Assembly: GCA_021209525.1 (NCBI GenBank)
Contig: JAJOIF010000004.1
Coordinates: 1-35,729, forward strand
Length of the DNA: 35,729 bases
Direction of reading: 5' to 3'
Origin: Minisyncoccota bacterium
GTDB taxonomy: Bacteria > Patescibacteriota > Minisyncoccia > Phycocordibacterales > UBA1006
In this document: positions 1 through 35,729 of the stretch, one piece after another
Layout: each line of letters begins with the position of its first letter
Numbering within the stretch: the first letter of the stretch is position 1
Program-made: the position numbers and the translations under genes
Notes under the pieces: model-generated
Database searches by the model: none
The model's input: the letters and a program-made list of their open reading frames with translations, nothing else
Told to the model about the DNA's origin: nothing

Positions 1-135
1 TTTTTCCAACCCTCCACGCATCTTCGCCCCGCCGCGATCACACAGTGCGTTGAACACCCCCTTGTCCTTCAGGTTTTGAGCGTTCTCTTTGGTGTCAAAG
101 ATCCTGTCAGCAATTCTAATTCTTAAGGATTAGGG
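1..135 (-). pseudogene. Transposase-like fragment at window edge
   Basis: The minus strand reads open from about position 135 to the window edge and contains DRIFDTKENAQ and GVFNALCDRGG. This resembles an internal stretch of some DDE transposases, where a residue run of the type LKxxGVFNALCPR is common. A TAA stop lies just upstream in this frame and no start codon is visible, so this is at best a 3' or internal remnant that continues outside the window. It lies downstream of a second, better preserved transposase remnant on the same strand and shares its higher GC content. The family assignment is weak, and it could be unrelated non-coding DNA. Confidence 0.3.
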
Positions 136-263
136 TGGCTATTTAGTTCACATAAAAGAATAAGGCTGGTTAGTAGATCTTCAGTTTAAAGTGTGTCGAC
201 ATGGCATTTGTGTAAGCTCCGCCAGGCGTCAGCTACAAAGCTGTCGCCCCCACGTGCGATCCA

Positions 264-1499
264 CTACTTTTTCTTTTTCTTTTCCTCTTTCGCATACGGA
301 CCTACTTCCAGTCCTTTGATCATGAAGTCCATCAGACTTTCCCAGTCCTCAAAATACATGTACTGGGTCCAATACCCGGATATGTTCGAAAAAGTATCCC
401 TTCGTCCCAAGGTTTCCCGCACCAGCTGGTTTTTTGCTGTCGGCTAACTCCAACAGTGTATGCAATCCAAAGGCCAGGATATTCATCGTTAGCAGCAGAG
501 AAGATAAATGCTTTTTTCCATGCCCAAAGTTGCTCTCCAAATGATACCCGTTGGTGTTGAGACCCATTGCTATTTTCGTTCTCAGTCTTCCATCGCGCCT
601 TGGCTGAGGCCACCAGTTTGGCTAAATGAGTGACATCCACAGGCCAATCAGTTATCCATGAACACCAGCATAACTCCTTGCCCTGATCATCCTGGATCCT
701 CACGGAGAACCGGTTGACTTTGAGGGCATCGGCTCCCAGGGTAAGCGGGGCTCCCTGGAACCAGCTTTTCTCCTGATTTTCATAGCGGTTGCTCTTGATC
801 CGAACCCGCTTCTTGAGCACTGGCAACTCCTTTCCTAGCTCCAAATCGGCGATCCAGCCAGCCAGGTGGGTATGGGAGGCGGGCTTGCAGGTGAAAAGAA
901 AGTGAAAGCCATAAAGCATGGCCATCCGGCAGAGTGGCTCATGGGCTTAAAGATCATCCCCCAGCAGAGTTGGATTATTTTTGGCATATGGGGGGAATAG
1001 TTGGCGATCCAGCGCTTAGCGGCCTCGATTTCACAGTCCTGTTTGTCATGGCCATCCTAAGTAGTGATGAACTCCGTGCGCAATGGCAGAACTTGTGAGC
1101 TGCCTGGACTGACAATCACTGGAGTGATGGCACTGTGGTAATGGGTGACTGATCCATTTGGATGGTGGGTGGAGGAACAGTGAGGGCAGTGAATATTGTT
1201 GGACTGAAAGGAAAAGTAGTAGGTACCGTCCAGGGCAATGAGCTGGGAATGATGGACAGGGCGGGCCCACATGGCTTCCAGGACGCCTTGTTGATCAAAG
1301 GCCTGGAGAAGATCATCGAAGAGACCGTTGAAATGAGTGGGACTGACAGGATCAAGAGTTTTTCGAATATGGTTATCCATGGGAATTTTCCCAACTTGAA
1401 AGTGATTATGGGCATTTGAGGAGGAGCGTGTTTTCTCCATGGCCCTCCGGAAGGAGAGAGAAGCAGGACATTGAGTGAAGAAGACCGAGAAGGCGGACA
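264..1499 (-). pseudogene. Decayed DDE transposase (IS remnant)
   Basis: Pieces of one transposase can be read in order on the minus strand but in several frames. They run from MSAFSVFFTQCP, through LIALDGTYYFSFQS and CPHCSSTHHPNGS, then DGHDKQDCEIEAAKRW and LLGDDL, then ARWKTENENSNG, then NTNGYHLESNFGHGKKHL, to a lysine-rich end with a TAG stop at 266-264. The ALDGT, GDDL and WKxENE blocks fit the three acidic residues of a DDE transposase of the IS4-like or ISNCY superfamily type. Lesions include an in-frame TAG after EFITT near 1055, a frameshift near 980, a TAA inside LLGDDL*AHEPL, and a further frameshift near 560. About 50 N-terminal residues expected for the family are absent, because the reading frame joins a DUF456 gene at about 1499. 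No terminal inverted repeat was found. The stretch is clearly richer in GC than the rest of the window, which suggests transfer from elsewhere. Confidence 0.85.
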
Positions 1500-1859
1500 C
1501 CCGATACGAAATACCTCTCCGGCAACAATACCCAAGAATAGCCCTACAAATGAGCCAAATGGTGGCACAATCACTGTTCCTAGTATCATCCCAATAAATC
1601 CTAATTTCAGAGAATATGATCGCGCTCCCCCATATCGTGCACCAAGCACCCCTGCGAAATAATCAACGAGCCCAGCGAGAATGACAAATCCCCCAAATAC
1701 TGCAATCATCCACGGAGAGAAACTTTGGAAACCATCTAGAACGCCGTACAGTGTCGCCATGAGGAACATGTACGGAATCCCTGGCAAGAGTGGTGTGAGC
1801 ATCATAAATAACCCTGGGAGCATGAGCATTGCAAAGAGTATTTTGATCCATAATTCCAT
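1500..1859 (-). pseudogene. DUF456 membrane protein, 3'-truncated
   Basis: The N-terminal 120 residues (from MELWIKILFAML) form a hydrophobic protein with several membrane segments and glycine-rich turns, including LLPGIPYMFLMATLYG, YFAGVLGARYGGA and IVPPFGSFVGLFLG. This pattern is typical of DUF456 proteins, small integral membrane proteins of unknown function that are usually about 160 residues long. The frame continues past about 1500 into transposase DNA (GCPPSRSSS), so roughly the last 40 residues are lost. A start at 1859 is preferred over one at 1940, because the longer form would overlap the tRNA-Val gene and a -10 box TATACT ends 8 bases upstream of 1859. The gene is presumably non-functional, although a chimeric protein could still be made. 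Confidence 0.75.
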
Positions 1860-1867
1860 ATACCTAT

Positions 1868-1873
1868 AGTATA
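1868..1873 (-). promoter_or_regulatory. -10 box TATACT, DUF456 gene
   Basis: TATACT on the minus strand ends 8 bases before the ATG at 1859, which predicts a leaderless or nearly leaderless transcript. Confidence 0.5.
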
Positions 1874-1898
1874 CGATATTGTGTGTCTTTTTCAAATG

Positions 1899-1971
1899 TG
1901 TACGATAGAAGATTCGAACTTCTGACCTTCCGCGAGTCAAGCGGACGCTCTACCAACTGAGCTAATCGTAC
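1899..1971 (-). tRNA. tRNA-Val (GAC)
   Basis: All four arms can be drawn. The acceptor is GTACGAT paired with ATCGTAC, the D stem GCTC/GAGC, the anticodon stem TCCGC/GCGGA with loop TTGACTC, and the T arm AGAAG-TTCGAAT-CTTCT. The anticodon is GAC, reading Val codons GTC and GTT. The discriminator is A and CCA is not encoded. The base after the anticodon (position 37) is T, where nearly all tRNAs have a purine; the six other tRNAs in this window have A or G there. It lies between the DUF456 gene and a divergent tRNA-Glu. Confidence 0.9.
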
Positions 1972-1984
1972 ATAATATAGATCT

Positions 1985-2012
1985 ATTGTACTTATAAAAT
2001 TATTTGAGGCAA
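1985..2012 (-). promoter_or_regulatory. Promoter of tRNA-Val
   Basis: On the minus strand, TTGCCT and TACAAT are separated by 16 bases and end about 14 bases before the tRNA 5' end. Confidence 0.45.
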
Positions 2013-2025
2013 TATACAAAAAGAG

Positions 2026-2053
2026 TTGATTTTTAAATTACATCTGCTATTAT
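2026..2053 (+). promoter_or_regulatory. Promoter of tRNA-Glu
   Basis: TTGATT is followed 16 bases later by TATTAT with an upstream TGC (extended -10). A perfect 6-bp hairpin, GTGCTG-TCA-CAGCAC at 2061-2075, lies in the presumed leader before the tRNA. Confidence 0.5.
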
Positions 2054-2088
2054 ATAGACCGTGCTGTCACAGCACCTATGCCTTTTTA

Positions 2089-2163
2089 GGCTCCATCGTC
2101 TAACGGTTAGGACGCCAGGTTTTCATCCTGGAAATCGGAGTTCGATTCTCCGTGGAGTCACCA
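2089..2163 (+). tRNA. tRNA-Glu (TTC)
   Basis: The acceptor is GGCTCCA paired with TGGAGTC, including one G-T pair. The anticodon stem is CCAGG/CCTGG with loop TTTTCAT, so the anticodon is TTC. The T arm is TCGGAG-TTCGATT-CTCCG. The 3' end reads A-CCA, so the CCA tail appears to be encoded. Confidence 0.93.
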
Positions 2164-2255
2164 TCACGAGCGATAGCTCAAGCGCTCGAAAGTCTTTGTT
2201 TTGCAACACTTTCAAAAATCAGAAATCGAGCACCTTTCCAGGAATCGAATTAAAC

Positions 2256-2281
2256 AAAAAAAACATCATACGGTGTTTTTT
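2256..2281. terminator. Bidirectional terminator
   Basis: AAAAAACATC and GGTGTTTTTT form a stem with loop ATAC. The plus strand ends in a T run serving tRNA-Glu, and the minus strand ends in TTTTTTTT serving the convergent 2H gene, whose TAA stop (2282-2280) overlaps the stem. Confidence 0.7.
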
Positions 2282-2801
2282 AGCTTTTTGTAATCTCATC
2301 AATAAAATCTTTTGATAATTCAGAGGTGACGTCCTCAGTCATCTTTTGTATATCTTCTTGAGAGTTTAATCCAATACCTTGATCTTGTTTCAATGTATAC
2401 AGCGTTACATGTGTTGGTTGATACGGAATAGATAATCCTAATTCCCTATTCACATGGTCAAAAAATACATCGAGGTTACTTAGCTTGCACATTGCTACCA
2501 GAGATCGCCTCTCTCCTGACTTGTCTACAACATACCGAAATACTCCGGTATACCCTTGAAATGAAAAAGGATGTTTCTGCGCAAAATTACAAAAGAGCTC
2601 TATAATACGATCACCTATACCCTCTTGTACGGATTCTATATTTTTAACACATACTAAACTCACATGAAATTTTGATTTTTTCAAGAGACGCATATTTCTT
2701 ATTTCTATAGATTCTTGCAGATTCTGAAGAGCGGTATCATCGAGCGGTAAAAAAATATATCCTTTATTGTAGTTATAAGGCATATCGTCACATAGTTGCA
2801 T
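2280..2801 (-). CDS. 2H phosphoesterase-like (2'-5' RNA ligase fold) protein
   Basis: This 173-residue protein carries the two signature motifs of the 2H phosphoesterase superfamily, each in a hydrophobic strand: HVS at residues 46-48 (KFHVSLV) and HVT at 131-133 (PTHVTLYT). The spacing of about 85 residues fits the two-lobed fold of LigT/ThpR-type 2'-5' RNA ligases and cyclic phosphodiesterases, in which the two histidines act in hydrolysis of cyclic or 2'-5' phosphodiesters. The motifs are visible; the substrate is unknown. The first ATG at 2801 is chosen because the -10 box TGTTATACT ends 7 bases upstream, which makes the mRNA leaderless. The gene stands alone between two terminators and converges on tRNA-Glu. 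Small HxT-like motifs can occur by chance, but two with correct spacing and strand context make the assignment likely. Confidence 0.7.
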   Translation of the reverse strand: MQLCDDMPYNYNKGYIFLPLDDTALQNLQESIEIRNMRLLKKSKFHVSLVCVKNIESVQEGIGDRIIELFCNFAQKHPFSFQGYTGVFRYVVDKSGERRSLVAMCKLSNLDVFFDHVNRELGLSIPYQPTHVTLYTLKQDQGIGLNSQEDIQKMTEDVTSELSKDFIDEITKS

Positions 2802-2808
2802 ATATTCT

Positions 2809-2817
2809 AGTATAACA
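2809..2817 (-). promoter_or_regulatory. Extended -10 TGTTATACT, 2H gene
   Basis: The extended -10 box ends 7 bases before the start codon at 2801, giving a predicted leaderless transcript. Confidence 0.55.
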
Positions 2818-2836
2818 CATATACAAGCACCCCGCC

Positions 2837-2865
2837 TTGACCCATCCTCCCTTTTTGTGTATCAT
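2837..2865 (+). promoter_or_regulatory. Promoter of secreted-protein gene
   Basis: TTGACC and TATCAT are separated by 17 bases. The predicted start near 2872 leaves an AT-rich leader of about 54 bases, unlike the leaderless genes nearby. Confidence 0.5.
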
Positions 2866-2925
2866 AGCTCAGAATTTAATTCATTTCTTTAATCTTTAAA
2901 AATTTAAAAACAAAAAACAGAAACT

Positions 2926-3375
2926 ATGAAAAAAACTTTAGTACATCTGAGCCTCTTCATTATGCTAGGCATAATGAGCGCATCGAATGCATATGCATTC
3001 GAAAAAATTGCATTAACCGAAACCGAAGGAGTGCTCGTTGCTCCTGACGAAATCATCATCTATCAACAGCCAGAAAAAATGATCTTGTACAGCAGATTCA
3101 ATGAATCCTTGCACGTAGACATTGCCGGGTATATTGTTCAGCACGATGATCGGATTAATGACATGGGAAAGAATTCCTTGTTGGCAATTATGAAAAACGG
3201 TCTTTTGAAAACCAAACAGAAAAAAGACCATATTGTCATAACACTTACCCATCAAGGCGAAACTATTCGCATGAAAGTATTTAAAGGAGGTACCTGCGGC
3301 ATTGAATATGCGCTCAGCGCTAACCTTAAATATTATCATTACCATAGAGAATCCTTCCCGTATCCTCAAATGTAA
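2926..3375 (+). CDS. Small secreted protein, function unknown
   Basis: The 149-residue product starts with a clear signal peptide: MKKT, a hydrophobic core (LSLFIMLGIM), then SNAYA with probable cleavage before FEKIAL at about residue 25. The mature part of about 125 residues is a mix of short beta-like stretches such as GVLVAPDEIIIY and HIVITLTHQGETIRMKVF. It has a single cysteine and a His/Tyr-rich end (YYHYHRESF). No known domain was recognised. It has its own sigma70-like promoter and is followed by a strong terminator, so it is a single-gene unit. Export to the periplasm or cell surface is inferred from the signal peptide. Confidence 0.75.
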   Translation: MKKTLVHLSLFIMLGIMSASNAYAFEKIALTETEGVLVAPDEIIIYQQPEKMILYSRFNESLHVDIAGYIVQHDDRINDMGKNSLLAIMKNGLLKTKQKKDHIVITLTHQGETIRMKVFKGGTCGIEYALSANLKYYHYHRESFPYPQM

Positions 3376-3400
3376 TAAAGATGCTCGCACGCATAGTACC

Positions 3401-3425
3401 CCGCCTCTTTTTGAGGCGGTTTTTT
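3401..3425 (+). terminator. Rho-independent terminator
   Basis: CCGCCTC and GAGGCGG form a 7-bp GC-rich stem with a T5 loop, followed by six T, 25 bases after the secreted-protein gene. Confidence 0.9.
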
Positions 3426-3426
3426 C

Positions 3427-3454
3427 TTGCACATATGCCGAAAAAATGTATAGT
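3427..3454 (+). promoter_or_regulatory. Promoter of coaE-coaD fusion
   Basis: TTGCAC and TATAGT are separated by 16 bases, with TG directly before the -10. A small hairpin ATGTGT-AA-ACACAT plus T run follows in the leader (about 3455-3472) and could attenuate, but it is short. Confidence 0.45.
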
Positions 3455-3491
3455 ATGTGTAAACACATTTTTAAAAACTAAATAATCACCT

Positions 3492-4565
3492 ATGAGAAAA
3501 ATTATCAGAATCACCGGACAAATAGGAGTAGGTAAAAGCTCTTTGATGCGCATACTGCGATCACTTTTTACAGATGCAGTGTTTATCGACACCGACAGTA
3601 TCGCCAAAGAAATTATCAAAAACGATGCACAGGTGCGTCAAAAACTGAGCACTTGTTTGGGGTGTATGTATGATCACGAGAACGAAGATCATACAGCACG
3701 TCTGAGGCAGATTTTTTTTGAAAACAATGCGTTTAAAAAACAAATTGAGGATATAGTGCATCCTTTAGTGTATGCAGAAATTGAAAAAATCATTAGAAAT
3801 CGGAATGGGTCAGGGCACATATTCATTGAATCCGCCCTCCTTTATAGCAATCGTGCTAATTTTTTTGATGCAACAATCAGTGTTATTTGCAGCAATAAAG
3901 AATTGCATATACAAAGAATTCTCGAGCACCGCACACATTTGTCTAAGCAAGAGGTTCATGCGATACTTTCGCAACAGCCCTCAGTTGTAGAGTACATACA
4001 GAAATCTGATTTTGTTATAGATACCGCATATTCTGAGAAAGCACATATTTTTGATGTATCGCTTTGCGTTGAGTGGATTGATTATGTGCTCGTTCAAAAA
4101 CAAAAGTGGGCAGTATTCTCTGGATCATTTCTCCCTTTTACTAAAGGACATGAATCTGTTGTTGAGCAATATCTGCATATATTTGATCGTATTTTTGTTA
4201 TGCAGGCATTCAATCCTGAAAAGGATCATTTGCGTGGTAAGTATTCTATTGACGAGAAATTACTTCCCGACCATATGAAGGGTCGTGTATTTTTTATCAA
4301 GCCGCAACAAAAAATGACTGCGCATATGATCAAAGAATTTGGGACACGTATTCAAATACGCGGAGTCAGAGATGATCAGGATATGATCTATGAACAAAAG
4401 ATTTACAAATTTAATCACATTATAGACAAAGACATCATTACTTTGTTCGTATTTGCTCATCCAAAATATGAATCCATTAGCTCTTCTTTGGCTCGCCAAG
4501 TTGAATCTCTTGATTCAGTGTTTAGGGATATTGTGCCTCCTTATGTCAAAATAGAAGGATCATAA
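3492..4565 (+). CDS. Bifunctional CoA synthase: CoaE (dephospho-CoA kinase) - CoaD (PPAT) fusion
   Basis: One 357-residue frame carries both final enzymes of coenzyme A synthesis. Residues 1-200 match dephospho-CoA kinase: a P-loop GQIGVGKSS at 9-17, FIDTDSIAKEI, VHPLVYAEI (the HP motif), IESALLYS, and SDFVIDT near the end of the domain. Residues 206-357 match phosphopantetheine adenylyltransferase: AVFSGSFLPFTKGH (the GSFxPxTxGH nucleotidyltransferase signature), IRGVRDDQDMIYE (RG-R-D-E motif) and YESISSSLARQV (the ISSS ATP-binding motif). CoaD would adenylate 4'-phosphopantetheine to dephospho-CoA, and CoaE would phosphorylate that to CoA. The order is the reverse of animal CoA synthase, which has the adenylyltransferase first. 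Both halves keep their key motifs, so both are probably active. No frameshift or linker repeat is seen. It is a single-gene unit between a promoter and a terminator. Confidence 0.88.
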   Translation: MRKIIRITGQIGVGKSSLMRILRSLFTDAVFIDTDSIAKEIIKNDAQVRQKLSTCLGCMYDHENEDHTARLRQIFFENNAFKKQIEDIVHPLVYAEIEKIIRNRNGSGHIFIESALLYSNRANFFDATISVICSNKELHIQRILEHRTHLSKQEVHAILSQQPSVVEYIQKSDFVIDTAYSEKAHIFDVSLCVEWIDYVLVQKQKWAVFSGSFLPFTKGHESVVEQYLHIFDRIFVMQAFNPEKDHLRGKYSIDEKLLPDHMKGRVFFIKPQQKMTAHMIKEFGTRIQIRGVRDDQDMIYEQKIYKFNHIIDKDIITLFVFAHPKYESISSSLARQVESLDSVFRDIVPPYVKIEGS

Positions 4566-4584
4566 GACATTCTCGCATATCACC

Positions 4585-4621
4585 AAAGAGTATCCCAACA
4601 GAAGGATGCTCTTTTTTTTTT
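4585..4621 (+). terminator. Rho-independent terminator
   Basis: AAAGAGTATCC pairs with GGATGCTCTTT (one G-T pair), followed by ten T. It ends the coaE-coaD transcript; its T run overlaps the -35 box of the next gene. Confidence 0.85.
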
Positions 4622-4649
4622 GACATTGTGCACACAGACATGCTACAGT
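4620..4649 (+). promoter_or_regulatory. Promoter of gene at 4676
   Basis: A perfect TTGACA lies 18 bases before TACAGT, which has an upstream TGC. Confidence 0.6.
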
Positions 4650-4675
4650 GGAAATAATCATTAAACTTTTACACT

Positions 4676-5146
4676 ATGAATATATCTCAGTATCGATCAG
4701 CTTTCAGAAAGCATCGCATTGAATTGTTTCTGTATGAACATCTCTCCTATGTGCGCATGATGGTCATCGTTTCCCTGCTCCTTATATTTGGAATATTTGG
4801 AACATCTACACATACCATTGCACATGAACTCCTTGGAGTCACGCTCGCGCTCTGGCTCCTTATATGTTCCGCTGCCATCTACACCTACACAAGCCCGAAC
4901 CGTGCACATGATGCGTACTATCAATTTATTTTGTTACAGAAAAACAATCTTCAGAAAAAACTCATCAAAGAAAGTTCCTTATTTGATCCAGTCAGCTCAG
5001 AAGATTTCCGTCTTGCAAATCACGCAGAGAGATCTCTGTGCATACAAGGCATGTCCTTGCATCAAGAAGAACTTGATATGATAGAACAAGAAATTGCTCT
5101 TCTCGATAATGAGCTTGATAAAGAGCTGTCTCTATTAAAGAGATAA
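4676..5146 (+). CDS. Small membrane protein with coiled-coil tail, function unknown
   Basis: The 156-residue protein has a basic N-terminus, two adjacent hydrophobic segments (about residues 26-42, VRMMVIVSLLLIFGIFG, and 50-72, LLGVTLALWLLICSAAI), and a charged C-terminal half with heptad-like leucine and glutamate spacing from about residue 115 (EELDMIEQEIALLDNELDKELSLL), consistent with a coiled coil. No known family was recognised. It has its own good promoter and terminator. The two-TM hairpin with a cytoplasmic helical tail could suit a scaffold or a partner of a larger membrane complex, but nothing in the neighbourhood points to which. Confidence 0.7.
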   Translation: MNISQYRSAFRKHRIELFLYEHLSYVRMMVIVSLLLIFGIFGTSTHTIAHELLGVTLALWLLICSAAIYTYTSPNRAHDAYYQFILLQKNNLQKKLIKESSLFDPVSSEDFRLANHAERSLCIQGMSLHQEELDMIEQEIALLDNELDKELSLLKR

Positions 5147-5161
5147 TCCTCAGAAATACCA

Positions 5162-5187
5162 AAGCCCCGTACATGCGGGGCTTTTAT
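5162..5187 (+). terminator. Rho-independent terminator
   Basis: AAGCCCCG and CGGGGCTT form an 8-bp stem with loop TACATG, followed by a short T-rich tail. Confidence 0.88.
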
Positions 5188-5272
5188 TATGGGTATACAT
5201 TATGATGTTATCAGTACGTACTCATTTTACATCTACATACCGTAAATGCTTACCCAAAAGAGAGTATGGTGC

Positions 5273-6013
5273 TTACAAATTCAAATCCCAAGAAATGCGC
5301 ACAGATGATTCTGCTCGATCATACGCAAAAGGTAATGATTCGAGTATGTGTCCGTCTTCAAAACGAACCATTCCTGTTTGTGTTGACGGGTCAAGGGTGA
5401 CCGCTGTCACATACCACGTTCCTCCATGCACAGCGTCAACAGGTGCAATCGTGGCAATATTCTTGCGCACATAGTCAGTGACTATAATATGATCATCAAG
5501 ATCATCACAAGGGATTGTATTCAAATTTTGCCAAAAGAGATTTCCCGGATTTCGATAGAGATAATCATCTGTTTCTGAGCGGTACTCCATTTCACCAAAT
5601 GCAATATCTGCGCGTAGTGCATTGAAGCGCACAAAGAATTGCTCTATTGTTGTCATACCTTCTGCTGTGACGCGAGTGGTGAGATCTGCTTGGAGCATGT
5701 CTTCGTGAACGAGTAATGATTCCAGATTCAAGATTTCTGTATGCCGGCTGTCGGTCATGCTCGGTTCATTGACATACAATCCTGTAATATTTTCTGGGGA
5801 GAGATTAAGGATGAGCCATGACCGATCATACATTTCAAATGCCGCAGGTGCATTTCTAAAATAACAGAGAGATTCAGTACCAAGGCGAGCATAATCATCG
5901 CCTTGATTATGAAAAGGCGTTCTCTTGGTGATCATGAGAAAAACCGCAATGAGTATAATAATAACACCGAGCGCAATACTGTATGTTTTTTTGTTCAAGA
6001 TAAGATGTTTCAT
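5273..6013 (-). CDS. Membrane-anchored extracytoplasmic protein, function unknown
   Basis: The 246-residue product has a short basic start, one hydrophobic segment at about residues 11-28 (SIALGVIIILIAVFLMI), and a soluble remainder rich in Asp/Glu and Tyr. The C-terminal part, HIIVTDYVRKNIATIAP then GGTWYVTAVTLDPSTQTG and VRFEDGH, resembles a short beta domain that I recall as recurrent in Patescibacteria surface proteins, without a named function. It lies 18 bases downstream of the DoxX-like gene on the same strand and is probably co-transcribed with it. The function is not inferred further. Confidence 0.72.
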   Translation of the reverse strand: MKHLILNKKTYSIALGVIIILIAVFLMITKRTPFHNQGDDYARLGTESLCYFRNAPAAFEMYDRSWLILNLSPENITGLYVNEPSMTDSRHTEILNLESLLVHEDMLQADLTTRVTAEGMTTIEQFFVRFNALRADIAFGEMEYRSETDDYLYRNPGNLFWQNLNTIPCDDLDDHIIVTDYVRKNIATIAPVDAVHGGTWYVTAVTLDPSTQTGMVRFEDGHILESLPFAYDRAESSVRISWDLNL

Positions 6014-6031
6014 AAAAATAATGTGTAAAAA

Positions 6032-6454
6032 TTAGTCCCAACTCTTCATGCCTATGTATCCAAGTACCACCGCATAGATGAGCTGATATTCAATAAATGG
6101 ATTATGACTTGGCCATAATACCGCAGCGTACACGATGAGCATCATTACCATTCCGGCAAGCCCTCCAAGTCGCACCCAACGATTTACTAAAAGCGTTACA
6201 CCAACAAAGAGGAGTCCGAGCATAAATATCCAATCAATAATGGGATTTCCTGCAAGTCCTTGAAAGAATGTTGCAAAAGGCCCTTGTACACCAAGTAAAA
6301 AACCAGTGGTTGGTGAAGCTCCAGACACCCACGCTTGCGCTGATGGTGTTGCGAGTCCGAGACCAAATGTTTTGTCTAGAAATGCCCACAAGAATGTAAA
6401 TCCCATGAGAAAACGAAGTGCGCTAAAAAAAGAATGTGGTGATATAAATGACAT
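6032..6454 (-). CDS. DoxX-like integral membrane protein
   Basis: The 140-residue protein has four predicted membrane segments. After MSFISPHSFFSALRF the first is FLMGFTFLWAFLDKTFG, and others include GNPIIDWIFMLGLLFVGVTLL and LGGLAGMVMMLIVYAAVLW. The layout, including the early Phe/Trp-Asp-K motif and GLATPSAQAW, matches the DoxX / thiosulfate-quinone-oxidoreductase small-subunit-like superfamily. Members are linked to sulfur or oxidative-stress chemistry, but in small genomes their role is unknown. A start at 6454 is preferred over the open frame's upstream edge at 6496, because the -10 box TATACT lies at 6490-6485 and would overlap the longer form. Confidence 0.78.
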   Translation of the reverse strand: MSFISPHSFFSALRFLMGFTFLWAFLDKTFGLGLATPSAQAWVSGASPTTGFLLGVQGPFATFFQGLAGNPIIDWIFMLGLLFVGVTLLVNRWVRLGGLAGMVMMLIVYAAVLWPSHNPFIEYQLIYAVVLGYIGMKSWD

Positions 6455-6484
6455 ACAAATACATATTTGATGAATAATACATAT

Positions 6485-6490
6485 AGTATA
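6485..6490 (-). promoter_or_regulatory. -10 box TATACT, doxX-like operon
   Basis: The minus-strand TATACT predicts a start near 6478 and a leader of about 24 bases before the ATG at 6454. Confidence 0.45.
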
Positions 6491-6586
6491 CACCAAAATA
6501 AAAAATATGTGTCTGCTTTACTTTTTTAAAAAATGTGTTAATCTATGTTTTAAATAAACATATCTTATAAAATAAAATAAACAAAC

Positions 6587-7042
6587 ATGAAAGAATTCTT
6601 GAAAAAAATTTTTAAGCCTAAAAAAGATGCGCGCGAAACTATTTTAGAATCCCTGCAGTGGCTCATTGATTACGAGCAGGAATACACTCAATCAATTACA
6701 GAACCAGAAGATGTCTTTGTATTTTTTGAGGCAGTAGATTATGTCATGAGGCCTATTTATACAAGACCTCAATTACGCGCAGAAATTCCCCAGGCATTAA
6801 AAAATGTGCTCGACAAAATTGAGCGATCCCACCACGGACATATCAGAATTTCGCATACTGAAGAGAATCTGGAACTCTGTCATGTGTTCTCACGTTGTCG
6901 AGATCATGGGTATAGTATGCAGATCTTGAAAGAATTACCTCCTGATGATCAGTTTCGCATTATTGAGATAAAACTTGCACGAGAAAGCATTGAGGATCTT
7001 TTTACCGCATTAAAGATGGCTCATACTCAGCTTCAACCCTAA
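6587..7042 (+). CDS. Cytoplasmic protein, function unknown
   Basis: The 151-residue protein has no signal peptide or membrane segment. A basic N-terminal stretch (MKEFLKKIFKPKKD) could be a membrane-surface helix. The rest is mostly helical by composition, with aromatic and acidic blocks (LQWLIDYEQEY, EDVFVFFEAVDYVMRP) and two Cys/His-containing spots (ELCHVFSRCRDHGY) that do not form a recognisable metal site. No family was recognised. It is followed by a good terminator and stands alone upstream of tsaD. Confidence 0.65.
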   Translation: MKEFLKKIFKPKKDARETILESLQWLIDYEQEYTQSITEPEDVFVFFEAVDYVMRPIYTRPQLRAEIPQALKNVLDKIERSHHGHIRISHTEENLELCHVFSRCRDHGYSMQILKELPPDDQFRIIEIKLARESIEDLFTALKMAHTQLQP

Positions 7043-7064
7043 CAGAAACCCTCTGCGTAGAGAT

Positions 7065-7095
7065 ATACCCGACCATATAGTGTCGGGTATTTTTT
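7065..7095 (+). terminator. Rho-independent terminator
   Basis: ATACCCGAC and GTCGGGTAT form a 9-bp stem followed by a T run. Confidence 0.9.
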
Positions 7096-7128
7096 ATAGT
7101 GCACATATATTGCATAAGCCTATTTTTG

Positions 7129-7137
7129 TGCTATGCT
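7129..7137 (+). promoter_or_regulatory. Extended -10 TGCTATGCT, tsaD
   Basis: The box ends 13 bases before the ATG at 7151, giving a leader of about six bases. It argues against a start at 7133, which overlaps the box. Confidence 0.5.
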
Positions 7138-7150
7138 GATGGGTACTTCT

Positions 7151-8314
7151 ATGCGCATTCTTGCTATTGAAACAAGTTGCGATGAAACGTCGGTGAGTAT
7201 TGTGGACATTGATGATACTCATTACACTATTCTCGCACATAGTATTTGGTCACAAATACATCTCCACAAAGAATTTGGGGGTGTATTTCCTGCTGTGGCT
7301 CAACGCGCTCACGCAGAACACTTACCAAAAATGATTACCCAGGCGCTCTTTGATGCAGGGTATCCTATTGGAACAAAAACTTCTGGGAATTCGCTCGACA
7401 CAAGCCTTATGGCACCTTTTTTGGAACGCTACCCGGAAACACAAGCGCACTTAGAACGAGATCTTGCACATACAGAAATTCCTGATATTGATGCTCTTGC
7501 GGTAACCTACGGGCCTGGACTTGAACCTGCTCTCTGGGTTGGTATTAGCGTTGCGCAAGCATTATCTGTGCTCTGGAATATACCGCTCATTCCTGTAAAT
7601 CACATGGAGGGGCACATAGCATCAGCATATATACCAAACCTCGAACATGGCATGAGACATAAACGCATGCCATGCATCTACCCTGCCTGCGCCCTCCTTA
7701 TTTCCGGAGGTCATACAGAATTTGTAGAAATGCATGCGCACAATCAATTTCGTGTTATCGGCGCGACGCGCGATGATGCTGTGGGTGAAGCTTTCGATAA
7801 GGTGGCTCGACTCATCGGACTCCCATATCCAGGAGGTCCGCATATTGAAAAAGCTGCTGGGCAAGCAGGCGTCCTTGACGATATTTCATTTCCTCGCCCC
7901 ATGCTCCACACCCAAGATTTCGACATGTCTTTTTCTGGACTCAAGACAGCAGTGCGTTATTTTGTCCAAGATATTCATGGGACAATTACTGACACGCTCA
8001 AGGGATCTATTGCGCGCGCATTTCAAGATGCTGTTACAGATGTGCTCGCCACGAAAACCAAGCGTGTATGCGAAACTTATCACCCACAAACATTTATTGT
8101 TGCAGGGGGTGTATCTGCCAATACTCACATCAAAGACGCACTTATACAAACCATACATGCATATAATCCGAAATGCACCGTTATTTTTCCACCAAAAGCA
8201 TTGGCAACTGATAATGCACTCATGATTGCATGTGCTGCATATGATGCATATATGCGAGGCGACCATACACGAATCAATCCTATTACAGCAGATGGAAATC
8301 TGGCGCTTGGGTGA
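7151..8314 (+). CDS. tsaD: tRNA threonylcarbamoyladenosine synthase subunit TsaD
   Basis: TsaD transfers the threonylcarbamoyl group to A37 of tRNAs that read ANN codons, together with TsaB, TsaE and TsaC/Sua5; none of those partners is in this window. The ASKHA-fold markers are present: IETSCDETSVSIV at the start, the metal-binding pair HMEGH (His151, His155), SGGHTEF, DDAVGEAFDKVARLIGLPYPGGP, FSGLKTAVRY, VAGGVSANTHI and ATDNALMI. At 387 residues it is longer than the usual 330-350 because about 38 extra residues (about 71-108, including SGNSLDTSLMAPFLERYPET) sit between the first helix pair and the IDALAVTYGPG strand. It ends in TGA, which shows that TGA is used as a stop here. The start at 7151 is chosen because the conserved MRILAIETSCDE begins there and the promoter lies just upstream. 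Confidence 0.96.
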   Translation: MRILAIETSCDETSVSIVDIDDTHYTILAHSIWSQIHLHKEFGGVFPAVAQRAHAEHLPKMITQALFDAGYPIGTKTSGNSLDTSLMAPFLERYPETQAHLERDLAHTEIPDIDALAVTYGPGLEPALWVGISVAQALSVLWNIPLIPVNHMEGHIASAYIPNLEHGMRHKRMPCIYPACALLISGGHTEFVEMHAHNQFRVIGATRDDAVGEAFDKVARLIGLPYPGGPHIEKAAGQAGVLDDISFPRPMLHTQDFDMSFSGLKTAVRYFVQDIHGTITDTLKGSIARAFQDAVTDVLATKTKRVCETYHPQTFIVAGGVSANTHIKDALIQTIHAYNPKCTVIFPPKALATDNALMIACAAYDAYMRGDHTRINPITADGNLALG

Positions 8315-8342
8315 GAAAAATCACATACAGTTTTTTATTGTA

Positions 8343-8373
8343 GTCGCACCACCTGCGACCGCGGTGGTTTTTT
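8343..8373 (+). terminator. Terminator with a competing hairpin after tsaD
   Basis: ACCACC (8348-8353) pairs with GGTGGT (8363-8368), followed by a T run, forming a terminator. The same CCACC can instead be the loop of a second perfect stem, GTCGCA (8343-8348) with TGCGAC (8354-8359). The two structures exclude each other. Confidence 0.7.
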
Positions 8374-8472
8374 ATCAATATCCTAGCACTCTGCATTGAT
8401 CAAAATAATTTCTATTATTCGGCGAAAATACTTTCCTGTGAGCACAGATAATACCTCAGGATTTTCATTGGA

Positions 8473-8512
8473 ATTTAGTGCTTGGTGCTTGGTGCTTTAT
8501 ATTTGGTGCTTC
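8473..8512 (+). repeat. Intergenic TTGGTGCTT repeat upstream of valS
   Basis: TGGAATTTAG is followed by tandem GTGCTTG copies and ATTTGGTGCTT. The same ATTTGGTGCTT word stands upstream of the cysteine desulfurase promoter near 33300. In both places TTGGTG falls at the -35 position. Read as protein, this stretch creates a false N-terminal extension of valS. Confidence 0.6.
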
Positions 8513-8532
8513 CCCTTACCTCATGCTATACT
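8503..8532 (+). promoter_or_regulatory. Promoter of valS
   Basis: TTGGTG lies 18 bases before TATACT with an upstream TGC. The -10 ends 8 bases before the ATG at 8541, so the mRNA is predicted leaderless. Confidence 0.6.
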
Positions 8533-8540
8533 ATCCTCAT

Positions 8541-11279
8541 ATGCATGAAAAATTCTTACAACCTTATAACCCCAAAGATACCGAAGACCGCATCTACACC
8601 CTCTGGGAAGAAAGCGGTATGTTCAACCCTGATCACGCAGTACGCATGGGGGTAACTGACCCCAAGGCAGAAGCCTTCTCTATAGTACTCCCCCCACCTA
8701 ATGTTACTGGGCAATTACACCTCGGCCATGCGGGAATGCTCACTATTGAAGATATCATGGTGCGCTTTCATCGCATGGATGGCAAGAAAACACTGTGGAT
8801 TCCCGGCACCGATCATGCCGCTATTGCCACACAATCAAAAGTAGAGAAATTACTTGCCAAAGACAATATTCGCAGACACGATCTTGGGCGTGATGCATTT
8901 TTAGAGCACGTACAAGCCTTTGCGCACGCTTCTCAAGAAACTATCTTGCATCAAGTAAAAAAAATGGGGGCGTCTATTGATTGGTCACGCCTTGCCTTTA
9001 CTCTTGATGATGAGCGCGAAAAAGCAGTACATACCGCATTTATACGCATGTATCATGACGGACTCATTTACCAAAAAGAACGCATTGTAAACTGGGACCC
9101 CAAGGGACAAACGGTTATTTCAGACGATGAAGTCGTTCACGAAGAGCGCGCGGGAATGATGTATACATTCAAGTATAGCGCTGATTTCCCTATTGCTATT
9201 GCAACAACGCGTCCTGAAACAAAACTCGGCGATACTGGTGTTGCAGTGCACCCCAATGATCCTCGCTACCAAGCATATATTGGCAAGACATATACATGCA
9301 CCTTTGCTGGGCAAGAACTTGAAATACGTATTGTTGCCGACGAAGCTGTTGATCCTGAATTTGGAACAGGTGCTGTAGGTCTCACACCAGCGCATAGCAT
9401 GACTGACTGGGAAATCGCAGAGAGACATGACTTACCCATGAAAAAAGTCATTAATGAATATGCAAAAATGACTGTGGGTATGGAAGGTGTTCTCGGTCAA
9501 AAAACGACCGTAGCACGAGAAGCTATTGTTGCATGGATACGAGAGCAAGGACTCCTTGAAAAAGAAGAATCCATTACTCAAAATATATCTACTGCGGAAC
9601 GCACCGGTGGTATTATTGAACCACTTCCTAAAATGCAGTGGTGGATTGATACAGAAAAGAAAATTATTATTCCTCACAATACTATTCCAGGACTTGATCC
9701 GCAGACACCGTATTCACTCAAAGAAGTAATGCTTCATGTTGTACAGTCAGGCGCAACAAACATTCTCCCTGATCGTTTTGAAAAAGTCTATTACCACTGG
9801 ATTGAAAAGTTGCGTCCATGGAATATTTCTCGTCAAATTTGGTATGGTCATCGTATTCCTGTATGGTACACCAAAGAAGGCGCACCTGTCTTACCCAAAG
9901 AACAAAAACTCGTCTTTATGCGCCACGGCCAAAGCGAGTACAATGTAGCAGGTAAAATCCAAGGACAGTACAATGCGCCCCTTACTGAAACAGGGCGAGA
10001 ACAGGCACGCACTGCAGCGGCATCGCTTGTAGGTACTTCATTTTCAAAAATTATTTGCTCTGACCTTGATCGTGCTCACGAGACAGCAAACATTATCGCC
10101 AAGGAACTTGGTCTCTCTGTAGAGGTATGGCCCGAGCTTCGTGAAATTGATGCGGGAACATTATCTGGTGCGCCACATCACGAAACGCTCGACACACTTG
10201 CATATGTTATCCAGTCAGGAACCGGAGAAACACTTGCAGAACTCGAGGCTCGCGCTCGCATTGTGGTAGAAAAAATTAAAAACATGAATACCAGCGAGGA
10301 CATTCTTTTTGTTGGACATAGCACATTTACCTCGCTGGTATTTGCCGTGTGGCATAATATTCCTGCGCAAGATTTTCTTGCAAAACATGGCGTATGGGAA
10401 TTATCACACACAGAAACCGAACAAATTATTCGCCTTCATTACCCTACTGACGAAACCTTGACTCAAGACGAAGACACGCTTGATACATGGTTTTCTTCTG
10501 GACTCTGGACATTTTCAACTATGGGGTGGCCTGACAGTAGTCAGGATCTCAAAGAATTTCACCCGACAAGTGTTCTTGAAACAGGGTATGATATTATCTT
10601 CTTTTGGGTGGCACGCATGATTCTTATGACGACATATCTCTTGGGTACAGTGCCATTCAAGACCGTTTATTTCCACGGACTCGTACGAGACGAGCAAGGA
10701 CGCAAAATCAGTAAATCGTTGGGTAATAATATTGACCCTCTGGAACTCATTAATGACTATGGGGCTGATGCTGTGCGCATGGCGCTCATTATTGGTACAG
10801 GTCCTGGTCAAGATTCAAAAATAGGCGAAAATAAAATCAAAGCATATAAAAAATTTGCAAACAAACTCTGGAATATTAGTCGTTTCATTTTAGAACAAAC
10901 ACATGAAGTGGCTTATATACCTGATTATACATATCACGCAGATGATCAGAAACTCCTTGATGCACAACGCGCACTCATTACTGAAATCACCGAAGAGATG
11001 CGTAACTATAAATATTATCTCGTAGGAGAAAAACTCTACCACTATATGTGGCACACATTGGCGGATGATATTATCGAAGACAGCAAGGCTATCTTTGCCG
11101 CAGATGATACCCAAAAGAAATTATCACGACAGCAATTCCTTATTCATACACTGAGCACATGCCTCAAGACGCTGCATCCATTCATGCCCTACATTACCGA
11201 AGAAATTTGGCAACTCATTCCTGATCACCACAAAGATAATAGTCATATGCTTATGGTACAAGCATGGCCTCAAAAATAG
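8541..11279 (+). CDS. valS: Valyl-tRNA synthetase with inserted histidine-phosphatase domain
   Basis: This 912-residue enzyme charges tRNA-Val. The class I core is intact: PPPNVTGQLHLGH (HIGH motif at 60-63), the CP1 editing domain (ATTRPETKLGDTG, FGTGAVGLTPAHSMTDWEI), RQIWYGHRIPVWY, DTLDTWFSSGLW from 645, and KISKS at 722-726. Between GHRIPVWY and DTLDTWFSS, where ValRS normally has a short loop or zinc-ribbon-like piece, lie about 190 residues (about 450-638) forming a histidine-phosphatase (phosphoglycerate-mutase superfamily) domain. It has VFMRHGQSEYN (Arg461, His462), PLTETGREQA, SDLDRAHETA (Arg511), LREIDAG (Glu535) and FVGHSTF (His593), all the expected catalytic residues. The protein ends at PFMPYITEEIWQLI... 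QAWPQK, so the usual C-terminal coiled-coil tRNA-binding arm is missing. The start at 8541 follows the promoter; an earlier in-frame start at 8478 would translate an intergenic repeat. Catalysis by both parts is inferred from motifs. Confidence 0.97.
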   Translation: MHEKFLQPYNPKDTEDRIYTLWEESGMFNPDHAVRMGVTDPKAEAFSIVLPPPNVTGQLHLGHAGMLTIEDIMVRFHRMDGKKTLWIPGTDHAAIATQSKVEKLLAKDNIRRHDLGRDAFLEHVQAFAHASQETILHQVKKMGASIDWSRLAFTLDDEREKAVHTAFIRMYHDGLIYQKERIVNWDPKGQTVISDDEVVHEERAGMMYTFKYSADFPIAIATTRPETKLGDTGVAVHPNDPRYQAYIGKTYTCTFAGQELEIRIVADEAVDPEFGTGAVGLTPAHSMTDWEIAERHDLPMKKVINEYAKMTVGMEGVLGQKTTVAREAIVAWIREQGLLEKEESITQNISTAERTGGIIEPLPKMQWWIDTEKKIIIPHNTIPGLDPQTPYSLKEVMLHVVQSGATNILPDRFEKVYYHWIEKLRPWNISRQIWYGHRIPVWYTKEGAPVLPKEQKLVFMRHGQSEYNVAGKIQGQYNAPLTETGREQARTAAASLVGTSFSKIICSDLDRAHETANIIAKELGLSVEVWPELREIDAGTLSGAPHHETLDTLAYVIQSGTGETLAELEARARIVVEKIKNMNTSEDILFVGHSTFTSLVFAVWHNIPAQDFLAKHGVWELSHTETEQIIRLHYPTDETLTQDEDTLDTWFSSGLWTFSTMGWPDSSQDLKEFHPTSVLETGYDIIFFWVARMILMTTYLLGTVPFKTVYFHGLVRDEQGRKISKSLGNNIDPLELINDYGADAVRMALIIGTGPGQDSKIGENKIKAYKKFANKLWNISRFILEQTHEVAYIPDYTYHADDQKLLDAQRALITEITEEMRNYKYYLVGEKLYHYMWHTLADDIIEDSKAIFAADDTQKKLSRQQFLIHTLSTCLKTLHPFMPYITEEIWQLIPDHHKDNSHMLMVQAWPQK
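9888..10455 (+). other. Histidine-phosphatase domain nested inside valS
   Basis: This marks the DNA for the inserted domain. Its reading frame is continuous with the synthetase on both sides, no stop or frameshift occurs, and its base composition looks like that of the flanking synthetase DNA. The RHG motif is at 9921-9929 and the second catalytic His codon at 10317-10319. Close relatives of the domain by motif are broad-specificity phosphatases (cobalamin-type or phosphoglycerate-mutase-like); the substrate cannot be read from sequence. Confidence 0.9.
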
Positions 11280-11288
11280 TGTTATACT
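11280..11288 (+). promoter_or_regulatory. Extended -10 TGTTATACT, prsW-like gene
   Basis: The box starts at the base right after the valS stop codon and ends 9 bases before the ATG at 11298. Confidence 0.5.
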
Positions 11289-11297
11289 GTACGATGT

Positions 11298-12008
11298 ATG
11301 TTTGATGGTATATCGGTAACAATATTTTTCTATGCACTCCTAGGAGGCGTTATCCCTACCATTATTTGGCTTAGTTTCTGGTTGCGCGAAGATAGCACCA
11401 AAGACCCTGAACCCCCCTTTCTTCTCATGCTTACTTTTATTGGAGGTATGCTTGTGGTACCTCTTGTTATTCCTATAGAAAATGTCGTCTACAATTCCCT
11501 TTTTTCTTCCGAACTTGCCCTCGGTATTAATGCATTTATTGAAGAATTTGGTAAGTTCATTGTGGTCGCACTTATTGCATTTGGAACTCAATTTGTTGAC
11601 GAGCCTCGTGATTATGCGCTCTATCTCATCACTGGCGGACTTGGTTTTGCGGCTCTTGAAAACACACTTTTCCTTCTCGAGACAATCTCTGCGCAAAATA
11701 TTGCTATTACCTTTTACACAGGTAATTTGCGTTTCTTGGGAGCAACGGTACTTCACGCTATTGCGAGTGCTTTTGTGGGTGTTTCTTTGGGGCTCGCATT
11801 CTACAAGAGTACGCCTATGAAATACCTCTATGGCGGCATGGGGCTCTTGGTGGCAACAGTGGTGCACGGGCTCTTTAATTACTTTATTTTACGCGCAACA
11901 TTTGAAAACATCCTCACTATTTTTGGATTTGTATGGTTTGCAGCTGTTATTATTCTTTTCCTCTTTGAAAAATTAAAGCAAATGAAGTATTATAGGGGTA
12001 CCGTATAA
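11298..12008 (+). CDS. PrsW-family intramembrane protease
   Basis: The 236-residue polytopic membrane protein has about seven to eight hydrophobic segments and the family motifs of PrsW/CAAX-like intramembrane proteases. These are FIEEFGK with Glu82-Glu83, GLGFAALENTLFL, RFLGATVLHAIASAFVG and VVHGLFNYF, giving the Glu-Glu, Glu-Asn and two-His pattern typical of the fold. In Bacillus, PrsW makes the first cut in the anti-sigma factor RsiW; no sigma or anti-sigma pair is present here, so the substrate is unknown. It lies 28 bases upstream of the Hsp20 gene, and the pairing hints at an envelope or heat-stress unit, though that is inference. Confidence 0.88.
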   Translation: MFDGISVTIFFYALLGGVIPTIIWLSFWLREDSTKDPEPPFLLMLTFIGGMLVVPLVIPIENVVYNSLFSSELALGINAFIEEFGKFIVVALIAFGTQFVDEPRDYALYLITGGLGFAALENTLFLLETISAQNIAITFYTGNLRFLGATVLHAIASAFVGVSLGLAFYKSTPMKYLYGGMGLLVATVVHGLFNYFILRATFENILTIFGFVWFAAVIILFLFEKLKQMKYYRGTV

Positions 12009-12036
12009 TATATTTTATTCATAATTATTTTTACAT

Positions 12037-12534
12037 ATGACACGCAAAAAATCTTTTTTTGAAAAACTCACCGGGAGTATGCGCATGCATGACGACATGC
12101 TCGAAGATGATGACGATATGATAGTGCCTCATGATTTTTCAGCACTTGACGCAGCACTTCATGCCGAAGAAGAGGAGCAAGACTTTTTTGAAGAAGAAGA
12201 CGAAGACCTTGAAGGAGAACTCACTGTAGATCTCTACCGTCAAGGCGATGCACTCGTCCTCAAGGCAATGACCTCAGGTGTACGCAAAGACGATCTTGAA
12301 ATTGCACTGACTCGCGAATCTATTACCATCCGCGGTGTGCGTCACGATGATAGCTATGTCGACAAAGACGCTTACTACTACCAGGAGCTCTATTGGGGAA
12401 CCTTTTCACGCACCCTTACCTTACCCGAAGAAATTGACGTCGATCAAGCAAAAGCAAAAGAAGAACACGGTCTCCTTACTATTGTGCTCCCACTTATTGA
12501 CAAAGAACGCCAAGCAAAACTTAAAGTACACTAA
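12037..12534 (+). CDS. Hsp20/alpha-crystallin small heat-shock protein
   Basis: The 165-residue protein has an unusual very acidic N-terminal region (about residues 17-68, with DDDDM and EEEEQDFFEEEDEDLEGE) followed by an alpha-crystallin domain from about 68 to 160. Domain signs are LTVDLYRQGDALVLKAMTSG, VRKDDLEIALTRESITIRG, the YYYQELYWGTFSRTLTLP block and GLLTIVLPL, the conserved GxLxIxLP strand. It holds unfolding proteins for refolding; clpB in the same window is a likely partner. It sits downstream of the PrsW-like gene with no visible terminator between, so co-transcription is likely. Confidence 0.9.
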   Translation: MTRKKSFFEKLTGSMRMHDDMLEDDDDMIVPHDFSALDAALHAEEEEQDFFEEEDEDLEGELTVDLYRQGDALVLKAMTSGVRKDDLEIALTRESITIRGVRHDDSYVDKDAYYYQELYWGTFSRTLTLPEEIDVDQAKAKEEHGLLTIVLPLIDKERQAKLKVH

Positions 12535-12556
12535 GACTGTACAACTTTTGTTTTTA

Positions 12557-12565
12557 TGCTACAAT
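12557..12565 (+). promoter_or_regulatory. Extended -10 TGCTACAAT
   Basis: The box ends 7 bases before the ATG at 12573, predicting a leaderless mRNA that may run on into tRNA-Phe. Confidence 0.5.
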
Positions 12566-12572
12566 AGATGGT

Positions 12573-12890
12573 ATGGATTCAGATATACAGAGATTACTAC
12601 AAGAAAATCTCAAATTATCTCGAGAAAATCACGAGATACTGAAGCAATTACAGCGCTATGAAAAAGTGCGCCGCTACAGCAAGGTTATATACTGGATCAT
12701 CATTATCTTTATTGTTCTTGGAGGATATTTTTATATTATTGACCCTCTTATTCAGAGACTGAATGAAGCTTATGATAGTTTCAATCAATCAGTGACTTCT
12801 ATTACCACCACTACACAAAGTGTACAAAATAGCGCTGGACAAGCATCGTCATTCATTGGAAATATCTTTAATCGCAACAATGCAGAGTAG
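12573..12890 (+). CDS. Single-span membrane protein, function unknown
   Basis: The 105-residue product has a heptad-rich N-terminal helix (LLQENLKLSRENHEILKQLQ), one membrane segment at about residues 38-58 (VIYWIIIIFIVLGGYFYII), and a Ser/Thr/Gln-rich tail (SITTTTQSVQNSAGQ). Small coiled-coil membrane proteins of this shape are frequent in Patescibacteria, but no family function is known to me. Only 5 bases separate its stop from tRNA-Phe, so both probably lie in one transcript. Confidence 0.75.
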   Translation: MDSDIQRLLQENLKLSRENHEILKQLQRYEKVRRYSKVIYWIIIIFIVLGGYFYIIDPLIQRLNEAYDSFNQSVTSITTTTQSVQNSAGQASSFIGNIFNRNNAE

Positions 12891-12895
12891 TATAT

Positions 12896-12972
12896 GCTGG
12901 GATAGCTCAGTTGGTTAGAGCATTTGCCTGAAGAGCAAAGGGTCGGCGGTTCGAGTCTGCCTCCCAGCACCA
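12896..12972 (+). tRNA. tRNA-Phe (GAA)
   Basis: The acceptor is GCTGGGA/TCCCAGC, the D stem GCTC/GAGC, the anticodon stem TTTGC/GCAAA with loop CTGAAGA (anticodon GAA), and the T arm GGCGG-TTCGAGT-CTGCC. The 3' end reads A-CCA, so CCA is encoded. Position 37 is G, so this tRNA is not a MiaA substrate and is expected to be methylated by TrmD-type enzymes instead. Confidence 0.95.
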
Positions 12973-13008
12973 AAAAAATAACACCTCTTTATGGGGGTGT
13001 TATTTTTT
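12973..13008 (+). terminator. Rho-independent terminator after tRNA-Phe
   Basis: AATAACACC pairs with GGTGTTATT, followed by a T run. Confidence 0.85.
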
Positions 13009-13051
13009 ATGCGAGATGTCTATTAAAATACCATGAATAGAATACTCTGTG

Positions 13052-13124
13052 TGCCACCACCAGGACTTGAACCTAGATCCGCTTCTTAGGAGGAAGCTGT
13101 TTTATCCTGTTAAACTATAGCAGC
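13052..13124 (-). tRNA. tRNA-Arg (CCT)
   Basis: On the minus strand the acceptor GCTGCTA pairs with TGGTGGC (three wobble pairs), the D stem is GTTT/AAAC, the anticodon stem GCTTC/GAAGC with loop CTCCTAA (anticodon CCT, codon AGG), and the T arm CTAGG-TTCAAGT-CCTGG. The discriminator is A and CCA is not encoded. It lies downstream of the glutaredoxin gene and may be read from that promoter. Confidence 0.9.
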
Positions 13125-13128
13125 AAAG

Positions 13129-13152
13129 GAAAAGCACGGATATGCCCGTGCT
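13129..13152 (-). terminator. Hairpin between glutaredoxin and tRNA-Arg
   Basis: On the minus strand AGCACGG and CCGTGCT form a 7-bp stem with loop GCATAT, followed by TTTCCTTT. The T run is interrupted, so it may be a partial terminator or a processing site ahead of tRNA-Arg. Confidence 0.6.
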
Positions 13153-13176
13153 GTATCCTACCAAATATTGGGATTT

Positions 13177-13413
13177 TTATGAAGTCCCCAAAAGACCTTC
13201 AATGCGTGGCTGATTAAAACCAATCACCATTTCGTCTTCAATGAAAATTACCGGGACTCCCATTTGTCCGCTACGCTCTACCATTTCTTGGCGTTTTGCG
13301 ATGTCTTCGGCAACATTATATTCTGTGTATTCAACTCCTTCTGAGTCAAAGTAATCTTTTGCAAGATTACAATAGTGACATGTTGGTGTTGAGTAAATCT
13401 CTACTTTTTTCAT
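13177..13413 (-). CDS. Glutaredoxin-like thiol oxidoreductase (NrdH type)
   Basis: The 78-residue single-domain thioredoxin-fold protein has the redox motif CHYC at 12-15 (YSTPTCHYCNLAK), the cis-proline segment MGVPVIFI with Pro54, and a GFNQPRIEGLL end typical of short glutaredoxins and NrdH-redoxins. It would reduce disulfides in ribonucleotide reductase or the peroxiredoxin also encoded in this window. The partner is inferred. It has a strong promoter with a perfect TATAAT and a leader of about 27 bases. Confidence 0.92.
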   Translation of the reverse strand: MKKVEIYSTPTCHYCNLAKDYFDSEGVEYTEYNVAEDIAKRQEMVERSGQMGVPVIFIEDEMVIGFNQPRIEGLLGTS

Positions 13414-13444
13414 ATATATATACTATTAAACTTGTAATAACTCT

Positions 13445-13473
13445 ATTATACCTATTCGTATACTGTAATGCAA
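13445..13473 (-). promoter_or_regulatory. Promoter of glutaredoxin gene
   Basis: On the minus strand TTGCAT and a perfect TATAAT are separated by 17 bases. Confidence 0.65.
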
Positions 13474-13793
13474 TAAATTTATGAGCAGGTTATATGATAA
13501 TTCTTTATGGCACTAGATGCAAGCAAATTCCAAATCTCAAAAAAACAAGATAACTGCAATTACTCACTCGCAGAATTTGTGAGTGAGTAACTTTTTACAC
13601 TCTATTGATTCATTCATACCATAACCCCATACTACACAGAAGGTACTCTTTCTTTTTTAGCAAAAAAGAAACAAAAGCTTCTCGAGCCGGCTCCTCTGCT
13701 CTTAAAAATATTGCTCGTATCCTGTAAGAGTAAAAACTCGCTAACATTCAGACAGTTGCTCTGGGGCGTGCCACGTCTGATCCCGTCTGATCT
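13474..13793. other. Gene-free stretch with hairpins
   Basis: No convincing gene lies here. It holds a terminator-like hairpin (13560-13596), an A/T hairpin TTTCTTTTTT-AGC-AAAAAAGAAA near 13648-13670, and a 9-base direct repeat CGTCTGATC twice at about 13774-13792 next to the FtsB-like stop codon. The part from 13670 on is richer in GC and may be a decayed coding remnant on the minus strand, but no family could be read. Confidence 0.5.
13560..13596 (+). terminator. Orphan terminator hairpin
   Basis: TTACTCACTC (13560-13569) and GAGTGAGTAA (13581-13590) are perfectly complementary over 10 bp and followed by CTTTTT. No plus-strand gene lies upstream back to tRNA-Phe, whose own terminator is at 12973-13008. 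It could end a small unannotated RNA. Confidence 0.65.
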
Positions 13794-14114
13794 CTACTGC
13801 TGCAGACCCTTGCTTTCGTCAATAAAGAGAATCATCTCTTCCCCGTCGCGAACAACAGGAAATTGAGTGCGTATAAGCTCTTCTTTGCCACGATCTGTCC
13901 TAAAAAACATAAGGTCTTCTTCGAGTTTTGCTTCTTGCTCTTGGACGCGTTGTAATTGTTCTTGCTGATCGAGATAGCGATCTCGCGCACGATCGTAATT
14001 TTGTTTAAAGCGAATAACAGAAATACCCACCAAAATAACGAGCACCACAATACCAAGTGCTATGAGCGGGCTATCGTACCAGAAATATTGTTTTTTTACT
14101 TGTATCTTTTTCAT
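13794..14114 (-). CDS. FtsB/DivIC-like septum formation initiator
   Basis: The 106-residue bitopic membrane protein has a short basic cytoplasmic start (MKKIQVKKQYF), one membrane helix at about residues 18-34 (IALGIVVLVILVGISVI), a coiled coil (about 36-75, QNYDRARDRYLDQQEQLQRVQEQEAKLEEDL) and a short C-terminal domain with RTDRGKEELIRTQFPVVRDGEEMILFID. That last block matches the E(A/E)R(E)xLG...PGE-IV-hhh ending of FtsB/DivIC proteins, which bridge the FtsQ-FtsL division complex. Its start codon overlaps the divergent promoter of the 34-residue peptide gene. Confidence 0.8.
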   Translation of the reverse strand: MKKIQVKKQYFWYDSPLIALGIVVLVILVGISVIRFKQNYDRARDRYLDQQEQLQRVQEQEAKLEEDLMFFRTDRGKEELIRTQFPVVRDGEEMILFIDESKGLQQ

Positions 14115-14122
14115 GCTATACT
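14114..14122 (+). promoter_or_regulatory. Extended -10 TGCTATACT overlapping ftsB-like start
   Basis: The box starts at 14114, the first base of the divergent FtsB-like start codon, and ends 8 bases before the ATG at 14131. Confidence 0.55.
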
Positions 14123-14130
14123 AGGGGTCT

Positions 14131-14235
14131 ATGTTTGGAAAACGTACAAAAAAATTCTTGAAAATTATTACTATTGTAGTTACGATACTCGTGGCTATTG
14201 GTATGATTCTCATTTATACGCCTATCTTTTTCTAA
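14131..14235 (+). CDS. 34-residue single-span membrane peptide
   Basis: This short frame reads MFGKRTKKFLKII, then a hydrophobic helix TIVVTILVAIGMILIY, then TPIFF and TAA. It has a basic cytoplasmic start and one membrane span, like other small bacterial membrane peptides. The extended -10 TGCTATACT ends 8 bases before the ATG, which supports real expression. It lies between the FtsB-like gene (divergent) and the lepA 3' end (convergent, 8 bases away). The function is unknown; an accessory role at the membrane is possible. Confidence 0.6.
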   Translation: MFGKRTKKFLKIITIVVTILVAIGMILIYTPIFF

Positions 14236-14243
14236 GATACAGA

Positions 14244-16028
14244 TTATTTTTTCATCATCTTCATAAACACATCCTGAGGGATGTGTACTTTGCCTTGTGC
14301 TGCCATACGCTTCTTCCCTTTCTTTTGTTTTTCGCGCAATTTCATTTTGCGCGTAATGTCACCTCCATACAAATACCCGGTTACGTCCTTGCGCAAGGCT
14401 TTGATGGTGCGAGATGAAATAATGCGTCCTTGGGCTTCTGCTTGTATTTTGACGACGAACATTTGGCGCGGCAACACGGTATGTAATTTCTCTACTACTT
14501 GCTCACCTTCTTCTTGGGCACGCTTGCGTGAGACAATGCGTGTAAATGCTGGCACAGGATCCCCTGCAACGAGAATATCAAGACGTACCACATCGGCAGG
14601 TCGCAGTGCGCCTAATGTATACGAAATAGAAGCATATCCAGAAGAGATAGATTTTAATTCATCAAAGAAATTGCGCATGAGCTCTCGGAGCGGAATTTCA
14701 ACAACGAGCTCTGTTCGCCCATCACCAAAATTGTGTGTTGCCGTAGTGTCTGCTTCGTGTGAAAAAAGAAGCTGACCAATATCGCCGAGATATTCTGGTG
14801 GTGTAATAATACGCATATTCACCCATGGTTCACGCACCGCAGCAACATCTCCATGATCAGGAAATAGAGGCGGCGAATATACCGTAATCGTTTGGCCACG
14901 TTTTGTGTCTACTTCGTATGTAACACTTGGTGTTGTCACGACGAGATCTAAGTGAAATTCACGACGGAGGCGTTCAGTAATAATTTCAAGATGAAGCATT
15001 CCTAAAAACCCAGAACGAAAACCACGCCCCAAAATACCAGAGGTTTCTTCTTCGTATGAAAATGATGAATCAGATAACTGTAATCGTCCGAGCGCTGAAC
15101 GCAGTGCGTCAAAATCATCTGCGTCTTCTGGGTATACTGATGCCCAAACAACCGGATCAGGTTTTTGATATCCAGGAAGTGGTTCTGCGGATTGTTTGTG
15201 ATGCGTTACTGTATCTCCTACATGGGCAACACCGGCTTCTTTGACACCGGTCACAATGTATCCAATTTCACCTGCATTAAGTACACCTGTTGGTGTTGGT
15301 GCTGGCGACAATACTCCTACTTCGAGTGCGTGGAATTTCTTTTGTGAAATCGCAAAAACCAGCTGATCCCCCTTCTTGACCGATCCTTGCATAATACGCG
15401 TATAGACAATGACACCTTTGTGATTTGAATATTCAAAGTCAAAGAGGAGCCCTTGGAGGAGCCCTTGGCGCTCTTGATGAGGCGCAGGGAGTGTGCGCAC
15501 AATATGTTCCAAGAGTTCAGGGACACCTTCACCTGTTTTTCCAGAAACTTCTAAAATAGTATCTGGGTCAACATCAAGAATTTCTGCAATTTCAAGCTTG
15601 ACCTCATCAGGACGAGCAAGGGGTGAGTCTACTTTGGTGACTACTGGAATAATAACAAGCCCCTGAGCGCGCGCCATATCAAGAGTCGTAAAAGTCTGCG
15701 CCTGAACCCCTTGGGTGGCGTCTACGAGCAAAATAGAGCCCTCTACAGCCTTGAGAGCGCGTGATACTTCATAAGAAAAATCAATATGACCAGGTGTATC
15801 GATGAGATTGAGCGTATAGACAATACCATCTACTGTGTAATTCATACGTACAGGTTGCATCTTGATAGTAATGCCCCGCTCGCGCTCAAGCTCCATAGAA
15901 TCCAAAATTTGATTCTGCATTTTTCGTTGCTCTACTGTGTGAGTAACCTCAAGCATGCGATCAGCAAGGGTGCTTTTGCCGTGGTCAATATGGGCGATAA
16001 TTGAGAAATTGCGAATATGTTCATTCAT
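14244..16028 (-). CDS. lepA: Elongation factor 4 (LepA)
   Basis: The 594-residue translational GTPase has the G motifs AHIDHGKST (G1, near residue 12), DTPGHIDF (G3) and TKVDSP (G4), then the EF-G-like domains and the LepA-specific C-terminal domain ending in KMKLREKQKKGKKRMAAQGKVHIPQDVF, which contacts the tRNA and peptidyl-transferase region. Length matches the usual 595-610. LepA back-translocates or rescues stalled ribosomes and aids 30S assembly. The ATG at 16028 lies 7 bases after TGATACTAT, so the transcript is predicted leaderless. It is divergent from the PhoH gene. Confidence 0.97.
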   Translation of the reverse strand: MNEHIRNFSIIAHIDHGKSTLADRMLEVTHTVEQRKMQNQILDSMELERERGITIKMQPVRMNYTVDGIVYTLNLIDTPGHIDFSYEVSRALKAVEGSILLVDATQGVQAQTFTTLDMARAQGLVIIPVVTKVDSPLARPDEVKLEIAEILDVDPDTILEVSGKTGEGVPELLEHIVRTLPAPHQERQGLLQGLLFDFEYSNHKGVIVYTRIMQGSVKKGDQLVFAISQKKFHALEVGVLSPAPTPTGVLNAGEIGYIVTGVKEAGVAHVGDTVTHHKQSAEPLPGYQKPDPVVWASVYPEDADDFDALRSALGRLQLSDSSFSYEEETSGILGRGFRSGFLGMLHLEIITERLRREFHLDLVVTTPSVTYEVDTKRGQTITVYSPPLFPDHGDVAAVREPWVNMRIITPPEYLGDIGQLLFSHEADTTATHNFGDGRTELVVEIPLRELMRNFFDELKSISSGYASISYTLGALRPADVVRLDILVAGDPVPAFTRIVSRKRAQEEGEQVVEKLHTVLPRQMFVVKIQAEAQGRIISSRTIKALRKDVTGYLYGGDITRKMKLREKQKKGKKRMAAQGKVHIPQDVFMKMMKK

Positions 16029-16035
16029 GCAGTCT

Positions 16036-16044
16036 ATAGTATCA
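16036..16044 (-). promoter_or_regulatory. Extended -10 TGATACTAT, lepA
   Basis: The box ends 7 bases before the lepA ATG at 16028. Confidence 0.5.
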
Positions 16045-16067
16045 GATTTTATATATAAATAAAGATA

Positions 16068-16096
16068 TTGACTTATATTTTATAAGTTTGTATATT
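16068..16096 (+). promoter_or_regulatory. Promoter of PIN-PhoH gene
   Basis: TTGACT and TATATT are separated by 17 bases; the leader before the ATG at 16135 is about 32 bases and AT-rich. Confidence 0.6.
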
Positions 16097-16134
16097 AAGA
16101 ATAATATTTCTTTAAAAACTTAAAATTTACAATT

Positions 16135-17685
16135 ATGACAGCAACAAAAATTAACATGCGCAGTAATGAAAATGGATCTTCTGCGGCATTGTCACAGAAC
16201 CCCCCTCAGACCCTATCTCTCACCAAGAAAAAAAATACAGCAGTAGTAGGCACAAAAACCCTTATCGTACTTGACACGTCAGTGCTCATATATGACGAAA
16301 ATGCAATGTATGCATTCAAGGATTATGACATTCTACTGCCGTACACACTTATCAGTGAGTTAGTAAATCTTGTTTCAAGTAAAAATGAAGTTTCAAGAGC
16401 AGCCCGAGCTGCTCGTAGAGTAATCTATGAAATCATTAATTCAAAAAATGAAGGAGTACGCAATGGCTCTTTTACTCAGTACTCTTTAGGTAAAGGTAAG
16501 GGAAATCTTTTGATCGGAGACATGAATGCATTCACGCTTCCGAAAGGGATGTCAGCAAATGATGTGTATTCTCATAAAGAAAATGATCATGTATTTATTG
16601 ACATATGTCAAAAAATTTCTTTTTTACAAAAGTCTGAAAATCTGTCAAAAAGATATCAGGCGGATAGAGCAATAGCGTTACTTTATAAAGAAATTCGCCT
16701 CGTAACTAATGATCAGGGTATGCTTATTAAGGCGCAACCTTTGAATATTCAGGCTGAAGAGTATAAAGCCCTCAAAGTTGAATCCGAAAAATTACCTAAA
16801 GGATTTACTGCCTTAGATGAAATACCTAATATACCTAAATCTTTTAATGGAGAAGTTTCAAGAAAAGAAATCGGTATTCCAACAAAAAAAATTATTCCTA
16901 GTAATAATTTTTATTATGCAGAAAACACTTCAAGTCACTTCATTTTTGGTAATGGTAAACAAGCTATAGGATTTCGATCTGTAGCTATTTCAAAACTCAG
17001 CGCTGCTGGAATACAACCTAAACACGGTGATATATTTCAAGGCATGGCATTAGACGCTCTTCTGAACCCCAAAGCATCTTTAGTTACGATTACAGGGCAC
17101 GCTGGTACAGGCAAGACGCTTTTGTCTCTTGCGGTTGCGCTACAAAGTGTTGCAAACAAAACACACACTAAAATTATAGGTGCTCGTCCTGTAGTAGGCA
17201 TCGGTGAAGGGCATGGATTTTTACCTGGAGATCTTCAAGAAAAGATAGCTCCTTATATGGCGCCATTCCATGACAATATTCATGCAATCAAAAATGCCTT
17301 ATCTAATACCGATCCTCTTATGAAGAAAATCGCTCAAGGGTTAGATAAAACTAATCAACACAACTGGTTTAATACGGGAATTATCGAATTTATCTCTATT
17401 CACTTCATTAGAGGGAGAACTTTTAATAATACTTTTATTATTATTGATGAAGCCCAAAATCTCACTCCAGCAGAAGTAAAGGCAATTATTACTCGTGCAG
17501 GTGAAGGTACTAAAATCATTTTATGTGGTGATATTGAACAAATTGATACACCTTATCTTAACAAAGATAATAATGGTTTATCCTATGTCATTACTAAAAT
17601 GAAAGACGAAGATGATTTTATTCATATCCACCTACCTCATGGACAAAGATCTTCTTTGGCCAATAAAGCAAGCATGCTGTTATAA
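16135..17685 (+). CDS. PIN-domain / PhoH-like ATPase fusion (PhoH2 type)
   Basis: The 516-residue protein has an N-terminal PIN nuclease domain (about 40-200) with the acidic residues in LIVLDTSVLIYD (Asp47), ISELVNL, ENDHVFIDIC and VTNDQGM, followed by a PhoH-like P-loop ATPase domain (about 290-516) with Walker A GHAGTGKT (Lys327), GARPVVGIGEGHGFLPGD, and Walker B FIIIDEAQNLTPAEVKAII. PhoH2 proteins act as ATP-dependent RNA-unwinding ribonucleases and are often linked to toxin-antitoxin systems. All four PIN acidic positions and both Walker motifs are present, so activity is likely. No antitoxin-like gene is adjacent. Confidence 0.93.
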   Translation: MTATKINMRSNENGSSAALSQNPPQTLSLTKKKNTAVVGTKTLIVLDTSVLIYDENAMYAFKDYDILLPYTLISELVNLVSSKNEVSRAARAARRVIYEIINSKNEGVRNGSFTQYSLGKGKGNLLIGDMNAFTLPKGMSANDVYSHKENDHVFIDICQKISFLQKSENLSKRYQADRAIALLYKEIRLVTNDQGMLIKAQPLNIQAEEYKALKVESEKLPKGFTALDEIPNIPKSFNGEVSRKEIGIPTKKIIPSNNFYYAENTSSHFIFGNGKQAIGFRSVAISKLSAAGIQPKHGDIFQGMALDALLNPKASLVTITGHAGTGKTLLSLAVALQSVANKTHTKIIGARPVVGIGEGHGFLPGDLQEKIAPYMAPFHDNIHAIKNALSNTDPLMKKIAQGLDKTNQHNWFNTGIIEFISIHFIRGRTFNNTFIIIDEAQNLTPAEVKAIITRAGEGTKIILCGDIEQIDTPYLNKDNNGLSYVITKMKDEDDFIHIHLPHGQRSSLANKASMLL

Positions 17686-17704
17686 TTACCTATATCAAAA
17701 ATCC

Positions 17705-17735
17705 AAAACCCTGCGACACTGTTGTGGGGTTTTTA
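17705..17735. terminator. Bidirectional terminator between PhoH and murJ
   Basis: AAAACCC and GGGTTTT flank a 15-base inner region that can pair partly (CGACA/TGTTG). T runs lie on both strands and the two genes converge. Confidence 0.65.
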
Positions 17736-17737
17736 TA

Positions 17738-19435
17738 TTACAAAACTTCTTCTTTACTGGTTTCCGGAGTTTGTATTTTCCAAAACCCTTTATCACGCAA
17801 TGCAAATATGAGCGCTTTGATTTCTTGATTGCCGAGCATGTATAATCCGATCACCAAAACAGCAATACCAATAACCCCCGACAAGAACCCTTGCATAAAC
17901 ACACCCTTGAATGTATTAATATCAAAGAACATATTAAAGAATTGTAATGAGTGATACATAACAAATCCCATACACAGTGACGCAATAGCACTCTGGAAGA
18001 ATACAACACGCAATCGTGTCACATATCCTTGCATGAATTCTCTCTTGAACCATGTATACATAATCAAAAATCGAATTGCTTCACCAATACTATAGGCAAG
18101 CGCGAGCATGAGCACTGGCGTACCAGGAACACCTTGTACGCGAAGCATTTTTTCAACAGCAAGCATAAATGTCGCATTGGTATTAAAGAGATGGAGCAAG
18201 AAAAATGCAGCAAGCATACTCACCCCTGCCCCGCACAATGTTATCCATAAAGGGCGCCACGTCTTGCCTGCAGCATAGTATCCACGCACCAAGAGCAAAA
18301 TGAGTCCTTGAAATGCAACAGATACCACAAAGAGTGCGAGCGCTGCCGCTGTCAATCGTGTATCAGACCATGAAAAGAATCCTGCTCCCAAGATAACTCG
18401 CACAATATGAGCACGCAATACTATAAAAAAAACTATAACCGGTATAGACCAGAAGATAATTTGTCGCGCAGGAGCAATAATTTGTTTCAAGAAATTTTCA
18501 CGGTCGTCTTGTGCAAAAAATTGCGCCAATGTTGGAAATGCGGCAACAGAGAAACTCATACCAATGAGTGCAAGTGGTACGTTTTGCAAGTTCCATGCAA
18601 AATTAAAAATAGAAACAGATCCAGATCCAATTTGTGATGCAAGCGCAACAAATACAGCAATGAGTATTTTTGAAACAGAGAGCGTAAAGGTGCGCGGCAA
18701 TGAAATTGCAACAATGTTGCGAATAGATGACCAGTCAATAGACATAGTAAAGAATACCTTGTACCCTTCTTTGATGACTACGGGCACTTGAAGGCCCATA
18801 TGCAACAAAGCTCCGAGAATAACCCCATACACAAGCCCTTGTGGGCCAAACCACGGATAAAATGCAATCACCCCAAGAATAATACCAAAATTATAGAGCA
18901 CAGGCGCCGCAGCATATACAAAAAACTTTTTTGATGCTTGAGTAATAGTTCCAAATAAATTAGAGATACCGAGCAATATAGGAGATATGAGCATAATGCG
19001 ACTCATCTGTACGAGTAATCGTATTTGTTCAGCATCAAAACCTGGGGCAATCATAGGCGATAACACCGGCAAGAGAAGCGCCACAACCAGAGATAAAACG
19101 ATCATTCCTATAAAAAATGCAGAGAAAACATTTTGTATGAATTTTTGAGAGATGCGATTATCGGTATCAGTATCTTTTGTTTTTGCTTCTGTAAAAAAAG
19201 GAATGAGAATAGTTACTGACACAAGTGACGCAGCGAGAGCAAATACAATATCAGGGATACGAAATGCCGCATAATACACGTCCAATGTCATACCTACCCC
19301 CACCTGAGAAGCGAGCAGGCGGTCGCGTACCAATGCTAAAATTTGAGAGAAAAAGGTAAAGAGCCCAAGCAAAATAGCTGCTTGGTTAATAGTGGTAAAT
19401 TCTTTATAGAAAATAGTAATAAGACGATTTACCAT
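17738..19435 (-). CDS. murJ: Lipid II flippase MurJ (MviN family)
   Basis: The 565-residue polytopic membrane protein has about 14 hydrophobic segments. The start (AAILLGLFTFFSQILALVRDRLLASQVG) and DVYYAAFRIPDIVFALAAS match the MurJ/MviN signature of the MOP flippase superfamily; charged residues in early helices (RDR and a later Asp/Arg set) agree with the central cavity that carries lipid II. It exports the peptidoglycan precursor, implying a peptidoglycan wall. The ATG lies 6 bases after the leuS stop, so leuS-murJ form an operon and murJ has no promoter of its own that I can see. Confidence 0.94.
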   Translation of the reverse strand: MVNRLITIFYKEFTTINQAAILLGLFTFFSQILALVRDRLLASQVGVGMTLDVYYAAFRIPDIVFALAASLVSVTILIPFFTEAKTKDTDTDNRISQKFIQNVFSAFFIGMIVLSLVVALLLPVLSPMIAPGFDAEQIRLLVQMSRIMLISPILLGISNLFGTITQASKKFFVYAAAPVLYNFGIILGVIAFYPWFGPQGLVYGVILGALLHMGLQVPVVIKEGYKVFFTMSIDWSSIRNIVAISLPRTFTLSVSKILIAVFVALASQIGSGSVSIFNFAWNLQNVPLALIGMSFSVAAFPTLAQFFAQDDRENFLKQIIAPARQIIFWSIPVIVFFIVLRAHIVRVILGAGFFSWSDTRLTAAALALFVVSVAFQGLILLLVRGYYAAGKTWRPLWITLCGAGVSMLAAFFLLHLFNTNATFMLAVEKMLRVQGVPGTPVLMLALAYSIGEAIRFLIMYTWFKREFMQGYVTRLRVVFFQSAIASLCMGFVMYHSLQFFNMFFDINTFKGVFMQGFLSGVIGIAVLVIGLYMLGNQEIKALIFALRDKGFWKIQTPETSKEEVL

Positions 19436-19441
19436 ACTGTA

Positions 19442-21826
19442 TTAGATGACAATATTCAAAATTTTTCCTTGCACAAAAATAACTTTTTTAATATCTTTGC
19501 CGTCAGTCCACTGCGCAAGCGTTTCATGTTGTCTTGCTAATGCGAGTACTTCTTCTTCGGTAATAGTTGTTGGTACAGTGATTTGTGCGCGCACCTTACC
19601 ATTGATTTGCACGGGAAGCATATACTCTTCTGTGGCCATAAGAGTCTCATCGTAGAGAGGCCATGCTTCATTATGTACTGAACTATCATGATCAAGAAGC
19701 CCTCGCCACAGTTCTTCGGCTGCATGCGGTGCAAAAGGAGCAAGTAATTGTACGAGTATTTCGAAATGATGCCGAGCAATGCCACCTTCTTTTTCTGCAG
19801 CATTGACCAAAATCATCATTTTAGAAAGAGCTGTATTGAATTTAAAGCGCTCCATATCATGTGTAATATCACGAATAGTCGTGTGTACAAGCGGCGCAAG
19901 ATTATCAGATGGTTGTATTTTTTCTGAAAGACGCCATACTTTTTCGATAAAGCGACGCATGCCCACCAATCCATTTGTGTCCCATGGATAATTATGGGTC
20001 ACCCCAAAAGGACCTAAAAATGCCAAGTACATACGTACTGAGTCAGCACCCACATAATGCACTTGTTCATCAGGGTCAATAACATTACCTTTTGATTTAG
20101 ACATTTTATTGCCATCAGTACCTAAAATCAATCCTCGGTTACGACGTACCGTGTATGGCTCAGGGTGTGGCACATGCCCGAGAGCATGGAGCGCCTTGTT
20201 AAAGAATCGTGAATAGAGTACGTGCATGGTAGTATGTTCCGCTCCTCCCATATACATATCAGCAGGCATCCACGCATGCATGGCGTCTGACGCACAAAAT
20301 GTTTCTTGATTATGCGCATCAAGATATCGATAGAAATACCATGATGAGTCAACAAATGTATCCATAGTTTCAACTTCTGGTGTCCATCCAGCACCAAAAA
20401 TACGCTCTGTTCTCTCGTGGAGTTCTCGTGATCGCGCGAGAGGCGCAGTACCATCAGGTGTATGATCTACATCATCAGGAAGTGTCCACGGAAGATGTTC
20501 TGCTGGAATAGCGTGCGGCACCCCTTCTGGATCATAGACAATAGGAATAGGGCATCCCCAGTATCGCTGACGACTCATACCCCAATCACGAATACGATAT
20601 GTGGTTGTTCTCTTACCCCCAGCTTTTGCAACCATAGCATCTTGAGCTTCTTGTGAGTGCATGCCAGAAAATTCATCTGAGTGAATCAAGGTGCCGTGCT
20701 CTGTATACGGAACAGCTTCAATAGGGCTGTCGATGACCATTTGAATAGAAAGCTCGTATTTTTGAGCAAATGCAAAATCGCGCTCATCATGTGCCGGCAC
20801 CGCCATAACAGCACCTGTTCCATAATCAGGAAGCACATAGTCGGCAATCCATACAGGTATTTGTATACCATTGATAGGATTCTGCGCATAGATACCAACA
20901 AGAGGTACGCCTGTTTTTTCTTTTGATTGCTGTCTCTCTAGATCTGAACGACTGCGCACAGATTCTTGATACGCTCGGACTTCTTGGTTATTGGTAACAT
21001 GCTCAAGCAATGTCTCGACGAGAGGATGTTCTGGTGCAAGTACTACATAGGTTACTCCATACAATGTGTCTGGGCGCGTGGTGAATATGGTAATAGGATG
21101 CACACCTGAGGCGGCGGTAACTATAAAATCAATTTCAGCACCTTTACTTCGCCCAATCCATGCTCGCTGAGATGCCTTGATGTCTTCTGGCCAATCAAGT
21201 GATTCTAGGTCATCATCAAGTTGATCTGCATAATCAGTAATACGCAACATCCATTGGGACATTTCCTTGCGCTCAACAAGCGCACCTGATCGTTCAGAAG
21301 TACCATCTGGAAGCACTTGTTCATTTGCAATGACCGTCTTGTCTACAGGATCCCAGTTCACCATTGCAGAACCTCTGTATGCAATCCCTTTTTTGAAAAA
21401 TTCAGCAAACATCCATTGCGTCCAACGATAGTATTCAGGGTCACTTGTAATAATTTCTCGCGACCAATCAAAGCGTGCACCAATAGATCGTAATTGGCCG
21501 CGCATTTTTTCTATATTGGCATAGGTCCATGTCCGAGGGTCTCCGCCATTTTTAATAGCGGCATTTTCTGCAGGTAAGCCAAAAGAATCAAATCCCACAG
21601 GAAAAAGAACATTGTATCCACGCATATGCTGATAACGTGCATAGATATCAGTGACACCAAAAGCATACCAATGTCCCACATGCAAGTTTCCTGAAGGATA
21701 ACAAAATTCGGTGAGAATAAATTTGTTCTCTTTTGATGGGTGGTGGTCAGGAGTTTCGTGAGCACGTTCATGCTCCCACATATCTTGCCATTTCTTTTCT
21801 ATCTCGTGATGATTATATCCTTGCAT
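19442..21826 (-). CDS. leuS: Leucyl-tRNA synthetase
   Basis: The 794-residue class I synthetase has the HIGH-type motif HVGHWYAFG (about 49-57), the CP1 editing domain with TTRPDTLYGVTYVVLAPEH and GTGAVMAVPAHDERDF, RDWGMSRQRYWGCPIPIVY, the tryptophan-rich region VDSSWYFYRYLD, and KMSKSKGNVID (about 570). The C-terminal anticodon region with FAPHAAEELW is present. Length is slightly under the usual 800-870. It charges the tRNA-Leu encoded at 24842. It begins the leuS-murJ operon and diverges from relA; the upstream AT-rich sequence has candidate -10 boxes, but I cannot choose one. Confidence 0.97.
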   Translation of the reverse strand: MQGYNHHEIEKKWQDMWEHERAHETPDHHPSKENKFILTEFCYPSGNLHVGHWYAFGVTDIYARYQHMRGYNVLFPVGFDSFGLPAENAAIKNGGDPRTWTYANIEKMRGQLRSIGARFDWSREIITSDPEYYRWTQWMFAEFFKKGIAYRGSAMVNWDPVDKTVIANEQVLPDGTSERSGALVERKEMSQWMLRITDYADQLDDDLESLDWPEDIKASQRAWIGRSKGAEIDFIVTAASGVHPITIFTTRPDTLYGVTYVVLAPEHPLVETLLEHVTNNQEVRAYQESVRSRSDLERQQSKEKTGVPLVGIYAQNPINGIQIPVWIADYVLPDYGTGAVMAVPAHDERDFAFAQKYELSIQMVIDSPIEAVPYTEHGTLIHSDEFSGMHSQEAQDAMVAKAGGKRTTTYRIRDWGMSRQRYWGCPIPIVYDPEGVPHAIPAEHLPWTLPDDVDHTPDGTAPLARSRELHERTERIFGAGWTPEVETMDTFVDSSWYFYRYLDAHNQETFCASDAMHAWMPADMYMGGAEHTTMHVLYSRFFNKALHALGHVPHPEPYTVRRNRGLILGTDGNKMSKSKGNVIDPDEQVHYVGADSVRMYLAFLGPFGVTHNYPWDTNGLVGMRRFIEKVWRLSEKIQPSDNLAPLVHTTIRDITHDMERFKFNTALSKMMILVNAAEKEGGIARHHFEILVQLLAPFAPHAAEELWRGLLDHDSSVHNEAWPLYDETLMATEEYMLPVQINGKVRAQITVPTTITEEEVLALARQHETLAQWTDGKDIKKVIFVQGKILNIVI

Positions 21827-21968
21827 ATGATGTATTACTTAAAAATATACTCTATAGTACATCAAATAAACGCGAACATCAAATGCGCCATCAGACGAAT
21901 ACCACCTCTCTACCCTCTTTTTTTTGTGTGATATATACATAGAAATCCTTTACTCTTTGTGCAAAAAT

Positions 21969-21976
21969 TGTACAAT
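21969..21976 (+). promoter_or_regulatory. -10 box TACAAT with TG, relA/spoT
   Basis: TGTACAAT overlaps the in-frame ATG at 21975 and ends 7 bases before the ATG at 21984, so it favours the latter start and a leaderless mRNA. Confidence 0.5.
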
Positions 21977-21983
21977 GATAGAT

Positions 21984-23447
21984 ATGCATAAAATACAAGA
22001 AATTTATGACGCCATGAAGCATACTCCTTCAGCCTCAGAGAAAGCTCTCATCGAAAAAGCATACACTTTTGCTGAACATGCGCACCGCGATCAAAAACGC
22101 GCCAGTGGCGAACCGTATTTTTTTCACCTTGTAGAAACAGCAAAAAATCTTGCTGAATTTGGTATGGATACCACCACGATTGCGGCTGGCCTCTTGCACG
22201 ACAGTATTGAAGACACGCCCGTCACAGAACAAGAGCTCTGGAAAGAATTTGGTACTGAAATTGTCTACCTCGTCAATGGTGTCACCAAACTTGGTCATTT
22301 GAAATATACTGGAGAACAACGCCATGTAGAGAGCTTGCGTAAGTTTTTTATTGCCAGCGCCGAAGATGTGCGTGTTATTATTATTAAACTTGCCGATCGC
22401 TTGCACAATGTGCGCACACTCCAGCATGTCAAACCAGAAAAAGCAAAGCGTATCGCTCTTGAAACACTCGAGATTCATGCATCGCTCGCCTATCGTCTTG
22501 GTATGCGCAAGCTCACCGGGGAGCTTGAAGATGCCGCATTCCCTTATGCGTACCCCAAAGAATATGCTATGGTTGAAAAACTCTTGAAGCAACGCAAGGA
22601 GAGCGACAAAAAATACATGGACAAGGTGTATCGCTCTGTTAAAAAAGAAATGGCAAAATATGGCATCAAAGATATTAATACCGATTATCGCACAAAACGC
22701 ATGTACAGCCTCTGGAGAAAACTGCAGCGCAAAGACATGGATATCGAGAAAATCTATGACATTGTTGCGCTTCGCGCCATTGTGCCACACATAGAAGATT
22801 GCTATCGCCTCCTTGGGGTTATTCACAATATGTGGCGCCCGCTCCCTGGTCGCATCAAAGACTACATTGCCCTTCCTAAACCTAATGGCTACCAAAGTAT
22901 CCATACCACCATTTTTACCGGTGACGGAGGTATTGCTGAAATTCAAATCCGCACCCCAGAAATGCATGCTCAAGCAGAATACGGTATTGCCTCACACATG
23001 ATCTACAAAGAAAAACAAAAATCTCCGCAAGCAATGAATTTCCTCAAACATATCGGCTGGCTCGAAGAATTGAGCGAAGCACAGCGTGATGAAAAAAATA
23101 ACGAGATATTTTTAAAGAATTTAAAAACTGACTTTTTTGAAGATCGTATCTTCATTCTGACCCCCAAAGGAGACGTTATTGACCTCCCCAAAGATTCTAC
23201 AGTAATTGACTTTGCATTCCGCGTGCACAGTGAAATTGGCCTCCACGCAAAAGGAGCTCGAGTAAATGGCAAGTTTTCTTCTCTCAAGACAGTGCTCAAC
23301 AATGGCGACATTGTTATCGTAGAAACACAAAAAGATAGCTTCCCTACCTCAAAGTGGCTCGACTGGTGTAAAACCACTATGGCTCAAAAACATATTAAAA
23401 ATTACCTCAAGGAAACCGGATCAGGATTTTCAAAATGGTGGTCATAA
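21984..23447 (+). CDS. RelA/SpoT (p)ppGpp synthetase/hydrolase, short form
   Basis: The 487-residue protein has an N-terminal HD hydrolase domain (HAHRDQKRASGEPYFFH near 32-48 and LLHDSIEDT with His72-Asp73), a synthetase domain with GRIKDYIALPKPNGYQSIH near 290, and a TGS domain (about 385-450, FILTPKGDVIDLPKDSTVIDF). It ends soon after TGS; the conserved helical, zinc-finger/RIS and ACT domains found in full-length Rel (about 700-750 residues) are absent. The RIKD form of the synthetase motif is of the RXKD type seen in bifunctional Rel/SpoT, so it likely both makes and degrades the alarmone. Missing ACT and zinc-finger regions suggest altered ribosome sensing. It is a single gene, ended by a shared terminator. 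Confidence 0.94.
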   Translation: MHKIQEIYDAMKHTPSASEKALIEKAYTFAEHAHRDQKRASGEPYFFHLVETAKNLAEFGMDTTTIAAGLLHDSIEDTPVTEQELWKEFGTEIVYLVNGVTKLGHLKYTGEQRHVESLRKFFIASAEDVRVIIIKLADRLHNVRTLQHVKPEKAKRIALETLEIHASLAYRLGMRKLTGELEDAAFPYAYPKEYAMVEKLLKQRKESDKKYMDKVYRSVKKEMAKYGIKDINTDYRTKRMYSLWRKLQRKDMDIEKIYDIVALRAIVPHIEDCYRLLGVIHNMWRPLPGRIKDYIALPKPNGYQSIHTTIFTGDGGIAEIQIRTPEMHAQAEYGIASHMIYKEKQKSPQAMNFLKHIGWLEELSEAQRDEKNNEIFLKNLKTDFFEDRIFILTPKGDVIDLPKDSTVIDFAFRVHSEIGLHAKGARVNGKFSSLKTVLNNGDIVIVETQKDSFPTSKWLDWCKTTMAQKHIKNYLKETGSGFSKWWS

Positions 23448-23455
23448 TATCTCTA

Positions 23456-23488
23456 GAAAAAATCACCCATACAGGGTGATTTTTTTTT
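23456..23488. terminator. Bidirectional terminator between relA and parB
   Basis: AAATCACCC and GGGTGATTT form a 9-bp stem with loop ATACA, with T runs on both strands. Confidence 0.92.
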
Positions 23489-23494
23489 GCGTCC

Positions 23495-24682
23495 TTATGA
23501 AGAGAAGTCAAAATTATTCATTCCATAGAGATCATCATCAGTATCTTCGGGAACTTTTTCTTGCTGGTCTTCAAAATACCATGTTTCTGTAGATGGGTTT
23601 TGCGTATTGTTCTCAAATACATTCATGAGCGGATCAGTCTGCGCTTCAGTTACTGCGTCAAGAGAATCAGCAAGATGGATACCTAGAGGAGACTCTTGAT
23701 GTATTTCAGTATAAGGCAGCGTTTCTGATTCTTCTTGAACTGGAGTATCTGAACCTAGGGGCATTCCCGAAAGAAAATCATGAGCTATGCGAGGTTCTTC
23801 TTGAGGTGCAGATTGAGTATGATCTGCAATGTATCGATCAAGCATAGATTCTTGGGCGCTTTCTTCTTTGAATTTTTTCACAATGCTCTCAATATCATCG
23901 AGAGAAAAGAAATCAATGACAATCTTGCCTCCGACTTCTTTTTCTTCAATAGCAACACGTGTACCGAGACGCTCGGCGAGTTGTTCTTGATAGGTTTTCA
24001 TGCGTGGATTTTGCTCTTTGATTGGTTTGCGTGCTTTTTCTGAAGCAATAGTGCGTGCAATATGTTCTGATTCGCGCACGCTCATCTTTTTGTAGACAAT
24101 TTCTTTGAAGAGTGTTGATTGCTCCATAGGGCGATCAGTGAGCATCATGAGCGGACGCGTATGTCCCTCACTAATCTTGCCCGCCTGAAGCGCGTCCATA
24201 ATATCCTGAGGTAATTGCAAGAGACGCAACGTATTAGAAACATATGCACGACTCTTGCCCATCTTCTTGCCTATTTGACCATGAGTCAATCCGAACTCAT
24301 CAACAAGGCGCGCAAAAGCACGCGCACGATCAATAGGATTCAAGTCTTCGCGTTGCAAGTTTTCAATAATTGCGAGCTCGAGCTTCATCTTGGAGTCTTC
24401 TCCGCGACGAATAATCACCGGCACCTGCTGGAGTCCTGCTAATTTTGAAGCACGCAAACGGCGTTCTCCGGCAATCAATTCATACGAAACACTCATACCG
24501 CCGTCTGGTTTTGGAATTTCAACGCGCGTCACTACAAGCGGCTGTAATACTCCGTATTGACGAATAGAGTCAGCGAGGTCTTGGAGTGCGGTTTCGTCAA
24601 ATTCTTTGCGGGGCTGATATGGATTCGGGTTAATTTTTTCTGTTTCAATCCAGAATATTGAGTCGCTGTATAGTTGAGACAT
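23495..24682 (-). CDS. parB: Chromosome partitioning protein ParB
   Basis: The 395-residue protein has an N-terminal ParB/Srx CTPase domain with NPYQPRKEFD, GVLQPLVV and GERRLRASK (72-80), then a helix-turn-helix centre (LTHGQIGKKMGKSRAYVSNTLRLLQLP) and KISEGHTRPLM. After about residue 270 it has a non-conserved acidic tail of about 120 residues rich in Glu, Asp, Gln and Ser in place of the usual short dimerisation end; part of FFSLDDIESIVKKF could be the dimer helix. ParB loads on parS near the origin and recruits SMC. No ParA gene is adjacent and no clear parS (TGTTTCACGTGAAACA type) is visible. A TATAAT lies about 27 bases before the ATG. Confidence 0.95.
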   Translation of the reverse strand: MSQLYSDSIFWIETEKINPNPYQPRKEFDETALQDLADSIRQYGVLQPLVVTRVEIPKPDGGMSVSYELIAGERRLRASKLAGLQQVPVIIRRGEDSKMKLELAIIENLQREDLNPIDRARAFARLVDEFGLTHGQIGKKMGKSRAYVSNTLRLLQLPQDIMDALQAGKISEGHTRPLMMLTDRPMEQSTLFKEIVYKKMSVRESEHIARTIASEKARKPIKEQNPRMKTYQEQLAERLGTRVAIEEKEVGGKIVIDFFSLDDIESIVKKFKEESAQESMLDRYIADHTQSAPQEEPRIAHDFLSGMPLGSDTPVQEESETLPYTEIHQESPLGIHLADSLDAVTEAQTDPLMNVFENNTQNPSTETWYFEDQQEKVPEDTDDDLYGMNNFDFSS

Positions 24683-24790
24683 GATGATGAAGTGCTGTGT
24701 ATGCGTAATTATAAATTGCTCGTAAATGTATGCATGTATTCTATCATAAAAAAATCTTTTGTTCGAATTGTGGAAAAATTTTTAAATATG

Positions 24791-24798
24791 TGTACAAT
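24791..24798 (+). promoter_or_regulatory. -10 box of tRNA-Leu and leader hairpin
   Basis: TGTACAAT lies about 43 bases before tRNA-Leu. A hairpin GTGTAGA-AATACC-TCTACAC at 24809-24828 follows in the leader. Confidence 0.45.
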
Positions 24799-24841
24799 AG
24801 GGGTGCCTGTGTAGAAATACCTCTACACCTGCGCCCTCCTT

Positions 24842-24923
24842 GCCGGAATGGCGGAATTGGTAGACGCGCACGACTCAAAATCGTGTTCCTTCGGGAGTGC
24901 TGGTTCGATTCCAGTTTCCGGCA
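24842..24923 (+). tRNA. tRNA-Leu (CAA)
   Basis: This class II tRNA has acceptor GCCGGAA/TTCCGGC, anticodon stem CACGA/TCGTG with loop CTCAAAA (anticodon CAA, codon TTG), a long variable arm GTTCCTTCGGGAGT, and T arm CTGG-TTCGATT-CCAG. The A36-A37-A38 run makes it a likely MiaA target. CCA is not encoded. Confidence 0.95.
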
Positions 24924-24953
24924 CATATTAACAGACCTTAACAATATATCATT

Positions 24954-25424
24954 ATGAAAAACACGCTTATCGCATTATTGATTAGTATTGTGGCAATAGG
25001 TGCTTTTGTACTTTTTGCAAACAAAAATCAAAACTTGCAAGAAATTAAACAAAGTGAAAGCAATAATCTTTTTGGAGAAGATGCTGGAGACCTCTTGGAA
25101 GGAGATGAAATAATGACCATTTTTATTCCAGAACTTACCTGGGTTGACGATGAAGTAAGTCCTCTTGCTATTGTATATACAGAACAAGAAATTCCTGCAA
25201 CGGAAAATCCTCTTCTTGCAACACTTGTCGCTTTTTTTGAAAAGCACAATAATAATTACAATGGGCTCTCTTTGGGTGGATTGGTTATAGATGGCACTAC
25301 TGCACGCATTAATCTCACAGGGTCATATATTCCCCAAGGCAGCATGACTAGTCTCTATGTACTGAGAGAAATCGAAGATATGCCATTTCAATTTGAGAAT
25401 ATTAACACTATGAAGTATCGTTAA
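24954..25424 (+). CDS. Membrane-anchored GerMN-like domain protein, frameshifted
   Basis: The 156-residue frame has an N-terminal membrane anchor (about residues 4-22, TLIALLISIVAIGAFVLFA), a linker, and a domain whose sequence fits GerMN-like proteins: PLAIVYTEQEIPATENPLLATLVAFFE, GLVIDGTTARINLTGSYIPQG and a final helix. Such domains are extracytoplasmic and bind peptidoglycan-related partners in sporulating bacteria; the role in other bacteria is unknown. The frame stops at 25424, but an overlapping -1 frame continues plausibly to 25522, so the natural product is probably about 32 residues longer. It follows tRNA-Leu by 30 bases and may share its transcript. Confidence 0.65.
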   Translation: MKNTLIALLISIVAIGAFVLFANKNQNLQEIKQSESNNLFGEDAGDLLEGDEIMTIFIPELTWVDDEVSPLAIVYTEQEIPATENPLLATLVAFFEKHNNNYNGLSLGGLVIDGTTARINLTGSYIPQGSMTSLYVLREIEDMPFQFENINTMKYR

Positions 25425-25522
25425 ATGGCTCATTGTGGAATTGGTGTGATTATGATAATGCTGGACCAGATGAAGGACCTTGTGCATCAGGACCGAGATA
25501 CTGGGTAACAGAGAGATCATAA
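25415..25522 (+). pseudogene. Displaced C-terminal end of the GerMN-like gene
   Basis: In the -1 frame relative to the upstream gene the DNA reads VSLNGSLWNWCDYDN then AGPDEGPCASGPRYWVTERS and TAA, a Trp/Cys/Gly-rich stretch that looks like a protein end and not random sequence. It directly continues where the first frame stops. No slippery heptamer is visible at the junction near 25413-25415, so a lost base (real mutation or sequencing error) is more likely than programmed frameshifting. Confidence 0.6.
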
Positions 25523-25536
25523 AATTACTTATATAT

Positions 25537-25570
25537 AAAAAATACAGCCTGTATAAGGCTGTATTTTTTC
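25537..25570. terminator. Bidirectional terminator
   Basis: AAATACAGCC and GGCTGTATTT form a 10-bp stem with loop TGTATAA and T runs on both strands, between the GerMN-like gene and ahpC. Confidence 0.92.
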
Positions 25571-25572
25571 TT

Positions 25573-26172
25573 TTATATCTTCCCTACTAAATCCATTCCT
25601 GGTTCTAGAGTGTCATTTCCCGGCTCCCAGCTCGCAGGACAGACTTGACCACCATGCTCATCAACAAATTTTGCTGCGCGCAATTTGCGCAAGAGCTCAC
25701 GAGCACTGCGTCCAATATTATTGTCGTGAATTTCAATAGTACGCACATATCCTTTAGGGTCTACAATAAAACTTCCACGCAATGATAATCCCTCTTCAAA
25801 AATATACGTACCAAAGAGCATACAGAGTTCTCCTGTTGGATCAGCGACCATAGGGTAGTTAATCTTGGCAATTGCTGGAGAGTGATCATGCCATGCTTTG
25901 TGTACAAACACTGTATCTGTGCTCACACTGAATATCTCTGCATTTTCTTTTTGGAATTCAGGATATAATTGGGCAAGTTCTTCGAGTTCTGTCGGACACA
26001 CAAAGGTAAAGTCCGCTGGATAAAATACAAATACTTTCCAAGAATCTGCATACTCTTGATCAAGGTCAATGTGCTTTTCTGCTCCTTCATGGTATGCATG
26101 CAGGATAATACCTTCAGGTAATTGTTCACCAATACCTAATGGTTCAAAATCTAAGGTTTCAAAATCTTCCAT
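25573..26172 (-). CDS. 2-Cys peroxiredoxin (AhpC/Prx1 type)
   Basis: The 199-residue thioredoxin-fold peroxidase has the peroxidatic Cys59 in PADFTFVCPTE, the active-site context HSPAIAKINYPMVADPTG and RGSFIVDPKG, and a resolving Cys178 in GGQVCPASWEPG. It reduces hydrogen peroxide and organic peroxides; no AhpF reductase is adjacent, so the glutaredoxin or a thioredoxin would reduce it (inference). Its promoter has TGCTATACT about 35 bases before the ATG, giving a short leader. Confidence 0.95.
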   Translation of the reverse strand: MEDFETLDFEPLGIGEQLPEGIILHAYHEGAEKHIDLDQEYADSWKVFVFYPADFTFVCPTELEELAQLYPEFQKENAEIFSVSTDTVFVHKAWHDHSPAIAKINYPMVADPTGELCMLFGTYIFEEGLSLRGSFIVDPKGYVRTIEIHDNNIGRSARELLRKLRAAKFVDEHGGQVCPASWEPGNDTLEPGMDLVGKI

Positions 26173-26207
26173 AATGATATATTTTATTTACTGAGAATAA
26201 TGATAGA

Positions 26208-26216
26208 AGTATAGCA
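26208..26216 (-). promoter_or_regulatory. Extended -10 TGCTATACT, ahpC
   Basis: Minus-strand box with a predicted leader of about 28 bases before the ATG at 26172. Confidence 0.5.
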
Positions 26217-26332
26217 CATACTGCTTGATTTTTAAAGCTTGCAGGGTGATATGTAAAAAGGATATTATCCCCCGCTCAGCGGTACAAACAAATTACAAGA
26301 AACTCTCCTTCGCTTCGCTGCGGCGAGCAAAG

Positions 26333-26441
26333 CAAGATACAAGATACAAACAAATTCAAAATTACAAATCATAAGATACAAGGTGTGAGTAATTGGAATT
26401 TGAGATTTGAGACCTGTACCTTGTTTGTATCTTGTATCTTG
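26333..26441. repeat. Perfect 19-bp inverted repeat, CAAGATACAAGATACAAAC
   Basis: CAAGATACAAGATACAAAC at 26333-26351 is exactly the reverse complement of 26423-26441. A second shorter pair, AGGTGTGAG at 26381-26389 and CTCACACCT at 26473-26481, interleaves with it. The same GTTTGTATCTTGTAT word recurs at about 33479-33493 upstream of the DUF4446 gene. Confidence 0.8.
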
Positions 26442-26501
26442 GGATTTGTAATTTACCTGCATTTTGTATCTTCTCACACCTAACGAAACTTGCCCCTCAT
26501 A

Positions 26502-26510
26502 TGCTATACT
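26502..26510 (+). promoter_or_regulatory. Extended -10 TGCTATACT, miaA
   Basis: The box ends 6 bases before the ATG at 26517, so transcription should begin at or next to the start codon. It excludes the upstream TTG start at 26490. Confidence 0.6.
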
Positions 26511-26516
26511 TACCCT

Positions 26517-27371
26517 ATGAAAAAATTACCCATATACATTATTTGCGGACCTACGGCAACAGGTAAAACAGCTCGATCTCTTGAGCTTGCTCGCGAAATA
26601 GGTGGTGAAATTATTTCTGCTGATAGTCGTCAAGTGTATCGCGACCTCAATATAGGAACTGCAAAAATCACCAAAGATGAAATGGATGGCATCCCTCACC
26701 ATATGATTGATATTGTTGATCCTCAAGACTATTACAGTGCAGCTCTGTTTAAAGAAGCGAGTGAGCGCTGTATCAATGACATACACAAACGTGGAGCGAT
26801 TCCTATTATTGTTGGTGGGACTGGTTTTTATATTGATACCCTTATTTATGATCAATCTCTTCCTTTGGTGCCTCCACAAGAACATATCCGTGCGCGTTAT
26901 CAAGACACCCCAACAGAAGATCTCTATAAAATACTCTCTCACCAAGATCCTGTATCAAGTGAAAAAATAGACCGCCATAATAGAGTACGTATCGTGCGGG
27001 CTCTTGAGATTTTTGAAACACTTGGACACATTCCTCAAAAGCCAGAAAAAAAACTCCTCTATGACATTCACTGGGAATATATTGATCGAGACAATGATGA
27101 CCTCAAAAAACGTATTCATGATCGAAATATTACTCGTGTGCACGGTGGGCTTGTTGATGAAGTACAAGGACTTCTTGACCAAGGAATATCACCTGAGAGA
27201 CTCCATGCTTTTGGGCTTGAATATCGATATACCCTGCTCTATATTCAAGGGCTTATTAAGAATAAAGAAGAGCTCGTCACTATCCTCGACACAAAAACAT
27301 GGCAATTTGCCAAAAGACAGAGAACGTGGTTCAAGAAGTTTTTACCACAAGAGGTTTTTCGGAGTTTATAA
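26517..27371 (+). CDS. miaA: tRNA dimethylallyltransferase MiaA
   Basis: The 284-residue enzyme adds a dimethylallyl group to A37 of tRNAs reading UNN codons. It has the P-loop GPTATGKT (11-18), ISADSRQVYRDLNIGTAK, HHMIDIVDP, IIVGGTGFYIDTLIY, NRVRIVRALEIFE, GLEYRYTLLYIQG and QFAKRQRTWFKKF. The last block is the conserved tRNA-binding end, so the protein is full length. The tRNA-Leu(CAA), tRNA-Trp and tRNA-Tyr in this window have the A36-A37-A38 run it recognises. It is leaderless, and its last 6 bases overlap the convergent DUF4440 gene. Confidence 0.97.
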   Translation: MKKLPIYIICGPTATGKTARSLELAREIGGEIISADSRQVYRDLNIGTAKITKDEMDGIPHHMIDIVDPQDYYSAALFKEASERCINDIHKRGAIPIIVGGTGFYIDTLIYDQSLPLVPPQEHIRARYQDTPTEDLYKILSHQDPVSSEKIDRHNRVRIVRALEIFETLGHIPQKPEKKLLYDIHWEYIDRDNDDLKKRIHDRNITRVHGGLVDEVQGLLDQGISPERLHAFGLEYRYTLLYIQGLIKNKEELVTILDTKTWQFAKRQRTWFKKFLPQEVFRSL

Positions 27372-27725
27372 AATTTTTGTTCCCTGATGAAAAAAGATAC
27401 GCCAAGAATTATTTTCTCTGCGCCATAATGATGTACGCAACGCGGTAACCATGACTGAGTTTTTGGTATGTGTCGTTTTAAAATGAGTCATCACAATATT
27501 GTTGCTGAGCACCTCTGCTTTAAAATCTTGCAGTATATAATTCACCAGAAATGCTTCTTCTGGAAGTCTGGCTAATATGTCATCTTTAGTATACACCGAT
27601 CCAGAGCTTGCAAATTCTATAAAATCATCACAGAGTAATGTATCGAGTTCTGCACAAGATGCGCGAGCATCTGACCGTAAGAGTGAATTTTCCAGATTGT
27701 GTATGTGGTTAATAATTTCTTTCAT
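27366..27725 (-). CDS. DUF4440 / SnoaL-like (NTF2-fold) protein
   Basis: The 119-residue single-domain protein matches DUF4440 (NTF2-like) proteins in LLCDDFIEFASSGSVYTKDDILARLPEE and ALRTSLWRRENNSWRIFFHQGT. The cone-shaped fold usually binds a small ligand or acts as a hydrolase/isomerase; the role here is unknown. The start at 27725 is 6 bases after TAAAAT (minus strand 27737-27732). Its stop overlaps the end of miaA, and no terminator separates the convergent pair. Confidence 0.82.
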   Translation of the reverse strand: MKEIINHIHNLENSLLRSDARASCAELDTLLCDDFIEFASSGSVYTKDDILARLPEEAFLVNYILQDFKAEVLSNNIVMTHFKTTHTKNSVMVTALRTSLWRRENNSWRIFFHQGTKIL

Positions 27726-27731
27726 AAGTTC

Positions 27732-27737
27732 ATTTTA
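27732..27737 (-). promoter_or_regulatory. -10 box TAAAAT with TG, DUF4440 gene
   Basis: The box ends 6 bases before the ATG at 27725, which fits a leaderless mRNA. Confidence 0.4.
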
Positions 27738-27784
27738 CACTATTACATCAAAAAGTGAGAACTCTTTCCAAAAGAGCATTAGTA

Positions 27785-27854
27785 TGCGGGCTATACTCGC
27801 CGCAGCTCGCCCCGTCAAACGAGGCAGGCTACGTTGAGCGGGGGTGAGCGAAGG
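27785..27854. repeat. GC-rich island next to tRNA-Trp
   Basis: This stretch (CTCGCCGCAGCTCGCCCC, then GAGGCAGGCTACGTTGAGCG) is far richer in GC than its surroundings. It can pair within itself, for example CCCCG with CGGGG. The 11-mer CTCGCCGCAGC recurs inverted at 26317-26327. It may act as the tRNA-Trp 3' processing or terminator region; its origin is unknown. Confidence 0.45.
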
Positions 27855-27925
27855 CGGGCCCACGAGGATTCGAACCTCGGTCAACGGTTTTGGAGACCGC
27901 TATTCTACCACTAAACTATAGGCCC
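27855..27925 (-). tRNA. tRNA-Trp (CCA)
   Basis: The acceptor is GGGCCTA/TGGGCCC, the D stem GTTT/GAAT-type, the anticodon stem GCGGT/ACCGT with loop CTCCAAA (anticodon CCA), and the T arm CGAGG-TTCGAAT-CCTCG. The discriminator is G. It follows rpmG on the same strand, a neighbourhood known from many bacteria, but secE and nusG are not next to it here. Confidence 0.95.
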
Positions 27926-27936
27926 ATGCGCATATG

Positions 27937-27945
27937 AGTATAGCA
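27937..27945 (-). promoter_or_regulatory. Extended -10 TGCTATACT, tRNA-Trp
   Basis: The box ends 11 bases before the tRNA 5' end, downstream of the rpmG terminator. Confidence 0.55.
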
Positions 27946-27954
27946 CATCCACTC

Positions 27955-27984
27955 AAAAATAAAACCCCTTGAGGGGTTTTATTT
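27955..27984 (-). terminator. Strong terminator of rpmG
   Basis: AAATAAAACCCC and GGGGTTTTATTT form a 12-bp stem with loop TTGA; on the minus strand it is followed by T5. The rpmG stop codon (27981-27979) lies inside the stem. Confidence 0.92.
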
Positions 27985-28164
27985 CTTTGCTTCTTTGTAC
28001 ATAACATGCTTTTTGAGCACAGGATTGAACTTTTTGAGCTCAATTTTGTGATTAGCAAGTTTCTTTTTGTTCTTGCGTGTCCAATATGTGTGGGTAGTTT
28101 TTTTCTTGCCCGTTTTGTCATCTTGGATGGTGTGAACCAATTTAATCAAATTATCTTGTGACAT
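27979..28164 (-). CDS. rpmG: Ribosomal protein bL33
   Basis: The 61-residue basic protein starting MSQDNLIKLVHTIQ has the L33 pattern KKKTTHTYWTRKNKKKLANHKIELKKFNPVLKKHVMYKE. The usual two CxxC pairs are absent, so it is the zinc-free form. The start at 28164 is preferred over the longer open frame to 28308, because L33 begins there and a TATAGT box lies 9 bases upstream. Confidence 0.93.
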   Translation of the reverse strand: MSQDNLIKLVHTIQDDKTGKKKTTHTYWTRKNKKKLANHKIELKKFNPVLKKHVMYKEAKK

Positions 28165-28173
28165 AGTGGATAT

Positions 28174-28179
28174 ACTATA
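28174..28179 (-). promoter_or_regulatory. -10 box TATAGT, rpmG
   Basis: Minus-strand box ending 9 bases before the rpmG ATG. Confidence 0.4.
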
Positions 28180-28203
28180 GCGTATTGCAATAAAAAAAGC
28201 AAG

Positions 28204-28233
28204 TAAAAAGCCCCGTTTTGTAAACAGGACTTT
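28204..28233 (-). terminator. Imperfect terminator hairpin
   Basis: On the minus strand AAAG-CC-GTTT type arms pair with two mismatches around a TGT-like loop, followed by TTTTTAC. It would end the transcript of the gene at 28253-28594. Confidence 0.5.
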
Positions 28234-28252
28234 GTATAGTTTTGTCGCTTTT

Positions 28253-28594
28253 TTACCTGTTGTGATTATGATCTTTTTGCCAGGGAGACAAAAAATAACG
28301 ATACGCATACGCTGATCTTTGGTGAGATTTTAAAAAAGCTTCACGACTCACTTGTCTATAGGTATTACATCCATATTTGGCTTGATAGTGCTCTTTTTCT
28401 ACAGGAACTCTGCCTAGAGAATACAGTTGAAGAAATTGTTTTCTCGGAATACCTCCAAGAGAATAAGGTGATAAGGTTGGCAAAAAATCTGACCCATTTT
28501 TAAGGTATAGCACTCTATCAAATAGACCAAGACCCGAAATAATCCACTGAAATAATCTCCAAAACCAAATAAGTATATGTATACATGTTTTCAT
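28253..28594 (-). CDS. Small protein with N-terminal membrane helix, function unknown
   Basis: From the ATG at 28594 the frame gives 113 residues: MKTCIHILIWFWRLFQWIISGLGLFDRVLY, which could be an amphipathic or membrane helix, then a Tyr/Arg-rich part (YSLGRVPVEKEHYQAKYGCN, REAFLKSHQRSAYAYRYF). No family was recognised. A terminator-like hairpin follows on the same strand, which supports a real gene, but composition is unusual and no clear promoter is seen. A longer start at 28639 is possible. Confidence 0.45.
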   Translation of the reverse strand: MKTCIHILIWFWRLFQWIISGLGLFDRVLYLKNGSDFLPTLSPYSLGGIPRKQFLQLYSLGRVPVEKEHYQAKYGCNTYRQVSREAFLKSHQRSAYAYRYFLSPWQKDHNHNR

Positions 28595-28819
28595 AAAGAT
28601 CTTTTTTGTCAGTGTATCATAATAAGAATATTGCAGCAATATATCTGCAATAATTACATGAAATATAAATACACCAAATACTACTCTTTCTTTTTTAGAA
28701 AAGTACTATAAAAAGATTCTTAGTCTTGTATATTTTTTCATTGCCTCACAAATTACGATAAAAAATGGTTATTCATTACTTACAAACGAGAACCCAAGTA
28801 GTAGCTCTTGCAGCTTAAA

Positions 28820-28850
28820 CAAAAATTCCCAAAATGCTATTTTGGGAATT
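28820..28850 (-). terminator. Terminator hairpin after tRNA-Tyr remnant
   Basis: AATTCCCAAAAT and ATTTTGGGAATT form a perfect 12-bp stem with loop GCT; the minus strand continues in TTTTT. Confidence 0.8.
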
Positions 28851-28880
28851 AATGTTGTATGTGCACCGAGTTGGATTCGA
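28850..28880 (-). repeat. Partial duplicate of the tRNA-Tyr 3' end
   Basis: 31 bases equal positions 29061-29091 with one mismatch (28865 A against 29076 G). They cover the last T-arm bases, the 3' acceptor strand and the downstream spacer of tRNA-Tyr. The rest of the tRNA is absent here. Confidence 0.85.
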
Positions 28881-29029
28881 CTACTCTCGCGGGTCTCGCT
28901 ACGCGCTTTGCGCTTGCTGCGACCTCGCTCCATCAGCCCCTATGCGGGCGCTTCCTCGACTCTTTCGCATCCGCTTCAGAGTCTGCGGGCTTCGCGCGCC
29001 CTTAGTTCGAATTCCCTCTTCTCACTAAA

Positions 29030-29061
29030 ACAAAATCTCTCAAGCATTCGCTTTGAGAGAT
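29030..29061 (-). terminator. Terminator of tRNA-Tyr
   Basis: ATCTCTCAA and TTGAGAGAT form a 9-bp stem; the minus strand continues in TTTTGTTTT. Confidence 0.75.
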
Positions 29062-29072
29062 AATGTTGTATG

Positions 29073-29155
29073 TGCGCCGAGTTGGATTCGAACCAACGTA
29101 GGCTACTGCCGACAGATTTACAGTCTGTTGCGATTGACCACTCCGCCATCGACGC
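29073..29155 (-). tRNA. tRNA-Tyr (GTA)
   Basis: This class II tRNA has acceptor GCGTCGA/TCGGCGC, anticodon stem ACAGA/TCTGT with loop CTGTAAA (anticodon GTA), a variable arm CGGCAGTAGCCTAC, and T arm GTTGG-TTCGAAT-CCAAC. The A36-A37-A38 run makes it a likely MiaA target. CCA is not encoded. Confidence 0.95.
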
Positions 29156-29194
29156 ATTTCGTACATTCTTATGTGTCTATAAAAATGTACGAAG

Positions 29195-29203
29195 AGTATA
29201 GCA
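29195..29203 (-). promoter_or_regulatory. Extended -10 TGCTATACT, tRNA-Tyr
   Basis: It lies just after the clpB stop and about 39 bases before the tRNA. An imperfect hairpin of TTCGTACATT with AATGTACGAA spans the leader (about 29158-29194). Confidence 0.55.
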
Positions 29204-29209
29204 TATCAC

Positions 29210-31912
29210 CTAAGAAATTGCCACTTTTTTAGATGTTTTTTTGAGTGGTGTAGCCACGCGAGATGCGCGTACACCCTTTTTCTTTGCAGTAATAATGAAT
29301 TGATCATCCTTGGCGTCAACGAGCACAACACCTCCTTGCCCAAGTTCTTGACTCACCATGAGCGATGCCACTTTGGTCAAGAGTGTATTTTGAATGAGGC
29401 GATTCAATGGGCGCGCACCATACTGTGGATCAAATCCTTTTTGCGCAAGGAGTGCATATCCTGCAGGAGTGACATCGAGAGTAATTTCTTTGTGGAGCAA
29501 GCGTCGCTGTACATCTAGAATGCGTTGTTCAACAATTTGTTTCAGTGTTTCTTGAGAGAGTACATCAAAGACAATAACATCATCAAGGCGATTCAAGAAT
29601 TCTGGACGGAAATGATGCTTGAGACTTTCCATGACTTTTTCTTTGGTGTCGCGATAATCGTCAGCCATGTCATTGCTACTAAATCCAATGGTTTGCATTT
29701 TTTGAATATGCTGTGAACCAATATTTGATGTCATAATAATGATGGTATTCTTGAAGTTAATGACACGGCCCTTTGCATCAGTGAGCCGCCCGTCATCAAG
29801 CACTTGCAAGAAAAGATTAAAGACATCAGGATGAGCTTTTTCAATTTCATCAAGCAAAATTACTGAATATGGACGATGACGCACCGCTTCGGTAAAGCGA
29901 CCAGATTCTTCATGACCTACATACCCAGGAGGAGATCCAATCAATTTTGAAATAGAGTGCTTTTCCATGTATTCTGACATATCAACACGAATAAGTGCTT
30001 TTTCGTCATTGAACATGAATTTGGTAAGTGCTTTGGTTAATTCTGTTTTCCCTACTCCTGTTGGCCCAAGGAAAATAAAGGATCCTATAGGGCGATGCGG
30101 ATCGGCAATACCCACACGAGACCGCCTAATGGCATCACTAATTTTTTGAATAGCCTCATCTTGACCTTTGACATCTGCTTGCAAGGTTTCTTCCATATGT
30201 GCTAGTTTTGATTGCTCTTCTTCGAGCATGCGTGATACAGGAATATCAGTCCAGCGCGCTACTACATGCGCAATATCTTCTTCGGTAACTTCTTCGCGCA
30301 AGATTTGGCGTGATTTTTGAAGTTTCTTGAGCTTGTCCATTTTGGTTTTGAGTTGCGTTTCAAGTGCTGGAATTTTACCATAACGAATTTCAGCAACCTT
30401 TCCGAGATCTGTATGTAATTCAGCATGCTCGGCTTCAAGACGCAAACTTTCAATTTGTTTTTTGATGCTACGAATATCAACGAGTGCTTCTTTTTCATTT
30501 TTCCACTTGAGCTCGAGCTCTTTTGTTTTTTCTCGAAGCTCTGCGATTTCACGATCAATATCTTTGATGCGTTCTTGGGCTTTCTTTTTGTTGCCTCCTA
30601 ATTCAAATTCCTTATCAAGTGCTTCGCGTTCAATTTCAAGGCGCATGATAGTACGGTGCGCTGTTTCGAGTTCAGGTGGTTTATTTTCAAGTGAAATACG
30701 CAGTGATGATGCCGCTTCGTCAATGAGGTCTACTGCTTTGTCGGGCAAGAAACGATTTGTGATATAGCGCGAACTAAGTTGCACAGCAGCAATGAGCGCA
30801 TCATCCGTAATACGCACCCCGTGATAGAGTTCGTATTTGTGCTTGAGTCCGCGCATAATAGCGAGCGCATCTTCAACGCTTGGCTCATCAACAAATACCG
30901 GCTGGAAGCGACGTGCAAGAGCTGGGTCTTTTTCAAAGTGCTTTTGATATTCGCCGAGCGTTGTTGCTCCAATAGCACGAAATTCTCCTCGAGCAAGGGC
31001 AGGTTTCAACATATTCGCAGCATCCATAGTTCCTTCTGATGCGCCTGCACCAACAATGGTGTGAATTTCATCAATAAAGAGAATTACTTGACGATCAGCA
31101 GCTTCGATTTCTTTCATGATTTTTTTCAAGCGCTCTTCAAATTCTCCGCGATACTTGGTACCAGCGAGCAAGAGCCCGAGATCGAGCACTACGAGATCTT
31201 TGCCACGCAATGATTCTGGCACATCCCCTTTTGCCATACGCAATGCCAATCCTTCAACAATGGCAGTCTTGCCTGTTCCAGGTTCACCAATCAAGATAGG
31301 ATTGTTCTTTGTGCGGCGAGACAAGATTTGAATAATGCGCATAATTTCTTTGTCGCGACCAATAACAGGATCGAGTTTGTCTTCGCGGGCAAGTTGGGTA
31401 AGATTGCGCGTATATTTGAGAAGCACGCGGAATTTCTTGCTCGCTCCCATAGTTGGCGAACCAGTTTCCTTGAGTTCTTTGATGATTTTTTGAGTGGTTT
31501 CTTTTTTGATGCGAAAACGTGTGAGTAATTCTTGAGCTTGCCCAGGGACATCAAGAACTGCAATGAACAAGTGTTCTGTAGATACAAATTCATCACCGAG
31601 CTCTTGGGCGATTTTTACAGAATGCTCAATGACTTGCGCGAGATCAGGGGTCAAATAAATTTGATATGATGGTGACATAGTACTGCCACCTTCGGGGGTT
31701 TCAATAACTTCGAGCAATGAATCAGCAAGCAAAATAGTATCTACCTCCATCTTTTCCAAGAGAGACAATACCATGCTCTCATCTTGAGTGATAAGAGCGG
31801 TGAGTAAGTGAAAGGTGCTCACATGATTTTGTCCGCGCTCAATAGCGAGTTCATGAGATTTACGAATTGCTTCTTTTGCTTTTGTGGTGAAATTGTTAAA
31901 TGCTGGCATCAT
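29210..31912 (-). CDS. clpB: ATP-dependent disaggregase ClpB
   Basis: The 900-residue Hsp100 protein has an N-terminal double Clp repeat (about 6-150), first AAA+ domain with GEPGTGKT (about 210), [11 protein letters not shown] and an Arg finger region, a long coiled-coil middle domain (about 415-540) that marks ClpB rather than ClpA/C, and a second AAA+ domain with [14 protein letters not shown] and [18 protein letters not shown], plus the C-terminal [11 protein letters not shown] sensor-2 motif. A basic tail ([10 protein letters not shown]) is extra. It extracts proteins from aggregates with DnaK/DnaJ; Hsp20 in this window would help. The start is 31912 or 31909, which are adjacent in-frame ATGs. 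Confidence 0.97.
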
Positions 31913-31955
31913 ATGTATTTCTATAAAATAATTCTGATAATGTATGTACCTCCTA

Positions 31956-31984
31956 ATAATATATCATGTGAATATTTTTGACAA
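31956..31984 (-). promoter_or_regulatory. Promoter of clpB
   Basis: On the minus strand TTGTCA and TATTAT are separated by 17 bases. The leader is about 37 bases and begins near an AGGAGG that lies too far from the ATG to be its ribosome-binding site. No CIRCE inverted repeat is seen. Confidence 0.65.
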
Positions 31985-32050
31985 GTTTTTTACGACCGCA
32001 AAAAACTTAACCAAAATAATCATATCTGTAATCAGTATATCATAGATATA

Positions 32051-33277
32051 CTAAGAGAAATATTGATTATTAGCCCGAATACTGTGAATAATCTCAACGA
32101 GAACATCAATAGTTTTTTGCAGGTCTTTTTTTGTGGTTGATCTTCCAAAGGTAAAACGCAATGACCCCATGCGCGCGTCTTGTTCTTTACCATAGAGCGC
32201 TTCAATAATACGAGATGTATCATCGTCGCTACTGCATGCAGATTGAGACGAACACATAATTCCCCGCGCATCCATACGGATAACGAGCTCTTCACTCATG
32301 ACACCCGCACAAGAAATATTAACATTGGCGTGAGTGCGAAATATACGAGATCCATTGTGGCGTATGTCTGGGATATTTTTTGTTTCAAGGTATGCATGAA
32401 AATAATCATGCAGTTCTTTGAGGTGTGTTGCATATCTTTCTTGGTCGTGTACTGCATATTCAAGCGCTGCAACACATCCTGCAATAAGTGGCATATTGGG
32501 TGTACCTGAACGAAGCCCTGATTCTTGGCCACCACCAAATACTATTGGCTCGACAAGTTTAGGGTTACGCACATATACCACTCCTACCCCTTTGGGGCCA
32601 TATATTTTTGCGCTTGAGAAACTCATCATGTCAACGCCCAGCGTGTCGGGGCGAATCGGCACATAGAGCGGCGCTTGAATAGCATCGGTATGCACGAGTG
32701 GATATACATGACTCCCCTGTTGTTTTTTATACCATCTCACTAATTGGGTAATTTCGCGCATTGGTTGAATAACACCAATTTCATTATGCACATAAATCAC
32801 TGAGACACAGATAGTTTCTGGGCGCAGGCTTTTTTTCAGGAGCGCCATATCAATGAGCCCGTCACTGCTCACTGGGATATATGTTGCTGTGATGAGTCCT
32901 TGCTCTTCGAGGTTTTTGACTTGATCAAATACAGCCTCGTGCTCTATGGTGGTGGTAATGATATGAGGAATTACCTCTGGATTATTTTTGCGGTATTGTT
33001 GCACCAAACCTTGTAATGCAATATTATTTGACTCGGTCCCCCCACCTGTAAAAAATACAGACGTTGATGATGTGCCCAAGATACGCGCTACGCGATCGCG
33101 TAAGTCTTCAAGATCTCTGTGCACATGAACGCTTTCTCGGTACAGTGCATGCGGATTATGAAAATACTCCTGCCAATATAATTGCATCTGCTTCATAACA
33201 CGCGGATCAACAGGTGTTGCAGCTGCATGGTCTAAATAAATACGCTTGGGTTTCTGGAATGGAAACAATGGTGACAT
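32051..33277 (-). CDS. Cysteine desulfurase (NifS/IscS family)
   Basis: The 408-residue class V aminotransferase-fold PLP enzyme takes sulfur from cysteine for Fe-S clusters or tRNA thiolation. It has YLDHAAATPVDPRV, TGGGTESNN, TTTIEHEAV, VHTDAIQA, the PLP lysine Lys224 in SSAKIYGPKG (family usually SxHK), RSGTPN and the catalytic loop Cys348 in SQSACSSDDD. No IscU or other Fe-S gene is adjacent. The start at 33277 follows TGCTATACT by 6 bases; the upstream start at 33325 would translate the intergenic repeat. Confidence 0.94.
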   Translation of the reverse strand: MSPLFPFQKPKRIYLDHAAATPVDPRVMKQMQLYWQEYFHNPHALYRESVHVHRDLEDLRDRVARILGTSSTSVFFTGGGTESNNIALQGLVQQYRKNNPEVIPHIITTTIEHEAVFDQVKNLEEQGLITATYIPVSSDGLIDMALLKKSLRPETICVSVIYVHNEIGVIQPMREITQLVRWYKKQQGSHVYPLVHTDAIQAPLYVPIRPDTLGVDMMSFSSAKIYGPKGVGVVYVRNPKLVEPIVFGGGQESGLRSGTPNMPLIAGCVAALEYAVHDQERYATHLKELHDYFHAYLETKNIPDIRHNGSRIFRTHANVNISCAGVMSEELVIRMDARGIMCSSQSACSSDDDTSRIIEALYGKEQDARMGSLRFTFGRSTTKKDLQKTIDVLVEIIHSIRANNQYFS

Positions 33278-33283
33278 AGGGGT

Positions 33284-33311
33284 AGTATAGCATAAGAGGA
33301 GTAAGCACCAA
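33284..33311 (-). promoter_or_regulatory. Promoter of cysteine desulfurase gene
   Basis: On the minus strand TTGGTG (part of the ATTTGGTGCTT repeat) lies 16 bases before TATACT with an upstream TGC; the -10 ends 6 bases before the ATG, so the mRNA is leaderless. Confidence 0.6.
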
Positions 33312-33340
33312 ATCCCAAACATCAAATTCCAAGACGTGCC
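33300..33340 (-). repeat. ATTTGGTGCTT-type intergenic repeat
   Basis: On the minus strand TTGGAATTTGATG, TTTGGGATTTGG and GGTGCTT follow each other, like the block upstream of valS. Confidence 0.6.
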
Positions 33341-33459
33341 CTTTACCCTGCGTGATTTAATAAATCTTGTCCCGGGAATGAATTATCAGCGCTCGCACCT
33401 TCTAGACATTGCGCGCAACAGCGGAACGAAAACATGCATAAGCGATTGTCTATGTCTTG

Positions 33460-33496
33460 TGTCTTGAAATTTGGAATTTGTTTGTATCTTGTATTT
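33460..33496 (+). repeat. TTTGGAATTTGTTTGTATCTTG-type intergenic repeat
   Basis: TGTCTTGTGTCTTGAAATTT, GGAATTTG and TTTGTATCTTGTAT lie upstream of the DUF4446 promoter and match words upstream of miaA. Confidence 0.6.
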
Positions 33497-33530
33497 TTTA
33501 CCTTCTCTTCTTCTTTTTTATTTTTTACAG

Positions 33531-33536
33531 TATACT
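33531..33536 (+). promoter_or_regulatory. -10 box TATACT, DUF4446 gene
   Basis: The box directly abuts ATGs at 33537 and 33540 and ends 9 bases before the ATG at 33546, which is therefore the likely start. Confidence 0.5.
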
Positions 33537-33545
33537 ATGATGCAT

Positions 33546-34019
33546 ATGATTACACTTGATACATCCCTATTAACCATTATTGTACTTGTTCTCGTCTTTG
33601 TCGTATTTGTTCTTTGTATTACTCTCTTTATTCTATACAGAAAACTTACCCATTTCATGCGCGGCAAAAATGGAACATCTCTCGAAGGGGTGCTCAGCAC
33701 CATATTGGATACTCAAGATAAAATTACAAAGCGTCACCATCTTCTTACCCAAGAACACACCGTCTTGCAACAAAAAATGAGTACGAGTGTGCGCGGTATG
33801 AGTATGGTGCGATTTAATGCCTTCAAAGATACGGGAGGTAATCAAAGTTTTGCAGCAGCATTGATTAATGAAGCAGGAAGTGGTATAGTACTTTCAACGC
33901 TTTTTGCGCGTGATCGTATGAGTGTATTTGGCAAGCCAATACATAATTTTACCTCTACGCAAACCCTGAGCACCGAAGAAGAGCGTGCCCTTGCCGAAGC
34001 AAGGCAATCTATAGAGTAA
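33546..34019 (+). CDS. DUF4446 family protein
   Basis: The 157-residue protein has one N-terminal membrane segment (about residues 8-30, LLTIIVLVLVFVVFVLCITLF), a helical linker, and the DUF4446 core with VRFNAFKDTGGNQSFAAALINE, GIVLSTLFARDRMSVFGKPI and the ending LSTEEERALAEA. The family is widespread in Firmicutes and Patescibacteria, sometimes near parB, with unknown function. It lies 24 bases upstream of infB on the same strand and is probably in the same operon. Confidence 0.9.
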   Translation: MITLDTSLLTIIVLVLVFVVFVLCITLFILYRKLTHFMRGKNGTSLEGVLSTILDTQDKITKRHHLLTQEHTVLQQKMSTSVRGMSMVRFNAFKDTGGNQSFAAALINEAGSGIVLSTLFARDRMSVFGKPIHNFTSTQTLSTEEERALAEARQSIE

Positions 34020-34043
34020 TACTCTTATAACTTTTTGCATCTT

Positions 34044-35555
34044 ATGAATACTACTACACAATCAGAAACGGCGCGACCTCCGGTTGTTGCCATCATGGGT
34101 CACGTTGACCACGGAAAATCAACATTACTTGATTTTATTCGTAATGCCAATGTAGTAGCAGGAGAAGCTGGTGGTATTACCCAACACATTGCCGCATACG
34201 AAGTGCATCACACCACCAAAGAAGGGACTGAACGCCGTATTACCTTTATCGATACCCCTGGTCACGCTGCATTTAGTGGTATGCGTAGTCGCGGTGCTCA
34301 TATTGCAGATATTGCCGTACTCATTGTTTCTGCAGAAGACGGCGTCAAAACACAAACTATTGAAGCTATTGATATTATCAAAAAATCAGAAGTTCCCTAT
34401 ATTGTTGCGATCAATAAAATCGACAAACCTAATGCCGATCCAGAGCGCGTGAAAATGGGACTCATGGAACATGGTATTTTCCTTGAAGGATATGGCGGCA
34501 ATACACCGTATGTGCAAATTTCTGCAAAAACAGGTATTGGTGTTGATGATTTCCTTGAAACTATTTTGCTCGTTGCTGATCTCGAAGAATTTAGCGGATC
34601 ACCAGATGTGCCCGCATCAGGCTTTGTTGTTGAATCACATCTTGATCAAAAACGAGGAACATCAGCGGTACTCATTATTAAAAATGGAACACTCAAAAAG
34701 GGCGATTATGTCCTTGTACATGGCGCTCTTGCGAGTACACGCATTATGGAAAACTTTTTAGGTGAATCTATTTCAAAAGCAACCTTTTCATCCCCTATTA
34801 TCTTGACCGGATTTGACACCCTCCCCGAAGTAGGCGCATTCTTTGAAACCTACAGCAACAAAAAAGAAGCCGAAGCGCGTGCAGATGAATACAATCGTCT
34901 TGCCCAAGAAATGCACGAAGCTCGCGCAGCTATTACACTAGACGCGCATCAAATCCTCATTCCTATTATTCTCAAAACAGATGTTGCAGGTACCGCAGAA
35001 GCCATTGAAAGCGAAATTGAAAAACGTGCGACAGATCAAATTGTCTTTAAAGTAATCAAAACAGGCGTAGGTTCTATCAATGAATCAGACGTGCAATTAG
35101 CGATCAGCGATCCTCAGACTATTATTCTTGGTTTTAATGTGAACACAGACAAAAAAATTGACACCATTAATGGCATCGACAACGTCACCATACAAACACA
35201 CACCATCATTTATAAAATGCTTGAATGGCTCGAAGACGAAGCGGAAAAGCGTCGCCCCCGTCAAGAAGTAGAAGAAACGCAAGGAGTGCTCCGTGTACTT
35301 AAAACATTTAGTTCACAGAAAAACAAGCACGTTCTCGGTGGTAGTGTTCAAGAAGGATCTCTCTCAGTAAACCAGTCAGCAAAGCTCATGCGCAAAGATG
35401 AGTTGGTGAGCTATGGAAAGCTCGTTGGTTTGCAACAAGGAAAAATAGAAGCTACTGTTATACATGCAGGCAATGAATGTGGGCTTATGCTTGAATGCAA
35501 TGAAGAACCTCTCCCAGGAGATATGATTATTACCTTTATCAAAACTCAAAAATAA
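34044..35555 (+). CDS. infB: Translation initiation factor IF-2, short form
   Basis: The 503-residue GTPase has GHVDHGKST (19-27), [24 protein letters not shown] and SAKTGIG in the G domain, followed by domains II to IV ending [16 protein letters not shown]. It lacks the long N-terminal extension of enterobacterial IF2 (about 890 residues), as is usual in reduced genomes. IF2 brings initiator tRNA to the 30S subunit; leaderless mRNAs, which seem common here, depend on IF2 more than on Shine-Dalgarno pairing. The start is the ATG at 34044, not the TTG at 34035. rbfA follows after one base. Confidence 0.96.
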
Positions 35556-35556
35556 T

Positions 35557-35729
35557 ATGACTGACAGACAACTCAAAATGAGCAAAGAGCTCATTAAAAT
35601 AGCTAATGAATATCTGAACTCAATATCAAATAGAACATCGCTCATCACTATTACACGAGCAGATATTGCACCTAATTTTAAAAATGCATCGCTCTACATA
35701 TCGGTATTTCCTGACGACAAAGAAGAAGC
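35557..35729 (+). CDS. rbfA: Ribosome-binding factor A (5' part)
   Basis: The frame begins MTDRQLKMSKELIKIANEYL and continues with LITITRADIAPNFKNASLYISVFPDD, matching the RbfA KH-like fold in which the block V-x-V-S-x-D-L-x-x-A-x-x-Y-x-S is conserved. RbfA helps mature the 16S rRNA 5' end in 30S subunits. It lies one base after the infB stop, the common infB-rbfA order. The gene runs off the window after 57 full codons. Confidence 0.85.
   Translation, partial: MTDRQLKMSKELIKIANEYLNSISNRTSLITITRADIAPNFKNASLYISVFPDDKEE

Follow-up and report, generated by a model that had tools for sequence, protein, structure and literature searches.

In animals the last two steps of CoA biosynthesis are combined in one polypeptide, the CoA synthase COASY, in which phosphopantetheine adenylyltransferase (PPAT) is followed by dephospho-CoA kinase (DPCK). 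The animal PPAT domain belongs to another subfamily than bacterial CoaD. Bacterial PPAT and DPCK are also found as the products of two separate genes, coaD and coaE, and an archaeal PPAT fused to an archaeal DPCK has been described (PMC6650551), but the kinase family of the latter is not homologous to bacterial CoaE. Many mycoplasmas with their reduced genomes encode only PPAT and DPCK, as separate genes, and have been proposed to scavenge 4'-phosphopantetheine (PMC8721197), and coaD and coaE have already been reported as auxiliary genes of phages (PMC11097641). The CoA need of ultrasmall Patescibacteria and its source are poorly known, and Parcubacteria are described to be without most cofactor pathways (PMC4508563).

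Here we describe a gene from a Minisyncoccota bacterium (GCA_021209525.1; draft genome of 680 kb, 98.6% complete) in which both enzymes are joined in the order DPCK-PPAT (CoaE-CoaD). It is a real, reversed-order variant of the known bifunctional type of CoA synthase. Its two Pfam domains and catalytic residues are those of the separate bacterial enzymes, from which it differs in being fused and in a genome where the upstream pathway was not found. Compared with COASY its PPAT half is of the bacterial CoaD family and the N-terminal membrane region is missing. Searches of the open-licence literature turned up no description of CoaE-CoaD fusions.

The fused gene and its two domains

The gene lies in a window of 35,729 nucleotides (positions 1 to 35,729 of contig JAJOIF010000004.1, forward strand) and forms one open frame from ATG to TAA (Table 1). 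In the Pfam and NCBIfam searches the N-terminal half exceeded the curated cut-offs of both PF01121 (82 bits, E 5.5e-23, cut-off 27) and the dephospho-CoA kinase model TIGR00152 (82.3 bits, cut-off 65.6) and the whole domain was covered. The C-terminal half matched the superfamily model CTP_transf_like (PF01467, residues 208-336, 28.2 bits, cut-off 21) and nearly the full length of the coaD equivalog model TIGR01510, where its 95.1 bits (E 4e-27) stay just under the curated cut-off of 103.3. Judged from the sequence, chance cannot account for domain matches this strong. The nearest solved structures by sequence are bacterial PPATs for residues 204-353 and dephospho-CoA kinases for residues 1-190. 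An AlphaFold2 model calculated on an alignment of 38 sequences (mean pLDDT 92.4, pTM 0.86, every segment at least 50) confidently predicts two folded domains, connected by a junction with one predicted helix (residues 190-201) and without a long disordered linker, and in Foldseek it matched solved PPAT and DPCK structures best, among them the kinase part of mouse CoA synthase (2f6r).

The same fusion is encoded end to end in a second MAG, Candidatus Paceibacterota bacterium CC_bin2 (G002; also L005/L065), which belongs to the same family as the source genome (G000) but to a different genus. Both proteins show 39% identity over 355 columns (45% in the CoaD half vs 31% in the CoaE half), and since this MAG encodes the full-length fusion at such a distance an assembly or frameshift artefact can be ruled out. 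The original prediction of a single frame with CoaE first and CoaD second, opposite to the order in animals, was thus borne out by the domain searches, which recognised each half, and by the second MAG, and the gene product is by its architecture a bifunctional CoA synthase with predicted activity.

Table 1: Features of the fused gene and its flanks (positions of the window).
Feature	Position	Strand	Basis or remark
Terminator-like hairpin and T run, upstream, between 2926-3375 and the fused gene	3401..3425	+	sequence
Fused CoaE-CoaD gene	3492..4565	+	357 aa plus stop; full-length homologue in second MAG
CoaE (dephospho-CoA kinase) domain, residues 4-178	3501..4025	+	PF01121, TIGR00152
P-loop GQIGVGKS, residues 9-16	3516..3539	+	G9, G14 and K15 invariant in CoaE alignment
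D35 (E. coli CoaE D33)	3594..3596	+	alignment
R142 (E. coli CoaE R140)	3915..3917	+	alignment
Junction, residues 179-206	4026..4109	+	AlphaFold2 model
CoaD (phosphopantetheine adenylyltransferase) domain, residues 207-353	4110..4550	+	TIGR01510, PF01467
TxGH motif TKGH, residues 217-220 (H220 = E. coli H18)	4140..4151	+	alignment
K244 (E. coli CoaD K42)	4221..4223	+	alignment
RGVR, residues 290-293 (R290 = R88, R293 = R91)	4359..4370	+	alignment
ISSSLAR, residues 329-335 (S330-S332 = S128-S130, R335 = position 133)	4476..4496	+	alignment
Terminator-like hairpin and T run, just downstream of the fused gene	4585..4621	+	sequence

Both halves had also been predicted to carry intact motifs. This applies to the catalytic residues, as the P-loop lysine, the catalytic aspartate and the lid arginine of E. 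coli CoaE (K15, D33, R140) are all present (K15, D35, R142) and the PPAT residues TxGH, K42, R88, R91 and S128-S130 are found as H220, K244, R290, R293 and S330-S332. T10, H18, K42, R88, R91, S128-S130 and position 133 are PPAT residues tested by mutagenesis, with roles given in PMC12784347, and all alignable residues tested there are conserved or conservatively replaced (E. coli T10 aligns with S212) except P8, which aligns with S210. It does not apply to this P8 and to the CoaD signature, which reads GSFLP instead of GSFDP in both Paceibacterota fusions, with E. coli D12 aligning with L214. The aspartate is a signature position and does not appear among the mutation-tested residues in the available part of PMC12784347.

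As terminator-like hairpins at 3401-3419 and 4585-4614 flank the gene, it is probably transcribed alone. A defence system was discarded as an explanation as PADLOC gave no match, and no match to plasmid records spanned most of the fusion protein.

Distribution and phylogeny of both fusion orders

Within the family real CoaE was found in two of about 20 genomes, both times as the fusion, and within the order a convincing CoaE is present in about nine of 397 genomes, being fused only in the source genome and CC_bin2. This patchy distribution suggests gain or repeated loss, and we therefore prefer to say that the genome has the last two steps of CoA synthesis: both are encoded as predicted, but that they were "kept" during genome reduction is doubtful. 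Two genomes of the same order (G346, L013; G048, L006) encode coaE and coaD as separate genes in the same gene order with a 4-base overlap, which is a plausible pre-fusion arrangement.

The coaD gene of G048 bears a C-terminal extension (L006 2088-3197 (+)); G346 has a similar but separate gene after coaE-coaD (L013 250-921 (-)). This region with the HD-phosphohydrolase-like motifs YHNLEH and FHDAVYDP is also joined to CoaD in phages (L173 1926-3089 (+), L111 1923-3101 (+)) and was not recognised by any Pfam model at the applied thresholds. Divergently upstream of coaE-coaD both genomes carry a similar helix-turn-helix regulator-like gene (L013 2125-2886 (+), L006 631-1422 (-)), a possible regulator of CoA salvage. 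Fusions of the opposite order, CoaD-CoaE, were identified in at least 11 other Patescibacteria genomes; the candidates L056 and L058 were rejected as their second half has no CoaE match.

The order CoaE-CoaD is not unique to our gene but is also found in large phage contigs. In IMG/VR it occurs in L115, L130, L134, L135 and L159, and CoaD-CoaE in L098, L126, L128/L129, L132, L149 and L151. L121 is doubtful as a CoaE-CoaD fusion, since the Pfam CoaE model does not recognise its first half, and L179 and L180 turned out to be overlapping adjacent genes. A tblastn search against annotated phages gave single-domain matches only, so that fusions were seen only in the IMG/VR contigs. The phage CoaE-CoaD proteins (L159/L175, L115/L176, L135/L178) are similar in length to the window protein at about 25% identity, but they are located in a phage genomic context, whereas our gene has a chromosomal one, and form a separate clade in the CoaD tree. 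A T4-type topoisomerase is encoded near the fusion in L175 and L176, together with an RNA ligase in L175 and NAMPT in L176, and a phage helicase in L178; the three contigs examined, L175, L176 and L178, look like phage genomes rather than misfiled bacterial contigs. An NMNAT-like gene was also noted nearby in L176.

In the CoaD tree both Paceibacterota halves are sisters (100/99) adjoining a stand-alone CoaD from the viral collection (L095, 99/90) and do not fall into the main clade of phage CoaE-CoaD fusions. The CoaD-CoaE fusions from Patescibacteria and phages, built from the same two enzymes in opposite order, form one clade (100/97) without the window protein. This clade recurs in the CoaE tree (100/98), again with the window protein outside, and there its CoaE half has no settled position. 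Judging from the CoaD tree, CoaE-CoaD fusions would have arisen at least four times, but a single origin was not rejected by the AU test (p 0.10 for all eight CoaE-CoaD fusions, 0.165 for six). Of the predicted independence of the fusion one part therefore stands, namely that it appears independent of the animal enzyme, as judged from the domain order and from its PPAT half being of bacterial type; that it is also independent of the phage CoaE-CoaD fusions is likely, subject to the above AU result. That CoaD and CoaE were fused repeatedly and in either order, in huge phages as well as in Patescibacteria, is of more interest than the single gene. With such natural variants one could test if domain order affects the transfer of dephospho-CoA between the active sites. 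As a tentative and still rather doubtful picture, CoaD and CoaE might represent a mobile two-step salvage module that has moved between Patescibacteria and huge phages and undergone repeated fusion, in either order, in both groups. Our gene would then be an independent CoaE-CoaD fusion of this module, with which a bacterium dependent on a host could complete CoA from 4'-phosphopantetheine made by others.

Proposed CoA salvage and its alternatives

Profile searches of the source genome gave one CoaE match, the fusion itself, and two CTP_transf_like matches, the fusion and an FAD_syn-like (FAD-synthetase-like) domain joined to VIT1, which was rejected as a second coaD. The latter protein (L002 640-1806 (-), G000:C8) consists of 388 aa with an FAD_syn/CTP_transf-like nucleotidyltransferase and a VIT1 (iron/manganese transporter) domain. 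Separate, better-conserved coaD or coaE genes, on whose absence the original prediction depended, were thus not found in the rest of the source genome. CoaBC (PF04127), type III PanK (CoaX, PF03309), type I PanK (CoaA/PRK, PF00485) and ACP synthase (ACPS, PF01648) gave no match in the source genome or in CC_bin2, with positive controls in each case. For PanK these results cover types I and III, as the type II profile PF03630 was silent even in the controls and its silence says nothing about type II. The suggestion that the bacterium uses scavenged 4'-phosphopantetheine survived these searches, in which neither coaA nor coaBC was found.

We propose, with a probability of about 0.8, that the fusion protein serves CoA salvage in two steps, starting from 4'-phosphopantetheine supplied from outside. 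The C-terminal CoaD would transfer AMP from ATP to 4'-phosphopantetheine, yielding dephospho-CoA and pyrophosphate, and the N-terminal CoaE would then phosphorylate the 3'-hydroxyl of dephospho-CoA to give CoA. Because genes for earlier CoA steps were not found, uptake of 4'-phosphopantetheine or dephospho-CoA is most likely; in the former case, which we favour, it would be imported from neighbouring cells and CoA completed in two steps, and in the latter only the CoaE half would be required. The fusion might bring co-expression, equal amounts of both enzymes or a handover of dephospho-CoA. An enzyme requiring just external 4'-phosphopantetheine and ATP leads to a testable prediction on what Patescibacteria take from their hosts.

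Some observations speak against this proposal. No 4'-phosphopantetheine transporter is known here, E. coli is cited in PMC8721197 as exporting this compound without re-importing it, and a CoA consumer is not established, since ACPS gave no match and the lone GNAT frame is broken, GNAT being the one family of acyl-transfer CoA users covered by the search. This sole GNAT acetyltransferase match of the source genome (L085, G000:C14:3936-4220) is interrupted by a frameshift or a stop codon and seems to be a gene in decay; the GNAT match in CC_bin2 looks intact. Activity of the CoaD half is called into question by its TIGR01510 score and the GSFLP signature. Both would fit a protein in which only CoaE matters, with dephospho-CoA being imported and the CoaD half degenerate or regulatory, and DPCK alone is indeed found in some mycoplasmas, Rickettsia and Chlamydia (PMC8721197). 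We regard this as very unlikely because the aligned mutation-tested PPAT residues, bar P8, are conserved or conservatively replaced (PMC12784347) and conservation between both MAGs is higher in the CoaD half than in the CoaE half, which does not fit decay of the former. The fusion could also act on non-CoA substrates, for example in an NAD-type salvage with a NadR-like adenylyltransferase and kinase. NadR-like nucleotidyltransferase-kinase fusions do exist, the fused frames L056 and L058 lack a CoaE match, and the nicotinate-nucleotide adenylyltransferase model gave a weak match to our protein (E 7e-5, 22.5 bits, cut-off 167). In NadR, however, the adenylyltransferase comes first, the CoaE and coaD models outscore every NAD model by far and the closest solved structures are PPAT and DPCK, so that such a function is hardly credible.

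The salvage proposal also has to be weighed against an acquisition of the gene from a phage with CoA auxiliary metabolic genes, which would leave it a minor role in the bacterium. Phage contigs contain coaD, coaE, adjacent pairs and fusions of both orders, both genes have been reported as abundant in a virome (PMC11097641), and in the CoaD tree our CoaD half lies with the viral-collection CoaD L095. In addition, the distribution within the family is patchy and the G+C content of the gene (36.9%) is among the lower values in the window. On the other hand no phage sequence is a supported relative of the CoaE half, identities with phage proteins lie at about 20-34%, and the gene sits on a 102-kb contig amid chromosomal genes (ValRS, LepA, MurJ, LeuRS, RelA, ParB, Clp ATPase, IF-2). 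Moreover, two genera share the fusion at only 39% identity and it is hence not recent. We therefore consider this origin with a minor role unlikely. Taken as a whole, the original interpretation of the gene was partly supported.

As a side observation, the catalytic domain of the ValRS encoded in the window (8478-11279 (+), 933 aa) is interrupted by an inserted histidine phosphatase domain (PF00300, residues 478-634, E 2.8e-39).
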